A stretch of DNA of 64,000 nt from Lachnospiraceae bacterium (GTDB taxonomy: Bacteria > Bacillota > Clostridia > Lachnospirales > Lachnospiraceae): assembly GCA_016287675.1 (NCBI GenBank), contig JAEFAR010000001.1:1-64000 (forward strand). The letters run 5' to 3'. Positions 1 through 64,000 of the stretch are shown one piece after another (the first letter of the stretch is position 1; every line of letters starts with the position of its first letter). Below the pieces are notes generated by a model. That model made no database searches and was not told the origin of the DNA. It was given only the letters and a program-made list of their open reading frames with translations. Made by a program: the position numbers and the translations under genes.

Positions 1-74
1 CCTAACAGGCTGCACTATATCTCTTTTTTTGTTGATTTAGATCAGAAAACAAAAAAAGCGAAGATAAAACAAAG

Positions 75-114
75 AAAAATGGCTCCGAAAGCTATAAAAG
101 CTCGAAGCCATTTT
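75..114 (-). terminator. Probable terminator of gdhA
   Basis: An imperfect hairpin with arms AAAATGGCTTCGAGC and GCTTTCGGAGCCATTTT (minus strand) is followed by a T-rich stretch. It lies 46 nt past the gdhA stop codon, so read-through transcripts would end here. Confidence 0.55.
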
Positions 115-126
115 GTCTTCGCTCTG

Positions 127-154
127 ACACGCTCCTCTTGAGGAGCGTGTTTTT
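127..154 (+). terminator. Hairpin with T run, terminator-like
   Basis: A perfect 10-bp stem (ACACGCTCCT / AGGAGCGTGT) with a 4-nt loop is followed by TTTT on the plus strand and preceded by the same bases as A's for the minus strand. It could end a plus-strand gene left of the window and also act behind gdhA. Confidence 0.55.
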
Positions 155-159
155 ATGCC

Positions 160-1503
160 TTATACCCAGCCCTGAGCCATCATTGCTTCCGCAACCTTTT
201 TGAATCCGGCCAGGTTCGCACCGGCCACCAGATCGTAGCCTACACCGTAGGCGTCGCATGCTTCAACGATGCTTGTATGTATACCCTTCATAATGCTCTT
301 TAACATGTCGTCAACCTGCTCTGCGGTCCAGGAAAGTCTTTCGCTGTTCTGGGTCATTTCAAGACCCGAGACGGAAACACCCCCTGCATTGACCGCCTTT
401 GAAGGAGCAAGGAGAACGCCGTGTTCTCTTAAGTAAGCCATAGCTTCGTTTGTCGTGGGCATGTTGGAAACTTCATTTACGTACTTTACGCCCTTTTTGA
501 CAATGGCTTCCGCGTCTTCGAGTCTGATCTCGTTCTGGCATGCACATGGCATGTAAACATCACAGTCGACATTTCCCCAGGGCTTTTTGCCGGCTACAAA
601 GGGAACTCCGAACCTGTCGGAGAAATCCTTGCAGCAATCTCTTCTGGATGCTCTCATTACAAGCATAAAATCTATCATCTCGTCTGTCATTCCGTCCAGA
701 ACCACGTATCCGTCGGGACCTGATATGGAAACTACTTTGCCGCCCATTTCCGTGATCTTTTTCGCGGCACCCCAGGCTACGTTACCGAAACCCGAAAGAG
801 AGAAGCGCATCCCCTTGATGCTCTTTCCTTCGTGTTTCAAAACTTCATTGAAGAAGTAGGTTGCACCGAAGCCCGTAGCCTCGGGACGGATAAGGGATCC
901 TCCGTAGGAAAGACCTTTTCCCGTGAGAACGCCGTTTTCGTAAGCGTTTCTGATCCTCTTGTATTGTCCGAACATGTAACCTATCTCTGTACCGCCCACA
1001 CCCAGATCGCCTGCGGGTACATCCACCTTGGGACCGATGTGTCTGTAAAGCTCTGTCATGAATGCCTGACAGAAACGCATGATCTCACCGTCGGATCTTC
1101 CTTTGGGATCGAAATCGGAGCCACCTTTACCGCCTCCCATGGGAAGACCGGTCAGACTGTTCTTAAAGGTCTGCTCAAAGCCCAGGAACTTTATGATACT
1201 CAGGTTCACACTGGGATGGAAGCGAAGACCTCCCTTGTAGGGACCGATGGCACTGTTAAACTGTACCCTGTAACCGTTGTTTACGTGAGGCTTTCCCTGA
1301 TCGTCGCTCCAGACCACACGGAACTTGATCTCTCTTTCGGGCTCCACGAGCCTTTCCAGCAGAGCATTGGCCTCGTACTCGGGATGTTTGTCGATAGCGG
1401 GCTCGAGGCTGGTGAGAACCTCCTCCACTGTCTGGAGGAATTCGGGTTGAGAAGAATACTTCTTCTTGGTTTCGGAGATCACTCTCTCTACATAGCTGTT
1501 CAT
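160..1503 (-). CDS. gdhA: NADP-type glutamate dehydrogenase
   Basis: Cytoplasmic enzyme interconverting 2-oxoglutarate plus ammonium and glutamate, a main route of ammonium assimilation in gut anaerobes. At 447 aa it has the length of hexameric small-subunit GDHs. Visible family signatures are the substrate-binding stretch GLPMGGGKGGSDFDPKG with its lysines near residue 125, PAGDLGVGGTEIGYM, and the Rossmann motif SGFGNVAWGAA near residue 240. The start is fixed by an AGGAGG site 8 nt upstream. The gene is monocistronic with its own consensus promoter and an unusually structured leader. Cofactor preference (NADP rather than NAD) is inferred from overall similarity to the biosynthetic group. 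Confidence 0.95.
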   Translation of the reverse strand: MNSYVERVISETKKKYSSQPEFLQTVEEVLTSLEPAIDKHPEYEANALLERLVEPEREIKFRVVWSDDQGKPHVNNGYRVQFNSAIGPYKGGLRFHPSVNLSIIKFLGFEQTFKNSLTGLPMGGGKGGSDFDPKGRSDGEIMRFCQAFMTELYRHIGPKVDVPAGDLGVGGTEIGYMFGQYKRIRNAYENGVLTGKGLSYGGSLIRPEATGFGATYFFNEVLKHEGKSIKGMRFSLSGFGNVAWGAAKKITEMGGKVVSISGPDGYVVLDGMTDEMIDFMLVMRASRRDCCKDFSDRFGVPFVAGKKPWGNVDCDVYMPCACQNEIRLEDAEAIVKKGVKYVNEVSNMPTTNEAMAYLREHGVLLAPSKAVNAGGVSVSGLEMTQNSERLSWTAEQVDDMLKSIMKGIHTSIVEACDAYGVGYDLVAGANLAGFKKVAEAMMAQGWV

Positions 1504-1532
1504 TATATGTTACCTCCTCAAGGTATATGTCC

Positions 1533-1631
1533 GGATGATGGCATTCAATGCATCATCCCCGGGCACGGACGGTGTAAAACCCATATGTCCGCCTCGTGCT
1601 TGTCCAAGACGTGAATAATCGTTCACGTCTT
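1533..1631 (-). promoter_or_regulatory. Structured 5' leader of gdhA
   Basis: Three successive hairpins sit between the predicted transcription start (about 1633) and the ribosome site. The first is a perfect 10-bp stem (AAGACGTGAA / TTCACGTCTT, 1606-1631). The second is closed by GCACG/CGTGC (1563-1599). The third is GGATGAT/ATCATCC with a further GCAT/ATGC helix (1533-1558). I recognise no known riboswitch; a cis-regulatory role is inference. Confidence 0.45.
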
Positions 1632-1639
1632 ACATGCAT

Positions 1640-1668
1640 ATTATAAGCCTTTTGTGTACATAATTCAA
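1640..1668 (-). promoter_or_regulatory. gdhA promoter
   Basis: Minus-strand TTGAAT, 17-bp spacer, TATAAT. The -10 box is perfect. It places the 5' end of the transcript at the base of the first leader hairpin, giving a leader of about 130 nt. Confidence 0.7.
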
Positions 1669-1739
1669 TAATAAATCAAATAATTACAACAGGTTGCCGC
1701 GACAGCTGTTTAGCGAGATAACGCGTTATTACGGTCTTA

Positions 1740-1768
1740 TTGTTTTTTGCTTTGGATTGTTGTATCAT
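1740..1768 (+). promoter_or_regulatory. Promoter of the SDR-yitT pair
   Basis: TTGTTT, 17-bp spacer, TATCAT, ending 51 nt before the reductase start codon. No other good promoter lies between here and the gene. Confidence 0.5.
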
Positions 1769-1819
1769 GTTGAAGTTGGGGCCTATGCCCTGCCAAACTA
1801 ATTTGATCAGGAGAGTATT

Positions 1820-2545
1820 ATGAAAACAGCACTGGTTACGGGAGCTGCACGAGGAATAGGAAAGACGGTTGCTTTGAAACTGGCGGAGAACGGTTTCAAT
1901 GTGGCCATTAATTGTGTTAAAAATATCGATAAGCTTGAAGAAACGGCTGCGGAGATCGAAAAGAAGGGTGTGAGATGCGAAAGATTTGTGGGAGATGTTT
2001 CGGATCCCGATTTTGTGAGAAAAATGTTTGAGGAAATAAAAAAATGCTTCGGGCATCTTGATCTTCTGGTCAATAATGCAGGGATCTCCATGGTGGGACT
2101 TTTAACGGATGCCACTGATGAGGACTGGAGAAAGATCTGCGGTGTAAATCTTGACGGAGCTGTGTGGTGCTCAAGAGAAGCTGCAAGGATGATGGTTTCT
2201 GCTCACAGCGGTAAGATAGTAAACATTTCCTCTATGTGGGGACAGGTCGGCGCATCCTGCGAGGTGATGTATTCCGCTACCAAAGGAGGACTCGATGCAC
2301 TGACCAAAGCACTTGCAAAAGAACTGGCTCCTTCCGGAGTGCAGGTAAATGCAATTTCCTGCGGAGTGATAGATACAGACATGAACAGATGCTTTTCCGA
2401 TGAGGACAGAGAAGAACTAAAAAATGAGATCCCTGCGGGACGATTCGGCAAAGCTGAAGAAGTGGCTGAACTATTGATCGCCCTGATCGACGGAAACTCT
2501 TATCTGACGGGACAGATCATCCGTCTGGACGGAGGTATGATATGA
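1820..2545 (+). CDS. FabG-like short-chain dehydrogenase/reductase (possible EF-P 5-aminopentanone reductase)
   Basis: NAD(P)H-dependent reductase of the classical SDR family, 241 aa, single Rossmann domain. Seen directly: cofactor motif TGAARGIG at residues 8-15, NNAG near residue 90, and the catalytic set Ser138, Tyr151, Lys155. The surrounding stretch SSMWGQVGASCEVMYS resembles the YmfI group, which reduces the 5-aminopentanone modification on elongation factor P in Bacillus subtilis, more than fatty-acid FabG; that assignment is inference. No fatty-acid genes are nearby, which argues against a FabG role. An AGGAG site precedes the start. The stop overlaps the next start (ATGA), so translation is probably coupled to yitT. 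Confidence 0.8.
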   Translation: MKTALVTGAARGIGKTVALKLAENGFNVAINCVKNIDKLEETAAEIEKKGVRCERFVGDVSDPDFVRKMFEEIKKCFGHLDLLVNNAGISMVGLLTDATDEDWRKICGVNLDGAVWCSREAARMMVSAHSGKIVNISSMWGQVGASCEVMYSATKGGLDALTKALAKELAPSGVQVNAISCGVIDTDMNRCFSDEDREELKNEIPAGRFGKAEEVAELLIALIDGNSYLTGQIIRLDGGMI

Positions 2546-3420
2546 TGCGATCTCTGGTTGAACGGATAAATTTCAAGGATGTTCTTATTATAATGGCAGG
2601 AACTTTTATGATGGCTCTTGCCATCAATCTGGTCTTTGATCCCATGGGACTGGACACGGGAGGAGTTACCGGCCTTGCCATCGTGGTCAAGTACGCCACG
2701 GGAAACATATTTGAAGGCGGTGTGCCGGTGTGGCTCAGTAACCTTGCCTTTAACATACCTCTTTTCACGGTGGCGATAAAGAACAAAGGCTTCAGATACA
2801 TGATAAAAACCGCATTTTCAACATTGATGCTCACCACCTGGATCTATCTGCTGCCGGTTGTTCCGGTGATCGATGACAGACTTCTGGCTACGATCTTCGG
2901 AGGTGCGCTTTCCGGAGTGGGCATGGGGCTTGTATTTTCAACCATGGCAACCACGGGAGGTTCCGATCTTTTTTCGGCATTGCTTCATGACAAATGGCGC
3001 CATCTGTCGATACCGAAGATACTTTCCATAACCGACGGTGTGATCGTGGCACTGGGATTCTTTATCTTCGATGTGGAAAATATTATTTATTCCATTATGG
3101 TTGTATATATAGTGGCAAAGATCTCAGACAGCATCCTGGACGGTCTGAAGTTTGCAAAAATGGCATATATCATCTCCGACAAAGCCGATGAGATAGCGGA
3201 GGAGGTGCTGGTGGCCATTGACCGCGGAGTAACGGGGATCAAGGTAAAGGGTATGTACTCCGGAGAAGATAAAAAGATGCTGTTCTGCGTTGTAGGAAAA
3301 AAACAGGTGGTGGAACTTACGGACATCGTCACAAGACTTGACAAAAAAGCTTTTATGGTAGTGGCAGATGCACGTGAAGTTTTGGGCGAAGGATTCGCTG
3401 AGGTAAAAAATAACAATTGA
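2542..3420 (+). CDS. YitT family membrane protein (DUF161 + DUF2179)
   Basis: Integral membrane protein of 292 aa. The first ~200 residues form the YitT (DUF161) domain with about five hydrophobic segments and the family-typical stretch DPMGLDTGGVTGLAIV near residue 32. The last ~80 residues form a soluble DUF2179 domain (RGVTGIKVKGMYSGEDKKM) that in this family faces the cytoplasm. Function is unknown; transport or sensing of a small molecule has been guessed for relatives. It shares a 4-bp overlap with the upstream reductase, so the two form one unit. Confidence 0.85.
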   Translation: MMRSLVERINFKDVLIIMAGTFMMALAINLVFDPMGLDTGGVTGLAIVVKYATGNIFEGGVPVWLSNLAFNIPLFTVAIKNKGFRYMIKTAFSTLMLTTWIYLLPVVPVIDDRLLATIFGGALSGVGMGLVFSTMATTGGSDLFSALLHDKWRHLSIPKILSITDGVIVALGFFIFDVENIIYSIMVVYIVAKISDSILDGLKFAKMAYIISDKADEIAEEVLVAIDRGVTGIKVKGMYSGEDKKMLFCVVGKKQVVELTDIVTRLDKKAFMVVADAREVLGEGFAEVKNNN

Positions 3421-3612
3421 ACCTCGTTTTGAACTGAAAAATCATAAAAAAAATATACATTTTTAACAAAAATGGATTTTTTATTATGCAATGTATACAA
3501 AAAAAGAGAGTAATATTTGGCTAATATGAATATGGCGCGTTGAAAAAAAATGTTGTATTATAGCACTATCTTTGATTGAACTATTAAATTCAATTTCTAA
3601 GGGAGGACAATA

Positions 3613-4755
3613 ATGGCAAGTTTATCATTAAAGAACATCAACAAAACTTATCCTAACGGTTTCGTAGCCGTTAAGAATTTCAACCTTGATATTGCCGATA
3701 AGGAATTCATCATCTTCGTAGGACCTTCAGGCTGCGGTAAGTCTACAACACTTCGTATGATCGCCGGACTCGAAGAGATCACAGACGGTGAGCTCTGGAT
3801 CGGTGACAAGCTCATGAACGATGTTGAGCCTAAGGACAGAGACATCGCCATGGTATTCCAGAACTACGCACTTTATCCTCATATGTCAGTTTATGACAAC
3901 ATGGCATTCGGACTTAAGCTTCGTAAGACTCCTAAGGATGAGATCGACAGACTCGTTCATGAAGCAGCTAAGATCCTTGACATCGAGCACCTTCTCGATC
4001 GTAAGCCCAAGGCTCTTTCCGGTGGTCAGAGACAGCGTGTTGCCATGGGTCGTGCTATCGTACGTAATCCTAAGGTATTCCTTATGGACGAGCCTCTTTC
4101 AAACCTCGATGCAAAGCTCCGTGTACAGATGAGAATTGAGATCTCCAAGCTTCATCAGAAGCTCCAGACAACCATCATCTACGTTACACATGACCAGACA
4201 GAGGCTATGACCCTCGGTACAAGGATCATCGTTATGAAGGACGGTGTCATCCAGCAGGTTGATACACCTCAGAACCTCTATGACAAGCCTTGCAACCTCT
4301 TCGTTGCAGGATTCATGGGATCACCTCAGATGAACTTCATCGATTGCGAAGTTGAGCAGGTTGGCGATCGTTGCAAGTTGAACTTCGTTGGTCGTTCCGT
4401 AACACTTCAGGAGCCTCGTTCCAAGAAGCTCATCGAAGGCGGTTATGTTGGTAAGAAGATCGTTCTCGGTATTCGTCCTGAGGACATCAAGGATGACGAG
4501 ATGATGATCTCCGCACTTCCTGATTCCACATTCGAAGCTGAAGTTAAGGTTTACGAGCTTCTCGGTGCCGAAGTATTCCTGTACTTCACACTTGAGGACA
4601 AGGCTAACACCAAGGATCTCAACAACTATGTTGACATCACTGCAAGAGTTAACCCTCGTACAACTGCAAAGGTTGGAGATACCATCAAGATCGCTCTCGA
4701 TCTTTCCAAGATCCACCTTTTCGACAAGGAAACAGAGCAGGTTATCTGCCACTAA
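3613..4755 (+). CDS. Carbohydrate ABC transporter ATPase, UgpC/MsmX type
   Basis: ATP-hydrolysing subunit for sugar importers, 380 aa. Walker A GPSGCGKSTT near residue 38, signature LSGGQRQRVAMGRAIV near 135, Walker B VFLMDEPLSNLDAK near 157, H-loop VTHDQTEAM near 190, and a C-terminal TOBE/MalK-type regulatory region (LGIRPEDI near 290). No permease or binding protein is adjacent, which is typical of the shared MsmX-like ATPase that energises several sugar transporters, including perhaps those in this window. Codon use looks biased (repeated CTT, CGT, AAG), suggesting high expression. AGGGAGGA precedes the start; a strong terminator follows. Confidence 0.93.
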   Translation: MASLSLKNINKTYPNGFVAVKNFNLDIADKEFIIFVGPSGCGKSTTLRMIAGLEEITDGELWIGDKLMNDVEPKDRDIAMVFQNYALYPHMSVYDNMAFGLKLRKTPKDEIDRLVHEAAKILDIEHLLDRKPKALSGGQRQRVAMGRAIVRNPKVFLMDEPLSNLDAKLRVQMRIEISKLHQKLQTTIIYVTHDQTEAMTLGTRIIVMKDGVIQQVDTPQNLYDKPCNLFVAGFMGSPQMNFIDCEVEQVGDRCKLNFVGRSVTLQEPRSKKLIEGGYVGKKIVLGIRPEDIKDDEMMISALPDSTFEAEVKVYELLGAEVFLYFTLEDKANTKDLNNYVDITARVNPRTTAKVGDTIKIALDLSKIHLFDKETEQVICH

Positions 4756-4770
4756 GATTGAATTTACTGA

Positions 4771-4801
4771 AGTCCCGGCTTTATGCGCCGGGACTTTTTT
4801 T
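4771..4801 (+). terminator. Rho-independent terminator after the sugar ATPase
   Basis: Perfect 9-bp stem AGTCCCGGC / GCCGGGACT with a 7-nt loop, followed by seven T's. Confidence 0.9.
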
Positions 4802-4841
4802 GCAGTTCTTTTTTTCTTTATTATTTTTATGCTTTCTTTAG

Positions 4842-4869
4842 TTGAATTGGTAATCTTATGGGGTATACT
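4842..4869 (+). promoter_or_regulatory. Promoter of the fused ABC exporter gene
   Basis: TTGAAT, 16-bp spacer, TATACT, 69 bp before the start codon of the ABC gene. Confidence 0.5.
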
Positions 4870-4937
4870 TAAAAAATCGTAACTATTAATCTCGGGAGCC
4901 TGGGCGACTTCCGAATTGTTTTAGAAGGGTTGATTTT

Positions 4938-7589
4938 ATGCTACAGTTAAAAGACATCGTAAAGAATTACGAAATGGGCGACTCTAAAGTAGAGGCCCTC
5001 AAGGGAATTTCGATCAATTTCAGAAAAAGCGAGTTTGTATCTGTCCTTGGCCAGTCGGGCTGCGGAAAGACCACGCTTTTGAACATCATCGGAGGTCTGG
5101 ACGGTTATTCCTCCGGAGATCTGATAATCAACGGAAAATCCACAAAGAAATTCAAGGATGCCGATTGGGACACCTACAGAAACCATTCCATCGGCTTCGT
5201 ATTTCAAAGCTACAATCTTATTCCCCATCAAAGCGTTCTGGCTAACGTGGAACTTGCTTTGACATTGTCGGGAGTTTCTCCTTCGGAAAGAAAGAAAAGA
5301 GCTTCGGCCGCACTTGAAAGAGTGGGACTGGGCGATCAGCTTCATAAAAAACCAAATCAGATGTCCGGCGGACAGATGCAGAGAGTTGCCATCGCCAGAG
5401 CTCTGGTTAACGAACCCGATATCCTTCTGGCGGATGAACCCACCGGAGCACTTGATTCGGAGACGAGTGTTCAGATCATGGAACTCCTTAAAGAGATCTC
5501 CAAGGACCGTCTGATCATCATGGTGACTCACAACCCTGACCTGGCGGAAACCTATTCCACAAGGATCATCCGTCTTCTGGACGGCAGAGTGGTGGATGAC
5601 AGCAGACCCTATGACGGATACATCGATGAGGATGTGAATTCCTCTTCCAGAGACAAGGGGAAAAGGGCTTCAATGTCATTCATGACTGCCCTGGGGCTTT
5701 CTGCCAACAACCTTTGGACCAAGAAGGGAAGAACCTTCCTGACTGCCTTTGCGGGAGCCATCGGTATCATAGGTATTGCGCTGATCCTTTCCCTTTCGGA
5801 CGGATTTCAGAAGTACATAGACCGTGTACAGGAAGAAACACTTTCGAATTATCCCATTACCATTGAATCGGAAACCATGGATTTTTCAGCTCTGTTTTCC
5901 GCTATGGGTGGTGAAAGGGAAGAAAAAGAAGAAAAAGATGAGACGACAGACAAGGCGTCCGCCCTTGAGAGAAACGTGATAAAAAGCCTTGATGTCAGCA
6001 CAAACATGTACAATGCCATGGTCAGCAAGAGAAATGTAAACGATCTGGCAGAGTTTAAAAAGTTCATTGACAATGAAGAGAACGGCGTTCAGCAGCTTGT
6101 AAGCGCCATTCGCTATACATATGACCTTAATGTTAAGATCTACGGAACGGATCTTTACGGGGATTCCATCCGTGTTAATCCCTCCACAGTTATGGATTCC
6201 ATGGGAATGGGTAACATGTCTTCCGTTTACTCCATGTATTCATCAATGCCTGCCATGTCCATGATGGGAACGGATATGGACATTTTCGGAGAACTGATCG
6301 ACAATCCCGATCTTTTGGCACAGCAGTACGACGTGATCGCAGGACATTGGCCTCGGGACAAGACAGAGATGGTTTTTGTGGTCAGCGGGCGTAACTACGT
6401 GGAAGATATGGCTCTTTTCACACTGGGACTCAAGGATCAGTCCACTCTTTCGGCTTTCCTTAAGAATGAAGCCATTGAAAAGTCGGGCAAGGATGAGTAC
6501 AGTTATGATGATATCCTGGGACTTCGTTTCCGTTGTATCCTGGATTCCGATTACTATTCCTACGATCCTGACAGGAACGAGTGGCGTGTGATAGAAGAGG
6601 ATTCCGAGCAGTTTAAAGCAGTTCTTGAAAACGGCCTTGAACTTAAGATCGCAGGCATAGTAAGACCCAAGCCGGAAGCTGCGGCTACTGCCATCTCCGG
6701 TACTATAGGATACACAAAGGATCTTACTGAGTACATTATAAATGAGACCAATAATTCCGCTATCGTAAGAGCTCAAAGGGCAGATATCGAAACGGATGTG
6801 TTTACGGGTAAGCCCTTCTCGGATTCTGAAAATGCCGAGGCCGCTGCAAGCGAAGCAATGGATCTTTCCACCCTTACTCCCGAACAGCAGGCCTATCTTG
6901 CATCCCTTTCTGAAGAAGAATTGGAAAACCTGAGAAAACAGATGGCTGCATCGGCTGTTTCCAACGCAACCTATGAAGGCAATCTCAAGGCCTTGGGTGT
7001 TTGCGACCTGTCAGTACCTTCAAGCATAAGCATATATCCCAAGGACTTTGAATCCAAGGATCTTCTTGAAAATAAGATCAAGGAATACAACGAGAAGTGT
7101 GAAGCTGAAGGAAGAGAAGGAGAGAAGATCTCCTACACCGATTTCATCGGACTCATGATGTCCTCCATCAGTACCATCATCAATGCCATAACTTACGTAT
7201 TGATCGCATTTGTAGCCATTTCGCTGGTCGTATCGTCCATTATGATCGCCATCATAACCTACATTTCGGTGCTGGAGAGAACAAAGGAGATAGGTATCCT
7301 GAGAAGTATAGGTGCTTCAAAGAAGGATGTCTCCAGAGTCTTTAATGCCGAGACACTGATCGAAGGCTTTGTTTCCGGAGGGCTGGGTGTTCTGGTGACT
7401 GTGCTCCTTAACATTCCGATCAATGCCATCATCTATCATTTTGCGGGACTTAAGAACATTTCGGCTCTGCCTGTAAAATACGCGCTGATCCTGATACTCA
7501 TCAGCATCATCCTGACGGTGATCGCCGGTCTCATTCCTGCCGGAATGGCGGCTAAGAGAGATCCTGTTGAGGCTTTGAGAAGTGAATAA
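4938..7589 (+). CDS. Fused ABC transporter ATPase-permease (MacB/FtsX type)
   Basis: Single 883-aa polypeptide carrying an ATPase domain (residues ~1-230: Walker A GQSGCGKTT, signature MSGGQMQRVAIARAL, Walker B ILLADEPTGALDSET) and a MacB-like permease. The permease has one membrane helix near residues 265-290, a large ~430-residue extracellular region rich in acidic residues, and three C-terminal helices (~735-870) with the FtsX-domain motif ERTKEIGILRSIGASKKDVSRVF. Such type VII exporters act mechanically on envelope substrates or export peptides and antimicrobials; the substrate here is unknown. Fusion of both subunits in one chain is common in clostridia. It is a single-gene unit between its own promoter and a bidirectional terminator. 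Confidence 0.88.
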   Translation: MLQLKDIVKNYEMGDSKVEALKGISINFRKSEFVSVLGQSGCGKTTLLNIIGGLDGYSSGDLIINGKSTKKFKDADWDTYRNHSIGFVFQSYNLIPHQSVLANVELALTLSGVSPSERKKRASAALERVGLGDQLHKKPNQMSGGQMQRVAIARALVNEPDILLADEPTGALDSETSVQIMELLKEISKDRLIIMVTHNPDLAETYSTRIIRLLDGRVVDDSRPYDGYIDEDVNSSSRDKGKRASMSFMTALGLSANNLWTKKGRTFLTAFAGAIGIIGIALILSLSDGFQKYIDRVQEETLSNYPITIESETMDFSALFSAMGGEREEKEEKDETTDKASALERNVIKSLDVSTNMYNAMVSKRNVNDLAEFKKFIDNEENGVQQLVSAIRYTYDLNVKIYGTDLYGDSIRVNPSTVMDSMGMGNMSSVYSMYSSMPAMSMMGTDMDIFGELIDNPDLLAQQYDVIAGHWPRDKTEMVFVVSGRNYVEDMALFTLGLKDQSTLSAFLKNEAIEKSGKDEYSYDDILGLRFRCILDSDYYSYDPDRNEWRVIEEDSEQFKAVLENGLELKIAGIVRPKPEAAATAISGTIGYTKDLTEYIINETNNSAIVRAQRADIETDVFTGKPFSDSENAEAAASEAMDLSTLTPEQQAYLASLSEEELENLRKQMAASAVSNATYEGNLKALGVCDLSVPSSISIYPKDFESKDLLENKIKEYNEKCEAEGREGEKISYTDFIGLMMSSISTIINAITYVLIAFVAISLVVSSIMIAIITYISVLERTKEIGILRSIGASKKDVSRVFNAETLIEGFVSGGLGVLVTVLLNIPINAIIYHFAGLKNISALPVKYALILILISIILTVIAGLIPAGMAAKRDPVEALRSE

Positions 7590-7593
7590 AAAA

Positions 7594-7624
7594 AGGCGGC
7601 CTTTTTGAAAGGGCCGCTCTTTTA
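7594..7624. terminator. Bidirectional terminator between ABC exporter and DtxR-type gene
   Basis: GCGGCC/GGCCGC stem continued by CTTT/GAAAG, flanked by A's on the left and T's on the right, so it can end both convergent genes. Confidence 0.85.
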
Positions 7625-7637
7625 ATGCCTGATTTAT

Positions 7638-7997
7638 TTACTGCAATGCTCTCTTAATGGCTGCAAAGGTTTCGTCGCTGATAACATGCTCGACCCTGCA
7701 GGCATCGTCTTCCGCAGTTTTGGGATCAACACCGAGTTTTACGAAAGCAGAGGTCAGAACGTTGTGACGCTCGTAGGTTTTCTCTGCGATATGCAGACCC
7801 TCATCCGTCAGGGTGATCTTACCGTCTGCAGCGATGGTGATATAACCGCTGTTTTTTAATATACCCATGGCCCTGCTGATGGAAGGCTTGGAAAAATTCA
7901 TTTCCGTGGCAATGTCTATGCTTCTTACAAATGGCTTTTTGCTTTGCAGTACATAAATAGTTTCGAGATACATTTCACCCGATTCCTGTAACTTCAT
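7638..7997 (-). CDS. Iron-type DtxR/IdeR family metalloregulator, short form
   Basis: Metal-dependent DNA-binding repressor, 119 aa. Winged helix (residues ~1-65, with the recognition part MNFSKPSISRAMGILKNSGYI) followed by the dimerisation/metal-binding domain; the third, SH3-like domain of DtxR is absent. Residues equivalent to DtxR Met10 (in EMYLETIY), His79 (in ERHNVL), and Cys102-Glu105-His106 (in ACRVEHVIS) are all present, pointing to iron rather than the manganese-type MntR, which has Glu in place of the Cys. I chose the ATG at 7997 because AGGAGGTG lies just upstream; an upstream in-frame start at 8060 adds 21 basic residues unlike the family. GTTAGCA-type sites lie in the upstream region. 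Confidence 0.88.
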   Translation of the reverse strand: MKLQESGEMYLETIYVLQSKKPFVRSIDIATEMNFSKPSISRAMGILKNSGYITIAADGKITLTDEGLHIAEKTYERHNVLTSAFVKLGVDPKTAEDDACRVEHVISDETFAAIKRALQ

Positions 7998-8061
7998 GAG
8001 CCTGTTACACCTCCTTCGGCAACGATGTTTTTGACAATTCCTCATCCTCAATATAACCATT

Positions 8062-8073
8062 TTAGGTTAGCAC
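8062..8073. promoter_or_regulatory. Possible DtxR-type half operator
   Basis: TTAGGTTAGCAC, 65 bp upstream of the DtxR-type start codon. TTAGGTTAG is identical to one half of the classical DtxR/IdeR box, and GGTTAGCA recurs in the palindrome at 8186, suggesting autoregulation. Confidence 0.4.
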
Positions 8074-8148
8074 AATGTAGGAACAGAGTCAAACTTTAAA
8101 TACAAAAATCAACAAAGTTTAGAAACATAAAAAAATTGGAAAATTCTG

Positions 8149-8177
8149 TTGACAAAACCAATGGAAAGTATTATGAT
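8149..8177 (+). promoter_or_regulatory. Strong promoter of an apparently gene-less transcript
   Basis: Perfect TTGACA, 17-bp spacer, TATGAT. The predicted start (about 8184) abuts the palindrome at 8186-8201. Confidence 0.7.
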
Positions 8178-8183
8178 ATCACA

Positions 8184-8281
8184 CGGTTAGCAAATGCTAA
8201 CTTATATGATCCGATTACAAGTGAAATGGTTGACTCCTAACGATAAGGCCCCGGCTTTTGCCGAGGTCTTATCTCTTTTTT
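8184..8281 (+). ncRNA. Candidate small RNA, about 95 nt, probably metal-regulated
   Basis: The unit runs from the predicted start of the promoter at 8149-8177 to a hairpin at 8242-8273 (13 pairs and one mismatch, TTTT loop) followed by TCTCTTTTTT. It contains no convincing ORF: an ATG at 8206 opens 40 codons but has no ribosome site and runs through the hairpin. With an operator-like palindrome at its start and a DtxR-type gene next door, an iron-responsive sRNA (by analogy with FsrA or RyhB) is a plausible reading. Alternative: an attenuated leader of the downstream PucR-type gene. Confidence 0.45.
8186..8201. promoter_or_regulatory. Perfect palindrome, candidate metalloregulator operator
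   Basis: GTTAGCA-AA-TGCTAAC, perfect 7-bp arms, placed exactly at the predicted transcription start. It shares the GTTAG/CTAAC halves of DtxR boxes but with 6 rather than 1 bp between them, so the assignment is tentative. Confidence 0.5.
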
Positions 8282-8313
8282 GGGACCATTTCCATAAGTT
8301 TAGAAAAACTTCT

Positions 8314-8341
8314 TTTACAATCGGCTAAAATATGCTAAAAT
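8314..8341 (+). promoter_or_regulatory. Promoter of the PucR-type gene
   Basis: TTTACA, 16-bp spacer, TAAAAT, 57 bp before the start codon. Its presence suggests the unit at 8149-8281 is separate from the PucR-type gene. Confidence 0.5.
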
Positions 8342-8398
8342 AAAGAGACTGTTCAGAGTAATGACTACTGACGGGTAAGATGAGAAAGGGTAAATAGA

Positions 8399-9499
8399 AT
8401 GATTTCAAATCAGATTTTGCAGAGTACGCTTGATGGCATCCGTTCCATTGCAAGAACAGAATTGTGTATATGTGATATTGACGGCAAACTGCTGGCTTCC
8501 ACTATTTCGGAAACAGCGGATTACGAAAACGCCGTCAGAAATTTTGTTGACTCACCTGCTGACAGCCAGGTGGTTCAGGGCAATCAGTTCTTCAAGGTCT
8601 ACGATGACAGACAGCTTGAATTTGTAGTGATCGCCAAGGGTGACAATGACGAAACATATATGATGGGAAAGCTGGCTGCTTTCCAGATCTCGAACCTTAC
8701 AGTTGCCTATAAAGAGCGTTATGATAAGGATAATTTTATTAAAAACCTTCTCCTCGATAATCTTTTGCTCGTAGACATATACAACAGGGCAAAGAAACTT
8801 CACATCGAAGCGGAAGCGCGCAGAGTCGTGTACCTGATCGAGACTCATCAGGACAAGGACACCGTTGCACTTGAAACGGTCCGCAGCCTTTTTGCAGGCA
8901 AACCCCATGATTTCATCACAGCCGTAGATGAAAAGAACATCATCGTTGTTAAGGAATTAAAGCCTACGGAAGGCTATGACGATCTTGAACGTACAGGTAA
9001 AGTGATCCTGGACATGCTGAACACGGAGGCCATGACGAAAGTCAATGTGTCTTACGGAACCATCGTAAATGAGATCAAAGATGTTTCCAGATCCTATAAG
9101 GAAGCCAAGATGGCTCTCGATGTGGGAAGGATCTTCTTCAGTGAAGAAAACATCGTTGCTTATTCGAAACTCGGCATCGGCAGACTGATCTACCAGCTGC
9201 CCATGACACTTTGCAAAATGTATATCAGAGAAGTCTTCAGAGACGGTTCCCAGGAAGAACTGGACGAGGAGACCCTGAGTACCGTAAACAAGTTCTTCGA
9301 AGATAACCTCAATGTTTCGGAGACTTCGAGAAATCTCTACATACACAGAAATACGCTTGTTTACAGACTGGACAAGCTTCAGAAACTTACAGATCTGGAT
9401 CTCAGAAAATTTGACGATGCGGTTGCTTTCAAGATCGCACTCATGGTACTTAAATACATGAATTACGTTGAAAACACGGATCCGACCATGATCCAATAA
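8399..9499 (+). CDS. PucR/CdaR-type transcriptional regulator
   Basis: 366-aa cytoplasmic regulator. The C-terminal ~60 residues are the HTH_30 domain of the PucR/CdaR group (SRNLYIHRNTLVYRLDKLQ, then DLDLRKFDDAVAFKIAL). The middle (~150-270) resembles the GGDEF-like middle domain of CdaR-type proteins (VNVSYGTIVNEIKDVSRSYKEA). The N-terminal ~120 residues look like a ligand-sensing domain. The family responds to small molecules such as sugar diacids or purines; the ligand here is unknown. It lies just upstream of ftsEX, but a hairpin separates them, so co-regulation is uncertain. GAAAGGG precedes the start. Confidence 0.85.
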   Translation: MISNQILQSTLDGIRSIARTELCICDIDGKLLASTISETADYENAVRNFVDSPADSQVVQGNQFFKVYDDRQLEFVVIAKGDNDETYMMGKLAAFQISNLTVAYKERYDKDNFIKNLLLDNLLLVDIYNRAKKLHIEAEARRVVYLIETHQDKDTVALETVRSLFAGKPHDFITAVDEKNIIVVKELKPTEGYDDLERTGKVILDMLNTEAMTKVNVSYGTIVNEIKDVSRSYKEAKMALDVGRIFFSEENIVAYSKLGIGRLIYQLPMTLCKMYIREVFRDGSQEELDEETLSTVNKFFEDNLNVSETSRNLYIHRNTLVYRLDKLQKLTDLDLRKFDDAVAFKIALMVLKYMNYVENTDPTMIQ

Positions 9500-9507
9500 A
9501 AACTTTT

Positions 9508-9544
9508 ACGGGCGGGGCAGGGACTCTGCCCGTGCATTGTTTTT
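9508..9544 (+). terminator. Hairpin between the PucR-type gene and ftsE
   Basis: GGGCAG/CTGCCC stem (alternative outer stem ACGGGC/GCCCGT) followed 6 nt later by TTTTT. A leaky terminator is likely, as ftsE has no obvious promoter of its own. Confidence 0.55.
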
Positions 9545-9577
9545 GGGGCAGAAAAGCCCCCATATGCCTGCAGGGGA

Positions 9578-10351
9578 ATGACTGAAATCACTATGGGAAG
9601 AATTGACATCAACAGGGAATTTAATAAGATCCAGACTCCGGTCATCTCTTTTAATAATGTTTCCAAGAAATACAATACGGGTACGGATGCTCTGAGTAAC
9701 GTTTCTTTTAACATCTTTAAGGGAGAGTTTGTTTTTATCGTGGGAGATTCCGGATCCGGAAAGACCACACTGATCAAACTGATCCTTAAGGAAACCCTTC
9801 CTTCATCGGGAAAAGTCTTTGTTGTGGGACATGAAACCAAAAGGCTGAGAAGGAAGACCGTTGCACGCTTCAGAAGAAGCATAGGAGTTGTGTTCCAGGA
9901 CTTCCGTCTCCTTAAGGACAGGGATGTTTTTGAAAATGTTGCCTTCGCTCAGCGTGTCATAGAAGCGGAACCCCACACTTTGAGACACAAGGTCTCCAAG
10001 GTCCTGAACCTTGTGGGACTCAGCGATAAGGCAAGAGCTTTGCCGAAAGAACTTTCCGGAGGACAGCAGCAGAAAGTTGCCATGGCCCGTGCTCTGGTCA
10101 ACAATCCCATCATCATGCTGGCGGACGAGCCCACGGGAAATCTTGATCCCAACAGCTCCAGAGAGATCATGAGGCTGTTGGATGACATCAACAAAAGAGG
10201 TACCACCGTTGTTGTTGTCACCCACAATCAGGAGATAGTGGATGAGATGCAGAAAAGGGTGATCGTTCTGAAAGATGGCAAAATTGTGAGGGATGAAGCC
10301 AAAGGAACTTACGATGCGGTCAGAAAAGAAGCAAAGGAAGAGTTTGAATGA
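9578..10351 (+). CDS. ftsE: Cell division ATPase FtsE
   Basis: ATPase of the FtsEX complex, which couples cytoplasmic ATP hydrolysis to peptidoglycan hydrolase activation at the septum. 257 aa: Walker A GDSGSGKTTL near residue 52, signature LSGGQQQKVAMARALV near 155, Walker B IIMLADEPTGNLDPNSS, H-loop VTHN. It has ~20 extra N-terminal residues before the usual FtsE start; an in-frame ATG at 9593 is an alternative start. It overlaps ftsX by 4 bp (ATGA), and the operon continues into an M23 peptidase gene, which fits a hydrolase controlled by FtsEX. Confidence 0.93.
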   Translation: MTEITMGRIDINREFNKIQTPVISFNNVSKKYNTGTDALSNVSFNIFKGEFVFIVGDSGSGKTTLIKLILKETLPSSGKVFVVGHETKRLRRKTVARFRRSIGVVFQDFRLLKDRDVFENVAFAQRVIEAEPHTLRHKVSKVLNLVGLSDKARALPKELSGGQQQKVAMARALVNNPIIMLADEPTGNLDPNSSREIMRLLDDINKRGTTVVVVTHNQEIVDEMQKRVIVLKDGKIVRDEAKGTYDAVRKEAKEEFE

Positions 10352-11271
10352 AGCACTTGAGAACATTGGGATATTGCATAAAACAAGGCTTTTCGGGACT
10401 TTGGAAAAACAGGCTTTTCTCTTTGGCTTCCATAGCCACCGTAATGGCCTGCCTCACTTTGATCGGCACCTTCTATTTTGTCTATCTGAATGTGGAAAAT
10501 GCACTTTTGAAGGCCGAAAGCTCGGTGGGAATGACAGTCTTCTTCAATGAAGGTGTGGAAGAGGACCGCATAAAAGAGATAAAAAGCAAGCTGGAAAAGG
10601 TTGAGGAGATATCGGAAGTACGTTACATCTCCGCAGACGAAGCCTGGGAAAAATACAAGAAAGAGAACATGACGGAAGAGATGGCGGCATCTTTCGGAGA
10701 TGATAATCCCCTTAAAGAATCCGCATCCCTTGAGATCCATCTTAAAAACGGAGAGTCGGGAAAGAATGTGGCTGACAGCATCAGGGATGTTTCCGGCGTA
10801 AGGACCGTAAATTTCTCCGAAACAGTTTCCGAAAGGCTGTCGGACATCAGGGCTTTGATCATAGCCGTAGCCACAGTCCTCATCGGAATGCTGGCTGCAG
10901 TATCCTTCTTTTTGATCAGAACGACAATTGCAACGGGGATCAATGTCCGAAAAGAGGAGATCTCCATTATGTCCATAATCGGAGCAACGGATCTGTTCAT
11001 GGAACTGCCCTTTATAGTGGAAGGTATCTTTATAGGCCTTCTCGGCGGGCTGATCCCGCTGTTGATCCTGAATTATTCTTATACTATCGTTGAAAATGCA
11101 CTTAAAAGAGAATTCGGAAATGCATTTGAAAACTTTAATCTTCTTCCGAAATCGGAGGTTATGGGAGGCTTCCTGCCGGTCGCACTTCTCTTTACCGTCG
11201 GTATCGGTTTCCTTGCCAGCTGGATAACTGCTATGGGCAAGGTCAGAAAGATCGCTGTTGAACATTTTTAG
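10348..11271 (+). CDS. ftsX: Cell division membrane protein FtsX
   Basis: Membrane partner of FtsE, 307 aa. One helix near residues 22-45, an extracellular domain (~50-165) that in relatives binds the peptidoglycan hydrolase or its activator, and three C-terminal helices (~175-300) with the FtsX-domain stretch RKEEISIMSIIGATDLFMELPF. Translation is coupled to ftsE. The stop codon TAG forms part of the AGGAGG site used by the next gene. Confidence 0.93.
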   Translation: MKHLRTLGYCIKQGFSGLWKNRLFSLASIATVMACLTLIGTFYFVYLNVENALLKAESSVGMTVFFNEGVEEDRIKEIKSKLEKVEEISEVRYISADEAWEKYKKENMTEEMAASFGDDNPLKESASLEIHLKNGESGKNVADSIRDVSGVRTVNFSETVSERLSDIRALIIAVATVLIGMLAAVSFFLIRTTIATGINVRKEEISIMSIIGATDLFMELPFIVEGIFIGLLGGLIPLLILNYSYTIVENALKREFGNAFENFNLLPKSEVMGGFLPVALLFTVGIGFLASWITAMGKVRKIAVEHF

Positions 11272-11278
11272 GAGGAGC

Positions 11279-12484
11279 ATGAAGAAAACAGCAGGTGTAA
11301 AAAGAATACTGATCCGTTTTGCGGCTGTGCTGAGCGCAGTCCTGACTCTTATACCCTCAAACAGGGTGCTGGCAGAAAGCAGAACGGAAAAAACAGCTTA
11401 CGAAAAGGAAATAGAGGCATCCGATAAGAAAAAGAAAGAACTTGAAAAAGCTGCCGCCCGGCTTCTTAAAAGGGTGGAGGATCTGGATCCCGACAAATCT
11501 GATCTGGAGCTGTACATACTGACGGTGGACAATGCATATGCAGATCTTTTTGAAGAATACAGGGATTCGGAAAAGGAACTTGAGGATCTGAAAAAACTGG
11601 TGGAAGCTTCAAAAACGGACCTGGAGGAGAAAAGATCAATAGAAGCGGAAAAGTACGCCATAATGAAGGAAAGAGTCCGCTACATGTACGAAGAAGGGAA
11701 TGTTTCCTTTACGGACGTGCTCTTCGGATCGACAGGTCTCTCGGATTTTTTGAACAGGCTTGAATACAGATATCGTATAATGAAATACGATAATGAGATA
11801 TACAGTAATTACGAAAATGCGAGAGAAAAGGCTGAGATCTCCGAAAAGCTCCTCTCCGCAAGACTGGACGAACTGGAAGCACTGCAGGAATTCAGAGAAG
11901 CACAGATCGCGTCCCTGGAAAGCATCGCCGAAAAGAAGGCTGCGGAGCTCCTTAAAACTTCAAAGGCTTTGTCGATCGACACCTACGAGCTTTTTGCCAA
12001 TTGGGACGAACTCATGGAGACCGATGATGTTACAAATGTGCTGGAAGGCATACACGAAGAGGACATGGCTTCATATATGCTTGAGAACATCATGTGGCCC
12101 CTGCCGGGAAAGAAATACATCTCTTCCCATTACGGTTACAGGGAAGCGCCTACGGAAGGAGCAACCATCTTTCACAGCGGTATCGACATTCCCGCAACTA
12201 CGGGGACGGAAGCCAAGGCTGCGCTTTCGGGAGTGGTGGTGGCTGCAACCTACGATCCGGGTTCCGGCAATTTCGTTAAGATCAGCCACGGTAACGGAGT
12301 TTACACAAGCTATTGTCATGCTTCCAAGCTGATGGTCAAGGTGGGAGACAGAGTAAAAAAAGGACAGACGGTGATCCTTGTGGGATCTACCGGGGTCTCT
12401 ACCGGACCCCATCTGCATTTTGGTGTGCAGATAGACGGATACTACAGAAATCCGCTGGATTATGTATGGTACGGGAAGGAATGA
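11279..12484 (+). CDS. EnvC-like coiled-coil M23 peptidase, probable FtsEX partner
   Basis: Secreted murein endopeptidase, about 401 aa. Signal peptide (residues ~1-33, ending near VLA), long coiled coil (~35-235), then a LytM/M23 domain (~275-395). The zinc ligands appear intact: HSGID, and HLHFG near the C-terminus, with SYCH between. EnvC proteins that only activate amidases have lost these residues, so this one may cut peptidoglycan itself. Gene order ftsE-ftsX-M23 suggests FtsX gates the coiled coil. Start uncertain: ATG 11279 has AGGAGG only 3 nt away; an in-frame TTG at 11258, overlapping ftsX, is the alternative and adds seven residues. Confidence 0.88.
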   Translation: MKKTAGVKRILIRFAAVLSAVLTLIPSNRVLAESRTEKTAYEKEIEASDKKKKELEKAAARLLKRVEDLDPDKSDLELYILTVDNAYADLFEEYRDSEKELEDLKKLVEASKTDLEEKRSIEAEKYAIMKERVRYMYEEGNVSFTDVLFGSTGLSDFLNRLEYRYRIMKYDNEIYSNYENAREKAEISEKLLSARLDELEALQEFREAQIASLESIAEKKAAELLKTSKALSIDTYELFANWDELMETDDVTNVLEGIHEEDMASYMLENIMWPLPGKKYISSHYGYREAPTEGATIFHSGIDIPATTGTEAKAALSGVVVAATYDPGSGNFVKISHGNGVYTSYCHASKLMVKVGDRVKKGQTVILVGSTGVSTGPHLHFGVQIDGYYRNPLDYVWYGKE

Positions 12485-12503
12485 GATCCTTCCCCTTTTT
12501 TTT
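12473..12503 (+). terminator. Terminator of the ftsEX operon
   Basis: GGGAAGGA/TCCTTCCC stem with a 6-nt loop containing the stop codon, followed by C and eight or more T's. Confidence 0.9.
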
Positions 12504-12516
12504 CTGACGCTATGAC

Positions 12517-12545
12517 TTGCCATTAAAAAAAGGATGTGATAAAAT
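12517..12545 (+). promoter_or_regulatory. Promoter of the S41 protease gene
   Basis: TTGCCA, 17-bp spacer, TAAAAT, 47 bp before the start codon. Confidence 0.6.
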
Positions 12546-12592
12546 TTCGATAACTGTTTCTTTAAAGTGATAAAGAACAAGAAAGGCAAACA

Positions 12593-13948
12593 ATGAAAAA
12601 TGGATTTATTAAAGGCTTACTTCTCGGTGTGGGAGTTTGCATCTTGGCCGTACTCGGATTTAACATCGTAGTAAGTGCTGTAAATCAAAAAAAGAGGCAA
12701 GAGTCGGGGCAGACCATTACAATAGGATCCCCCAGCCCTTCCGTGAATCTGGCCAATAACACACCGACAGCCACCGTTACACCTGCACCCACAGAGGCTG
12801 CAGCAGTTACCCCTTCACCTATAGTGAGCGGAGTACCTACCGTAACACCCACACTTTCACCTACACCTACTCCGATCCTGGATCCCCTGTCGGCTAATGA
12901 CCTGATGAGCGATCAGTTCATGGACAAGGTGGAATTATTTGTTAACATCATCGATCGGTATTATTACAAGGATGTATCGGTTAGTGAGCTTCAGACAGGT
13001 ATTTTAAAGGGTCTTATGGATGGAGTGGGAGATCCTTATACCACTTACTATGTTCCGGAAGAATACACGGACCTTCAGCAGAGCACCAGCGGCATATACG
13101 GCGGTGTGGGCTCCTACATCAGCAAGAAGACCGATTCCGACTATGCGATCTTCCTGAATCCCTTTGAAGGCGGTCCCGCCGATAAGGCCGGCATATTGTC
13201 CGAGGACATTATCTACAAGGTTGAAGGAGAAGTCGTTCTCGGTCTCGGAACCGATGTCATCGCAAACAAGGTGAGAGGCGAAGTCGGTACTGTGGTTCAT
13301 CTTACAGTATACAGAGAATCCACAGGCGAGTATCTCGATTTTGAGATCGTAAGAGCCGTAGTGGAAGCTCCCACGGTAGCAAAAGAGATGCTTGAAGGCA
13401 ATGTTGGATACATTTCCGTCAGTGCTTTTGATTCCGTAACTTACGAACAGTTTAAATCTGCTGTCGATCATGTGATGGAAAAGGGTGCCGTGGGCATCAT
13501 TGTGGATCTCAGAGACAACGGCGGCGGAGTCCTGGATGTCTGTGTAAACATGGCAGACTACATTCTGCCTCAGGCACAGCTCATTACTTACACAAAGGAC
13601 AAACAGGGAAAAGGTACCAAGTACTATTCGAAAGACAATCATCAGATCGATGTTCCCATTGTAGTTCTTGTTAACGGTTACAGCGCAAGTGCTTCCGAAG
13701 TCTTTACCGGGGCGCTTAAGGACAATGATCGGGCTACCGTAATGGGAACCACTTCTTTTGGCAAAGGCATAGTTCAGAGCGTTATCCCGTTTACCGACGG
13801 ATCTGCGATAAAGCTCACCACTTCCAGTTACTACACTCCTTCGGGAGTCTGCATACATGGTATCGGCATTACACCCGATGTTGTGGTAGAACCGACGGAA
13901 GTTGACAACCAAAAGGAAGCAGCACGTAAATACATATTGGGCCGGTAG
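12593..13948 (+). CDS. S41 family carboxy-terminal processing protease
   Basis: Membrane-anchored serine protease that trims C-termini of extracytoplasmic proteins, 451 aa. One N-terminal membrane helix (residues ~5-30), a Thr/Pro/Ser-rich linker (~45-100), a PDZ domain (~165-250, GGPADKAGI), and the S41 catalytic domain. The Ser-Lys dyad is visible with the family's 25-residue spacing: Ser366 in SASASE and Lys391 in SFGKG. The long low-complexity linker probably spans the peptidoglycan. It is followed after 20 nt by homoserine dehydrogenase, so the two may be co-transcribed. Confidence 0.92.
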   Translation: MKNGFIKGLLLGVGVCILAVLGFNIVVSAVNQKKRQESGQTITIGSPSPSVNLANNTPTATVTPAPTEAAAVTPSPIVSGVPTVTPTLSPTPTPILDPLSANDLMSDQFMDKVELFVNIIDRYYYKDVSVSELQTGILKGLMDGVGDPYTTYYVPEEYTDLQQSTSGIYGGVGSYISKKTDSDYAIFLNPFEGGPADKAGILSEDIIYKVEGEVVLGLGTDVIANKVRGEVGTVVHLTVYRESTGEYLDFEIVRAVVEAPTVAKEMLEGNVGYISVSAFDSVTYEQFKSAVDHVMEKGAVGIIVDLRDNGGGVLDVCVNMADYILPQAQLITYTKDKQGKGTKYYSKDNHQIDVPIVVLVNGYSASASEVFTGALKDNDRATVMGTTSFGKGIVQSVIPFTDGSAIKLTTSSYYTPSGVCIHGIGITPDVVVEPTEVDNQKEAARKYILGR

Positions 13949-13968
13949 TACTGGTGAGGAGAGAATAA

Positions 13969-15168
13969 ATGAAGATAGCCATACTTGGATACGGAACCAT
14001 AGGTTCCGGGGTTTTTGAGATATTTGAAAATAATGCCGCAGGGATCAGAAAAAAGGCAGGAGAGGATATCGATGTTAAATACGTCCTCGATCTGAGAGAT
14101 TTCCCGGGAGAACCGGTGGAAAAGAAGCTGGTCCATGATTTCAGGATCATTGCGGATGATGCGGAAGTTTCATGCGTAGTTGAGACAATGGGCGGTGTTG
14201 AACCTGCTTACTCGTTTGTCAAGGAACTTCTTTTAAGAGGAAAATCCGTTTGCACATCAAACAAGGAACTGGTTGCAAAGCACGGTGCGGAGCTTCTGGA
14301 GATCGCAAGACAGAAGAAGGAAAACTTCTTCTTTGAGGCCAGCGTAGGAGGCGCGATCCCTGTGATCCGTCCGATCAATGAGTCCTTCTCCGCAGATGAG
14401 ATCGTTGAGATCTGCGGTATCGTAAACGGTACGACAAACTACATTCTTACAAAAATGTGCGATGATGGCGAGGATTTTGCCACAGCACTGGCGGAAGCTC
14501 AGGAAAAGGGCTACGCTGAAAGAAATCCCGCTGCTGACGTGGAAGGCCATGATGCCTGCAGAAAGATCGCGATCCTTGCATCTCTTGCCTGCGGATCTCA
14601 TGTAAACTATGAAAAGATCTACACCGAAGGTATCACAAAGCTTACAACAGTGGATCTTGGATATGCGAGAAAACTGGGTAAATCCATTAAGCTGATCGCC
14701 CAGATGAGAAAAGAAAACGAAAGCGTTTTTGCTACGGTTTCTCCCATGCTTGTGGGGAACGGAAGTCCTTTGTTTGCCGTTAACGGTGTTTACAACGGTA
14801 TTCTTGTAAAGGGACGTTTTTCCGGACAGATCATGTTCTATGGCAGCGGAGCCGGAAAGCTTCCCACTGCAGCGGCTGTTTCCGCGGATGTGGTTGAATG
14901 TGCGAGAAATCAGGGGAAGAATGAGCCTGTCTTCTGGAGCGGTAAAGAGTTACAGCTTACCGACAGGATGGAAGAGGTCAATGATTTCTTTGTCCGTGTG
15001 AATGCGGCTGACGCCGATAAGATCAGGGAAGTATTCGATAAGATCACGGAAGTGGCTCCTGCGGAGGGTGAATTCGCATTTACGGTAAAGAGTATTTCCG
15101 AAAGAGATTTTATTGAAAAGCTTAAGAGTATCAGAGTCATTAACAGGATCAGGATCCTGAACGTATAA
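13969..15168 (+). CDS. hom: Homoserine dehydrogenase
   Basis: Reduces aspartate-4-semialdehyde to homoserine on the way to threonine and methionine. 399 aa. NAD(P)-binding GYGTIGSG at residues 7-14, substrate region ASVGGAIPVIRPI near 125, VNGTTNYIL near 150, and DVEGHDACRKIAIL with catalytic Asp/Lys near 190-200. The C-terminal ACT domain, present in most homologues of ~430 aa, is shortened and weak here (last ~65 residues), so threonine feedback inhibition may differ. GGAGAG precedes the start. A long bidirectional terminator follows. Confidence 0.93.
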   Translation: MKIAILGYGTIGSGVFEIFENNAAGIRKKAGEDIDVKYVLDLRDFPGEPVEKKLVHDFRIIADDAEVSCVVETMGGVEPAYSFVKELLLRGKSVCTSNKELVAKHGAELLEIARQKKENFFFEASVGGAIPVIRPINESFSADEIVEICGIVNGTTNYILTKMCDDGEDFATALAEAQEKGYAERNPAADVEGHDACRKIAILASLACGSHVNYEKIYTEGITKLTTVDLGYARKLGKSIKLIAQMRKENESVFATVSPMLVGNGSPLFAVNGVYNGILVKGRFSGQIMFYGSGAGKLPTAAAVSADVVECARNQGKNEPVFWSGKELQLTDRMEEVNDFFVRVNAADADKIREVFDKITEVAPAEGEFAFTVKSISERDFIEKLKSIRVINRIRILNV

Positions 15169-15211
15169 AAAGAAAGCGCCGTTGAGCAACAGCTCAACGG
15201 CGCTTTCTTTT
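15167..15211. terminator. Bidirectional terminator between hom and degV
   Basis: Perfect 20-bp stem beginning AAAAGAAAGCGCC and ending GGCGCTTTCTTTT, with an AACA loop. It serves both convergent genes. Confidence 0.95.
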
Positions 15212-15219
15212 GATATCGT

Positions 15220-16077
15220 TTAAGCACATGTGTAAAAGAGTGCAACTGTACCGGGACCGACGTGACTTCCGGTGACAGGTTCGTACATGGTAAGAAGGAA
15301 TTCTGCGTGAGGAGCGATCTTTTTAAGAAGGGAAACCAGGAAGTTTGCGTCCTCTTCGCAGCCTGCATAGGCGATACCTACAGGATCGTTCGTCTCGCGG
15401 TCGAAATTCTTGGCGAAGCTTTCTGCAAGAGCTTCCAGAGCCAGTTTACGTCCGCGGACTTTTTTGTCCATAACGATCTCTCCGCAGTAATTGGATGTGA
15501 GAACGGGCTTTACATGAAGCACTGTTCCGATCTTTGCCGCAAGTGCGGAGATCCTTCCGCCTTTTTTTAAGAAGTTCAGGTCATCAACGGAAAAGATCTG
15601 AACTGTTTTATTCCTTTTTGAAAGAAGGGCGGTGATGACTTCACGGATGTCCTTACCGCTCTCACGGAGCTTTGCGGCGTAGAGGACCTGAAGGCCTTCA
15701 CCGAGGGAAGCTGCAAGGGTGTCAAACACGTAGATGCGTCTTCCGGGATATTCGCTCTGAAGTATCTCGGCTGCGGAGCATCCTGCAGAGTAGGCACTGC
15801 TGATACCTGAAGAGATGGAAAGATGAAGCACATCCTCACCTCTTTCAAGGATAGGTCTCCATGCATTTAAGTACTGATCGATATTGATGGCGGATGTCTT
15901 TACATCGCTCTGGCGGATCTTCTTGTAGAATGCGTTTCCGTCAAAAGCGGAGAGATCGGTGCACTGCTCTTCCACACCGTCAACGATGTATGTAAGAGGA
16001 ATGATCGTAAGATCATATTTCTTTAAAATAATTGATGCGAGATTCGATGTTGTATCGGTTGAAATATTAAATGACAT
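15220..16077 (-). CDS. DegV family fatty-acid-binding protein
   Basis: 285-aa cytoplasmic protein of the DegV/FakB fold, which binds a single fatty acid, in some species for phosphorylation by FakA. Seen: N-terminal DTTSNL (typical D-[ST]-[ST]-[CS]-[DN]-L motif, with Ser-Asn variation), RQSDVKTSAI near residue 55, SISSGISSAYS near 88, and a C-terminal GPGTVALFY where the usual motif is GxHxGPGxxG; here SHVGPG is kept. No fakA is nearby. AGGAGG precedes the start, and a promoter with an overlapping palindrome lies upstream. Confidence 0.9.
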   Translation of the reverse strand: MSFNISTDTTSNLASIILKKYDLTIIPLTYIVDGVEEQCTDLSAFDGNAFYKKIRQSDVKTSAINIDQYLNAWRPILERGEDVLHLSISSGISSAYSAGCSAAEILQSEYPGRRIYVFDTLAASLGEGLQVLYAAKLRESGKDIREVITALLSKRNKTVQIFSVDDLNFLKKGGRISALAAKIGTVLHVKPVLTSNYCGEIVMDKKVRGRKLALEALAESFAKNFDRETNDPVGIAYAGCEEDANFLVSLLKKIAPHAEFLLTMYEPVTGSHVGPGTVALFYTCA

Positions 16078-16095
16078 TGTAGCTTACCTCCTTGC

Positions 16096-16141
16096 ATCTA
16101 ATTTCTAATATTAGATTAGCACAGGGGGCGAATCATGTCAA
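16096..16141 (-). promoter_or_regulatory. degV promoter with overlapping nested palindrome
   Basis: Minus-strand TTGACA (16136-16141), 17-bp spacer, TAATCT (16113-16118). The palindrome TCTAATATTAGA (16104-16115) and the flanking ATCTAAT/ATTAGAT pair cover the -10 box and start site, a good position for a repressor. No regulator gene is adjacent. Confidence 0.55.
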
Positions 16142-16162
16142 GCGTTTTTGAATAAAATAATC

Positions 16163-16191
16163 TTGTGCATTTATACGCAAAGTGCTATACT
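16163..16191 (+). promoter_or_regulatory. Promoter of the DUF1836 gene
   Basis: TTGTGC, 17-bp spacer, TATACT, 94 bp before the start codon. Confidence 0.55.
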
Positions 16192-16285
16192 TTAGCAATA
16201 GATGCAGTGATTTCAAGGCGTCTGAAAATGCGGAAGTCGGAAGCGGGATGCAAATGACTTTTGTAAATATATTAACAGGAAGAAC

Positions 16286-16978
16286 ATGACCATGTTTGAC
16301 AGCAAACTAATAACAGGAAAGCTGAATCGTTGGGAAAAATTCATGAAAAAGTTTTCCCTTCCCGCTTATGATGAAATTCCGAATCTCGGGCTTTATATGG
16401 ATCAGGTTCTCACCTTGATGGGGCAGTATCTTGCACCCCTCACCACCGCGGACAGTGAGGACACTGCCATCACCGCGGCTACCATAAACAACTATGTCCG
16501 GGTGAAGGTTATGCCCGCCCCCGAAAAGAAAAAGTACTTAAGGATACACATCGCTTACCTCATTATAATCTGTACTTTAAAACAGGCCATGAGTATTTCG
16601 GACATCCAGGCGCTGCTTCCTGCCGACATGACAGATGAAGAAATGAGAGAGCTTTATTACGATTACTCCAGATACTACAAAGCATCGGTGCTCTTCTTTA
16701 TTAATGAAGTAAAAGATGAGACGGACAGGATCCTTTCCACCGGTGCACGCATACTTGCATCGGAAGAGGCGGAAAAAGCCGGCAGGACCGAAAGAGGCGA
16801 AGAGATCGAAGAGAGCGAAGGACCCAGTGAGGGACAGATCGAATTCGACCACGCCGTTAAGAGCCTGATCTTTTCCTCCGCCACCATTGCAAATTTCTCC
16901 AAACTTCTTACAGCAAAGCTCATCGGACTGGGCGGCAAAGAGTTTTCGGAAGAGGCTGTGGCAGAGAGAACGGTTTGA
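16286..16978 (+). CDS. DUF1836 domain protein
   Basis: 230-aa soluble protein of unknown function, widespread in Firmicutes. The DUF1836 core (~residues 25-150) has the recognisable stretches LYMDQVLTLMGQYLAPL, ITAATINNYVRVKVMPAPEKKKYLRIHIAYLI and MSISDIQALL, which look like a MerR-like helix-turn-helix followed by helices. The last ~80 residues hold an acidic segment (GEEIEESEGPSEG) and an amphipathic helix. A DNA-binding role is inferred from the HTH-like shape only. AGGAAG precedes the start. Confidence 0.82.
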   Translation: MTMFDSKLITGKLNRWEKFMKKFSLPAYDEIPNLGLYMDQVLTLMGQYLAPLTTADSEDTAITAATINNYVRVKVMPAPEKKKYLRIHIAYLIIICTLKQAMSISDIQALLPADMTDEEMRELYYDYSRYYKASVLFFINEVKDETDRILSTGARILASEEAEKAGRTERGEEIEESEGPSEGQIEFDHAVKSLIFSSATIANFSKLLTAKLIGLGGKEFSEEAVAERTV

Positions 16979-17003
16979 CAAAAAAGGCGGTATAGTGTAA
17001 AAT
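16975..17003 (+). promoter_or_regulatory. Promoter of prfC overlapping the DUF1836 stop codon
   Basis: Perfect TTGACA, 17-bp spacer, TAAAAT. The -35 box contains the TGA stop of the preceding gene. Confidence 0.65.
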
Positions 17004-17006
17004 TTT

Positions 17007-17040
17007 ACGCGCTCTAATTTCTGTTAGGGCGCGTCCTTTT
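17007..17040 (+). terminator. Hairpin with short T run at the prfC transcript start
   Basis: 11-bp stem ACGCGCTCTAA/TTAGGGCGCGT with one G-T pair, followed by CCTTTT. It may end DUF1836 transcripts; for transcripts from the promoter at 16975 it lies at the very 5' end, where initiation inside the stem would weaken it. Confidence 0.5.
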
Positions 17041-17083
17041 AACTCGGACATTAGGATCATATGCCGGAAAGGTTTTTTAAAAA

Positions 17084-18673
17084 ATGGCTAAATATACAAA
17101 TGAGATAAACAAGCGCAGAACATTTGCGATCATTTCACACCCCGATGCGGGTAAAACAACACTGACGGAAAAACTCCTTCTTTACGGTGGAGCCATCAAT
17201 CTTGCGGGTTCCGTTAAAGCAAGAAAGACAGCAAAGCATGCGGTTTCCGACTGGATGGAGATAGAAAAGGAACGTGGTATCTCCGTAACGTCTTCCGTAA
17301 TGCAGTTTGAATACGACGGATATTGCATTAACATCCTTGACACCCCCGGACACCAGGACTTCTCGGAGGACACTTACCGTACTCTCATGGCTGCGGACTC
17401 CGCTGTCATGGTCATTGACGGATCAAAGGGTGTTGAGGCACAGACGATCAAGCTTTTCAAAGTCTGTGTGATGCGTCACATTCCGATCTTTACATTTATC
17501 AACAAGCTGGACAGAGATGCCCGGGACACCTTTGAACTTCTGGACGAGATCGAAAAGGTTCTTGGCATCAGCACTTGTCCCGTTAACTGGCCCATAGGTT
17601 CGGGAAAGAACTTCAAGGGCGTTTACGACCGTAACACTCACACCATTACCAGATTCTTCGCTGCAAATGCAGGCCAGACAGAAGTTGCGGAAGAGGACTG
17701 CGACATTAACGATCCTCATCTTGAAGAACTTATCGGTAAAGAGAATCGCAGAGTCTTAAACGATGAACTGGAGCTTCTCGGAGGCGCAGGAAGTGATTTT
17801 GATCTCGAGGCAGTCAGAAACGGAGAACTCACTCCGGTATTCTTCGGTTCCGCTCTTACTAACTTCGGTGTGGAAACCTTTCTCAAACATTTCCTTAAGA
17901 TGACAACAGCTCCTTTGGGAAGAAATTCCGATGAGGGTGTGATCACCCCTACGGACGATGATTTTTCCGCCTTCGTTTTCAAGATCCAGGCCAACATGAA
18001 CAAGGCTCACAGGGACAGGATCGCTTTTATGAGGATATGCTCCGGAAAGTTCACTGCGGGTGAAGAGGTGTACTTTGTACAGGGCGAGAAGAAGATCAGA
18101 CTGACCCAGCCGCAGCAGATGATGGCCAATGACAGAAAGATCGTTGAGGAAGCATATGCAGGGGATATCATCGGTGTCTTTGACCCCGGGATCTTCTCCA
18201 TCGGCGACACTATCTGTGCCAACGGCAGAAAATTCAGATTTGAGGGTATACCCACCTTCGCTCCCGAGCATTTTGCAAAGATCCGTCAGGTGGACACCAT
18301 GAAGCGCAAGCAGTTCCTTAAGGGAGTAAATCAGATCGCTCAGGAAGGTGCGATCCAGATCTTTAAGGAATTTAATTCGGGAATGGAAGAGATCATTGTG
18401 GGCGTTGTAGGCGTTCTTCAATTTGATGTTCTGAAATTCAGACTGGAATCCGAGTACGGCGTCGAGATCCGCATGGATCAGCTCCCTTACGAGTACATCC
18501 GCTGGATCGGAAATCCGGGCATAGACGTATCGAGCCTGAACGTCACATCCGACACCAAGAAGGTGCTGGATCTCAAGGACAGACCTTTGCTGCTCTTTAC
18601 CCATGAGTGGAGCATCAGGACAGTTCAGGAGAGGAACAAAGACCTTATAATGACAGAGTTTGCTAAAAACTAA
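17084..18673 (+). CDS. prfC: Peptide chain release factor 3
   Basis: Translational GTPase that recycles RF1/RF2 from the ribosome after termination, 529 aa. G motifs: SHPDAGKTT (residues ~18-26), DTPGHQDFSEDTYR near 85, NKLDRDARD near 141. The rest matches the RF3 domain order (domain II, then the C-terminal domain with FKEFNSGMEEIIVGVVGVLQFDV). Length is as expected for RF3. It lies 30 nt upstream of lon and may be co-transcribed with it. Confidence 0.95.
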   Translation: MAKYTNEINKRRTFAIISHPDAGKTTLTEKLLLYGGAINLAGSVKARKTAKHAVSDWMEIEKERGISVTSSVMQFEYDGYCINILDTPGHQDFSEDTYRTLMAADSAVMVIDGSKGVEAQTIKLFKVCVMRHIPIFTFINKLDRDARDTFELLDEIEKVLGISTCPVNWPIGSGKNFKGVYDRNTHTITRFFAANAGQTEVAEEDCDINDPHLEELIGKENRRVLNDELELLGGAGSDFDLEAVRNGELTPVFFGSALTNFGVETFLKHFLKMTTAPLGRNSDEGVITPTDDDFSAFVFKIQANMNKAHRDRIAFMRICSGKFTAGEEVYFVQGEKKIRLTQPQQMMANDRKIVEEAYAGDIIGVFDPGIFSIGDTICANGRKFRFEGIPTFAPEHFAKIRQVDTMKRKQFLKGVNQIAQEGAIQIFKEFNSGMEEIIVGVVGVLQFDVLKFRLESEYGVEIRMDQLPYEYIRWIGNPGIDVSSLNVTSDTKKVLDLKDRPLLLFTHEWSIRTVQERNKDLIMTEFAKN

Positions 18674-18706
18674 AACACTAACCCTTCCGACCGTTTACTA
18701 CAGGTG

Positions 18707-21142
18707 ATGGATATGGCAGACGAAAAAGATATCGAAAAAGAGAATAACGAACAGGAACAGGAAAAAGATGAAGTGCTTGCGGAAACGGAAGAACTGAACC
18801 GTGAAGCCGTTCAGTACGAGCCCATGCAGGTGATGCCCGTAGTGGCCATCAAAGGACTTGTGATGCTTCCGGGAATGCTGGTACACTTCGACCTTCATCA
18901 GGAAGAAGCCGTGTCCGCGATCAATGCGGCCATGAAAGAGGGAAGACCTGTTCTTGTTATCACGCAAAAGGATAATAATGCAAATCAGATCCGCATCGAC
19001 GACCTTTACAGAATGGGAACCATCTCCCTTGTAAAGCAGATCATCAAGATGCCCGGTAATCTGGTGAGAGTTTTGACACAGGGCGTTAAGAGAGGACGAC
19101 TTGTGAATTTCACAAGGACCGTGCCCTATCTTGAGGCAAGAGTAGCGGAACCTTACGAGACAGGATCCGACACTCTTTCAAATCTGGAACAGAAGGCGAT
19201 GGTAAGAGGCCTTAAGGACATCCTTGAGGAGTACGTAAGGCTTGATGACAGACTGGGAAAAGAGATCACCGCTCAGCTCATGAACTGTGATTCCCTTGAC
19301 ATGCTTTTGAACCAGATCGCCATCAGTCTTCCCATGTCCACTATTGCAAGGCAGAAGATCCTTGAAACTGTGGATATAAACGAGAGATTTGAAGCTATAG
19401 CGGTTACCATCACAAATGAGATCGAAGTCATCAAGATAAAGAAGGACCTTCAGGGAAAGGTCAAGGACAAGGTTGACAAGAATCAGAAGGACTACATCAT
19501 GCGTGAGCAGATGAAGGTCATTCGCGAGGAACTGGGTGAGAAGAACGTCCAGGATGATGCGGATGAATTCATGAAGACGCTTGAAAGCCTTGAAGCATCG
19601 CAGTTTGTTAAGGATAAGATCAAGAAAGAGATCGAAAGATACAAAAACGTTGCTGCCAGTCAGGCTGAAGGAGTTGTGGCAAGAACCTACATAGAAACTC
19701 TTTTGAGCCTTCCCTGGGACAGGATGAGCAAGGATGATCTTGACCTGGCAAAGGCGCAGGCAACCCTGGATCACGACCATTACGGTCTGGAAAAGGTGAA
19801 GGAGAGGATACTTGAATTCCTTGCTGTCAGAGTTTTGAATACAAAAGGCCAGGCGCCCATCATATGCCTGGTGGGACCTCCCGGAACGGGAAAAACTTCC
19901 ATAGCAAGATCAATCGCGGATGCATTGAACAAAAAGTATGTCCGGATCTGTCTCGGAGGCGTGCATGACGAGGCGGAGATACGCGGACACAGAAAAACAT
20001 ACATCGGAGCCATGCCCGGAAGGATCATCGGAGCTCTTAAGGAAGCAGGTACCAAGAATCCTTTGATGCTTCTCGACGAGATCGACAAGGTCAGCTCGGA
20101 TTACAAGGGAGACACATCATCCGCTTTGCTGGAAGTGCTGGATCCTGAACAGAACAAGCATTTTAACGATCACTATGTTGAGATCCCCGTGGACCTTTCG
20201 GAAGTGTTCTTTATCTGTACCGCCAACACCACAAGGACTATTCCCAGACCTCTTCTTGACAGAATGGAGGTCATTGAAGTCTCCGGCTACACGGACAACG
20301 AGAAGATGCACATTGCAAAGGATTTCCTGTATCCCAAACAGCTGGAAAAGAACGGGCTTACGAAGAAGCAGCTTAAGATCTCCCCTGCGGCCATGAGGCT
20401 GATCATCTCGGGATACACGAGAGAAGCGGGAGTCAGAAATCTTGAACGACGCTTTGGAGAGATCGCAAGAAAGGCTGCAAGAAAGATCCTGGAAGCAAGA
20501 CAGGCGGGACAGGAAGAAGAAGCTGTCAAGGTTACGGACAAGAATCTTCCGGATCTTCTCGGCAAGGTCAAGTACCATGATCTCAAAGCAAACGCAAAGG
20601 CCGATGTGGGCATCGTCAGAGGCCTGGCATGGACCTCCGTCGGAGGAGACACGCTGCAGATCGAAGTTAACACTATGCCCGGAAAAGGCGAGCTCATCCT
20701 TACGGGATCTCTGGGGGATGTGATGAAGGAGTCCGCAAGGATCGGAATCTCCTACGTTCGTTCTCTTTCAAGGAAGATCGGTCTTAAGGATGATTTCTTT
20801 GAGAAACACAGCATACACATCCATGTACCTGAGGGAGCAACTCCCAAGGACGGCCCTTCTGCGGGTATCACCATGGCTACCGCGGTTTACTCTGCAGTCA
20901 GCGGTAAGAAGGTCAGAGCGGATGTTGCCATGACGGGCGAGATCTCTTTAAGAGGAAAGGTAATGCCCATCGGAGGCCTTAAGGAGAAGCTTTTGGCTGC
21001 AAAGAAGGCAGGCATAAAGCTTGTTCTCATCCCCAAAGAAAATGAAGTTGACCTTTCGGAGATTTCCGAGGAGATCACCGAAGGCATGGAGATCGTACCT
21101 GTAACAGAGATGAAGCAGGTTTTGGAGAATGCACTTTTATGA
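18707..21142 (+). CDS. lon: ATP-dependent protease Lon
   Basis: Cytoplasmic AAA+ serine protease for misfolded and regulatory proteins, 811 aa. An acidic Glu-rich N-terminal tail (~residues 1-30, [13 protein letters not shown]) unusual in Lon precedes the substrate-binding domain (~40-235). Then come a coiled helix region, the AAA+ domain (Walker [10 protein letters not shown] near 388, Walker B LMLLDEID) and the protease domain with Ser718 (KDGPSAG) and Lys761 (GGLKEK), 43 residues apart as in E. coli Lon. A GTG immediately before the ATG is an alternative start. It overlaps engB by 4 bp, the classical lon-engB arrangement. Confidence 0.96.
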
Positions 21143-21726
21143 ATGTAAACAATGTGGAACTGGAAATCGTTTGCGGCATTACAAGCAAACTTCCGGCAAC
21201 AAAGCTGCCGGAGATCGCATTTGCCGGTAAATCAAATGTGGGAAAATCATCGCTGATCAATTCCCTGATCAACAGGAAATCTTTGGCCAGAACATCTTCC
21301 CAGCCGGGTAAGACCAGAACCATAAATTTCTATAATGTAGAAAAAACGTTGTATTTTGTGGATCTGCCGGGATACGGCTACGCCGGTGTTTCCCATGACA
21401 CCAGGGAACAATGGGGAGATATGATCGAGAACTACCTGAACACTTCAAAGCAGCTCAAGGCCATCTTTCTCCTGGTAGACATCAGGCATGAGCCTTCGGC
21501 AAACGACAGGCTGATGTACGATTTTGTCTGTCAAAGCGGTTTCAAACCCATTGTGATCGCCACGAAATCAGACAAGATCAACAGAAGTCAGCTGCAAAAA
21601 CAAACCGCTGTTGTAAGAAAAGGGCTGGAGGCAGACAAGGACACCGTCATCATTCCCTTTTCATCGGTTACAAAGGCGGGGAAAGAGGAGATTTGGAAGA
21701 TCATAGATTCTTTCATTGAAATTTGA
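21139..21726 (+). CDS. engB: Ribosome biogenesis GTPase EngB/YsxC
   Basis: Small essential GTPase for assembly of the large ribosomal subunit, 195 aa. P-loop AGKSNVGKSSLIN near residue 28, G2/G3 region SQPGKTRTINFY and FVDLPGYGYA near 70, and ATKSDK near 140. Start codon overlaps the lon stop (ATGA). Confidence 0.96.
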   Translation: MNVNNVELEIVCGITSKLPATKLPEIAFAGKSNVGKSSLINSLINRKSLARTSSQPGKTRTINFYNVEKTLYFVDLPGYGYAGVSHDTREQWGDMIENYLNTSKQLKAIFLLVDIRHEPSANDRLMYDFVCQSGFKPIVIATKSDKINRSQLQKQTAVVRKGLEADKDTVIIPFSSVTKAGKEEIWKIIDSFIEI

Positions 21727-21729
21727 AAA

Positions 21730-22263
21730 ATGGATTCAGATGCTTTAATGTTTTACAAATTAGTGATATTATATATCTTGGATCGTCTGGAGACGCCCAT
21801 CAGCAATGCGGAACTTACAAGGATCATTCTTGAAAGGAACATTGCTCAATACATGGCAATTCAGGAATCCCTGGAGGATCTTGTGGGAGACGGCTACATT
21901 TCGGTTTCGGAGAACAGAAACTCTCATCTCTACAGTATTACCAACGAGGGGAGAGAGACCCTTTCCTTCTTCTACCAGAACCTTTCCGTTCCCCTCAGGG
22001 ATGATATCGATGACTGCCTCTCCAAGGAACAGTACCATTTGAGGGATCTTGCCGCTTCCACGGCGGATTACTACGAAGTCAACAAGAACGAGTACATCTG
22101 TGAACTCAAGGTGGTTGAAAGAGGAAGCGAACTGGTGAACATTAACCTTCTCGTGGCCAGTCCGGAGGAGGCTGACACTATTTGCAACCGCTGGAAGGAA
22201 GCAAATGCGGATGTGTATGAATTCCTGATCGCAAGGCTTCTTGCAGGTAAAAAAACATCATGA
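21730..22263 (+). CDS. DUF4364 family protein
   Basis: 177-aa protein found near lon/engB-type housekeeping genes in clostridia. The N-terminal ~75 residues look like a winged helix (ISNAELTRIILERNIAQYMAIQ, then DGYISVSENRNSHLYSIT), resembling PadR-like regulators. The C-terminal half is a beta-rich region. The role is unknown; transcription regulation is inferred from the fold. It starts 3 nt after engB and lacks a clear ribosome site, so translation is probably coupled. Confidence 0.82.
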   Translation: MDSDALMFYKLVILYILDRLETPISNAELTRIILERNIAQYMAIQESLEDLVGDGYISVSENRNSHLYSITNEGRETLSFFYQNLSVPLRDDIDDCLSKEQYHLRDLAASTADYYEVNKNEYICELKVVERGSELVNINLLVASPEEADTICNRWKEANADVYEFLIARLLAGKKTS

Positions 22264-22294
22264 GTCTTCAGGATTCGGGGCTTTAAGGACAAAT

Positions 22295-22367
22295 GGGGTA
22301 TTAGCTTAGCTGGGAAAGCGTCTGGTTCGCAATCAGAAGACCGGGGGTTCGAGTCCCCCATGCTCCA
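22295..22367 (+). tRNA. tRNA-Ala (CGC anticodon)
   Basis: Full cloverleaf: acceptor GGGGTAT/ATGCTCC, D stem GCTT/AAGC, anticodon stem TCTGG/TCAGA with loop TTCGCAA, T arm with GTTCGAGT. The G3-T70 wobble pair that specifies alanine is present. CCA is not encoded. It lies 31 nt after the DUF4364 gene. Confidence 0.93.
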
Positions 22368-22384
22368 TGTTTTGGCAATAAATG

Positions 22385-22417
22385 AGAAGAAACGGCATCA
22401 AATGCCGCTTCTTTTTT
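22385..22417 (+). terminator. Terminator after tRNA-Ala
   Basis: CGGCAT/ATGCCG stem extended by AAGAA/TTCTT across one mismatch, followed by TTTTTT. Confidence 0.85.
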
Positions 22418-22418
22418 G

Positions 22419-22447
22419 TTGCACAAATCACAGTTTTCATATAAAAT
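22419..22447 (+). promoter_or_regulatory. Promoter of the VTC-DUF4956 pair
   Basis: TTGCAC, 17-bp spacer, TAAAAT, giving a leader of about 100 nt. Confidence 0.6.
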
Positions 22448-22505
22448 GGGCACAGAATGCTCTGATTTTAAACACAGAGTGTACACAATCAGACCTTATC
22501 ATAAA

Positions 22506-22557
22506 GCCATAGTCAGTGACGGAAAACAGCCGCTGACAGAGAGGTAAAGCCTATGGC
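22506..22557 (+). promoter_or_regulatory. Start-codon-sequestering leader hairpin
   Basis: GCCATAG (22506-22512) is fully complementary to CTATGGC (22551-22557), which contains the ATG of the VTC gene. An inner GTCAG/CTGAC stem stacks inside, and the purine-rich ribosome site GAGAGG sits within the closed loop. A translational switch is possible. Confidence 0.4.
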
Positions 22558-23380
22558 GATCGAAGTATTTAACAGGTACGAAATGAAGTACCGTATTACA
22601 AATGAACAATACGAAAAGCTTCGTGAAAGACTTTCCGAGCATATGGAGTCCGACGAGCACAGCAGGAACGGTGAGTTTTACACCATATGCAACATCTACT
22701 ACGATACCGTGCACAACGATCTGATCAGACGTTCCGTTGACGGAGGCGTTTACAAAGAGAAGATGAGACTCAGAAGCTACGGAACCGTAAGTACGGATCA
22801 GAAGGTTTTTCTGGAGATCAAGAAGAAGTTCGAAGGACTTGTGAACAAGAGAAGAACAAAGATCGTACTTCAGGATGCGTACGATTACTTCGAGACGGGA
22901 AAGAAACCCGAGGCCCTGCCCTTTATGAACGGACAGGTTCTTGAAGAGATCGATTACATGAAGAACAGACTTGGATTAATGCCAAAGCTTTTCCTTTCCT
23001 ATGACAGATGCGCAATGTTTGACAGAGAGAACAGGGACTTCCGTGTTACTTTCGACAGAAACATTACCGCAAGACGTTACGACCTCGGGCTTCATTACGG
23101 AGTCTACGGGGACAGGCTGATCGGTGATGACGAATGGATCATGGAGATCAAGATCGACAAGGCCATGCCCTTGTGGATGACTCAGATCCTTTCGGAATTC
23201 AGAATCTACAAGACCAGCTTTTCAAAATACGGAACCGAATACAAAGCCTTTGTAGCACAGAGGATTGCAAACGGTGCAAACATTATCTTGGCCGATAAGG
23301 AGGAAGCTTTATGCTTGAACAATTATTCAATGTCACAAACGACGGCACCATCACAACAGCCGAAACACTCATTTGCTTAG
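22553..23380 (+). CDS. VTC-domain polyphosphate polymerase-like protein
   Basis: 275-aa protein with one VTC domain, the fold of the yeast polyphosphate polymerase Vtc4. Family tunnel residues are visible: ExKYRI at the N-terminus (FNRYEMKYRI), RLRSYG near residue 75, EIKKKFEGLVNKRR near 88, SYDRCAMF near 147, VTFDRNITARR near 162 and IMEIKI near 198. Bacterial VTC proteins next to DUF4956 membrane proteins are often near CotH or surface-protein genes; their substrate is not settled. The last 24 codons overlap the DUF4956 start, a 70-bp overlap. Confidence 0.87.
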   Translation: MAIEVFNRYEMKYRITNEQYEKLRERLSEHMESDEHSRNGEFYTICNIYYDTVHNDLIRRSVDGGVYKEKMRLRSYGTVSTDQKVFLEIKKKFEGLVNKRRTKIVLQDAYDYFETGKKPEALPFMNGQVLEEIDYMKNRLGLMPKLFLSYDRCAMFDRENRDFRVTFDRNITARRYDLGLHYGVYGDRLIGDDEWIMEIKIDKAMPLWMTQILSEFRIYKTSFSKYGTEYKAFVAQRIANGANIILADKEEALCLNNYSMSQTTAPSQQPKHSFA

Positions 23381-23997
23381 TAGTAGCCCTTATTTTTGGG
23401 CTCGTTATCGCAGGAACCTATGCCCTGTCCAATAAAAAGGAAAGCACATCCATAAGCTTTTTCCTTACGCTCATAGTACTTCCTGCCATTGTCAGTCTTA
23501 TAATAGTATTGGTCAGCGGAGACGCTGCAAAAGCTCTTTCCATTGCCGGTGTTTTCACGCTGGTCCGTTTCAGATCACAGCCCGGAGAAGGCAAGGATCT
23601 TTGTTACATCCTGATCTCCATGGGAGCGGGACTTGCTGCGGGAATGAACTACTTCTCTGTTGCAGCGTTGGCAGTGGTGATTCTCTGTTTGATAATGATC
23701 CTGGTTTCAAGGTTCGGAGTATCTTTTTTCAGTAACGAGGTAAAATCCCTTAAGATACTGATCCCCGAGGACATGAACTATAACGGGGCATTTGATGACA
23801 TCTTTGAAAACTATACGTTGTCCAGAGATCTGGAAAAGGTTAAGACCACCAACATGGGCACCCTTTACGAACTCACCTATAATGTTAAATTCAAGAAGGA
23901 TGCGGATGAAAAGAAGTTCCTGGATGAATTGAGGACCAGAAACAGCAATCTTAGCATTACACTCGCAAAACTCGTTAAAAAGGACACGACCCTTTAA
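23311..23997 (+). CDS. DUF4956 membrane protein
   Basis: 228 aa. Four membrane segments in the first ~130 residues (ETLICLVVALIFGLVIAG; FFLTLIVLPAIVSLIIV; DLCYILISMGAGLAAG; VAALAVVILCLIMIL), the DUF4956 signature VFTLVRFRSQPG near residue 88, and a cytoplasmic C-terminal domain (~150-228). It partners with the VTC protein; a role in moving or positioning its product is inferred from constant gene pairing. The start inside the upstream gene is supported by AAGGAGG at 23298-23304. Confidence 0.87.
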   Translation: MLEQLFNVTNDGTITTAETLICLVVALIFGLVIAGTYALSNKKESTSISFFLTLIVLPAIVSLIIVLVSGDAAKALSIAGVFTLVRFRSQPGEGKDLCYILISMGAGLAAGMNYFSVAALAVVILCLIMILVSRFGVSFFSNEVKSLKILIPEDMNYNGAFDDIFENYTLSRDLEKVKTTNMGTLYELTYNVKFKKDADEKKFLDELRTRNSNLSITLAKLVKKDTTL

Positions 23998-24021
23998 AAT
24001 AATGATCTGAGACCCGTAAGA

Positions 24022-24058
24022 CCCTGCTTTACCGAAAGGTAAGGCAGCGGTTTTTTTT
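24022..24058 (+). terminator. Terminator after the DUF4956 gene
   Basis: CTGCTTTACC/GGTAAGGCAG stem with one G-T pair and a GAAA tetraloop, followed by eight T's. Confidence 0.9.
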
Positions 24059-24199
24059 ATGAAAAATCCGACTTGTCTAAAAAAGTCACGTAAAAAAGTC
24101 TAATTTATATAATATTTTAATTTCTTTACTCATTATAAAATCTTCCCGTAAGGCTTTACCTGCGTGTAAAGTCAATCTTATAAGAGGAGAAGATGACGT

Positions 24200-26917
24200 A
24201 TGAAGAAAGTAGCAAAGAAACTTGCTGCATTCGTGGCTTCATTCCTGATGCTGGTGTCCGTTCTTACTGTCGGAAAACCTGCGGTTGTGGCCAATGCAGA
24301 CGAGACAGCGGAGAGTTACTATGCATTTGTTGCCATTGGTGCGGGTGACGGATGGGAGTACCAGTACTATGGAAAAACCAGCGGTAATTCCGGTGATGTT
24401 GTGGCTCAGGATGCCTACATTTCGGTAGGTGAGACCAAGAGTATCAGTGTCACAATGCCCGAAACCGCTACTCAGGCATGGTTTGTGGCACCCTGCCTTG
24501 TGATCCCCGGAGCGCAGGAGATCGATTTTGATGTGACACTGAAAGTAGATGGCAAGGCAGTTGCCATCGATCTTACAGCCGGAAAAAAACTGTGGTGGGC
24601 AGAAGGAACCGGAGCATGGGATGCTACCGAGTGCGTTCGACTTGCCGGCGGTTACAACGAATGGGGTGACAAGTTCAGCGCCAAGCCTGTAAACTTTAAG
24701 ACGATTGAATTCACGATCACACTTAAGAAGGTTGTGACAGATACTCAGGGAATCGGCTTCTATTCCTTCCTCGCAATGGGCGGTGCGGAAGACTGGAGCA
24801 TGGGTTACTCGGGAAAAGACAATGCAGGTAACTATGCAGGAGTTGTTGCAAACGATCAGTATCTGAATTTTGAAGGCGATGCCCTGACCGTAACCTACGC
24901 TCTTGAGTTCGACAAGGCCGTGGACAAGGTGTGGTGGATGGCTCCCGTGATCACAGGTGCAAATTTCAAGACTGTGGATTTTACGGTGGATTCTATAAAA
25001 TTCGACGGAAATGAGATCACACCCGATCTCACCCTGGGTGATGCATGGTGGACAGAAGGCGTCGGTGATGCATATGCAAACGATTCCACCGTCCGTCTTG
25101 CCGGCGGTTACAATGAATGGGGCACCAAGTACATCGGCGGTGAGAGCAATCCCATTCCTTCCTTCACAAAGGTTGAATATACCATTACATTTACACAGCT
25201 CAGTGCTGACGAAAAGTACCTTGCTTTTTTGGCTATCGGCGGTGATTCCGATACAGGAAGCTGGGATATGAGCTACACGGGACCGGGAAGCGAAGCTGAA
25301 GGAGTTGTGGGAAAGACAGCATATGTGGCTGCAGGTGACACAGTTACCATCGGTGTCACATTCCCTCAGAATTTCAAGCATGCCTACTACACAGCTCCCT
25401 GCATCGTGGCAGAGGGTGTGAACCTTGTAAAGGGACACATTGACTCCGTTAAGATCGACGGCAAGGAAGTTGCTGTCAACATGAACGCAGGCAAATTCTG
25501 GTGGTATGAAGGCACAGGCGACTACGATGAGGAACATTGCGTTCGTCTCGGGGGCGGTTACAACGAATGGGCGGCTCAGTACATCGCTGCTCCCGAAAAC
25601 TTCACATCCATCGAGTATACATTTACCATCGACAAGATCTCAAAGGGTAATCCCGCAATGGAGAGCAATGAAACCTTCGAACTCGGTATCGCTTACGGCG
25701 GAGACAAGGCAGAAAGCGGCGACTGGGGCTATGGCTACGTAACAGGGTTCAATGCTGAGATCGAAGGCGGCAGTGAGTTCATTAAGGTGGGCGAGACAAG
25801 GACAGTTTCCCTGAAATTTGCTTCCAAACCTCTTTACACCTGGTATGTTGCTCCTTATCTTCTCTGCCAGGATACATCAACGGCTCTTGACATTGATTTT
25901 GACATCGTCTGCAAGATCGACGGAAAGGAGATCCCCGTAGATCGTGCTGCAGGAAAGGACTTCTGGACTGAAGGAACAGGCGACTACACGGATGAGACCT
26001 GCTTCAGACTGGCAGGCGGATACAATGAGTGGGGTACTCATTACATCGAGTCTCCCAAGAACTTTACCACTATCGAATACACCATTACTTTGAATTCATT
26101 CCTTGTGGCTGAGCCTGAAGTGGTAGAATTCGATCCCGCTCTTCTTTCCGGAAAGTACAATGCATATCTTTCATTCCAGTGCCCTGAGACCTGGGTATAT
26201 CGTGATGACTGGATGAACGAAACTTCCGGCGGTATCGCTCTCTGGAAGGACATTGCGAACAACTTTGATCATGTAACATGGAACGAGGGTGCTACACCCG
26301 AAGAACAGAACATCGGCGGTACATTCGTTGATGCTGTTATCGACGGTAACGGAACATACACTGTAACACTTACGGGTGCAGATCCCGGCTTCAAGGGATC
26401 CACCAAGTACAACATGCTTAAGGTTTCCACCACCATCCCTTATTCATGTCTTGCCAACGGACTTGAGATCACTGAAGCAAGCGTTTCCGTAGACGGAAAG
26501 AAACCTGTTACCGACTTTGTTCTTTATGAGAACAAGGTTGACAGCGACAACTATCCTGAGTACAACGGAAGCTACATTTCCATTGAGTTCATCAACACTT
26601 ACAACTCAAAGAATCCCGCGGCTCTTGATTCCGTTCAGATCCCTCAGGAGAGCATTGTCTGCACATTTACGGTCAAAGGATTTGATCATGACAATGCAGC
26701 GACAGAACAGCCCGCAGCTGAACCGGAAAAGCCTTCGAATGAGACTCCGGCGCAGACGGAAGTAAAAACAGAGGAACCCAAAAACGAAGTGACATCTTCC
26801 GCAGACAGCGAGAGTAAAGAAGGCGTAAAAGCGATCATTGTTGTGGTAGTTGTTATTCTCGGAGTTGCTGCAGTGGCATGCGGTGTGTTCCTGGCAATCA
26901 AAAAGAAGAAAAAGTAA
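24200..26917 (+). CDS. Membrane-anchored surface protein with four ~150-residue repeats
   Basis: 905-aa secreted protein of unrecognised family. Signal peptide (~residues 1-33, ending VANA), four tandem domains, a divergent fifth region (~645-830), an acidic Pro/Glu/Thr stalk (~835-875), then a C-terminal membrane helix (IIVVVVVILGVAAVACGVF) with a KKKKK tail. No LPxTG motif, so it is membrane-anchored rather than sortase-linked. Each repeat begins with a hydrophobic strand then GxxxxWxxxYxG, and ends with WWxEGxGxYxxxxCVRLxGGYNEWG. The many conserved Trp, Tyr and Gly residues suggest beta-sandwich, possibly glycan-binding, domains; that is inference. GAGGAGA precedes the start. Glycan-use genes follow. 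Confidence 0.8.
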   Translation: MKKVAKKLAAFVASFLMLVSVLTVGKPAVVANADETAESYYAFVAIGAGDGWEYQYYGKTSGNSGDVVAQDAYISVGETKSISVTMPETATQAWFVAPCLVIPGAQEIDFDVTLKVDGKAVAIDLTAGKKLWWAEGTGAWDATECVRLAGGYNEWGDKFSAKPVNFKTIEFTITLKKVVTDTQGIGFYSFLAMGGAEDWSMGYSGKDNAGNYAGVVANDQYLNFEGDALTVTYALEFDKAVDKVWWMAPVITGANFKTVDFTVDSIKFDGNEITPDLTLGDAWWTEGVGDAYANDSTVRLAGGYNEWGTKYIGGESNPIPSFTKVEYTITFTQLSADEKYLAFLAIGGDSDTGSWDMSYTGPGSEAEGVVGKTAYVAAGDTVTIGVTFPQNFKHAYYTAPCIVAEGVNLVKGHIDSVKIDGKEVAVNMNAGKFWWYEGTGDYDEEHCVRLGGGYNEWAAQYIAAPENFTSIEYTFTIDKISKGNPAMESNETFELGIAYGGDKAESGDWGYGYVTGFNAEIEGGSEFIKVGETRTVSLKFASKPLYTWYVAPYLLCQDTSTALDIDFDIVCKIDGKEIPVDRAAGKDFWTEGTGDYTDETCFRLAGGYNEWGTHYIESPKNFTTIEYTITLNSFLVAEPEVVEFDPALLSGKYNAYLSFQCPETWVYRDDWMNETSGGIALWKDIANNFDHVTWNEGATPEEQNIGGTFVDAVIDGNGTYTVTLTGADPGFKGSTKYNMLKVSTTIPYSCLANGLEITEASVSVDGKKPVTDFVLYENKVDSDNYPEYNGSYISIEFINTYNSKNPAALDSVQIPQESIVCTFTVKGFDHDNAATEQPAAEPEKPSNETPAQTEVKTEEPKNEVTSSADSESKEGVKAIIVVVVVILGVAAVACGVFLAIKKKKK
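24320..26095 (+). repeat. Four tandem protein-level repeats
   Basis: The motif GGYNEW is encoded near 24650, 25103, 25553 and 26018, a period of 450-465 bp (150-155 residues). At DNA level the copies have diverged, so the duplication is old. Confidence 0.85.
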
Positions 26918-26953
26918 AACAGTTGCTAATTGGCTGTTAAAGTGTTAATCTAT

Positions 26954-26982
26954 GGGCGGCGCACATTGTGCCGCCCTTTTTT
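26954..26982 (+). terminator. Terminator after the repeat surface protein
   Basis: GGGCGGC...CCGCCC stem with a GCACATTGTG apex, followed by six T's. Confidence 0.85.
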
Positions 26983-27019
26983 AACGATGGACCCTGTTTT
27001 GATCTGAAAAGGAGATCAA

Positions 27020-28699
27020 ATGAAAAGAAAGCTTGCTCTTGCATTGGCGATAATACTTGCTTTTACCGCCTGCTCATGCAAAACGGAAAAAAGTCGAAAA
27101 AACACTTCTCCCATCACCCTGACAGTGTTTTCACAGGTTGCAAACTACACCGGGAAACAGGTGGGATGGTTTGCGGATGTGATGCTGGAGAGGTTTAATG
27201 TAATTCTTAACATCATCCCCGATACGGCAGGGACCTACGAAACCAGATTTGCCTCCGAAAGCTTCGGCGATCTGGTGATCTTCGGAAATAACGGGAATGA
27301 ATACAAAAATGCGGCAAAGGCCGGAATGTTGCTGGATTGGGAAAAGGACGATCTTTTATCAAATTACGGTCCGTACATTAAAGAAAACATGGACGCTGCT
27401 CTTGACGCAAACAGGAAACTCACAGACAACGGACATGTTTACGGTATCGGAAACAACGTGGCGGGAGAAGATGACGGAGTTGCGGATTTCTTTTACACAT
27501 GGGATCTGCGCTGGGATCTTTATGAAAAGCTGGGATGCCCCGAGATTACAGAACTTGACGATATGGTGAAGATGTTTGAGGGGATGAAGGAACTTGAACC
27601 CACGGACGAAAAAGGTAATCCTGCCTATGCCTTATCCATCTGGCCCGATTGGGACGGATCGATGATGATGTATGCAAAAGCCCTGGCATCGGGTTACTAC
27701 GGCTTTGATGAAATGGATCTGGGGCTTTACGATGCCGCATCGGGAGAATTTCACGGCGCACTTGAAAAGGACGGGCCTTACATCGAGATGCTTGCTTTTT
27801 TGAACAAGCTGTACAGAAAAAATCTTCTGGATCCCGATTCCATGACCCAGACCTATGTGGAAATGGCAGAAAAGATGCTGAACGGCGGATGTTACTTCTC
27901 ATTGTTTGACTATGCGGGGAGTAACTATTTCAACAACGATTCACATCTTAAGGAAAACAAGATAATGCTCCCCATGCTGCCACAAAAAGCCGCTCCTGCG
28001 GTCTATGAACTTTCAAAGTACGGCGGACAGCAGATCTGGAGCATAGGCAGCAGTACCAAGTATCCGGAACTGTGTATGGAGATTATCAACTGGTTATGTA
28101 CTCCGGAAGGCTTCATGACCATGGAATACGGAAAACAGGGGGACAACTGGGATTACGATGACAAGGGCTATCCCTATCTCACGGAATTCGGACTTAAATG
28201 CATGACTGACGGCAGCAATCCGGAAACCAAGGACGAAGCGGGCTACACCTTTAAACAGGGGCAATGTCAGATCAACAACACCACATGGGCAAGGGATGCG
28301 CTGAATCCGGATTCCAACGGAGCCACCTACAACTGGAACTCGTGGGAAGAGGGCAGGGCTCCTGCGCGGACGGCAAGTGAAGCTCACTGGAGAAGTTTTA
28401 ACGACGTAACATCTGTCACGGATTATTTAAAGAGCAAAAAACATTCATTAATTCCTGCTTCCACATTCTCAAATCTTGCGAAAGACGATGAATATGATAT
28501 AATTATCGCACAGGTTTCCCAGTGCATAGTAAACTATTCATGGAACGCCGTTTACTCGGATACGGAAGAAGAATTTGAAAAGAATATTTCCGAAATGATT
28601 GAAAGAGGAAATGCATACGGATACGGAGCCTGTCTGGAGTGGAGCGTGATAAACGCTGCCGCAAGGCACAGAGTGGAAGTGTCGGAAAAAAACGAATGA
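27020..28699 (+). CDS. Sugar ABC transporter solute-binding lipoprotein
   Basis: 559-aa extracellular binding protein of the large family-1-type group used with LplB/LplC permeases. Lipoprotein signal at the N-terminus (MKRKLALALAIILAFTAC, lipid-accepting Cys about residue 20). The mature part has the two-lobe pattern, with FASESFGDLVIFG near residue 80 and a Trp/Tyr-rich C-terminal region. First gene of a probable operon with GH29, a response regulator, DUF212 and GH42 genes, hence probably a fucosylated or galactosylated glycan as ligand. No permease is encoded in this locus. GGAGATC precedes the start. Confidence 0.87.
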   Translation: MKRKLALALAIILAFTACSCKTEKSRKNTSPITLTVFSQVANYTGKQVGWFADVMLERFNVILNIIPDTAGTYETRFASESFGDLVIFGNNGNEYKNAAKAGMLLDWEKDDLLSNYGPYIKENMDAALDANRKLTDNGHVYGIGNNVAGEDDGVADFFYTWDLRWDLYEKLGCPEITELDDMVKMFEGMKELEPTDEKGNPAYALSIWPDWDGSMMMYAKALASGYYGFDEMDLGLYDAASGEFHGALEKDGPYIEMLAFLNKLYRKNLLDPDSMTQTYVEMAEKMLNGGCYFSLFDYAGSNYFNNDSHLKENKIMLPMLPQKAAPAVYELSKYGGQQIWSIGSSTKYPELCMEIINWLCTPEGFMTMEYGKQGDNWDYDDKGYPYLTEFGLKCMTDGSNPETKDEAGYTFKQGQCQINNTTWARDALNPDSNGATYNWNSWEEGRAPARTASEAHWRSFNDVTSVTDYLKSKKHSLIPASTFSNLAKDDEYDIIIAQVSQCIVNYSWNAVYSDTEEEFEKNISEMIERGNAYGYGACLEWSVINAAARHRVEVSEKNE

Positions 28700-28724
28700 G
28701 ACTAAGATCTCGGGAGAACAGTAA

Positions 28725-30194
28725 ATGAACAAAGAGAATTACTTAAAGCATATCGACGAAGTGAACAAAAAAGGTCCTTATCATGCCGAATGGTCAAGCC
28801 TTACGGAATGGAGAACACCCTTATGGTTTGAAAGACAAAAATTCGGTATTTTCATTCACTGGGGCGTTTTCAGCGTACCCGCATTCGGAAATGAATGGTA
28901 CTCCAGAAGCATGTATATAAAGGATACACCCGAATACAAGCATCATCTGGAAACCTACGGCTCTCAGAAGGATTTCGGATACAAGGATTTTATCCCCATG
29001 TTTAAGGCAGAGAAATTCGATGCGTCTGAATGGGTTGAGATCTTTAAGAAAGCAGGAGCAAAATACATCGTTCCCGTTGCGGAACACCACGACGGATTCC
29101 AGATGTATGACAGCGAGCTTTCCAAATGGAATGCAGCTCAGATGGGACCTCACAGGGACGTGATCGGAGAACTTAAGAAGGCCTGCGATGAAAAGGACAT
29201 GATCTTTGCCACTTCTTCACACAGAGCGGAGCATTACTGGTTCATGGGATGCGGACGTGCTATTGAAAGTGACATAGATGATTCTGTGGACAGAGATTCC
29301 ATTTACTGGCCATCTGTTCCCGAACAGCCCGATATGGGAGATGTTCATTCTCCCGTGGCATCAAGCAGTGAATTCCTGGATGACTGGCTCATGAGATGCT
29401 GCGAGATCGTTGACAAGTACGATCCTGCTGTAGTCTACTTTGACTGGTGGATCATGCACGAGAGCTACAAAGAACATCTGAAGAGATTTATGGCCTATTA
29501 TTACAACAGATGTGCGGAAAGGGGAAGAGAGGGGGCTATTATCTACAAGCACGACCCTGTCCCTTTCGGTTCCGGAATTCCGGATGTGGAAAGAGGTAAA
29601 TTCGCTCTTTCCCAGCCCTATCACTGGCAGACGGACACGGCCATTGCCTATAATTCCTGGTGCTATACCGACAGACTCGAATACAAGAGAGCTGATGAGA
29701 TCCTTTGCTATCTGGTGGACGTGGTATCCAAAAACGGAAATCTGCTTCTGAATGTAGGTCCCAAATCAGACGGCACGATCCCCGATGAGGATAAGAAGAT
29801 ACTCTTTGAAATAGGAGACTGGCTTTCCAGGTACGGAGAGGCAATCTACGATTCCAAGCCTTGGAAAAAGGCGGCGGAAGGCCCCACTAAGGAAGCAGAA
29901 GGTAAATTTTCGGACGTTAAGGGCAAGGAGTACACTTCCTCCGATTTCCGTTTCACATGCGGTCACGGAGCGGTTTACGCCATCAGTCTTAATTATCCCG
30001 AGGATGGAAAACTGAAGATCTGCTCCCTCGGAGTTGCCGATTTCAACAGCCTTGATTTCCAGGGCATCATTAAAAAGGTTTCAATTCCCGGATACGGGGA
30101 GATCAGATTCGAGCAGAAGGCAGATGCTCTCTATGCCTACGGGCCTTCAATGAAAACAAAGATGCCCGTTGTGGTAAAGGTGGAAACAGATTAA
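28725..30194 (+). CDS. GH29 alpha-L-fucosidase
   Basis: Hydrolyses terminal alpha-L-fucose. 489 aa, no signal peptide, so cytoplasmic. Family features: WFERQKFGIFIHWGVFSVP near residue 35, VPVAEHHDGFQMYDS near 115 (His-His active-site pair), and the nucleophile Asp240 in VVYFDWWI, the position of the usual YFDGGW motif. NGNLLLNVGPKSDGTIP near 335 is also typical. The last ~100 residues form a beta-sandwich. It acts on oligosaccharides presumably imported via the preceding binding protein, 25 nt upstream. Confidence 0.92.
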   Translation: MNKENYLKHIDEVNKKGPYHAEWSSLTEWRTPLWFERQKFGIFIHWGVFSVPAFGNEWYSRSMYIKDTPEYKHHLETYGSQKDFGYKDFIPMFKAEKFDASEWVEIFKKAGAKYIVPVAEHHDGFQMYDSELSKWNAAQMGPHRDVIGELKKACDEKDMIFATSSHRAEHYWFMGCGRAIESDIDDSVDRDSIYWPSVPEQPDMGDVHSPVASSSEFLDDWLMRCCEIVDKYDPAVVYFDWWIMHESYKEHLKRFMAYYYNRCAERGREGAIIYKHDPVPFGSGIPDVERGKFALSQPYHWQTDTAIAYNSWCYTDRLEYKRADEILCYLVDVVSKNGNLLLNVGPKSDGTIPDEDKKILFEIGDWLSRYGEAIYDSKPWKKAAEGPTKEAEGKFSDVKGKEYTSSDFRFTCGHGAVYAISLNYPEDGKLKICSLGVADFNSLDFQGIIKKVSIPGYGEIRFEQKADALYAYGPSMKTKMPVVVKVETD

Positions 30195-30203
30195 GGAAGA
30201 TCG

Positions 30204-31766
30204 ATGGAAACATTATACATCGCTGATGACGAAAAAATCATAAGAGACGGACTCAAGTACATCCTGGATTGGGAAAAACTCGGGCTTACGATCTGTGGCG
30301 AGGCAGGGAACGGAGATGATGCCCTTCAGGGGATCATGTCCTTAAATCCCACCGTCACCATGATGGACATTAAGATGCCCGGTCTTTCGGGTCTTGAGGT
30401 CATCCGCAGGGCACGGGAAAGCGGGTACACCGGCAGGTTCATCATCCTGTCGGGTTACTCCGATTTTGCTTATGCAAAAGAGGCCATGAAGTATGATGTG
30501 AATTTCTATCTCACCAAACCCATTGAAGAAAGCGAACTCACGAAGGCCGTTACGGAGATCCTTTCCTCTGTCAGGGAGGAAAGGTCCATAAAGTCTCGAA
30601 ATGAAATCCTCAGGAAAAAATCCAAGAGAGAGATAATCAAGGACATCGTTTCGGAAAAAGCCGATCTTGAAGACCTGAATTTCAAGGAACTGGGCTTTGA
30701 TGCAAATTCCTATCGTATCGTTGCCTACGAAAGCTTTGATGTGACGGATCCTTCATCTCTTCCTTATCAGTTTTCGGATCTTTTTATGGCAGCCAACAAA
30801 GGGGACGAATTCTTTGAGCAGTTTGAATACAGGCACATCAGCTGTCTGCTTTTAAAAGGCTCCCTTGCCATTGAAAAACTCAAGAGATTTGTTGCTCATT
30901 ACGATGATGAGCCGGAAAAGGGAAGCCCTCTTGACACTCTTTTCATTGCTTACGGATGTGAGGTCCCCAGGATCTCGGAGATCTCAAAAAGCTTTGATCA
31001 GGCGCGGCTTTTGATACACAGAAGATTTTTCTGCAATCAGGGACAGCATGTTCTGGGGTTTGAGGACCTGCCTTCGGTGCAGAACAATCTTGTTATGCTT
31101 GAAAAGGAAAAAGCGAACGTATATGCCAAAAACATCATCGGATACATTCAGGCTTTTAACAGACGGAAGGTGGCCGAGGAGCTCTATGCACTGGAGGACT
31201 ACCTGTACCATGTGAGTGCGGACATTTCTGCGGTAAAGATCTTTTTGACGGACATATGCCTTCAGATCAAGGAAAACATCTCACACAATTATCCCACTGC
31301 GGAACTGCCCTTTGAATCAAATACCGAGATCATGGGCTTTATTGAAACGAGAAACTACCTCTATGAGATCATAGGGTACTTTTCCAATGAATTTGAGAAA
31401 GTGATGTCATGCCTCGGCAACTCTTCAAGAGACAGCGTAATGGATGACATTCTTTACTATATCGATCACAATTATCACACCAATCTGCGACTTGAGACCA
31501 TCTCATCTTTGTTTGGGTACAATTCCAGCTACCTGGGAAAGATCTTCAATAAAACAGTGGGTGAGAGCTTTAACACCTACGCGGACAAGGTGAGGATCGC
31601 AAAGGCGAGGGAACTGCTGGAACAAAAGGGACTCAAGGTCTATGAGATCGCCGAAAGGGTCGGATACAAAAACGTGGATTATTTCCACAAGAAGTTCAGG
31701 AAATACGTGGGACAGAGTCCTGCGGAGTACAGAAAGACGATGAATGTTGAAACGGAAGACGAATGA
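30204..31766 (+). CDS. Two-component response regulator, YesN/AraC type
   Basis: 520-aa regulator. Receiver domain (~residues 1-120) with acidic pocket (ADDEK), phospho-acceptor Asp in MMDIKMPG near residue 55 and Lys in LTKPIEE near 105; a ~280-residue linker; and a C-terminal AraC double HTH (~415-515, LRLETISSLFGYNSSYLGKIF and VYEIAERVGYKNVDYFHKKF). The type normally pairs with a YesM-like sensor kinase and controls a nearby sugar locus; no kinase gene is in this window. It starts 9 nt after the fucosidase gene and overlaps the next gene by 4 bp. Confidence 0.92.
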   Translation: METLYIADDEKIIRDGLKYILDWEKLGLTICGEAGNGDDALQGIMSLNPTVTMMDIKMPGLSGLEVIRRARESGYTGRFIILSGYSDFAYAKEAMKYDVNFYLTKPIEESELTKAVTEILSSVREERSIKSRNEILRKKSKREIIKDIVSEKADLEDLNFKELGFDANSYRIVAYESFDVTDPSSLPYQFSDLFMAANKGDEFFEQFEYRHISCLLLKGSLAIEKLKRFVAHYDDEPEKGSPLDTLFIAYGCEVPRISEISKSFDQARLLIHRRFFCNQGQHVLGFEDLPSVQNNLVMLEKEKANVYAKNIIGYIQAFNRRKVAEELYALEDYLYHVSADISAVKIFLTDICLQIKENISHNYPTAELPFESNTEIMGFIETRNYLYEIIGYFSNEFEKVMSCLGNSSRDSVMDDILYYIDHNYHTNLRLETISSLFGYNSSYLGKIFNKTVGESFNTYADKVRIAKARELLEQKGLKVYEIAERVGYKNVDYFHKKFRKYVGQSPAEYRKTMNVETEDE

Positions 31767-32242
31767 TGAAGTATTTTGTGGAATTATTTAACAATCATAT
31801 TCTGATGACGGCTGCGGGAGCCTGGCTGATCGCACAGATAATCAAGACCATGATCAATTTTCATTTTACAAGAAAGATCGATTGGGAACGAATGGTGGGA
31901 TCCGGCGGAATGCCAAGCTGCCACTCCGCCACTGTGGCGGCGCTTTTCACGGTAACCACCTTTTTCTACGGGCCGGGTTCCTTTGAATTTGCCGTGACTG
32001 CCATTCTGGCCATAATAGTGATGTACGATGCCAGAGGTGTAAGGCGGGAAACAGGTAAACAGGCAGTGCTTTTGAACCAGATAAGAGACTATCTGTTGTA
32101 CGGTGAAAAGAAGGGAATGCCAAAGCCTGATTTTTCGGACGAAAACCTCAAGGAGCTTGTGGGCCACACACCGCTTCAGGTGCTTGTGGGAGCGATCCTG
32201 GGAGTGCTCATCGGAGTGCTTTCCGGTATTTTCTGGAAATAA
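31763..32242 (+). CDS. Divergent PAP2-family (DUF212) membrane protein
   Basis: 159-aa membrane protein related to acid phosphatase/vanadium-dependent haloperoxidases. The motif GSGGMPSCHSATVAALFT (residues ~47-64) carries the PSxHS core; about four hydrophobic segments. Function is unknown; a lipid phosphatase role is suggested by the family name only. Its position inside a glycan operon, translationally coupled to the response regulator, is odd and may just reflect insertion. Confidence 0.85.
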   Translation: MMKYFVELFNNHILMTAAGAWLIAQIIKTMINFHFTRKIDWERMVGSGGMPSCHSATVAALFTVTTFFYGPGSFEFAVTAILAIIVMYDARGVRRETGKQAVLLNQIRDYLLYGEKKGMPKPDFSDENLKELVGHTPLQVLVGAILGVLIGVLSGIFWK

Positions 32243-32278
32243 AAGATGTATTGCTTATAAAAGATAGGAGCAGATTCT

Positions 32279-34276
32279 ATGGACAAGATTTTATTCGGAG
32301 GGGATTACAATCCCGAGCAATGGCCCGAGGATGTGTGGGTTGAAGACATGAAGATGCTTCGCGATGCCGGGGTAGACATCGTGACGCTGAATGTTTTTTC
32401 ATGGGCTGCATTACAGCCTTCCGAACACAGATACGATTTTTCAAGACTTGACAGGATCATCAAATGTGTTACGGATGCGGGAATGAAGATCTGTCTCGCA
32501 ACCTCCACCGCCGCTCATCCTGCCTGGATGGCGAAGCGGCATCCGGACATCCTTCAGGTGGATTTTGAGGGAAGAAAGAGGAAATTCGGAGCACGACACA
32601 ATTCATGCCCTTCAAGCCCGACCTACAAGAAGTATTCCGTGCGCCTTGCGGCTAAGCTGGCAAAGAGGTACAAGAAATACGATAACATTGTGGCATGGCA
32701 TGTGAGCAATGAATACAGCGCAGACTGCTATTGCGAAAACTGTGAAAAGAACTTCAGAAAGTGGCTTAAGAAGAGATACAAGACACTGGATGAGCTGAAC
32801 AGAGCCTGGAACACGTCATTCTGGGGACACACCTTCTACAGCTGGAATGAGATAGTGGTTCCAAACGACCTGAGTGAGCATTTCGGATACACAAGGACCT
32901 GTTTCCAGGGCATATCCTTAGATTACAGACGTTTCCAGTCGGAAGCTGTTCTGGAGAACTATAAAGCAGAATATAAGGCCATAAAGAAAAGAACACCGGA
33001 TATTCCGGTCACAACCAATTTTATGGCATACCATTTTCAGCTGGATCAAAGAGCATGGGCGCCCTATCTGGACTTTATCGCCTGGGACAACTATCCTGCC
33101 TGCGACAGCCCCGAATGGTCCGTTGCCATGTGGCATGACATGATGAGAGGGCTTAAAGGCGGCAGATCCTTCTGGCTCATGGAGCAGACCCCCAGCGTTT
33201 CCAACTGGAACAGATACTGCGCATTAAAACGCCCCGGAGAGATGCGTGAACTCAGCTATCAGGCAGTGGCTCACGGAGCCGATACGGTGATGTTCTTCCA
33301 GATGAGAAGGAGCATCGGAGCCTGCGAAAAGTACCACGGCGCCATCATCGATCACGTGGGAACGGAAAACACCAGAGTGTTCAGAGAATGTGCAGAGCTG
33401 GGGAAAGAACTTGATGATCTCAAAGGTGTCACCCTCGGAGCAAGAACCAATTCCAGAGTAGCCATTCTCTTTGACTGGGAAAACTGGTGGGGTATCTCAT
33501 TCTCTGCAGGACCCACCACAGAACTCAATTATCCCGAAGAGGTCAAGAAGTTCTATCGTGCGTTCTATGAACTGCACATTCCCGTCGACATGATCGGCTG
33601 TGATGACGATCTCGATAAATATGACCTGGTGATCGCCCCCGTACTTTACATGGTAAAGGGTGATTACGACACGAAGATCAGCAAATTCGTAAAGAGAGGC
33701 GGTCATTTCGTTACCACCTTCTTCAGCGGCTATGTTGACGAGCACGATCTTGTAACCACCGGCGGTTATCCCGGTAAGTTACGTGACATCATGGGCATAT
33801 GGACTGAGGAGATCGATGCGGTTCCCAAAGAGAGAGAGAATCATTTCACATGGGAGGGGCTGGAGTACACGGCCAAAACCCTGTGCGATCTTCTGCACAC
33901 CGAGAGTGCGGAAGTACTTGCGACCTACACCGATGATTTTTATGCGGGAATGCCCGCCCTCACCGTGAACGAGTACGGAGAAGGAAAGGCTTATTACATT
34001 GCGACAAGTTCAGATCCCGATTTCTACTACACCTTCTTTGAAAGAATGGCGGTGGATCTCAACATCCCGTCTTTGGGAGAAGCACCCAAGGATGTGGAAC
34101 TCACCCTCAGGAGCAAAGGAAGCAACAGCCTGATCTTTGCATTGAATCATGGCTATGAGAGCAAATGTTTTAAGATCTGGAGTGATGCGACGGACCTGCT
34201 TACGGGAGAAGAGTTTAAGGCGAGCGAAGAGATCTGGATAGGAAATATGGGAGTAAGGATCTTAAAGACACAGTAA
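32279..34276 (+). CDS. GH42 beta-galactosidase
   Basis: Hydrolyses beta-galactosides inside the cell; 665 aa, no signal peptide. The (beta/alpha)8 domain (~1-385) has GGDYNPEQWPEDVW at the N-terminus, acid/base Glu145 in HVSNEYS, nucleophile Glu302 in WLMEQTPS, and a Cys cluster (NSCPSS, CYCENC) that binds zinc in homologues. A trimerisation domain and a small C-terminal beta domain follow. With the fucosidase it suggests degradation of host- or plant-type galactosides. Last gene before a terminator, so the operon is 27020-34276. Confidence 0.94.
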   Translation: MDKILFGGDYNPEQWPEDVWVEDMKMLRDAGVDIVTLNVFSWAALQPSEHRYDFSRLDRIIKCVTDAGMKICLATSTAAHPAWMAKRHPDILQVDFEGRKRKFGARHNSCPSSPTYKKYSVRLAAKLAKRYKKYDNIVAWHVSNEYSADCYCENCEKNFRKWLKKRYKTLDELNRAWNTSFWGHTFYSWNEIVVPNDLSEHFGYTRTCFQGISLDYRRFQSEAVLENYKAEYKAIKKRTPDIPVTTNFMAYHFQLDQRAWAPYLDFIAWDNYPACDSPEWSVAMWHDMMRGLKGGRSFWLMEQTPSVSNWNRYCALKRPGEMRELSYQAVAHGADTVMFFQMRRSIGACEKYHGAIIDHVGTENTRVFRECAELGKELDDLKGVTLGARTNSRVAILFDWENWWGISFSAGPTTELNYPEEVKKFYRAFYELHIPVDMIGCDDDLDKYDLVIAPVLYMVKGDYDTKISKFVKRGGHFVTTFFSGYVDEHDLVTTGGYPGKLRDIMGIWTEEIDAVPKERENHFTWEGLEYTAKTLCDLLHTESAEVLATYTDDFYAGMPALTVNEYGEGKAYYIATSSDPDFYYTFFERMAVDLNIPSLGEAPKDVELTLRSKGSNSLIFALNHGYESKCFKIWSDATDLLTGEEFKASEEIWIGNMGVRILKTQ

Positions 34277-34278
34277 AA

Positions 34279-34304
34279 AAAGAAGCCCTCAGGGCTTCTT
34301 TTTA
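34279..34304. terminator. Bidirectional terminator between the GH42 and LysR genes
   Basis: AAAGAAGCCC/GGGCTTCTTT stem with a 3-nt loop, A's on the left and T's on the right. Confidence 0.9.
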
Positions 34305-34306
34305 TA

Positions 34307-35209
34307 TCATTGTTTGGACTGGCTGTTTTTGATAAGATCCAGGAAGAAGACCGCCGGCTCTGTAAGGGGCATTGAGTCGTCGTATGCAGCCACAATGCGT
34401 CGTGTGGGGATCTTCTCGGCTATCTTTATCTCATAGAGATTTGCGTTTTCTTTTTTGTTAAGGCAATAATCCGGTACGAAAGCGATCCCGAGACCGATCT
34501 TTGCAAGGTCGATCAGAAGATCGTTACTTGCGACCTCGATGGAGGGAACAAGATCGATGGAGGCCTTACGGAAAAGCTCATGAAGGAAAACGCTGGTGGT
34601 GGAAGTCTTGTCCAGCATGAGAATGGGCATTTTTGAAAGCTTCCTCAAAGACAGTTCCTTTTCCTCAAAAGGGAAGGACTCACGATCGGCCACAAACATG
34701 TCTCTGAAGTCTGCCACGGGAACGATCTTCATGGTGCTGTTCAAAGTGGGATTGGGATGATTTGAAACGATGAGATCCACCTTGTTTTCTTCAAGAAGAG
34801 CGGCACATCCCGAGGATGAGGCATTGATGACCTTGATGTGTATGTCGGGATACTTTTTGTGGAATTCATTGAAGTAGGGAACCAGGAAGTAACGGCAGAT
34901 GGTGTCGCTGGCTGCGATCTTAAAGATGATGTCGCCGGTCTCTTTCGCGGAGGAAAGCTGGTTTTCTGCTTTTGTGATGAGGCCTACCGCCGGTTCGATG
35001 TGCTTGTAAAGGATCTCACCTTCTTTTGTGAGGGTGACTTTTTTTGTGCTTCTCACAAAGAGAGTCTGACCAAGCCTTCTTTCAAGCACCTTAATGGACT
35101 GGCTGACTGCAGACTGTGAAATGAAAAGATCTGTGGCCGCGTCCGAAAAGCTTAAGGATTTGGCAACGTGGTAAAATACTTTGTAGAGCTCGTAATTGAC
35201 GTCCGTCAT
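34307..35209 (-). CDS. LysR-family transcriptional regulator
   Basis: 300 aa. N-terminal winged helix (residues ~1-65, FSDAATDLFISQSAVSQSIKVLERRLGQTLFVRS) and a periplasmic-binding-type effector domain (~90-295). LysR genes usually regulate a divergent neighbour; upstream lies a 487-bp gap and then purL in the opposite direction, so its target is unclear. GAGGAGG precedes the start codon. Confidence 0.92.
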   Translation of the reverse strand: MTDVNYELYKVFYHVAKSLSFSDAATDLFISQSAVSQSIKVLERRLGQTLFVRSTKKVTLTKEGEILYKHIEPAVGLITKAENQLSSAKETGDIIFKIAASDTICRYFLVPYFNEFHKKYPDIHIKVINASSSGCAALLEENKVDLIVSNHPNPTLNSTMKIVPVADFRDMFVADRESFPFEEKELSLRKLSKMPILMLDKTSTTSVFLHELFRKASIDLVPSIEVASNDLLIDLAKIGLGIAFVPDYCLNKKENANLYEIKIAEKIPTRRIVAAYDDSMPLTEPAVFFLDLIKNSQSKQ

Positions 35210-35271
35210 AGAACCTCCTCTTTTGAACTCCTTTAGAAGAGCCCAACCCGTTTTATTTTACTTGAAGAAAT

Positions 35272-35300
35272 CAACACTTTACCTTGTTGATTAGTGTTAA
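35272..35300. promoter_or_regulatory. Possible LysR binding site
   Basis: AACACT (35273-35278) and AGTGTT (35293-35298) form a spaced inverted repeat about 65-90 bp upstream of the LysR start codon. LysR proteins often bind such sites near their own gene. Beyond it, up to 35338, the sequence is very A+T-rich with no further feature I can name. Confidence 0.3.
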
Positions 35301-35338
35301 TAATTAAACAAGTGAATTATATTAATTTTAATAATAAC

Positions 35339-35611
35339 ACCATTTGTGCTTTAATGGAAGTACAAAATGGAAGAGCAATAAAGATTTTTATATCGCGGTC
35401 ACTGTTTACAGGGATACATGAGATTGCTGTTTACAGATGTGCCGTAAACGAGCCTTTTTGAAAAACTTGTTTTTCGAAAAAGGCTTGGAAACGGCATATT
35501 CTGCATCGCAGAATACCGCGTGGGACACGCGGCGTGAACAGCAATCCGACATGCAGTGCATATAAATCTGTATTGCCTCCCTTCTCAAAAATCAATTAAA
35601 GCACAAATGGT
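35339..35611. repeat. 273-bp multibranched inverted-repeat element (candidate structured RNA or MITE)
   Basis: Ends are a perfect 17-bp inverted repeat (35339-35355 with 35595-35611; starts ACCATTTGTGC). Inside are partial pairings GCAATA/TATTGC and AGATTT/AAATCT, then a continuous 13-bp helix (35422-35434 with 35534-35546, one G-T). It closes a junction of three hairpins: 440-496 (6 bp plus a 15-bp arm with one bulge and CTTG loop), 497-515 (8 bp, ATC loop) and 516-532 (7 bp, GGA loop), offsets from 35000. There is no T run at either end and no convincing ORF. It is too elaborate for chance; whether it works as RNA or as mobile DNA is open. Confidence 0.7.
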
Positions 35612-35621
35612 TACCCCACCC

Positions 35622-35654
35622 GAAGCGAGCTATTCCCTCGGAATAGCTCGCTTC
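35622..35654. promoter_or_regulatory. Perfect 15-bp hairpin upstream of purL
   Basis: GAAGCGAGCTATTCC/GGAATAGCTCGCTTC with a CTC loop, 43 bp before the purL start. No T run on either strand, so a processing, stability or control element rather than a plain terminator. Confidence 0.55.
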
Positions 35655-35696
35655 CAGAGAATACCACCCCACATAAAAAACTACACGAGGTCCAAT

Positions 35697-38600
35697 ATGG
35701 TTAAGAGAATCTACTCAGAAAAAAAGCCTGCCTATGCGGTACGCGCAAAAGAACTTAAAAATGAGATCACCGAGTACCTCGGGATCGATACTGTCGAAAG
35801 CGTTCGTGTTCTTATCAGATACGACATTGAAAATCTCAGTGACGAGACCTACAAAAAGTCCCTCGGCACCGTGTTTTCCGAACCGCCCGTTGATTTCCTC
35901 TATGAGGGGGATTTCCCCAAGGCTTCCGATGAAGTATATTTTTCTGTTGAGTATCTTCCGGGACAGTTCGATCAGAGGGCTGACTCTGCCGTTCAGTGCG
36001 TAAAGCTTCTGTGCGAGAGCGAAGAGCCTGTTATTTTAAGTGCGACCACCTATGTCCTTAAGGGAAAGGTTACATCCGAAGAACTTGACAAGATCCGCAA
36101 GTACTGCATCAACCCCGTTGATTCCAGAACGGCTTCGGAAGAGCTTCCCGAGACATTACAGATAAACTACGAGACTCCTGCCGACATTAAGATCTTTGAC
36201 GGCTTCAGAGAGATTGCCGAAGAGGAGCTTAAGAAATTATATGACTCCCTGAATCTTGCAATGACATTCAGAGATTTCCTTTTCATCCGCGACTACTATA
36301 AGAACGAAGAAAAGAGAGATCCTTCCTTTACGGAGATACGTGTGTTCGACACCTACTGGTCGGACCACTGCCGCCATACCACCTTCCTTACGGAACTCAC
36401 AGAGGTTGAGTTTGAAGAGGGAAAGTACACAGCTCCCATCAAGGCTTCCTACGAGAAGTACTTAAAGGCACGTTCCGTACTCTATGCAGATCGTCCCGAC
36501 AAGTATGTTTCTCTTATGGATCTTGCAATTTTCGGTATGAAAGAGCTGAGAGCTGCCGGAAAGCTGGACGACATGGAGGTTTCCGATGAGATCAACGCCT
36601 GCTCTGTCATTGTACCCGTTGAAGTGGACGGTAAGACGGAGGAGTGGCTTGTGTTCTTTAAGAACGAGACTCACAACCATCCCACTGAGATCGAACCCTT
36701 CGGCGGTGCGGCTACATGCCTTGGAGGAGCTATCCGCGATCCTCTTTCGGGAAGAGGCTATGTTTACCAGGCAATGAGAGTAACAGGAGCTGCCGATCCC
36801 AGAAAGCCCATAGCGGAGACACTTCCCGGAAAGCTTCCCCAGAGGAAGATCGTTACGGGAGCTGCCAACGGTTACTCATCCTACGGTAACCAGATCGGTC
36901 TTGCAACAGGTCTTGTTGACGAGATCTATCATCCCAATTACGTTGCAAAACGTCTCGAGATCGGCGCTGTAATGGGCGCTGCCAAGAGAGAGAACGTTAT
37001 CAGAGAAAATTCCGAGCCCGGAGATGTCATCATCCTTATGGGCGGACGTACCGGACGTGACGGCTGCGGCGGAGCGACAGGTTCCTCCAAGGCTCATAAT
37101 GCCGATTCCATCAACACCTGCGGTGCGGAAGTACAGAAAGGTAATGCACCTACAGAAAGAAAGCTCCAGAGACTTTTCAGACGTCCCGAAGTTACAAAGC
37201 TTATCAAGAAGTGTAACGACTTCGGTGCAGGCGGCGTTTCCGTTGCCATCGGCGAACTTGCCGACGGACTCACAGTCGATCTGGATCTGGTTCCCAAGAA
37301 ATACGCGGGCCTTGACGGAACAGAACTTGCCATTTCCGAGTCTCAGGAAAGAATGGCTATCGTAGTTGATAAAAAGGATGCGGATAAGATGCTTGAATTC
37401 GCTGCTTCAGAGAACCTCGAAGCAGTCGTTGTCGCAAAGGTTACGGAAGAGAAGCGTCTTGTCCTTAAATGGAGAGGAAAGGACATCGTGAACATTTCAC
37501 GTGATTTCCTCAATACAAACGGAGCTCATCAGGAAGCAAAAGCTTTTGTTGAGATGCCGGAAGAAAAGAAGGAAGAAAAGGAAGAGAGCGATCTTAAGAA
37601 GAAGTGGCTCGACACCCTTTCGGACCTTAACGTATGCTCAAAGAAGGGACTTTCGGAGATGTTCGATTCATCCATCGGCGCATCCTCGACCCTTATGCCT
37701 TTCGGAGGAAAGTATCAGATGACACCCACTCAGACCATGGTGGCAAAGCTTCCCGTACTTCGCGGAAAGTGCGACACCGTGACAATGATGAGCTATGGCT
37801 TTGATCCTTACCTCTCAAGTCGAAGCCCTTACCATGGCGCTTCCTATGCTGTTATCTCCTCTGTCGCAAAAATTGTGGCAGCCGGCGGTGATTTGACCTC
37901 TATCCGTTTTACATTTCAAGAATTTTTTGAAAGACTCCGTGACGACAAAAAGCGCTGGGGTAAGCCGCTGGCAGCGCTTCTCGGAGCTTACGAAGCACAG
38001 ATCCGTCTGGGACTGGCCTCCATCGGAGGAAAGGACTCCATGTCCGGAAGCTTCAATGAGATCGACGTTCCTCCCACACTGGTTTCTTTTGCTGTGGACG
38101 TTGCAAAGCATCAGGACATTATCTCGGATGAGTTTAAGGAAGCGGGAAATCTCATTGTCAGATTCCCCATGAAGAGAGATGAGTACGATCTTCCCGATTA
38201 CGAAGATTTTATCGGGCAGATGAACACCTTCACTGCTCTTGCGGGAAAGGGCTACATTAAGTCAGCCTTCGCCGTATGCGGTCACGGTATTGCGGAAGCG
38301 GTTGGAAAGATGGGCTTCGGTAATCACCTGGGAGCTGAGATCTTTGACAGTGTGAGCTACAGAGACATGTTTGACGAGGGTTACGGTGACATTATCGCCG
38401 AGATCTCCGAACAGGATCTTGAGATCATTAAGGCAGGCAAGGCGATCTGTGAGATAGTAGGTAAGGTGACCGAAAGCGGTTTCGCTTACAAGACTGCAAA
38501 GCTCACCGAAGAGGAAGCTTTAAATGCCTGGACAGCGCCTCTTGAGAGCGTCTTCCCCACAGCCACGGCAAAGAAGGAAAAAACAGACGCTTCAAAAGCA

Positions 38601-39452
38601 GTCATTCCTTTATATGAAAACAAGCACATCCTTACATCACAGTTTAAGACTGCGAAACCTACAGTGTTCATCCCCGTATTCCCCGGTACAAACTGCGAAT
38701 ACGACACATTAAGGGCATTTGAGAGAGCCGGCGCAAAGGTCAACACCTGTGTTTTCAAGAACAGAAACGAGCAGGATATCATTGATTCCGTTGAAGCTTA
38801 CGTAAAGGGCATAAAGGAAGCGCAGATCCTCATGTTCCCCGGCGGCTTCTCAGCAGGTGATGAGCCTGACGGATCCGGTAAGTTCATTGCCACTGCCTTC
38901 AGAAATGAAAAGCTCAAGGCAGCCGTAAACGATCTTATCAAGCAGCGTGACGGTCTGGTGCTCGGTATCTGTAACGGCTTCCAGGCTATCATAAAGCTGG
39001 GACTCGTTCCTTACGGTGAGATCTGCGAGATCGATCCCGATTCGCCCACCCTCACAAGAAACTCTATCGGACGCCACATTTCCAAGTCCGTTTACACAAA
39101 GGTAGTTTCCAACAAGTCCCCCTGGCTTGCAAAGGCAGAACTGGGAGGCGTTTACTCCATACCCGCATCCCATGGCGAAGGTCGTTTCGTTGCAAACGAT
39201 GAATGGCTTAAGAAGCTGATCGCAAACGGTCAGGTGGCAACACAGTATGTTGATGTGAACGGTGATCCTTCATTTGACGAGGATTTTAACCCCAATCTGA
39301 GCTACATGGCTATCGAGGGTATTACCGACGCCACAGGACGTATCCTGGGCAAAATGGCCCATTCCGAGCGTATCGGAGAGGGCGTCGCAAAGAACATCTA
39401 CGGCCCTCAGGATCAGAAGATCTTTGAAGCAGGTGTTGAGTACTTCAAATAA
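35697..39452 (+). CDS. purL: Phosphoribosylformylglycinamidine synthase, single-chain
   Basis: Fourth step of purine synthesis: FGAR plus glutamine and ATP to FGAM. 1251 aa, the fused form with synthase and glutaminase in one chain. Seen: DTYWSDHCRHTTF near residue 220, FKNETHNHPTEIEPFGGAATCLGG near 320, a second half with GGKDSMSGSF, and a C-terminal class I glutaminase domain (~residues 980-1250) with the Cys nucleophile in VLGICNGFQ and a late His-Glu pair (SHGEGRF). I chose ATG 35697 because family homology starts at VKRIYSEKK and CACGAGG precedes it; the in-frame ATG at 35556 lies inside the inverted-repeat element. Other pur genes are not adjacent. Confidence 0.95.
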   Translation: MVKRIYSEKKPAYAVRAKELKNEITEYLGIDTVESVRVLIRYDIENLSDETYKKSLGTVFSEPPVDFLYEGDFPKASDEVYFSVEYLPGQFDQRADSAVQCVKLLCESEEPVILSATTYVLKGKVTSEELDKIRKYCINPVDSRTASEELPETLQINYETPADIKIFDGFREIAEEELKKLYDSLNLAMTFRDFLFIRDYYKNEEKRDPSFTEIRVFDTYWSDHCRHTTFLTELTEVEFEEGKYTAPIKASYEKYLKARSVLYADRPDKYVSLMDLAIFGMKELRAAGKLDDMEVSDEINACSVIVPVEVDGKTEEWLVFFKNETHNHPTEIEPFGGAATCLGGAIRDPLSGRGYVYQAMRVTGAADPRKPIAETLPGKLPQRKIVTGAANGYSSYGNQIGLATGLVDEIYHPNYVAKRLEIGAVMGAAKRENVIRENSEPGDVIILMGGRTGRDGCGGATGSSKAHNADSINTCGAEVQKGNAPTERKLQRLFRRPEVTKLIKKCNDFGAGGVSVAIGELADGLTVDLDLVPKKYAGLDGTELAISESQERMAIVVDKKDADKMLEFAASENLEAVVVAKVTEEKRLVLKWRGKDIVNISRDFLNTNGAHQEAKAFVEMPEEKKEEKEESDLKKKWLDTLSDLNVCSKKGLSEMFDSSIGASSTLMPFGGKYQMTPTQTMVAKLPVLRGKCDTVTMMSYGFDPYLSSRSPYHGASYAVISSVAKIVAAGGDLTSIRFTFQEFFERLRDDKKRWGKPLAALLGAYEAQIRLGLASIGGKDSMSGSFNEIDVPPTLVSFAVDVAKHQDIISDEFKEAGNLIVRFPMKRDEYDLPDYEDFIGQMNTFTALAGKGYIKSAFAVCGHGIAEAVGKMGFGNHLGAEIFDSVSYRDMFDEGYGDIIAEISEQDLEIIKAGKAICEIVGKVTESGFAYKTAKLTEEEALNAWTAPLESVFPTATAKKEKTDASKAVIPLYENKHILTSQFKTAKPTVFIPVFPGTNCEYDTLRAFERAGAKVNTCVFKNRNEQDIIDSVEAYVKGIKEAQILMFPGGFSAGDEPDGSGKFIATAFRNEKLKAAVNDLIKQRDGLVLGICNGFQAIIKLGLVPYGEICEIDPDSPTLTRNSIGRHISKSVYTKVVSNKSPWLAKAELGGVYSIPASHGEGRFVANDEWLKKLIANGQVATQYVDVNGDPSFDEDFNPNLSYMAIEGITDATGRILGKMAHSERIGEGVAKNIYGPQDQKIFEAGVEYFK

Positions 39453-39474
39453 AAAAGAGACACTTAAGTGTCTC
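39451..39474 (-). terminator. Terminator of yigZ
   Basis: Perfect 18-bp palindrome GAGACACTTAAGTGTCTC (39457-39474), followed on the minus strand by six T's. It overlaps the yigZ stop codon and lies 5 bp after the purL stop, which it may also serve weakly. Confidence 0.75.
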
Positions 39475-40093
39475 AATGGTAGAGCATTATATCACCGAGG
39501 TTCATGGTCGCTTTGGCGGCTGTGGCCTCGGTGATCTTGTTCTGTACGGATCTTAAAAGCGCTTCCGGTACGCAGACCGTGATCTCCACGTTATCTGTAT
39601 AGGAGATGTCGGAGGGAGTAAGGTCTTCCTGAGCAAGGATGTACTGGATCTTTCCGAGACCGACGTAATCTGTGGCTACCGTCAGCAGCCTCCCCACCTT
39701 ATTTGTGATGATCTCGGCGTTTTCAACGGCAAGTCGCGCCGAGTCTGTATATGCCCGGACGAGTCCGCCGGTTCCCAGTAGCGTTCCGCCAAAGTAGCGG
39801 GTCACTACGCAGCAGACATTTTTAAGTTCCGCCCCCCGAAGGACTGAGAGGATGGGCTGTCCGGCTGTTTTTTGAGGTTCTCCGTCGTCGCTGGCACGTT
39901 CCAGTTCACCTTTTTCACCGATAATGTAGGCCCAGCAGTTGTGGCGGGCGTCGTAATGCTTTTTTCTGATGCTTTCGATGAAGGCGAGGGCTTCTTCTTC
40001 GGTTTCTGCGTGTACCGCCACTGCAATAAAGCGTGAACGTTTTTCTTCCACTTCTCCGCATCCCTGCTTTAAAATTGTCTTGTGTTCTGTCAT
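39473..40093 (-). CDS. YigZ/IMPACT family protein
   Basis: 206-aa cytoplasmic protein with the N-terminal UPF0029 domain (KKHYDARHNCWAYIIG, SDDGEPQKTAGQPIL, RYFGGTLLGTGGLVRAY) and a C-terminal DUF1949 ferredoxin-like domain (~140-206). The eukaryotic relative IMPACT modulates Gcn2 signalling; the bacterial role is unknown. Single gene convergent with purL. Confidence 0.9.
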   Translation of the reverse strand: MTEHKTILKQGCGEVEEKRSRFIAVAVHAETEEEALAFIESIRKKHYDARHNCWAYIIGEKGELERASDDGEPQKTAGQPILSVLRGAELKNVCCVVTRYFGGTLLGTGGLVRAYTDSARLAVENAEIITNKVGRLLTVATDYVGLGKIQYILAQEDLTPSDISYTDNVEITVCVPEALLRSVQNKITEATAAKATMNLGDIMLYH

Positions 40094-40234
40094 ATTTTTC
40101 CTGTTTTCAAAGAAATTTCAGTATGCTATACTGTTACCGATATTGATTTTACCATATCTTTTGTGGCTTGTGAACTGCAATAAAGACGAAGGTCCGTAAA
40201 GGAGCATTCGGCTGTATGATAAGGGAGGATATCA

Positions 40235-41974
40235 ATGGGTGAAGAGAAGGAGCCTGTGAACGGGACCGAAGAGGAAGAAAAGACGGAGAAGAGAAAAAAT
40301 ACAAAGAAGGTGCTGGGGATCGTCGGCCTTTTTGCGGCTGCGGTTGCCGTAGCCTATGCAGCATTTGTCCTTACCGATTGGCTTAAGGAAAAGCGTGGAA
40401 GCGATACTGCTCAAAGAGATGAGGTCGTGATCGAGAAGGAACCCCTTTTACCTGTCGGAGAAAAGAGATGCAAGAATGCCTCGGAGTTAGTGGCTGCACT
40501 GAATTCCCTGGATAATGTCAGAGCAGTTGTGTCCGAAGGGAGCGACGGCGAGTACATCACGGTGGTGTACGAGGAGTATTCCATCTCCTATCTGAATGAG
40601 TACGTCTGGAACAGAGACGGGACATACGGTAAAGTGATCGTAAGCAACGGCACGACCAATGCTTCCTTTGACTGGAACTACGTGCTTCAGGCTGACAAGG
40701 CCGGTGAACTGATCCCGGTTTTGGGCGATTACCTTAAGAACGGCCGTACCCAGCTGGCTTTTGCTCTGACGGATGAGATAGCGGAAAGCGAAAACACACT
40801 GCATGTGATCTCCGGCATGGACCTTATGGAATACTACGTCATCAACCCCATAAAGAGCATCAGGAAGGCAGCAAAGATCGATTCCTTCTTGGATGCGGGA
40901 TTTGCAAGCGTGTGCAACGTAGTGGCGAATGACAGGACCTATTGCTTTAAAGTGAAGCACATGTCCGAAAATGAGGCATTTAAGACCTTTGGGCTGGATC
41001 TTTTAAACAACTGCCATTATGAGATCGGAAAGAACAAACTCAGTATCAGCAGCATGGTGGAACTGACGGGAGCGGGCTGGATCGGAGAGATCAGATCGAA
41101 CATCACCCCCACATCCAAAAATCTGCTGACAGCAGAGGATCTGCAGTTCTACATGTATGTTGACAGCTCCTTTGCAGACATTGATTACGTGGGCATAGTA
41201 AGACCTGTCGATCTTGAGACTGCGCTTTTACCGAGAGTGAGGGCGACCGGAGCCGGCGGTGAGAAAGTGCTGACCACACTGGACAGCAAAATACCTTTGA
41301 GCACAGTCGAAAACGAAAACATAAAGGTCGATGAAAAGGGCTACAAGTACTACGAAGAGGACGGCAAAAAAGTCTCTCGGCTGGGCATAGATGTTTCCAA
41401 GTGGAACAACAATATCGACTGGAAAAAAGTAAAAGACGCAGGTGTTGAGTTTGCCATAATAAGACTCGGAAACAGGACCACAGGCGCGGGGCAGATCAAC
41501 ATCGATCCCTTCTTCAGGGATAACATGACAGGAGCCATCGAGGCCGGGATCAAAGTGGGTGTTTACTTCTACACTCAGGCCGTTACGGTTGAAGAAGCTA
41601 TTGAAGAGGCAGATTTTTGCATAGAGAATCTCAAGGATTTCGAAGTGACCTATCCCGTTGTTTTTGACACCGAGAGATACGACGGATCCGGCAGGGCAGA
41701 CAAGATGGCAAATTCCGTCAGAACGGAAATAGCAAGAGCATTCCTTGAGAGAGTGAAGAGCGCGGGTTACACACCTTCGATCTACATGAGCACCAACTGG
41801 AGCCTTTTAAACATCAATCTCCGGGATCTCACGGATTACGATCTCTGGTACGCCTACTACGGAGAAGAACTTTACTACCCCTACAGGTTCACTATCTGGC
41901 AGTATGCCAGCGACGGAAGCGTTCCGGGAGTGTCCGGGGATGTGGATGTAAACATCTCCTTTAAAGATTATTAG
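40235..41974 (+). CDS. Membrane-anchored GH25 lysozyme-like protein
   Basis: 579 aa. A short acidic cytoplasmic tail (GEEKEPVNGTEEEE), one membrane helix (~residues 30-52), a ~310-residue extracellular region of unknown fold, and a C-terminal GH25 domain (~380-579) starting at RLGIDVSKWNNNIDW. The GH25 catalytic DxE is visible in YPVVFDTERYDG, and the barrel ends in IWQYASDGSVPGVSGDVDVNI. GH25 enzymes cleave beta-1,4 links in peptidoglycan, so a cell-wall remodelling role is likely. Type II anchoring keeps it at the cell's own wall. GGGAGGAT precedes the start. Confidence 0.9.
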   Translation: MGEEKEPVNGTEEEEKTEKRKNTKKVLGIVGLFAAAVAVAYAAFVLTDWLKEKRGSDTAQRDEVVIEKEPLLPVGEKRCKNASELVAALNSLDNVRAVVSEGSDGEYITVVYEEYSISYLNEYVWNRDGTYGKVIVSNGTTNASFDWNYVLQADKAGELIPVLGDYLKNGRTQLAFALTDEIAESENTLHVISGMDLMEYYVINPIKSIRKAAKIDSFLDAGFASVCNVVANDRTYCFKVKHMSENEAFKTFGLDLLNNCHYEIGKNKLSISSMVELTGAGWIGEIRSNITPTSKNLLTAEDLQFYMYVDSSFADIDYVGIVRPVDLETALLPRVRATGAGGEKVLTTLDSKIPLSTVENENIKVDEKGYKYYEEDGKKVSRLGIDVSKWNNNIDWKKVKDAGVEFAIIRLGNRTTGAGQINIDPFFRDNMTGAIEAGIKVGVYFYTQAVTVEEAIEEADFCIENLKDFEVTYPVVFDTERYDGSGRADKMANSVRTEIARAFLERVKSAGYTPSIYMSTNWSLLNINLRDLTDYDLWYAYYGEELYYPYRFTIWQYASDGSVPGVSGDVDVNISFKDY

Positions 41975-42004
41975 AATGATTCGCAATCCGCTTCGCAACT
42001 AATG

Positions 42005-42048
42005 ATAACGGGGAGGACCGCCACGAAGTGGGGGAGGGACCCCGTTAT
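42005..42048. repeat. Inverted repeat downstream of the GH25 gene
   Basis: ATAACGGGG/CCCCGTTAT arms enclosing a purine-rich loop with a CCAC-GAA-GTGG mini-hairpin. No T run. It may be a REP-like element or a weak terminator. Confidence 0.4.
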
Positions 42049-42099
42049 ATGCTCATGTGGGTGAAAAAGCAAAAAGTTTGGAAAGCATGAAAATAATGC

Positions 42100-42128
42100 T
42101 TGCATTTTGTTTTGGATAGTAGTATAAT
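42100..42128 (+). promoter_or_regulatory. Promoter of tRNA-Gln
   Basis: TTGCAT, 17-bp spacer, TATAAT, ending 40 bp before the tRNA. Confidence 0.75.
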
Positions 42129-42168
42129 GCAACCCGTGCCTTGGAAAAAGAGGCACGGGAAAACAAAT

Positions 42169-42241
42169 AGGGCTATCGCCAAACGGTAAGGCAACGGACT
42201 CTGACTCCGTCATTTTCAAGGTTCGAATCCTTGTAGCCCTG
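42169..42241 (+). tRNA. tRNA-Gln (CTG anticodon)
   Basis: Perfect 7-bp acceptor AGGGCTA/TAGCCCT, D stem GCC/GGC, anticodon stem ACGGA/TCCGT with loop CTCTGAC, T arm CAAGG-TTCGAAT-CCTTG, discriminator G. CCA is not encoded. It has its own promoter and terminator. Confidence 0.93.
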
Positions 42242-42245
42242 CGCA

Positions 42246-42274
42246 GAGCATCTCCATTGCGGGATGCTTTTTTG
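42246..42274 (+). terminator. Terminator after tRNA-Gln
   Basis: GCATC/GATGC stem extended by a G-T and a C-G pair, followed by six T's. Confidence 0.7.
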
Positions 42275-42326
42275 ATTTTATGCAATGTTGCAAAAGGGGT
42301 TCACTCTTCCGGTATTTGAGTCAATA

Positions 42327-42356
42327 GGTGAGTCAAGGTGAGTCAAGGTGAGTCAA
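42327..42356 (+). repeat. Three tandem copies of a 10-bp unit
   Basis: GGTGAGTCAA three times in a row, the third copy running into the left arm of the large palindrome. A GAGTCAAT just before is a partial fourth copy. Confidence 0.9.
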
Positions 42357-42418
42357 TGGGGACGTTTCATTTTGACTCACCGAGGGCGAGTCAAAATGAA
42401 ACGTCCCCATTGACTCAC
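42348..42418. repeat. Perfect 31-bp inverted repeat
   Basis: Arms 42348-42378 and 42388-42418 are exact reverse complements around a 9-nt loop (ACCGAGGGC). Each arm contains GGGGACGTTTCATTTTGAC. Eight T's follow on the plus strand, so it could also terminate transcription. It resembles REP-like palindromes of the GGGGAC type seen in many clostridia; that comparison is from memory. Confidence 0.9.
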
Positions 42419-42439
42419 TTTTTTTTGTTGTTGTATAAT
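42410..42439 (+). promoter_or_regulatory. Nitroreductase promoter built on the palindrome arm
   Basis: TTGACT, 18-bp spacer, TATAAT. The -35 box lies inside the right arm of the inverted repeat; the spacer is largely its T run. Confidence 0.6.
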
Positions 42440-42472
42440 AATGGAAATTAAAGTGCTAAAGCGAGGTTAAAA

Positions 42473-43048
42473 ATGTTAAAAGATCTGGTTTTGAAAAACA
42501 GGAGCTACAGGGGATTTGATGAAAAATTCAAGGTTTCCGCGGAGATCCTTAAGGACCTTGTGGACGTTGCAAGACTTACGGCATCGGGAGCCAATGCACA
42601 GCCTCTTAAGTATCTTTTGATAGCGGATGAGGAAGGCGTAGGGAAGATGAACTCTTTAACGCGATGGGGAAAGATGCTTAAGGATGTGACTTTGCCTCAT
42701 CCGGGTCAGTTTCCCACGGCCTACATTTTGATCGTTGTCGATACGGGGATCTGTAAGGATCCCAATAAGGCGGACACGGATGTGGGGATCGCTGCACAGA
42801 CGATTCTTTTGACGGCGGTTGAAAAAGAGCTTGGCGGATGCATGATCGGCAATTTTGACAAAGAGCTTGCAGCCAAAACCTTTTTGAATAAAGCCGAGTA
42901 TGTGCCTGTTTTGGCAATTGCGATAGGAAAGCCTGTTGAGACGATAAAGCTGGTGGAAGTCGGAGAAGACGGCAGTACAAAGTACTATCGTGACGAAACG
43001 GATACACATTATGTTCCCAAAAGAAAGCTTGAGGACATTTTGATCTGA
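42473..43048 (+). CDS. Nitroreductase family flavoprotein
   Basis: 191-aa FMN-dependent oxidoreductase of the nitroreductase fold. RSYRGFD near residue 10 (FMN phosphate-binding Arg), ASGANAQPLKYLLI near 37, and GIAAQTILLTAVEKELGGCMIGNF near 100-125. The physiological substrate cannot be read from sequence. Single-gene unit. Confidence 0.87.
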   Translation: MLKDLVLKNRSYRGFDEKFKVSAEILKDLVDVARLTASGANAQPLKYLLIADEEGVGKMNSLTRWGKMLKDVTLPHPGQFPTAYILIVVDTGICKDPNKADTDVGIAAQTILLTAVEKELGGCMIGNFDKELAAKTFLNKAEYVPVLAIAIGKPVETIKLVEVGEDGSTKYYRDETDTHYVPKRKLEDILI

Positions 43049-43106
43049 CCTGCCTGCGATAATCCGAGAAGTGAGAGGTTGGATCCGAAAAAGGGGTTAG
43101 GAGTTA

Positions 43107-44951
43107 ATGAACAATGAATTCTATAAACCGGAAATGATCTTATGCCAGATAGAGAGCATACGCATTTCGGAAAACATTCCGATGCATCGGATGACTTACG
43201 GCCTGTGCGACAGATCATTACCGGGAAAAGTATTGAACGGGCAGAATCGAAAACTGGATAAGCTTCTTATAGATGCTTTTTACCAGCGATTGGGAAGAAA
43301 CCTAAGAAATTTCGAGGCTCTTTTGGATGCTGATGAATACACTTATTATGAAGCACGGGAAGCGTTCAGGGATGCTTTTTCCAAAAATGACATCGAAGAA
43401 GCAAAAACTGCCGCAAAAAAGTATGCCTCCATGGACATCTGCAGCAGGAGCCATCTGCATCGTCAGATGGCGGAAATGTTTGACGTCAGCCTTATGATAA
43501 AGGAAAAGGAGGATCCCGAGTGCATACTCAAAAAGGCGAAGGATGCTTTGGAATTGACTGTTCCGGGATTCACACTTGAAAAACTGAAGGAATACTATTA
43601 CACGGAGACGGAACTGATACTTTTGGACATTATCCTGAAAGCGAGCCGCAAGCTTTTCGGCGATGCGTATGTTTATCCTTTTTACGATGATGTCTGTGAA
43701 TTGTACGGGGCTGCGAGATATGCCCAGAACGAACAGGTGCACCGCTTTGCACCGATGATCTATGCAGCTGCGCTTTTAAAGCTTAAGAGGGGGGATCTCT
43801 CCGAGGCTGCGGCACTTTCCGACCGTATGGTAAGAAATCTGGTGAATGACAATAAGATCAGGTATCTTGCGGAATTCCTCGAGATCAAAAGTAAAGCCGA
43901 AGGAGGGACCGTGGACGAACGATTTGCTTGTGTGATCAAAGAGGCGGTCATGAAGTATCACCCCGAATGGTCTCCCGATGAAGACATACAGATCTACTGG
44001 GAATACATGATCATTCCGGTCGGGAAGATCGTTAAGCAGAGACGACAGATGCTCGGGCTTTCTCAGGAGGATCTCACCAACTATAACGGAGAGACGATCT
44101 GCAGCATCGATACCGTGTACAGGCTTGAAAGAGGGCGACACACCATAAACTGGGAGGTTGAGAAAAAGATACTGAGTAAGCTTCGCCTGATGCCGGAGCG
44201 TTTCCACAGAGAATTCATGACGGACGATTATGATGATATAAAGGTCCTTAAGGAAGTGATCAATGCTCAGGCTACAGGTGATCTCGAAAAAATCAAAAAA
44301 GGCATAGAAGAGCTGGACAGGCGACATCAGGAGACTTATTTGCCGCATAACGAGCAGTACATCTCATTTTTAAAACAAAAGATGATGGGAATCCCGGGAA
44401 ATAACGGTGCAGACTCTGTGAACGAGTACAAAAGAACACTTTCCGTGACTATGCCGGGAAATCCAAAGGAAAACGGAGAGCTCGATGACTGCTATCCTTT
44501 CAACACCGAATCGATGATCCTGATGCTGATCGCGAGCGAGCTTTTCAAAAAAGGCGAAAAAGAAAAAGGTTTTGTTCTTTGCAAAAACCTTTTGGACAAT
44601 TATGAAAAGCAGGGAAACTACAGCAATACATTTTATAATTGTGTTACCAACATCGAGAGGCTGGTGGCGAGTGAGCTGGGAAATGTTTCCCGCTTTGAGG
44701 AGTCTGACAGGATAGCGAAAGAGAGCCTGATCAAATGCTTTCGTCATAACAAGCTCGATCAGTGGAGCAGCAACATTTATTGCCTGGCGTGGAACAACGG
44801 TGCCGACCCCGGTAAAAAGAAAGACAAGCAGACGGAATTGAGAGCTTCGTATGTTTTATCAAAACTGCAGAAAAAGAAAAGAACCGAACAATGTGCGGTG
44901 AATCAATGCAATCTTTATTACAGCGGCGGGATCCTTGACGACCTGATGTAA
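43107..44951 (+). CDS. Large regulator with two HTH_XRE-like domains and helical repeats (possible peptide receptor)
   Basis: 614-aa cytoplasmic protein, no membrane segment. An N-terminal HTH_XRE-like region (residues ~12-65: ENIPMHRMTYGLCDRSLPGK, then VLNGQNRKLDKLLIDAF) follows the pattern SQEELAxGICxxSxLSxIENG in degenerate form. Residues ~70-290 are helical, TPR-like. A second, better HTH_XRE lies at ~303-360 (KQRRQMLGLSQEDLTNYNG, DTVYRLERGRHTINWEVEKK). The remaining 250 residues are again helical (ESMILMLIASELFKKGEKEKGFVLCKNLLDNY). HTH plus TPR-like repeats is the layout of RRNPP peptide receptors (PlcR, Rgg, NprR), and a tiny secreted-peptide gene faces it. Function inferred. Confidence 0.75.
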   Translation: MNNEFYKPEMILCQIESIRISENIPMHRMTYGLCDRSLPGKVLNGQNRKLDKLLIDAFYQRLGRNLRNFEALLDADEYTYYEAREAFRDAFSKNDIEEAKTAAKKYASMDICSRSHLHRQMAEMFDVSLMIKEKEDPECILKKAKDALELTVPGFTLEKLKEYYYTETELILLDIILKASRKLFGDAYVYPFYDDVCELYGAARYAQNEQVHRFAPMIYAAALLKLKRGDLSEAAALSDRMVRNLVNDNKIRYLAEFLEIKSKAEGGTVDERFACVIKEAVMKYHPEWSPDEDIQIYWEYMIIPVGKIVKQRRQMLGLSQEDLTNYNGETICSIDTVYRLERGRHTINWEVEKKILSKLRLMPERFHREFMTDDYDDIKVLKEVINAQATGDLEKIKKGIEELDRRHQETYLPHNEQYISFLKQKMMGIPGNNGADSVNEYKRTLSVTMPGNPKENGELDDCYPFNTESMILMLIASELFKKGEKEKGFVLCKNLLDNYEKQGNYSNTFYNCVTNIERLVASELGNVSRFEESDRIAKESLIKCFRHNKLDQWSSNIYCLAWNNGADPGKKKDKQTELRASYVLSKLQKKKRTEQCAVNQCNLYYSGGILDDLM

Positions 44952-45002
44952 TAAAATGCAGGTACAAACATGCCCCACACTAAAGCAATGTCTGTACCTG
45001 CA
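44950..45002 (-). terminator. Hairpin between regulator and peptide gene
   Basis: 15-bp stem with one mismatch (44957-44971 with 44988-45002; arms begin TGCAGGTACA), followed on the minus strand by TTTTATTA. It fits as terminator of the peptide gene; on the plus strand it lacks a T run. Confidence 0.65.
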
Positions 45003-45049
45003 CGGAAGTTAGGAATAACTTTTAGGCATTTTAAACGGATGAAGGGTGG

Positions 45050-45190
45050 TTAACCTCTCAGATAATCGACCACCTCATTGTCATCCGCCAATTGCATGAC
45101 AGCAGGCTTCTCTTCCGATGCCGAAGCATTGTCGAAGCCTGCTTTTGGTGTTAACAATAATGCAATTATGATAATTATATACTTAAACAT
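45050..45190 (-). CDS. 46-aa secreted peptide precursor, candidate signalling peptide
   Basis: Small ORF beginning MFKYIIIIIALLLTPKAG: one lysine, then a strongly hydrophobic core, as in a Sec signal peptide, then ~28 polar, acidic residues ending in DDNEVVDYLRG. A signal-peptidase site is plausible after NASA (near residue 24). Length, signal plus short tail, and position beside a helical-repeat HTH regulator match Phr/PapR/NprX-type pro-peptides. I chose ATG 45190 over an upstream in-frame start because homology to signal peptides begins there; a GAGGCGGGG purine stretch precedes it. It has its own promoter-like site and terminator. It could be a chance ORF or a membrane micropeptide. Confidence 0.55.
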   Translation of the reverse strand: MFKYIIIIIALLLTPKAGFDNASASEEKPAVMQLADDNEVVDYLRG

Positions 45191-45218
45191 AAGCCCCGCC
45201 TCTTGTGTTTTTGCAGTT

Positions 45219-45248
45219 ATTATTCTGCCACAAAAACCAAGATTTGAA
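45219..45248 (-). promoter_or_regulatory. Possible promoter of the peptide gene
   Basis: Minus-strand TTCAAA, 18-bp spacer, AATAAT (5 of 6 to consensus), about 29 bp before the peptide start codon. Confidence 0.4.
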
Positions 45249-45379
45249 CACCGCAAATATGTCTTTTTTTAAAAAGTGGTAAATTTTTTTGAAGTGAAGG
45301 ATTGATCTTTAAAGGTGAACAGTTACCTTATCGCATACTTTTCCATATAAGCTGCTTTTCAGTCCAACTTGCCGCAACC

Positions 45380-45408
45380 TTTACAAAAACCCGTTAAGAG
45401 CGTATACT
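45380..45408 (+). promoter_or_regulatory. Promoter of the DUF308 gene
   Basis: TTTACA, 17-bp spacer, TATACT, 37 bp before the start codon. Confidence 0.65.
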
Positions 45409-45445
45409 TATTTTTTAGCAAAAAAACATCAGGGAGGTTATTTCC

Positions 45446-46234
45446 ATGAATAATCTGGTAAGATGGTTTAAAAGTATAAAGAAAGAACTCTTTGTTCTCG
45501 GAGTGCTGAGCATAGCTGTGGGCGCCGTTATGGTGATCTATCCGGAAACTGTCAGCAAGGTGATCTGCTATGTGATCGGAGCGCTCCTTGTTGTTTCGGG
45601 AGCATTTGTCCTGACGGCCATTCTGGTGCAAAAAGGGACAAAGCCCTTTACATTCAGAGTGGTGGCAGCTGCTCTTGCTTTAGCTGTAGGCTTCCTTTTC
45701 ATTTTCGGAGCCGATTTTGTTTTTGACATCCTGTGGGTGTTCATAGGTATCGGTATCATCATGAACTCTTACTTTAAGACTCAATATGCCTATGAGCTCA
45801 AATTTTCGGGAAGTCCCAAGTGGTGGGTCAATCTTGTGATCTCCATGATCTCACTGGCATTGGGGATCATCCTTATCCTTGAAAGGGATGCGGCTCAAAG
45901 CACCATGATACGTCTTACGGGAATTTTTCTGGCTGTCGACGGACTCTGCGACCTGGCATCCGTCTTCACTTTCCTTGCCGAATTTAAAAGGATAAGGAAA
46001 GAGGAAAAGACAGCGGAAAAAGAAAAAGCCATGCAGGAAAAACTTTCCAAAAGAGAAGCGAAGCTTGCAAAGAAGCTGGCAAAAAAGAAAAAGAAAGAAG
46101 AGTCTGTTATAAATTTAAGTGAAGTTGTAATGGAATCAAGAGAGCAGGCAGCAAACGAAGAGGAGAACTCAAAGCAGGAGACCTCAGATCCCGGTGAAAG
46201 GGAAGAAGCTGTCGGCGAAGAAAAAAACAGTTAA
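45446..46234 (+). CDS. DUF308/HdeD-like membrane protein
   Basis: 262 aa. Six hydrophobic segments between residues ~18 and 185 in the paired pattern of DUF308 (VLSIAVGAVMVIYP; VICYVIGALLVVSGAFVLTAIL; AAALALAVGFLFIFG; ILWVFIGIGIIMNSYF; ISMISLALGIILIL; GIFLAVDGLCDLASVF). The cytoplasmic tail (~190-262) is a charged Lys/Glu coiled coil (KLSKREAKLAKKLAKKKKK), not part of the usual family. Function unknown; the E. coli relative HdeD is linked to acid resistance. CAGGGAGG precedes the start. Confidence 0.8.
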   Translation: MNNLVRWFKSIKKELFVLGVLSIAVGAVMVIYPETVSKVICYVIGALLVVSGAFVLTAILVQKGTKPFTFRVVAAALALAVGFLFIFGADFVFDILWVFIGIGIIMNSYFKTQYAYELKFSGSPKWWVNLVISMISLALGIILILERDAAQSTMIRLTGIFLAVDGLCDLASVFTFLAEFKRIRKEEKTAEKEKAMQEKLSKREAKLAKKLAKKKKKEESVINLSEVVMESREQAANEEENSKQETSDPGEREEAVGEEKNS

Positions 46235-46255
46235 AAGGCCTTAAAGGCCTTTTTT
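46233..46255 (+). terminator. Terminator after the DUF308 gene
   Basis: AAAGGCC/GGCCTTT stem with a TTAAA loop followed by T's. It lies only 14 bp before the pncB start, so read-through may supply pncB. Confidence 0.7.
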
Positions 46256-46268
46256 GAAAGGGGAACAA

Positions 46269-47480
46269 ATGGAAAGAATAATCAACAGCCTTCTGGAAAC
46301 AGACATGTACAAGTTCAGCATGGGACAGGCGATCTATCACCAGTTCAGCGATTACAAGACAACCTGGAGCTTTAAATGCAGGAACGAGGATGTTCACTTC
46401 ACAAAGAAAATGGTGGAGGAGATAAAGCGCCAGATCCTCCTGTATTGTGAGCTTCGTTTTAAAGAAGAGGAACTGGAGTACCTTAACAACATCAAGTGGA
46501 TCAAGGGATCCTATGTGGATTTCTTAAGACTCTGGCAGCCCAGATACGCTGACTTTGAGATCGGAACGGATGCGGAATGCGGCCTTACCATAGAAACAAA
46601 AGGAACCTGGTTAAACACATCCATGTATGAGATCCCCACCCTCGCTATCGTAAATGAAGTATATTTCCGAATGGCATATGATTATCCCAAGCTCCTTGAG
46701 AGCTTTAAAAGGAAACTGGAGGAAAAGGTCAATTGGCTGACGGAAGGAAGATACAGGCTGGGATCTTTCAGTGAATTCGGCCTCAGAAGAAGACTTTCCG
46801 GTGAAGCTCAGGAACTTGCGGTTAAGGAACTCTGCAGCCACAAATACAAAGATTCTGTCTGCGTCGGTACTTCAAATGTCTATCTTGCCAAGAAGTTCGG
46901 AGTTACCCCTGTGGGCACCATGGCCCACGAATGGATCATGTGCATCGGACAGGGCACTCACAAGCACAACCCTGCCTACTCCAACTGGTTTGCAATGGAT
47001 GCCTGGGTCAAGGAGTACGGGATCCTGAACGGAACTGCCCTTACGGATGCCATCACAACGGAATGCTTCCTCGAGGATTTCCAGCTGACATTTGCCACTC
47101 TTTTCAGCGGTGTCCGCCATGACAGCGGCGATCCTTTCAAGTGGGGGGATCTCATGATAGAGCATTACAAAAAGCTGGGCATAGATCCCAAGAGCAAGAC
47201 CCTGCTTTTCAGTGACAGCCTTGATTTTGAAAGAGCCGACAAGATCCATTCCTACTTTGAAGGCAAGACAAAAACCGCTTTTGGTATCGGTACTTATATC
47301 GCAAATGACACCGATGCGGAACCCTTAAATATTGTCATGAAAACCACTGCATGCAACGGAATGGATGTGGCAAAGATCTCGGATACCGATGGCAAAGGAA
47401 TGTGTAAAAATCCCGAGTATGTAGATTATCTCAAACGCTGTATTGACTGGAGACTGACGCACAGGAACAGCAAAATCTGA
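46269..47480 (+). CDS. pncB: Nicotinate phosphoribosyltransferase
   Basis: NAD salvage: nicotinate plus PRPP (with ATP) to nicotinate mononucleotide. 403 aa. LLETDMYKFSMGQAIYHQF near the N-terminus, SFSEFGLRRRLS near residue 160, VGTSNVYLAKKFGVTPVGTMAHEWIM near 205 (catalytic His region), FSGVRHDSGDPFKWGD near 280 and FGIGTYIAND near 340 match the family. I chose ATG 46269 because GAAAGGGG sits 5 nt upstream; a TTG at 46254 lies inside the preceding terminator. Confidence 0.94.
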   Translation: MERIINSLLETDMYKFSMGQAIYHQFSDYKTTWSFKCRNEDVHFTKKMVEEIKRQILLYCELRFKEEELEYLNNIKWIKGSYVDFLRLWQPRYADFEIGTDAECGLTIETKGTWLNTSMYEIPTLAIVNEVYFRMAYDYPKLLESFKRKLEEKVNWLTEGRYRLGSFSEFGLRRRLSGEAQELAVKELCSHKYKDSVCVGTSNVYLAKKFGVTPVGTMAHEWIMCIGQGTHKHNPAYSNWFAMDAWVKEYGILNGTALTDAITTECFLEDFQLTFATLFSGVRHDSGDPFKWGDLMIEHYKKLGIDPKSKTLLFSDSLDFERADKIHSYFEGKTKTAFGIGTYIANDTDAEPLNIVMKTTACNGMDVAKISDTDGKGMCKNPEYVDYLKRCIDWRLTHRNSKI

Positions 47481-47586
47481 GAAATATGACCTATAAAAGA
47501 TACACATTTGTCTCTTTTTTGACACATTATTTAAGTAAAATTTTATCGAGTTCTTAAATATATCATTTTTATACGGTGTTGTGCTA

Positions 47587-47615
47587 TTGCAAAGAATTTC
47601 AATAAATGGTACAAT
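47587..47615 (+). promoter_or_regulatory. Promoter of the Thr/Pro-rich lipoprotein gene
   Basis: TTGCAA, 17-bp spacer, TACAAT, 38 bp before the start codon. Confidence 0.65.
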
Positions 47616-47653
47616 TTCCGCGTAAGCCATCGAAAGGAGGCAATACAAGAGAT

Positions 47654-48073
47654 ATGAAGAATAAGATGAAGAGAAGAATTATGGAAGTTGTTTTATCTGC
47701 CCTTTTGGTTATGAACGTTGCGGCAGTTGCAGCGTGCGGTGATAAGGAAGAGCCTACACCCACACCTACACCCACCGTTGCCGTTGCTACACCCACCAAG
47801 GCACCTACAAACACTCCCAGCCCCGCACCCACAGCTACAAACACACCCAAGCCTACAGCAACAGCTACACCGAAGCCCACAGCAACGGTAGCTCCCACTG
47901 CAGCGCCTACAACAGCTCCTACAACGGCTCCTACAGCTGTTCCTACAACAGCTCCTGCCAATGATGATACACCTAAGACAGGTGAGAGCGATGTGTTTGG
48001 TCTTCTCGGTATCCTTGCTGCAGCAAGTGCCGTAACATTCTTTACGGTTTCCAAGCTTACACGCAAAAGCTGA
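47654..48073 (+). CDS. Small lipoprotein with Thr/Pro spacer and LPxTG-like tail
   Basis: 139 aa with no globular domain. Signal sequence with lipobox AVAAC (Cys near residue 28), then ~65 residues made almost wholly of Pro, Thr, Ala and Lys (TPTPTPT, then APTTAPTTAPT), then TPKTGES, a hydrophobic helix (VFGLLGILAAASAVTFF) and a basic end (KLTRKS). The tail reads like a sortase signal with Thr in place of Leu in LPxTG. Having both a lipid anchor and a sorting-type tail is unusual. The role is unknown; perhaps a wall spacer. AAAGGAGG is 13 nt before the start, a rather long gap. Confidence 0.72.
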   Translation: MKNKMKRRIMEVVLSALLVMNVAAVAACGDKEEPTPTPTPTVAVATPTKAPTNTPSPAPTATNTPKPTATATPKPTATVAPTAAPTTAPTTAPTAVPTTAPANDDTPKTGESDVFGLLGILAAASAVTFFTVSKLTRKS

Positions 48074-48100
48074 TCTGAGAACCTGAATCAGAACAAAAAA

Positions 48101-48129
48101 ACGGACGGTCGTTGACCGTCTGTTTTTTT
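48101..48129. terminator. Bidirectional terminator
   Basis: ACGGACGGTC/GACCGTCTGT stem with a GTT loop, seven A's before and seven T's after. It ends both the Thr/Pro-rich gene and the long minus-strand pectin operon. Confidence 0.9.
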
Positions 48130-48137
48130 CGTTCTTT

Positions 48138-49241
48138 TTATTGTCTGATACGAAGTGAGGTCTCGCTGTCAAAAAGATAAAGACTTTTTGCGGGGATCAA
48201 GAAATTCAAAGCTTCATCCGAATCGGGAATGAGATGAGGGTCCACCTTTAAAATAGCCTGAACACCATCCATATCGATGTAAAGGTTTGCGCTGTCTCCC
48301 AGAAGTTCCGTGAGCTCAACGTTACATTTCATTTCAAAGGAAGGGGACTCTTTTTCGGTGAGAACAGCCGCTTCCGGTCTGAAGCCCACCACCACTTCTT
48401 TATTGTTGTATTTTGCAAGGGTTTCATCAGAAAAGAGGGATGTGAGATCCAGTCTGTTTTGACCCAGATTTACGCTTCCGTCTTTCAGTACGGTCTTTAA
48501 CAGGTTCATTGGCGGCTCTCCGATGAAACCTGCCACAAAGGTGTTTACGGGATCAAAGTAAAGCTCATAGGGGGTTCCGATCTGCTGGATGTAGCCGTCC
48601 TTCATTACAACGATCCTGTCAGCCATTGTCATGGCCTCTGTCTGGTCGTGAGTAACGTAGATCGTGGTTGCCCCGGTTTCCCTGTGGATCTGTGTGATCT
48701 CGGAACGCATGGTCACACGCTGCTTTGCATCCAGATTGGAAAGGGGTTCGTCCATTAAGAATATGCCCACCTTACGGATGATGGCACGCCCTACGGCCAC
48801 TCTTTGACGCTGACCGCCGGATAGAGCACGGGGTTTTCTGTCCAGATAGTCCGTGAGGCCAAGTATCGCAGCTGTTTTCATAACCCTCTGTTCGATCACG
48901 TCTTCATCAACGCCCTGTAACGTGAGACCAAAGGCGAGATTATCGTAAACCGACATGTGGGGATAGAGAGCATAGCTTTGGAAAACCATGGCTATTTCGC
49001 GTTCACGGGGACCTTTTTCATTTGCGGACTGTCCGTTGATCAGCATGTCACCCTTACTGATGCTTTCAAGTCCTGCGATCATTCTTAATGTGGTGGATTT
49101 ACCGCAGCCGGAAGGCCCTACAAAAACAATGAACTCACCTTTTTGAACGTCCAGATTGAAGTTGTGGACGGCGTGGAAGCCATTGGGATATATTTTATTG
49201 ATGTTCCTTAATGAGAGATAAGCAGTTTCTTTTTCAGCCAT
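48138..49241 (-). CDS. Sugar ABC ATPase, UgpC/MsmX type (distal pectin-operon copy)
   Basis: 367 aa. Walker A GPSGCGKSTT, signature LSGGQRQRVAVGRAI, Walker B IFLMDEPLSNLDAKQ, H-loop VTHDQTEAM, and a C-terminal TOBE region (VGFRPEAAV near residue 285). Last gene of the operon, 27 nt after the AEC transporter gene. It is the second such ATPase in the operon and the third in the window. One may energise the LplB/LplC-type permeases encoded here and another a transporter elsewhere. Confidence 0.92.
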   Translation of the reverse strand: MAEKETAYLSLRNINKIYPNGFHAVHNFNLDVQKGEFIVFVGPSGCGKSTTLRMIAGLESISKGDMLINGQSANEKGPREREIAMVFQSYALYPHMSVYDNLAFGLTLQGVDEDVIEQRVMKTAAILGLTDYLDRKPRALSGGQRQRVAVGRAIIRKVGIFLMDEPLSNLDAKQRVTMRSEITQIHRETGATTIYVTHDQTEAMTMADRIVVMKDGYIQQIGTPYELYFDPVNTFVAGFIGEPPMNLLKTVLKDGSVNLGQNRLDLTSLFSDETLAKYNNKEVVVGFRPEAAVLTEKESPSFEMKCNVELTELLGDSANLYIDMDGVQAILKVDPHLIPDSDEALNFLIPAKSLYLFDSETSLRIRQ

Positions 49242-49268
49242 TTTTTTTCTCCTTAGGATGGTTTTTTA

Positions 49269-50261
49269 TCAAAAGATTCCCACATGCCGCAGCAAAGCTA
49301 TGGATGCGAACATGGTGAATATGGATACTATGCTTGTAAAGACTACCAGCTGACCTGCCAGCTGATCGTCGCCCCCCATTTCGCCGGCCATAATGGCACT
49401 TGAAACAGCTACGGGAGTACCGAAGGCTGCCACGTAAGCCGCAAAGTGTGCTCCGTTTCTCATCTGCAGCACGAAGTAGGCAAAGGAGAGACCAAGCACC
49501 GGAACCACCACAGTGCGCAGTATTGTTCCGAAAAGAATGGGTTTAAAGTTGGTTTTTACAGCCGATAATTCAAATTTACCTCCCAATACGATGAGGGCCA
49601 TGGGAGTAGCACATTTTTCGAGGGACTCCAGCACTTTGTAAACAGGAGTGATGTCTGACAGTTTCCAGTTGATGCCGGCTTTTACAAGGAAAGATCTGAC
49701 AACAACTGCCAGCAGTCCGGAAAGGGCTCCGATTATCAGAGGATTTTTGGCTGTTGAAAGAAGGATCCTTTTAAGCTCGCCGTTACCCTTTTCGTGCTTA
49801 TCCGTGAATATGGTAAGGGTGATCACTGCCAGCACGTTCATTGAAGGCACAAACACCCCTGCCAGAAGGCTTGCTGCGGCAAGACCTTCCTGACCGAAGA
49901 GGGATGAAGCAAGCGAAAGTCCGATCAAAGCATAATTGGACCGGAACATAGCCTGTATCAGAACGCCTCTGGTACCCGGATGATTCCTGTAGGGCAATGT
50001 GAGCAGTATGCCCAGAAGAAAGATCACGAGAAGAGCAGCCTCACAATAGATGAGGAATCCAAAGTCTATGCTTTCAAGAGTTTCGATCCTGTAGGTGCTT
50101 AAAAACAGCATCACCGGAAGAAAAACCCTGAATACCATTTTATTTCCCTGAGCCAGAAAGCTGTCGTTGATAAAACCGACCTTTTTAAGGATCCAGCCCA
50201 GCCCCATGGTAAAAACTATGGGAAGAACGGCATTAGCCGCAAAAATTAACGTATCACTCAT
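49269..50261 (-). CDS. AEC (auxin efflux carrier) family transporter
   Basis: 330-aa membrane protein with about ten helices in two inverted halves, typical of the AEC/BART superfamily. N-terminal half: VLPIVFTMGLGWILKKVGF and SNYALIGLSLASSLFGQEG. C-terminal half: ATPMALIVLGGKFEL and AAFGTPVAVSSAIMAGEMGGD. Bacterial members carry organic acids; in a pectin operon it could export or import a uronate-derived acid, which is inference. Start overlaps the GH105 stop (ATGA). Confidence 0.88.
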   Translation of the reverse strand: MSDTLIFAANAVLPIVFTMGLGWILKKVGFINDSFLAQGNKMVFRVFLPVMLFLSTYRIETLESIDFGFLIYCEAALLVIFLLGILLTLPYRNHPGTRGVLIQAMFRSNYALIGLSLASSLFGQEGLAAASLLAGVFVPSMNVLAVITLTIFTDKHEKGNGELKRILLSTAKNPLIIGALSGLLAVVVRSFLVKAGINWKLSDITPVYKVLESLEKCATPMALIVLGGKFELSAVKTNFKPILFGTILRTVVVPVLGLSFAYFVLQMRNGAHFAAYVAAFGTPVAVSSAIMAGEMGGDDQLAGQLVVFTSIVSIFTMFASIALLRHVGIF

Positions 50262-51382
50262 TTGAACCGCCTTAAAACTTCAGTATAACAAAGGATAAAG
50301 GGCGCCACACCCTTGGCATCATTTGTTACCACCGGCTCCGAAATATAGTATTCAAAAGACCCGTCACGTCTTCTGTTGTTTTCGGGACCGAGTCCTGCCA
50401 CCAGGCATATGCCTGCAAGACAGAGTTTTCCGTTCTCTTCCTTAAGATACTTTTTGCAGATGCCGTCAAAGGTCTTCTGACCGAGATCCGCAAATTCTGA
50501 TGGAACGAGGCCGAGCCTTGCGGCTTTCAGCATAGCGTAGGCTACCATTGCGCTTCCGCTGGTTTCGAGGTAATTGCCGGGAAGTTCGCCCTTGTCAGGA
50601 ACCTGATAGTACATGCCTGTATCCTTGTCAGTGTAGCGGGCTATGGATCTAAGGAGATCTGCAAGTATCCTTTTTACCGGTTCAAGGGATCCGGGATCCA
50701 CGATCTCCGCAAGATCGGAAAGTGCAATAAGGAACCAGCCCATGGAGCGAAGCCAGAAATTCTTTGAGCATCCGGTAACGGGATCTGCCCAAAAGGCTTT
50801 TTTGCTCACGTCACAACCGTGATAGTAGAGCCCTGTAGCGGGATCCTTCATGAGTTTTTCAACGTTTGCGAGCTGATCCGTAATATCAGAGTAGTCTGCG
50901 TTTCCAAAATCCCTTTGGTAAAGGGCGGAGAAGACCTGAGCCATGTAGATACCGTCCAGCCAGATCTGATGGGGATAGATCTGCTTGTGCCAGAAGTTTC
51001 CGGTCTCGGTACGGGGCTGGGAAAGAAGCTGATCATGCAGGGCTTCTATGGCCAGTCTGTACTTCTCTTTGCCTGTTTTTTTGTAGAGGCTGAAGAGGAC
51101 ACGGCCTTCATTGATATCATCAAGGTTATATTTGTCTTTTGAGTATCCCAGGATCGAACCTGAGGCATCAATGTAATGATCTATAAAATGCTCCGCAAAT
51201 TCGGAATATCTCCTGTCTTTTGACTGTTCCGCAAGGAGATCGAGTGCGGTGATCATGCATCCGTCGATATAATTCCAATGAGGCTCCTTACCCTGACGGA
51301 TACTTTCTATGTTCCACACCGGAGCCTCCGGAGTGGAGTCGTTCAAAAGTGTATTCAGATAGTTGTCGATTATTTCGTACAT
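50258..51382 (-). CDS. GH88/GH105 unsaturated uronyl hydrolase
   Basis: Removes the 4,5-unsaturated uronic acid left at the end of pectin or rhamnogalacturonan oligomers by lyases. 374 aa, (alpha/alpha)6 barrel, no signal peptide, so cytoplasmic. Matches YteR-type members: YKLAIEALHDQLLSQPRTETGNFWHK near residue 115, IWLDGIYMAQ with the catalytic Asp near 143, WLRSMGWFLIAL near 210, and YLETSGSAMVAYAML near 268. Its substrate needs a lyase, yet none lies in this window, so lyase action must come from elsewhere in the genome or another species. Overlaps the GH28 gene by 13 bp. Confidence 0.92.
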   Translation of the reverse strand: MYEIIDNYLNTLLNDSTPEAPVWNIESIRQGKEPHWNYIDGCMITALDLLAEQSKDRRYSEFAEHFIDHYIDASGSILGYSKDKYNLDDINEGRVLFSLYKKTGKEKYRLAIEALHDQLLSQPRTETGNFWHKQIYPHQIWLDGIYMAQVFSALYQRDFGNADYSDITDQLANVEKLMKDPATGLYYHGCDVSKKAFWADPVTGCSKNFWLRSMGWFLIALSDLAEIVDPGSLEPVKRILADLLRSIARYTDKDTGMYYQVPDKGELPGNYLETSGSAMVAYAMLKAARLGLVPSEFADLGQKTFDGICKKYLKEENGKLCLAGICLVAGLGPENNRRRDGSFEYYISEPVVTNDAKGVAPFILCYTEVLRRFK

Positions 51383-52935
51383 ACAAGATCCCTGCTTTGA
51401 ACAGAACCGACATTCTTGGTTATCAGGGGCTCTGTGTCGGCACCTGTAACCGTGACGTTGGAAATGTTCAGCTTTTTAACATTGTCAAAATACATGCCTC
51501 CCCGAAGGAATTCTTCCGCGTAGTTTCTCATGGCGGGCTTTCCGGGCTTCGCGTCGGGAGAGTAGGTGAAGGAAATGTTTTCCACGGTGATCTCTTCGAT
51601 GGGCATTTCGGGAAGACCGTCGCAGTAACATGCGCAGACGTGACAGTTCTCGCAGGTCATGTTCCTGAAAGTGAATTTCCCGAGATAAGGAGTTCTGTCA
51701 TCTACGGGAAGATGCTCTCTGGACCAGACATATTCCGTGAAGCGGTCCGGATCGCAGCAATTGTACCACATGTTCATCACTATGGGAGTCAGGACATTGT
51801 CCATTTTGATGTTTTCAAAAAGAACTCCGTCTATCACCGCATCTTTTCCGCGGCCTCGTCTTGTCTTGATCCTTAAGCCTCTGTCGGTGCTGTTAAAGAT
51901 ACAGCGGTTTACAGTGAGATTTGTCACTCCGCCGCCCATTTCACTTCCCAGTGTGATGGCACCGTGACCGAACTGCATGAGACAGTTGCGGATGGTGTGA
52001 TGATCGGCGGGAGTCTTGTATTTGCGTCCCACATCGATCTTACCGGATTTGATGGCTATGCAGTCATCACCCACACTGAACCTGCAGCCGATGATGTTGA
52101 CTCTGTTGCAGGCTTCGGGATCGCAGGCATCCGTGTTGGGGCTGTCCTTGGGAGCGTTTATCGAAAGGTCGTAGAAGTTCACATTCTCCGAAAAATAGGG
52201 ATGGAGCTGCCACGAAGGGGAATTCTGTATTACAAGCCCGTGAAGAGTAACATCGGAGCATCTGTTAAGAAAAACAAGTCTGGGACGTGCAATGGGATCT
52301 TCCTTGTAATCGATCCACCATTTGCTGTTTTGGGCATTTCCGTCGATGGTACCGCGACCGATGATATTGATGTCCGTTGCGTATTCTCCGGTGATGAGGG
52401 ACTGATACTTCGCTCTTTCTTCACCTTCAAATGTGGCAAAAGGAATATCACAATCTTTCACATTGTCATGGCAGACACCGGGGATGACGGGATAATCCGA
52501 CTTTTCGGTGCTTCCGAGAAGCACGGCACCCTCGGAAAATTCAAGGGTTATATGGCTCTTTAAGAAGAGGGGCGCCGTAAGGTAGGTTCCCTTCGGAAAA
52601 TAAAGTCTTCCCAGTGCAGGAAGGCAGGAGACAGCTGTTCGAATAGCGACAGTGTCGTCCGTGGTGCCGTCACCTTTTGCTCCGAAATCTCTTACATCTA
52701 TGCAGCAGCTTTCCGGTGATGTTTTAAATGTCACAACATCGTCACAGGTGCTGATCTTTAATTCATATTCCGAATTGGGTGTGAGATCGAAGAGGGAAAA
52801 GACATTTTCTCTGCATCCGCTCTTTACGGTCTTACCGTTCAGAATAATGCTGTATTCTTTGTCATTATAAAAGGGAAGTTCGTTCTCAAGTTCAAAACAT
52901 GCAGATGTGGAACTTAAATAAAGGGTATTTATCAT
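51370..52935 (-). CDS. GH28 polygalacturonase, intracellular
   Basis: Hydrolyses alpha-1,4-galacturonic acid links. 521 aa; an N-terminal ~75-residue beta domain, then a right-handed beta-helix. The GH28 active-site set is present: NTDACDPEACN near residue 275, SVGDDCIAIKSG near 295, HGAITLGSEMGGG near 330, and RGLRIKTRRGRG near 360. No signal peptide, so it probably acts on imported oligogalacturonides, as an exo-enzyme. Translation is coupled upstream (4-bp overlap) and downstream (13-bp overlap). Confidence 0.93.
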   Translation of the reverse strand: MINTLYLSSTSACFELENELPFYNDKEYSIILNGKTVKSGCRENVFSLFDLTPNSEYELKISTCDDVVTFKTSPESCCIDVRDFGAKGDGTTDDTVAIRTAVSCLPALGRLYFPKGTYLTAPLFLKSHITLEFSEGAVLLGSTEKSDYPVIPGVCHDNVKDCDIPFATFEGEERAKYQSLITGEYATDINIIGRGTIDGNAQNSKWWIDYKEDPIARPRLVFLNRCSDVTLHGLVIQNSPSWQLHPYFSENVNFYDLSINAPKDSPNTDACDPEACNRVNIIGCRFSVGDDCIAIKSGKIDVGRKYKTPADHHTIRNCLMQFGHGAITLGSEMGGGVTNLTVNRCIFNSTDRGLRIKTRRGRGKDAVIDGVLFENIKMDNVLTPIVMNMWYNCCDPDRFTEYVWSREHLPVDDRTPYLGKFTFRNMTCENCHVCACYCDGLPEMPIEEITVENISFTYSPDAKPGKPAMRNYAEEFLRGGMYFDNVKKLNISNVTVTGADTEPLITKNVGSVQSRDLVCTK

Positions 52936-53573
52936 TTTGACTCCTTTTTCTGCTTATCCAGGGCATCCTTTACTATCTTCTTGGAGGTGTTTCTTATAAG
53001 GATGAAGAGCTCATCCGTAAGGAGATAAAAGAGACCGAACAGTATCGGCTCTACCCCCAGAAAAAGCTCGTCCGTTTTCTTTGTAATGCTCATGGCGGCA
53101 ATGTTTATGATGTTGTAGATCTGACGGACCACCGTGAAGACAACAAAGGCGTAAGCTACGTTAAAAAAGAGAGAGGGAAGTCCCTTCCTTGGAAACATGA
53201 TGTGGTCGTTAAGGTTATGGATGTCTCTTTCAAAAAAGCGAAGAAAATTGTTTTCGAGAAGATCAGTGATCAGTCCCAGCGCGAAAGCAAAAACAAAGAT
53301 CAGATCTACACTGTTCAGATACGTGCCCAGCCCCCAGAAAATGAAAAAGCAGGCAGCACCTTTGAACCAGAATTTTGTAAAGAGGATCTTTACGATGGCA
53401 GGGATACGGAACTTCTTCTTTCCCGTATATTTCCTGATCTCTTCATCCGAAACCTCGGGAGCGTTTGCAGCATTGGCATTTACCAGACGATCTACGGCAT
53501 CCTTGTTCAGCTTGTAGTATTCGGAGGTATCTTTTTCTTTTTCCTCGTTGATCTTTTTGTTCTTTTCGGGCAT
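52932..53573 (-). CDS. Unknown membrane protein of the pectin operon (213 aa)
   Basis: No family recognised. A charged cytoplasmic N-terminus (residues ~1-55, Lys/Glu-rich) precedes four likely membrane segments: KFWFKGAACFFIFWGLGTYL, LIFVFAFALGLITDLL, SLFFNVAYAFVVFTVVRQI and ILFGLFYLLTDELFILI. The C-terminus is basic. It overlaps GH28 by 4 bp and follows another small membrane protein by 6 bp, so it belongs to the operon. A role in uptake or in placing the transporter is possible but unsupported. Confidence 0.75.
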   Translation of the reverse strand: MPEKNKKINEEKEKDTSEYYKLNKDAVDRLVNANAANAPEVSDEEIRKYTGKKKFRIPAIVKILFTKFWFKGAACFFIFWGLGTYLNSVDLIFVFAFALGLITDLLENNFLRFFERDIHNLNDHIMFPRKGLPSLFFNVAYAFVVFTVVRQIYNIINIAAMSITKKTDELFLGVEPILFGLFYLLTDELFILIRNTSKKIVKDALDKQKKESK

Positions 53574-53579
53574 GAAACT

Positions 53580-54131
53580 TTAATCCTCCGAAAGGTCAAT
53601 GGCATCCATTTCAGTGTTACCCTCAACCTCGATGGAAGTGTTGATCTTCTTGAGGAGCTTTCCGTAGAAAGGCATTGTGGCATTTAAAACTGCAGAAATG
53701 ATAACCAGGATGATGTGAGCATAGAGCATCGAGTAAGCCTTGGTTATGTAGCCGGTGATCTGAATGGCGTTGTTTTCTCTTGTAACGGCTGTAAGGATCC
53801 TTGATCTGAAGGTGATGTCGGCAACGACTATGACAGCCAGCATGATGTAGGTCAGGATGATAAAGCCGATGTGCGGTTTCTGGCGTCTGGGATAGGAATT
53901 CAAAAAGCAGACAAACACCAGAATGGAACAGAGCATGGTGAGAAATTCACAAAAGCCCATCATGCTTCCCTGGATCATGGACAGAGTGTCGGAAACGCTT
54001 GTCAGATTCAAAGAGTAGTATAAAAATGAGATAACAAGAAAAAAACCCGGGATGATCTGAGGTCTTCTCTTTAAGGAAACCAGAAATTTTCTTATTGCTT
54101 CTTTTATTCCCTTGTTTTGTTTCTTTTCCAT
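53580..54131 (-). CDS. Unknown membrane protein of the pectin operon (183 aa)
   Basis: No family recognised. Four likely membrane helices (IIPGFFLVISFLYYSLNL, FCEFLTMLCSILVFVCFL, IGFIILTYIMLAVIVVAD, SMLYAHIILVIISAVLNA) and an acidic C-terminal tail (ASP/GLU in the last 20 residues). It lies 36 nt after the sugar ATPase gene at 54168 and 6 nt before the next membrane protein gene. It resembles its neighbours at 55254 and 55733 in size and helix number. Confidence 0.75.
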   Translation of the reverse strand: MEKKQNKGIKEAIRKFLVSLKRRPQIIPGFFLVISFLYYSLNLTSVSDTLSMIQGSMMGFCEFLTMLCSILVFVCFLNSYPRRQKPHIGFIILTYIMLAVIVVADITFRSRILTAVTRENNAIQITGYITKAYSMLYAHIILVIISAVLNATMPFYGKLLKKINTSIEVEGNTEMDAIDLSED

Positions 54132-54167
54132 TGGATGTGCTCCTTAGCGTTATTGGTAAATGTCAAT

Positions 54168-55235
54168 TTATTTGCTCTGCCTTATGGCATCAGTCGTCTC
54201 TTTGTCGAAGAAATGCATCTTTCTGAAGCTGACCTTGATCCTGTCACCTGCTTTGTAATTGCACCAGGAACGGAATTTACAGGTCATTTTGATCTTTCCT
54301 GCATGACCGTGGACCAGTGTGGTCTGGCCAAGGTTTTCGTTTGAGAAAACAGAGAGATCGATCTGACCGCCCTCATCGATGTCTTCCGGACGTACTCCCA
54401 GCGTGATCTCTTTACCTTCATAGGAGGAGAGGAGCGCCTTTTCTTCAGGCTTTAAGGATACTTTAAAGTCGCTGCCGCAAAGTGTGTCCCCTGTAACCTT
54501 CATATCAAAGAAATTCATGGGAGGAAGTCCGATAAAGCTCGCTACAAAAAGATTGGCGGGTGAATCGTAAAGCTCAAGAGGTGTACCGATCTGCTGAACA
54601 TGTCCCATGGACATGCACACGATCCTGTCTGCAAGTGTGAGGGCTTCCGTCTGATCGTGAGTAACGTAGAGCATTGTAGCTTTCAGCCTCTTGTGAAGCA
54701 AAAGGATCTCACGTCTTGTTGAGCCACGTAGCTTTGCGTCCAGATTTGAAAGGGGCTCATCAAAAAGGAAGATCTTGGGAGTGCGCACGATGGCACGTCC
54801 CATGGCAACTCGCTGCCTCTGTCCGCCGGAAAGCTGTGAAGGCTTTTTGTTCAGCTGATCCGTAAGTCCCAGGATTTCTGCTGCTGCCAGCACTTTTTCG
54901 TGAATGACATTTTTGTTCTCTTTTCTTAAGTTTAAAGAGAAGGCCATATTTTCGTAAACAGTCATATGGCCGTAGAGTGCATAGTTCTGAAAGACCATGG
55001 CCATGTCCCTGTCCTTTGGAGGCATGGTGGTAATGTCCTTACCGTCCAGGATCAGATGACCGCTTGTAATGTCTTCAAGACCGGCAACCATACGAAGGGT
55101 AGTGGATTTACCGCATCCCGAAGGACCTACCAGAACGATGAGTTCTCCGTCTTTAACGTCCAGATTGAAATCAAAAACAGCCTGAACGTTATTGTCGTAT
55201 ATTTTGTTTAAATTCTGTAACTTAAGCTCTGCCAT
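54168..55235 (-). CDS. Sugar ABC ATPase, UgpC/MsmX type (central pectin-operon copy)
   Basis: 355 aa. Walker A GPSGCGKSTT near residue 38, signature LSGGQRQRVAMGRAIV near 133, Walker B IFLFDEPLSNLDAKLRG, H-loop VTHDQTEAL, TOBE region with LGVRPEDID near 283. It is surrounded on both sides by small unknown membrane proteins, and lies downstream of the binding protein and permease genes, so it is the best candidate ATPase for that importer. Confidence 0.92.
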   Translation of the reverse strand: MAELKLQNLNKIYDNNVQAVFDFNLDVKDGELIVLVGPSGCGKSTTLRMVAGLEDITSGHLILDGKDITTMPPKDRDMAMVFQNYALYGHMTVYENMAFSLNLRKENKNVIHEKVLAAAEILGLTDQLNKKPSQLSGGQRQRVAMGRAIVRTPKIFLFDEPLSNLDAKLRGSTRREILLLHKRLKATMLYVTHDQTEALTLADRIVCMSMGHVQQIGTPLELYDSPANLFVASFIGLPPMNFFDMKVTGDTLCGSDFKVSLKPEEKALLSSYEGKEITLGVRPEDIDEGGQIDLSVFSNENLGQTTLVHGHAGKIKMTCKFRSWCNYKAGDRIKVSFRKMHFFDKETTDAIRQSK

Positions 55236-55253
55236 AAACTAATCTCCACATCA

Positions 55254-55730
55254 TTATGTTGCACTGCTGTTTGTGTAGGCCGTAAGCACACGGTTTCTGA
55301 TGATACCCACAACGCCGCCGATAACGGCAAAAGCGGATGATATCAAAAGAAAAACGATGACCCTTGTGTACTGGGCATTGTCCATTACCGCTCTTTCGAC
55401 ACCGCCTATCTCAAGGACTGTGCCGTGGGCTCTGGCGGGAAGGTAGAAGATGCGCGCTGTCTGCAGTATGCCGATGACAACAAGAGTAACGGAGTAGCCG
55501 AGACTGTATTTCTTTACGCCTTCGGAGCAAAGAAAGGTAAAGAGCATGAAAAGAAGGTTGTATATGACCGATTCTCCGATAATGATGGAGTAGTAGAAGT
55601 TTCCGATATCGGATTTGTAAATGCTTACGAAATAGAAAATGTTAAAAAGGATCGAAAGCAGGGCGAAGTTGGAAGAGAATTTGTTCTTTGAGTACTTCAT
55701 CCTGTCTTTTTTTATCATGGAAGCATCCAT
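55254..55730 (-). CDS. Unknown membrane protein of the pectin operon (158 aa)
   Basis: No family recognised. Four likely helices (NFALLSILFNIFYFVSIY, SVIYNLLFMLFTFLC, LGYSVTLVVIGILQTARIFY, VIVFLLISSAFAVIGGVVGII) and a basic N-terminus. It sits 2 bp after the 55733 gene and 18 bp before the ATPase gene, so it is firmly inside the operon. Confidence 0.75.
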   Translation of the reverse strand: MDASMIKKDRMKYSKNKFSSNFALLSILFNIFYFVSIYKSDIGNFYYSIIIGESVIYNLLFMLFTFLCSEGVKKYSLGYSVTLVVIGILQTARIFYLPARAHGTVLEIGGVERAVMDNAQYTRVIVFLLISSAFAVIGGVVGIIRNRVLTAYTNSSAT

Positions 55731-55732
55731 CT

Positions 55733-56320
55733 CTAAACCTCCTTTCCCTTGGCTATCAGTTGCTTTTCAAGTCTCATCATCCTGAATTTCCATAAGAGGT
55801 TAACGAGCAGAAGAGCATCAGCGATCAAAAGTATTGCGAAAACCACATAACCCGAATCGAACCAGAAGGTGGATTCCGTGTAGGTTGAATTGAAAAGCTC
55901 CGAGAATGTCTTGAGTTCTTCAAAATTTACCGTGGTGAGAAACTGTATCTTAAACGCCTTGATCCTGGGCAGACTGTAGACAGTTGCCAGGATTCCGGCA
56001 ATTACATTCAAAGCCGTTGAGATCATATTTCCGATGTAGTAGCGCCTTCTCTTGTCAGTGCTTGTTACAAAAAGAGTGAGAGAGATCAGAATGAGCGCTA
56101 TCGAGATCTTTGTAAGTGTGTAATTAAAGGGCTGCATATCATAATATATGATGGAACCGGTAACCCATGTCTGGGTGGGATCTTCCGGATCCATCATCGT
56201 GGTGTAGAAACAGTCATATATATCTGTCATGATTCCCAGGGAATACAAAAAAACGATAAAACTTGCCGCAATAGTGGCAAGGCATATTATTTTTTGAAAT
56301 TTTATTTGAGTCTTGTACAT
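55733..56320 (-). CDS. Unknown membrane protein of the pectin operon (195 aa)
   Basis: No family recognised. Four likely helices (IICLATIAASFIVFLYSLGI, ISIALILISLTLFV, ISTALNVIAGILATVY, GYVVFAILLIADALLLVNLL). A ~35-residue external loop follows helix 1 and a ~40-residue external loop lies between helices 3 and 4. First gene after the stem-loop that follows the binding-protein gene. Confidence 0.75.
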   Translation of the reverse strand: MYKTQIKFQKIICLATIAASFIVFLYSLGIMTDIYDCFYTTMMDPEDPTQTWVTGSIIYYDMQPFNYTLTKISIALILISLTLFVTSTDKRRRYYIGNMISTALNVIAGILATVYSLPRIKAFKIQFLTTVNFEELKTFSELFNSTYTESTFWFDSGYVVFAILLIADALLLVNLLWKFRMMRLEKQLIAKGKEV

Positions 56321-56353
56321 TTGTTTTACTCCACGATAGGTGTTTTTAATTGG

Positions 56354-56386
56354 TTTTTCCGTGGCGGGAGAACCGCCACGGAAAAA
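56354..56386 (-). terminator. Intra-operon stem-loop after the binding-protein gene
   Basis: Perfect 14-bp stem (TTTTTCCGTGGCGG / CCGCCACGGAAAAA) with a 5-nt loop. The T's in the stem continue into weak T-rich sequence. Placed between a binding-protein gene and downstream genes, it likely lowers downstream expression and protects the upstream mRNA, as seen after malE in E. coli. Confidence 0.7.
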
Positions 56387-56401
56387 CTGAAAAATGTTAA
56401 A

Positions 56402-58642
56402 CTATTTTGCAAGATCTGACTTGTAGTAGTCTGTGATCCTCTTCCAAGCACTCTGCTTGAGTGCAAGGTAGCTCTTTCCGTTCCATGTATCTGTAACGGT
56501 CTTAAGAGTTGTTGCCTTGGAAGAAAGAACATCATCTGTGTAACCCTTTGCAATGAGATTTACGAAGAGGTTGTTCTGGTTCTTACCGGAACCGAAGTAA
56601 CCGCTTGCAGCGCTTGTGATCTCTGTGTATGTGTTGAGAAGGTCTGTTTCAACCGTTGTATTGGGAAGAACGGTGGGAACTGAAGTGTACCAAGGGTTGG
56701 AAGTGAGTGCAAGTTCGGGATGCTTGATGGTTCCGAGGGCGATGGCTGCGGAGATCTTTGCCGCACCTTCCTTACCTACTTCATGTGTGCACTGGTACTC
56801 GAATGCCTGGCTCTTTACGAAGGAGAGAGTGGATCCGAGATAGAAACGTGCAAAGTTTGTGTAGTTACCGGAAGCGAGCGTCCAGAGTGCTTCGTATGTA
56901 GCGTCCGAAATAACGGGCATATCCTTACCGTTGAAGGAGAATGTTACGTAAGAACCGTCGGCATTTGTCTTGATGAATGCGTCGGGACCGTAGGACATAA
57001 GGATCTGTCCTTTTTCACTGTAAGCGTAATCGATGAGAGAGAGTGCTGCATAGAGCTTGTTCTCATCTTTTCCGATGCCCTTTACGGAGATTGCCCAGGC
57101 ATCTGTCTTAACAGAACGCCAGGACTCTGTAAACCTCATGTAAACGCCGTTTGCATCCGTACCGTCGTACCATCTTGCAACGGGAACCATAACTGCCATG
57201 TACTTTTCGCCTGACTGACCGTTCTTGTTGAGCTTTGTCTTATTGAGGATGGTCTGTGTCTGGTTGTAGTCGTAGCTCATGAAACCGAGATCGTTCTCGA
57301 GCATTGTTGAGCTTGTTTCAGCTGATGTGTTAACGAAGGACTCGGAGATGAGGCCCTCCTGAGCCAGAGCATGCATCCTGTCAATAGCTGTGTAAGCTTC
57401 TTCATCAAGACGTGCATCATGGAGCTGACCGTCAGCACCTACATAGAGGTAATCAGATCTGGATTCCATACCGCGTACGCCGAAGAGGATTCCTGCAAGC
57501 TTGTACATATCAACACGGCGCTGGTTGTTAGCGTCTTCTCTTGAGAAGATACCTTCAACGTTGTCTGTGCCGTTAAGTGTCTGAGGGTTGGCAACTACGC
57601 AGCGAAGGAGAGCAACGAGTTCGTCTGCATCCCATGCTGCATTCTGTCCGATAAAGAGATCGGAACGGTTTGTTCCGTAGTAGCCGTTGTATGCCTTGTC
57701 GATGTAGTCACGGAGCATGTTTACGGCATCAACGCCGGAAACCTTACCGGATGCAAGGGCTTTGTTCATTGCTGCTACGATGTTTCCTGCCTTATCGTAA
57801 TCCTTTGTAACCTTTTCGGTGGACTTTCCGTCTGCCTTTACGACATCAACGGTGATCTTTCCGGATGTGGGCATGTAAGGCTCGTAAACAGCCTTTGCAA
57901 GGTTGAGAGAGGACTTTGCGGTGAACTTTCCGCTTCCGTCAAGAAGCTTCTGTACCCAGTCTGTTCTCATAAGAGGCATACGCTCGATATCGTTAACACC
58001 GTCGAAGTAAGGAGCAAAGTAAACTGCGCCCTTGTTGGATCCTGTTGTGGAACCTGTAATGGAGAGACGAACGATGGGGTTGGCATCGAGGTAAGCCTTG
58101 AAGTTGGGCATCATATCGAGGTAATTGCCGATGTTTACGAGATCACCGTTGTTGCCGTGTTCCGTAAGTGTTCCGGCATTACCGATAACCATATCTACCT
58201 GCTCGAGCTTCTCTTTCCAGAACGCAAATTCGTTGGTTGCACTGTTTCCCTGGTACTTGTCCTCAAGCTTAACGCCGAGGATCTTCTCCAGCTCTGCCCA
58301 GGTGGGCTTAAGATCGCCTGTATGGTAGGTTTTTCCGTCGGGAAGAGTGATGCCTTCACCGGCGATGTCTGCGGAAAATGCGATACCTGTCTTAGCGTTA
58401 TTGTAACCGCATGCAAGACGAAGAGTAGTGCCTGCAGAATAGAGGTCACTGACTTTTTTTACGGGTTCGGGAGTAGGTGTTGAAGTGGCTGCAGGCTGAT
58501 CGTTTTTGGGATCATTTTTTGTCTCTGCCACGGGTGTGGGTGTCGCTGCCGGTTCGGTGGGTAATTTGCTGCCGCCGCATGCAGTGGTGGCCAGCATTGC
58601 CGCACAAAGAAGCACAGACACAAGAAGTTTTGTTTTCTTCAT
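56402..58642 (-). CDS. Large sugar-binding lipoprotein of the pectin importer
   Basis: 746-aa extracellular solute-binding protein, larger than the usual 420-560 aa. Lipoprotein signal (VLLCAAMLATTACGG, lipid Cys near residue 22), a Thr/Pro-rich linker (PTEPAATPTPVAE, then PAATSTPTPEPVKK), then the binding domain with Trp/Tyr-rich ligand-contact regions. It follows the two permease genes by 63 bp and matches the LplA-type group that serves LplB/LplC permeases. Ligand probably oligogalacturonides, from operon context. AGAGGAGA precedes the start. Confidence 0.88.
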   Translation of the reverse strand: MKKTKLLVSVLLCAAMLATTACGGSKLPTEPAATPTPVAETKNDPKNDQPAATSTPTPEPVKKVSDLYSAGTTLRLACGYNNAKTGIAFSADIAGEGITLPDGKTYHTGDLKPTWAELEKILGVKLEDKYQGNSATNEFAFWKEKLEQVDMVIGNAGTLTEHGNNGDLVNIGNYLDMMPNFKAYLDANPIVRLSITGSTTGSNKGAVYFAPYFDGVNDIERMPLMRTDWVQKLLDGSGKFTAKSSLNLAKAVYEPYMPTSGKITVDVVKADGKSTEKVTKDYDKAGNIVAAMNKALASGKVSGVDAVNMLRDYIDKAYNGYYGTNRSDLFIGQNAAWDADELVALLRCVVANPQTLNGTDNVEGIFSREDANNQRRVDMYKLAGILFGVRGMESRSDYLYVGADGQLHDARLDEEAYTAIDRMHALAQEGLISESFVNTSAETSSTMLENDLGFMSYDYNQTQTILNKTKLNKNGQSGEKYMAVMVPVARWYDGTDANGVYMRFTESWRSVKTDAWAISVKGIGKDENKLYAALSLIDYAYSEKGQILMSYGPDAFIKTNADGSYVTFSFNGKDMPVISDATYEALWTLASGNYTNFARFYLGSTLSFVKSQAFEYQCTHEVGKEGAAKISAAIALGTIKHPELALTSNPWYTSVPTVLPNTTVETDLLNTYTEITSAASGYFGSGKNQNNLFVNLIAKGYTDDVLSSKATTLKTVTDTWNGKSYLALKQSAWKRITDYYKSDLAK

Positions 58643-58705
58643 ACTATAGTTCTCCTCTTATTAAATATTTATTATAACCGGATCATATTCCGGAAATAAC
58701 CGCTG

Positions 58706-59596
58706 TTATTCTTTTACTCCGCCCATATTCACGCCCTTGGCGAAGTACTTCTGGATGAAAGGATAGATAACGAGTATCGGGATCACGGAACAAACAATGA
58801 GTGCATAGATGATGGAATCGGAAGCATAGATTTTGTTCCATCCCGCCATTTGCTCGGGATCCGTGAATTCCTCGAGTTTGAGTCTGATGAAAACCTGAAG
58901 GGGTCTTTCGTTGGGGTTAGAGATCATCTGTCTTGCCCAGAAGTAACCGTTCCATCTGGAAATTCCGAAGAAGAGGGCAACCGTAGCGATAGTGGATTTA
59001 CACATGGGGATGTAGACCTTGCTCAGGATCTGGAATTCTGTAGCGCCGTCTACAACAGCCGCTTCTTCGATCTCCGAAGGAACCCCTTCGAAAGCGTTTC
59101 TTAAAAGGATTATATTCATGGCTGCCATGCCCATGGCGATGATGACCAGCCACTTATCGTCCTTGATGCCCACCGCGTTGAAAACCCTCTGTGTACTCAG
59201 GTAGTTGAGGTACTGAGGCACGATACCTGCCGAGAACCACATGGTGAACACAAGGAAGAAATTGAAACCTTTTCTGAAAAGGAGCCTTTTTTTGGACAAT
59301 GCATAGGCACCCAGAAGGGAAACGCCCAGGGCCCAGATCGTTCCGAAGAAGGTCAGATAAAGCGTATTTGCATATGAATTCCAGAAGAGGTTATCTGAGA
59401 ACATTACCTTGAATGCTTCAAATTGAACATCTTTCGGAAAAAGGACCACTTCACTGTATTCCACCGCAGCTCTGCCGCTGATGGCTGCCGATATGGCGTA
59501 AACGAAAGGATAGAGGCAGCTCAGGGCGAATATGGTGAGAAACAGGTAACTGAGTATTTTAAATATTAATTCCGAAATTTCCAGTTTTCTTTTCAT
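58706..59596 (-). CDS. Sugar ABC transporter permease, LplC/YtcP type
   Basis: 296-aa inner-membrane permease, six helices. The cytoplasmic EAA loop that docks the ATPase is visible: EEAAVVDGATEFQILSKVYIP near residue 180. C-terminal PFIQKYFAKGVNMGGVKE is typical of the LplC group. Works with the 59615 gene product. Confidence 0.93.
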   Translation of the reverse strand: MKRKLEISELIFKILSYLFLTIFALSCLYPFVYAISAAISGRAAVEYSEVVLFPKDVQFEAFKVMFSDNLFWNSYANTLYLTFFGTIWALGVSLLGAYALSKKRLLFRKGFNFFLVFTMWFSAGIVPQYLNYLSTQRVFNAVGIKDDKWLVIIAMGMAAMNIILLRNAFEGVPSEIEEAAVVDGATEFQILSKVYIPMCKSTIATVALFFGISRWNGYFWARQMISNPNERPLQVFIRLKLEEFTDPEQMAGWNKIYASDSIIYALIVCSVIPILVIYPFIQKYFAKGVNMGGVKE

Positions 59597-59614
59597 GTTT
59601 GGTCTCCAAAAGAA

Positions 59615-60670
59615 TTAATAAAGCGATACATCCGATGCCTTTCTTGCTATTGTGTTTGCACTGATAACAAGAAGCATTCCGACTACATTGTTCATCATTT
59701 CCGCCGCGGAGGCTATGCCTTTCAGGGAACCCTGGATACCGTAGCGCTGGGCAAAAGTGGAAACGACGTCTGCTGTGATGTATGTATCCTTATTGTAAAG
59801 CAGAAGGACCTTTTCGTAGCCTACATTAAGCAGGGAACCGATCCTTGAGATCAGCATGATGACGATGGTGGAAAGTATGCTTGGAAGAACAACGTATTTC
59901 ATCTGGGCAAGCTTTCCGGCACCGTCGATCTGGGCCGCTTCGTAGCTGGTGGGGGATATGGCTATGATGGCGGCAAAGAATACGATGGAATCGTAACCGG
60001 CCCCTTCCCAGATACCGCTGATCTGGTAAATGGCACGGAAGAAGGAAGGGGAGTTCAAAAGACCCGCATTTCCCACTTCACTTGTAATGAGGCCAAGCTT
60101 TACGAAGAGCTGGGAGAGGATACCCATGTTGGTGGTGAGGGAACCCTGTTTTACAAGCATTGTTACGAGAGTGGTCATTACAACAGTTGACATGAACTTG
60201 GGAAGGTAGGTGAGAACCTGATATACACTTCTTGCAATGTTCGATCTGATCTCATTAAAGAAGAGAGCGATAATGATGGGCATGGGAAAACCGAAGCACA
60301 AGCCGTAGAAGCTTAAAAGGAAGGTGTTTCTCATGGCTCTCCAGAAGTCTGTGGAAATGGAAGTATTACCGGAGAGAAGGGTCTTGAAGTTGGAAAATCC
60401 CTTGTAAAACTGCTCCGCAACCGGCTTTACGTCGTCTGTTACCTTGAAGCATCCCAGAAGTTCGTACATGGGGAAATAACGCCAGAAAAGAAAAACAAGG
60501 ATCATGGGTACCAGCATTAGATACAGGCGCCAATCCCTCATTATGGTATGCAGGACTCCAAGCCACTGATGCTTTTCAACATCATCGCGGACAGCCTGCT
60601 CGGGATCTTCTGTGTAGACACCCCTGGACTCGTCATAGATCAAATAATCTGATGCAATACTCTTCTTCAT
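59615..60670 (-). CDS. Sugar ABC transporter permease, LplB/YteP type
   Basis: 351 aa; ~45 extra N-terminal residues before the first helix (SDYLIYDESRGVYTEDPEQA), then six helices. EAA loop YEAAQIDGAGKLAQMKYVVLP near residue 235; C-terminal motif ANTIARKASDVSLY. LplB/YteP homologues carry pectin and rhamnogalacturonan oligomers in Bacillus subtilis. Confidence 0.93.
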   Translation of the reverse strand: MKKSIASDYLIYDESRGVYTEDPEQAVRDDVEKHQWLGVLHTIMRDWRLYLMLVPMILVFLFWRYFPMYELLGCFKVTDDVKPVAEQFYKGFSNFKTLLSGNTSISTDFWRAMRNTFLLSFYGLCFGFPMPIIIALFFNEIRSNIARSVYQVLTYLPKFMSTVVMTTLVTMLVKQGSLTTNMGILSQLFVKLGLITSEVGNAGLLNSPSFFRAIYQISGIWEGAGYDSIVFFAAIIAISPTSYEAAQIDGAGKLAQMKYVVLPSILSTIVIMLISRIGSLLNVGYEKVLLLYNKDTYITADVVSTFAQRYGIQGSLKGIASAAEMMNNVVGMLLVISANTIARKASDVSLY

Positions 60671-60672
60671 GT

Positions 60673-61269
60673 TTATCTCCTCCGGTTTTCGTTCCTTTCC
60701 CTTTCCATACGGAAAAGAAAGGCTTTTTGATCTTCAAACAATCCGTCTGCTTTTCTGAGAGCCAATGCGGCGATCAAAGCGAAGAGCAGCGACAGGGAAT
60801 CTGTGGTCAGAAAAAGGATGATGTCGGTAAGCTTTCCGTCAAAAAACAGCGAGGTGACCGTCCGCCCGATCTGCATGAACAGAAAGATAAGGATCACGAA
60901 CAGCCCCATTCTGACAGGATCTTTCCTGACAGTTTCTTTTCCTCTGTATCTGATGTACAGATAAGACAGCAGTGATGTAAGATTCCCGATGATATATATA
61001 AAGTAGTGTTTTGATCCTGCGTCAGAGGCAATGCAAAAAGCGACCGCTCCCGCAATTGCCGGAATAAACGCAAATAGACCCCATCTCATCAAAAACAGTG
61101 CAATAAACAGCACCGACAGGGAAAATGCATATGGTTGCCCGGGAAACCACTTATTGGCTGCCAGGGTAACAACAGATTCCAATATTGTGAAAAGTGCAGT
61201 TAAAAAAAATATATCTGTAATCTTATATTGTTTAAAAGTCAAATGTCCGTTATGCATGGCATTCCCCAT
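60673..61269 (-). CDS. Small membrane protein heading the pectin operon
   Basis: 198 aa, about six hydrophobic segments (ITDIFFLTALFTILESVV; FSLSVLFIALFLMRWGLF; FAFIPAIAGAVAFCIA; YIIGNLTSLLSYLYI; GLFVILIFLFMQIGRTV; LLFALIAALALR) and a basic C-terminus. No family recognised with confidence; it may be of the ECF-substrate-like type. It ends 2 bp before the permease gene. The annotated ATG is only about 12 nt from the predicted transcript start, so the mRNA may be nearly leaderless; an internal ATG at 61257 has a weak GGGGAA site. Confidence 0.72.
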   Translation of the reverse strand: MGNAMHNGHLTFKQYKITDIFFLTALFTILESVVTLAANKWFPGQPYAFSLSVLFIALFLMRWGLFAFIPAIAGAVAFCIASDAGSKHYFIYIIGNLTSLLSYLYIRYRGKETVRKDPVRMGLFVILIFLFMQIGRTVTSLFFDGKLTDIILFLTTDSLSLLFALIAALALRKADGLFEDQKAFLFRMERERNENRRR

Positions 61270-61286
61270 GTTTATTATATGCGTGG

Positions 61287-61315
61287 AGTATATCGGTTTT
61301 TGGTAAACATGTCAA
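61287..61315 (-). promoter_or_regulatory. Promoter of the pectin operon
   Basis: Minus-strand perfect TTGACA, 17-bp spacer, TATACT. It drives the run of 13 genes down to 48138. Confidence 0.75.
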
Positions 61316-61401
61316 TAAAGGTAGATTTAAATAACATTTTTTTTGTACATATTTCACAAGATTAACAATGAATATATAATTCGGGATGATAATAAAGAGA
61401 G

Positions 61402-61430
61402 TTGTTTTTTTAGTGGTTTATGATTATACT
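61402..61430 (+). promoter_or_regulatory. Promoter of the pectinesterase gene
   Basis: TTGTTT, 17-bp spacer, TATACT. Divergent from the operon promoter at 61287, about 90 bp away, so one regulator could control both. Confidence 0.65.
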
Positions 61431-61487
61431 TAATTAACATGGTAAAGGATATAAATACAGCTTTTTTAAGGAGGAAATACAGAAAAT

Positions 61488-62390
61488 ATGAGCATAATTG
61501 AATTGACTCCCAACGATGACCTGCAGGCGGAATTCGATAAAGCGGTCCCCGGGACACGGTTTCATCTTGCGCCCGGAACTTACAGACAAAAGATCGAGAT
61601 CAACACTCCGGGGCTTTTTATTAAAGGAAGCGGTGCGGAAAACACCAAGATCGTCTACGGCGATTACGCCAAAAAGATAGGAGAAGACGGGAAGGAACTG
61701 GTCACCTTCAGAACGTACACCGTTGCCGTTTGTGCACCGAATGTTACAATGGAGGATCTGACAGTGGAAAATGATGCGCTTTATCCCGAGGAAAAGGGAC
61801 AGGAAGTGGCACTCACGGTCTATGAAGATGATTTTAAGGCGTTCCGTGTAAATCTTATCTCCACACAGGACACGCTGTTTCTGGGACCCTTGCCCTTTGA
61901 CCTCACTCAGAGGTATACCGGCTTTCTGAAAGAAAAGCTGAATTTTTATATGCCAATGAAGCAGATCTTCAGAGACTGTTTTATCTCCGGGACGGTTGAT
62001 TTTATTTTCGGCTGCGGGGATGCACTTTTTGAAAACTGTGAGATACGATCGAGAAAAGATGCCCGTGGAGGAGGATATGTGGCTGCGCCGGCTCATGCTC
62101 TTGATCAAAAGACCGGATTTCTGTTCCTTAATTGCCGGCTGACTGCAGATGAAGGGGTGGGAGAGGACACCATCTTTCTGGCACGGCCCTGGAGGGACTA
62201 CGGCCTTGTTACATTTGCTGGATGTACTTACGGAGATCACATTAAGACCGAAGGATTTAACAAATGGAACGATACCGAAAGAGATAAGACTGCGAGATTT
62301 TACGAAGACAGATGCATAGAGGGCAGAGTGCCCTGGAGTAAAGTGGCGGCTCCCGAAAGGATCCGGGAACTGGTTTCTTATTTCAAATAA
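61488..62390 (+). CDS. CE8 pectinesterase, intracellular
   Basis: Removes methyl groups from galacturonic acid units. 300 aa, right-handed beta-helix. CE8 markers: SGTVDFIFGCGDALFENC near residue 165 (catalytic Asp in GxVDFIFG), QDTLFLG near 122, and LARPWRDYGLVTFAGC near 230 (substrate Arg). No signal peptide, so it likely acts on imported methylated oligogalacturonides. Divergently transcribed from the pectin operon. AAGGAGG is 13 nt before the ATG. Confidence 0.92.
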   Translation: MSIIELTPNDDLQAEFDKAVPGTRFHLAPGTYRQKIEINTPGLFIKGSGAENTKIVYGDYAKKIGEDGKELVTFRTYTVAVCAPNVTMEDLTVENDALYPEEKGQEVALTVYEDDFKAFRVNLISTQDTLFLGPLPFDLTQRYTGFLKEKLNFYMPMKQIFRDCFISGTVDFIFGCGDALFENCEIRSRKDARGGGYVAAPAHALDQKTGFLFLNCRLTADEGVGEDTIFLARPWRDYGLVTFAGCTYGDHIKTEGFNKWNDTERDKTARFYEDRCIEGRVPWSKVAAPERIRELVSYFK

Positions 62391-62393
62391 AAG

Positions 62394-62434
62394 AGCAGAT
62401 GCCCTGTGTAGAAGCAGGGCATCTGCTTTGTTTT
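62394..62434. terminator. Terminator between the pectinesterase and beta-helix genes
   Basis: 13-bp stem beginning AGCAGATGCCCTG with an 8-nt loop, followed by TTGTTTT; a matching A-rich side serves the minus-strand gene. Confidence 0.85.
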
Positions 62435-62453
62435 ATATATTTGGCGCATAGAC

Positions 62454-64000
62454 TTATCTGAACCTGCCGCCTCTTCCGAAACCGCCCATTCCGGTATTGA
62501 CACTTGATGCGTTCATTGTTCCGGAGGTCTGAGTCCATGACAGGATCGAGGTATTATCTTTATAAATGGTGTAGTCTGTTCCGGTCGTCAGTTTATCTGA
62601 AGAGATCCAGCCGTTTGTGTAATCTGAGTTTAATGTAAAGGTTACAAGGATGTTTCCGGAAGCATCCCTTAAGGAGTAACTGCCTTTTCCGAAGGATGTT
62701 GATGCTGCAACGTAGCCGTTCACGGAATCGGAAGGAACAGTGCATATGCCTCCCAAAGCGATAATGGTACCGCCGCTCACTTTAACGGTTCCGTCCACAT
62801 CAACTGAGCCCGCCATGCCACCCATGGAGTTACCGCCCTTGATGAGGGCAAGGCCTCCGGTCATGGTAACGCTGCCGTTGGAATCCAAGGCATCCGTGTC
62901 CCCGGACGGAGTTGTGACATCTATGTAACCGCCGTTAATGCTGATCATGGGGGTTACATTTCCCGCACAGGCGTTGATGCCGTCATCACTTGCATAAACA
63001 AAAATGCTGCCGCCGTTTAAGTTGACTATGTTTCCTTCGATACCTTCGTAAGAGGTTACTATATTTATGTTACCGCCGTTTATGGTGACTATGTTGTCAC
63101 CGTGTATGCCGTCGTCCGCCGCATTGATAGTGATCGAGCCGCTTTCTATGGTGACGTCACCCACTCCGTAGGATTTATTCTCAAGAAGATTGTCGTTGTT
63201 TGCATGGATACCGTCATCGGAACAGTAAATGTTGATCACGGCGTTGGACACGGTAATTGCGTTACCTGCGGCCATTCCCTTGGTTGAGTAAAGGCTCTTG
63301 GCATTGTTGCTGCCGGAATTTGCGGTGATCTGGATGTAATCTCCCGACATTACGGAACTTGATGAGTCAAGAGAGGTGATCATGAAGGCGTTCTTTGAGG
63401 TGTTAAGTATGTCTGCGGTGGTGACTCCCGTGTAGGATGCCGTGGAAGGATCGGAGCCCACTTTAAACCTGAAGAACTGTACATTTTCGTAGCCCGAGGG
63501 AACGGAAAGCTTCATTGCGTAGTATCTGGTCCTTCCTCCGGAAACCATTGAATCGTATGTGGCCTTTGCAAAAACACCTTTGTCATAGTCATCATTATAG
63601 AAGTAAGCGTAAAACTCCGAGGTGGAGGTGTAGATCGACGAAGGAACCACAATGTAGAGATCGGAGCCTGTGCCGATCTTGGCGGATGAGTAATCTGAGT
63701 ACTTGTCTGTGTAGATGTTGATGTTTCCTTCTGTTGAAACGTCGATATCGTACGCAGCGCTGATGCCGTCACAGCAGGCATATATGTCCACGTTTCCGCC
63801 GGAGATCGTGACGGTTCCTCTCTGGTTTCCTTTGGATGAAACGTCGCTGTTGGAAGTCTTGATGCCGTCACCGCCACGGGCTATCAGGATCAGGTTTCCG
63901 GATGCGATGTCAACGGAGTCGTTTCCGCGAAGAGCATTGTTTGTGGCAGTGATCTTCAGCGTGACATTCTTGATGTCGATGGAATCCTTTGACTGTATAC
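62454..64000 (-). CDS. DUF4353/Cthe_2159-like beta-helix protein, N-terminus outside the window
   Basis: The open frame runs to the window end, so the gene is 5'-partial; at least 514 codons are seen. It is built of short repeats such as ISGGNVDIYACCDGI, INAADDGIHGDNI and VYASDDGINACAG (each strand-turn with DDGIHA), the pattern of the carbohydrate-binding DUF4353 family. The founder, Cthe_2159 of Clostridium thermocellum, is a beta-helix that binds polygalacturonic acid and cellulose. The C-terminus ends in a Gly/Arg-rich GMGGFGRGGRFR. The adjacent pectin locus supports a pectin-binding or surface role. An internal GTG at 63791 is not the true start. Confidence 0.85.
   Translation of the reverse strand, partial: IQSKDSIDIKNVTLKITATNNALRGNDSVDIASGNLILIARGGDGIKTSNSDVSSKGNQRGTVTISGGNVDIYACCDGISAAYDIDVSTEGNINIYTDKYSDYSSAKIGTGSDLYIVVPSSIYTSTSEFYAYFYNDDYDKGVFAKATYDSMVSGGRTRYYAMKLSVPSGYENVQFFRFKVGSDPSTASYTGVTTADILNTSKNAFMITSLDSSSSVMSGDYIQITANSGSNNAKSLYSTKGMAAGNAITVSNAVINIYCSDDGIHANNDNLLENKSYGVGDVTIESGSITINAADDGIHGDNIVTINGGNINIVTSYEGIEGNIVNLNGGSIFVYASDDGINACAGNVTPMISINGGYIDVTTPSGDTDALDSNGSVTMTGGLALIKGGNSMGGMAGSVDVDGTVKVSGGTIIALGGICTVPSDSVNGYVAASTSFGKGSYSLRDASGNILVTFTLNSDYTNGWISSDKLTTGTDYTIYKDNTSILSWTQTSGTMNASSVNTGMGGFGRGGRFR

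Follow-up and report, generated by a model that had tools for sequence, protein, structure and literature searches.

Closest described systems

The closest described counterpart of the locus analysed here is the PlcR/PapR pair of the Bacillus cereus group, in which PapR, a 48-aa secreted propeptide with its signal at the C-terminus, is encoded beside the receptor gene. Our locus lies in a 64,000-nucleotide stretch of DNA from a Lachnospiraceae bacterium, hereafter the window. Together with its relatives, it resembles PlcR/PapR in having a helix-turn-helix (HTH) and helical-repeat unit that can be aligned over its full length, a putative dyad operator, and a secreted-type propeptide gene, with a candidate signal at the C-terminus, beside the receptor gene. 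The differences are that the receptor units come two per chain or in two adjacent genes, that the propeptide gene is convergent whereas that of PapR is co-directional, that the palindromes are much longer, that the acidic tails of the propeptides are unlike PapR, and that the hosts are Lachnospiraceae.

The Rgg receptors provide a second point of comparison. In group III Rgg/SHP systems, such as rgg1299 of Streptococcus thermophilus, the peptide gene is convergent and overlaps the 3' end of the receptor gene (PMC13361665), a layout common to the relatives of the window pair. Links to radical-SAM RiPP clusters, as in the Rgg-controlled RaS-RiPPs, also recur in some double-receptor loci. By contrast, Rgg is a single unit and the SHPs, which PptAB exports, are short and hydrophobic, so that the double receptor and the longer, Sec-leader-like propeptides with acidic tails place the present systems outside group III. 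Candidate families of the RRNPP_detector survey likewise have a receptor adjoining a 10–100 aa propeptide gene; this survey keeps receptors of 250–500 aa with TPR models, and double receptors of ~600 aa thus fall outside it by design (PMC10075063). The literature searched, with subscription papers and preprints outside its scope, contained no paper combining RRNPP receptors with Lachnospiraceae and no case of two fused PlcR-type receptors in one protein. An initial annotation of this DNA had proposed an RRNPP-like pair new to that group in its two HTH domains and its convergent layout: the pairing is supported by PlcR-type profiles and by a recurrent small open reading frame (ORF), and the two HTH domains have no counterpart in that same literature, whereas the convergent layout was already described in group III.

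The regulator and its predicted receptor units

The regulator gene (43107–44951, plus strand) is an open frame of 614 codons, predicted to encode a double PlcR-type receptor and transcription factor; its orthologues in the genus are 64, 53, and 49% identical, and its nearest named relative comes from the Lachnospiraceae MAG RUI274. When 397 genomes of the Lachnospiraceae were searched, the homologues retrieved were of two sizes, ~600 and ~310 aa. Using a single-unit profile built from the short (~310 aa) relatives only, we found that both halves, HTH and repeats included, match it in 53 of the 53 double-unit proteins sampled. In the window protein, the first unit (residues 15–265; 43149–43901, plus strand) combines a degenerate HTH with helical repeats, aligns with profile positions 10–258 (E 3.8e-24), and falls in the clade of N halves, and the second (residues 305–595; 44019–44891, plus strand) combines a clear XRE-type HTH with helical repeats, aligns with positions 6–288 (E 1.6e-29; 99.7% against the single-unit family by hhalign), and falls in the clade of C halves. 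The C-terminal HTH gives a weak Pfam/NCBIfam match, Pfam sees no other HTH in the protein, and the N-terminal one is detectable solely through its homology to the single-unit profile, so that the count of two HTHs per chain comes from profile alignment. By homology, the 614-aa chain consists of two PlcR/Rgg-type units of ~300 aa each, in line with the two HTH regions and helical repeats noticed in the initial annotation. With this length and two units, it departs from the 250–500 aa and one unit per chain by which RRNPP receptors are recognised; each half fits that definition, as do the split relatives.

Among PDB entries, the single-unit profile matches PlcR over its full length (positions 4–290, E=1e-25), followed by Rgg, ComR, and Rap. 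Pfam RNPP_C is found in 11 of 16 single units and 4 of 18 doubles, the A1 profile matches over the C half (1.1e-11), and TPR models of Pfam match up to nine of 16 singles for one model. The window regulator itself matches neither RNPP_C nor any TPR model of Pfam, and a profile of its four orthologues gives no match reaching PlcR, whereas between the genus-orthologue profile and the family of single units the match is certain (hhalign 99.7%, E 5.9e-26). AlphaFold (AF2) models of the window regulator and of one relative are of low confidence (pLDDT 47.6 and 42.5); their structural matches by Foldseek and VIA are generic TPR proteins, with PlcR (Z 14.1) tied at the top. Since the orthologue group of the window is divergent and does not reach PlcR directly, it is the family-level placement, where RRNPP homology extends over the HTH and repeat region, that carries its assignment: as judged from these profiles, the regulator belongs to the PlcR/RRNPP kind, the window member being placed through its family.

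The predicted propeptide gene of the window

Convergent with the regulator gene, their stop codons 98 bp apart, lies the predicted propeptide gene (45050–45190, minus strand), which encodes the 46-aa sequence MFKYIIIIIALLLTPKAGFDNASASEEKPAVMQLADDNEVVDYLRG and is preceded by a four-nucleotide Shine-Dalgarno match, GAGG (45199–45202, minus strand; AAGAGGCGGGGCTT-ATG). With 46 codons and a distance of 98 bp, it falls within the 10–100 codons and direct adjacency usual for RRNPP propeptides. The hydrophobic, leader-like N-terminus, as judged by hydropathy, and the acidic tail reported in the initial annotation are confirmed in the sequence. The leader likely extends to about NASA/SEEK, a cleavage site placed by eye following the A-x-A rule, and the C-terminal PAVMQLADDNEVVDYLRG is the candidate signal. 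Between the two genes, a hairpin (44957–45002) with a 10-bp stem (RNA fold −20.5 kcal/mol, z −3.6) is followed on the minus strand by TTTTATT and likely terminates the propeptide transcript; in the orthologous locus L023 the same place is occupied by a hairpin whose stem, by eye, differs in sequence. The terminator claimed earlier is thus likely, whereas the promoter claimed with it is no better than chance (9 of 12 matches; three such sites in the region against 1.6 expected).

Two orthologous loci allow the small ORF to be checked. That of L023, located before the contig end, reads VVDDNEETYCFRG and then stops, with the same 98-bp offset between stop codons, and that of L022 reads VIQMADDELSDPYYRLNYT, also followed by a stop. 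Both retain the C-terminal ADDE/DDNE core and, compared with L023, the frame, the stop, and the DDNE/RG residues are kept with synonymous changes at the N, E, and G codons. The pN/pS of the peptide pairs (0.52–0.67) is a weak indicator, derived from a protein-guided alignment with no control. Its shortness, the poor promoter match, and a Shine-Dalgarno match of four nucleotides are what might be expected of a frame that arose by chance in 3' intergenic DNA; a comparable convergent ORF appeared in just seven of 2000 dinucleotide shuffles of the region, and this, with the conservation in both checkable orthologues and the recurrence across the family described below, makes a chance origin extremely improbable.

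Predicted propeptide genes across the family

To count such genes, we fixed a rule: an ATG start, 35–80 codons, a Shine-Dalgarno match of at least 4 nt, a hydrophobic N-terminus, and a stop at most 150 nt from that of the regulator. A convergent ORF satisfied it beside 34 of 51 double regulators, as against 2 of 129 control genes in the same DNA (Fisher p 1e-21), so that a signal-like ORF adjoins most doubles, as the initial annotation would have it. Among the 17 remaining doubles, two or three have a convergent ORF by eye and two more a co-directional peptide gene. In the usual geometry the stop codons overlap (offset −4). Convergent ORFs also accompany three of four tandem pairs and one of 12 lone or truncated single units, to which later finds added two lone units (L134 and L142). 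Doubles that came to light once the rule had been set include L125 and L132, both with the ORF, and L124, which is 57% identical to L064 and has no convergent peptide ORF. L128 carries a frameshift, and a convergent ORF accompanies the partial receptor L130. The peptide gene of L099 is frameshifted, and at L089 (G077:C5, 3298–3480) an operator palindrome lies downstream of the double regulator with no intact peptide ORF, possibly through loss of the peptide.

A typical propeptide consists of MKK, a hydrophobic leader, and a tail of 20–45 residues rich in D, E, and P. The paralogous receptors L103 and L104 are 78% identical and their peptides 39%, as expected if signals diversify fast; the two loci, ~10 kb apart (G069 contig C77) with nearly the same operator, represent a possible recent duplication with signal divergence. 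The short hydrophobic stretch could also suggest a membrane peptide (type I toxin-like, immunity, or antimicrobial) controlled by the regulator and carrying no signal, all the more as several relatives adjoin bacteriocin or RiPP genes and as type I toxin-antitoxin loci also have convergent small hydrophobic ORFs. Yet the hydrophobic part is an N-terminal leader, followed by a Pro/Asp/Glu-rich and usually acidic tail of the length given above, as in propeptides of the PapR/Phr type, and the partner is homologous to peptide receptors. We consider such a membrane peptide very unlikely and favour a propeptide.

Palindromes upstream of the propeptide genes

Inverted repeats with a score of at least 14 occur within 250 nt upstream of 22 of 40 propeptide genes, compared with 16 of 133 other genes. 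Their arms reach 33 nt, and many centres lie at −80 to −92 from the propeptide ATG, often ~87 bp before it. Near-perfect repeats with arms of 24–33 nt precede the peptide genes of L064, L065, L074, L097, L103, L104, and L106, with centres mostly 82–90 nt before the ATG (146 nt in L106). The arms vary between systems and the symmetry is kept, and the arm mismatches on the sense strand (five G.T, nine A.C, and four others) have no wobble bias, which together favour a DNA dyad bound by protein rather than a hairpin in RNA. Having two HTHs per chain is not an exclusive explanation for the palindrome length, since the single-unit L142 also has 24-nt arms. Palindromes of the form CCATGAC...GTCATGG are nearly unique in each genome and are located at the peptide promoter. 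A further one (L148; G224:C14:27110–27161) has no regulator or peptide gene nearby and follows closely on a gene for a product that, by eye, resembles MecA.

In L022 the palindrome reads CGCAAATTTGTCAAA-15-TTTGACAGATCTGCG, with its centre near −84. The window contains a single match to its arms, the candidate operator half-site GACATATTTGCG (45252–45263, minus strand), 62–73 nt before the propeptide ATG, which is identical at 11 of 12 and 10 of 12 positions to the L022 arms and at the same distance from the ATG within 1 nt. We regard it, with moderate confidence, as a likely binding site; the window has no recognisable second arm, which has been either lost or changed.

The window member is thus atypical in its 98-bp gap, its one recognisable operator half, and the lack of adjoining RiPP genes. 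A palindrome reduced to one half and a stop offset of 98 bp instead of about −4, along with the operator without an intact peptide at L089 and the frameshifted peptide of L099, would fit a 46-codon ORF that is a decaying or non-signalling relic beside a PlcR-like sensor and no longer part of a working pair. We nevertheless find this unlikely: both genes are open, the hairpin is kept at the same place, and the frame, stop, and DDNE/RG residues survive synonymous change relative to L023, and are kept relative to L022 too. A working receptor–propeptide pair remains the preferred reading.

Neighbouring genes and candidate targets

Divergent from the propeptide gene across the operator region, a gene for a DUF308/HdeD-like membrane protein (45446–46234, plus strand; Pfam DUF308, E 3.8e-13) is, from this layout, a candidate target of the regulator. 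Just upstream of the regulator lies a nitroreductase-family gene (42473–43048, plus strand; Pfam Nitroreductase, E 1.8e-16); this order is the same in genome G001 and not in G003, which places the gene outside the core of the system. Farther along, positions 47606–48073 (plus strand) encode a 155-aa secreted-looking, surface-protein-like product that has a long repeat rich in Thr, Pro, and Ala and, at its C-terminus, a hydrophobic segment.

On the far side of the operator, the systems examined usually have a larger gene oriented away from that of the peptide and, in several genomes, the operons in this position are, from their gene content, RiPP or bacteriocin-like clusters. Such loci, picked for that appearance and not as a census, include a PapB-like radical SAM protein with an ABC exporter (L161), ThiF-PqqD with an M16-like peptidase and ABC genes (L162), an AlbA-like radical SAM protein with ABC genes (L163), and a secreted protein with ABC genes (L165). 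L164, picked likewise, has a CXXX-repeat maturase (TIGR04115 above cut-off), a Cys-rich precursor, and an ABC exporter beside a double regulator whose own peptide gene was not found.

Probable origin and spread of the double receptor

When all halves and singles are placed in one tree, 46 N halves group in one cluster and 45 C halves in another. Four loci (L092, L106, L110, and L116) have the unit pair as two adjacent overlapping genes, and there the N halves are joined by the upstream gene and the C halves by the downstream one. This sorting by position is most simply explained if the chain derives from an ancient pair of receptors whose order was kept and which was fused in most lineages. 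Doubles of separate origin apparently form two further lineages, L026/L027/L062/L070/L078 and L029/L074, and, with weak support for the deep branches, the number of fusions is uncertain. Across a class-wide sample, only the family Lachnospiraceae gave double-unit matches; one double, L029, belongs to a different family within the order. Searches of phage, plasmid, and viral-contig sequences returned no relative and so lend no support to a mobile or phage origin.

The genome of the window has a second double regulator, L026 (G000 contig C48, 3299–5443), from one of the separate fusion lineages, with a co-directional peptide gene (MKVLKIFSFSF...ISVANEEWDDNSTTHYDNA); alongside are genes for a C39-like peptidase and for what looks, from its sequence, like an MFS-type transporter. 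Its orthologous system L027 has at 5593–5661 a 22-codon ORF, MKTVYSISGQGEEWEDDPTLEY, with a good Shine-Dalgarno sequence; it lacks a leader and may be either a signal made without one or the result of a deletion. L029 (G051 contig C141) lies immediately upstream of an apparent phosphopantetheinyl transferase gene and a large NRPS-like gene, with no obvious peptide gene.

Proposed mechanism and significance

Taken together, homology and gene layout indicate that the pair most probably constitutes a peptide quorum-sensing system of the PlcR/PapR type. The 46-aa propeptide would be made, exported by Sec through its hydrophobic leader, and trimmed to a short acidic C-terminal peptide. This would be re-imported by oligopeptide permeases (Opp), transporters that are present and whose role here is presumed; SBP_bac_5 matches in the genome of the window number nine (about seven proteins). 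Inside the cell, by homology, the peptide would bind in the helical-repeat groove or grooves of the regulator, a covalently joined receptor pair with two DNA-reading heads that may function as a dimer would. The regulator is predicted, from homology and the palindromes, to read a DNA dyad that precedes the propeptide gene; its first target would then be its own signal, in a feedback loop, together with, from the layout, the divergent gene or operon.

More broadly, and with somewhat less assurance, we lean towards the view that the Lachnospiraceae have a large branch of peptide-based quorum sensing that has gone undescribed, in which an ancient PlcR-like pair would have been fused into a four-part chain of two DNA-reading heads and two peptide pockets, each chain having its own convergent propeptide and long palindromic operator, and many of them acting on operons for RiPPs or bacteriocins. 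The pockets may divide the work between them, which, if true, would be a logic that no homodimeric RRNPP receptor has. The double design is common to dozens of relatives among the Lachnospiraceae, dominant anaerobes of gut and rumen. If this reading holds, the family would offer dozens of testable pheromone–receptor pairs, synthetic peptides could switch on silent RiPP and bacteriocin clusters, and studies of DNA reading by RRNPP receptors would gain a natural receptor pair joined in a single chain.
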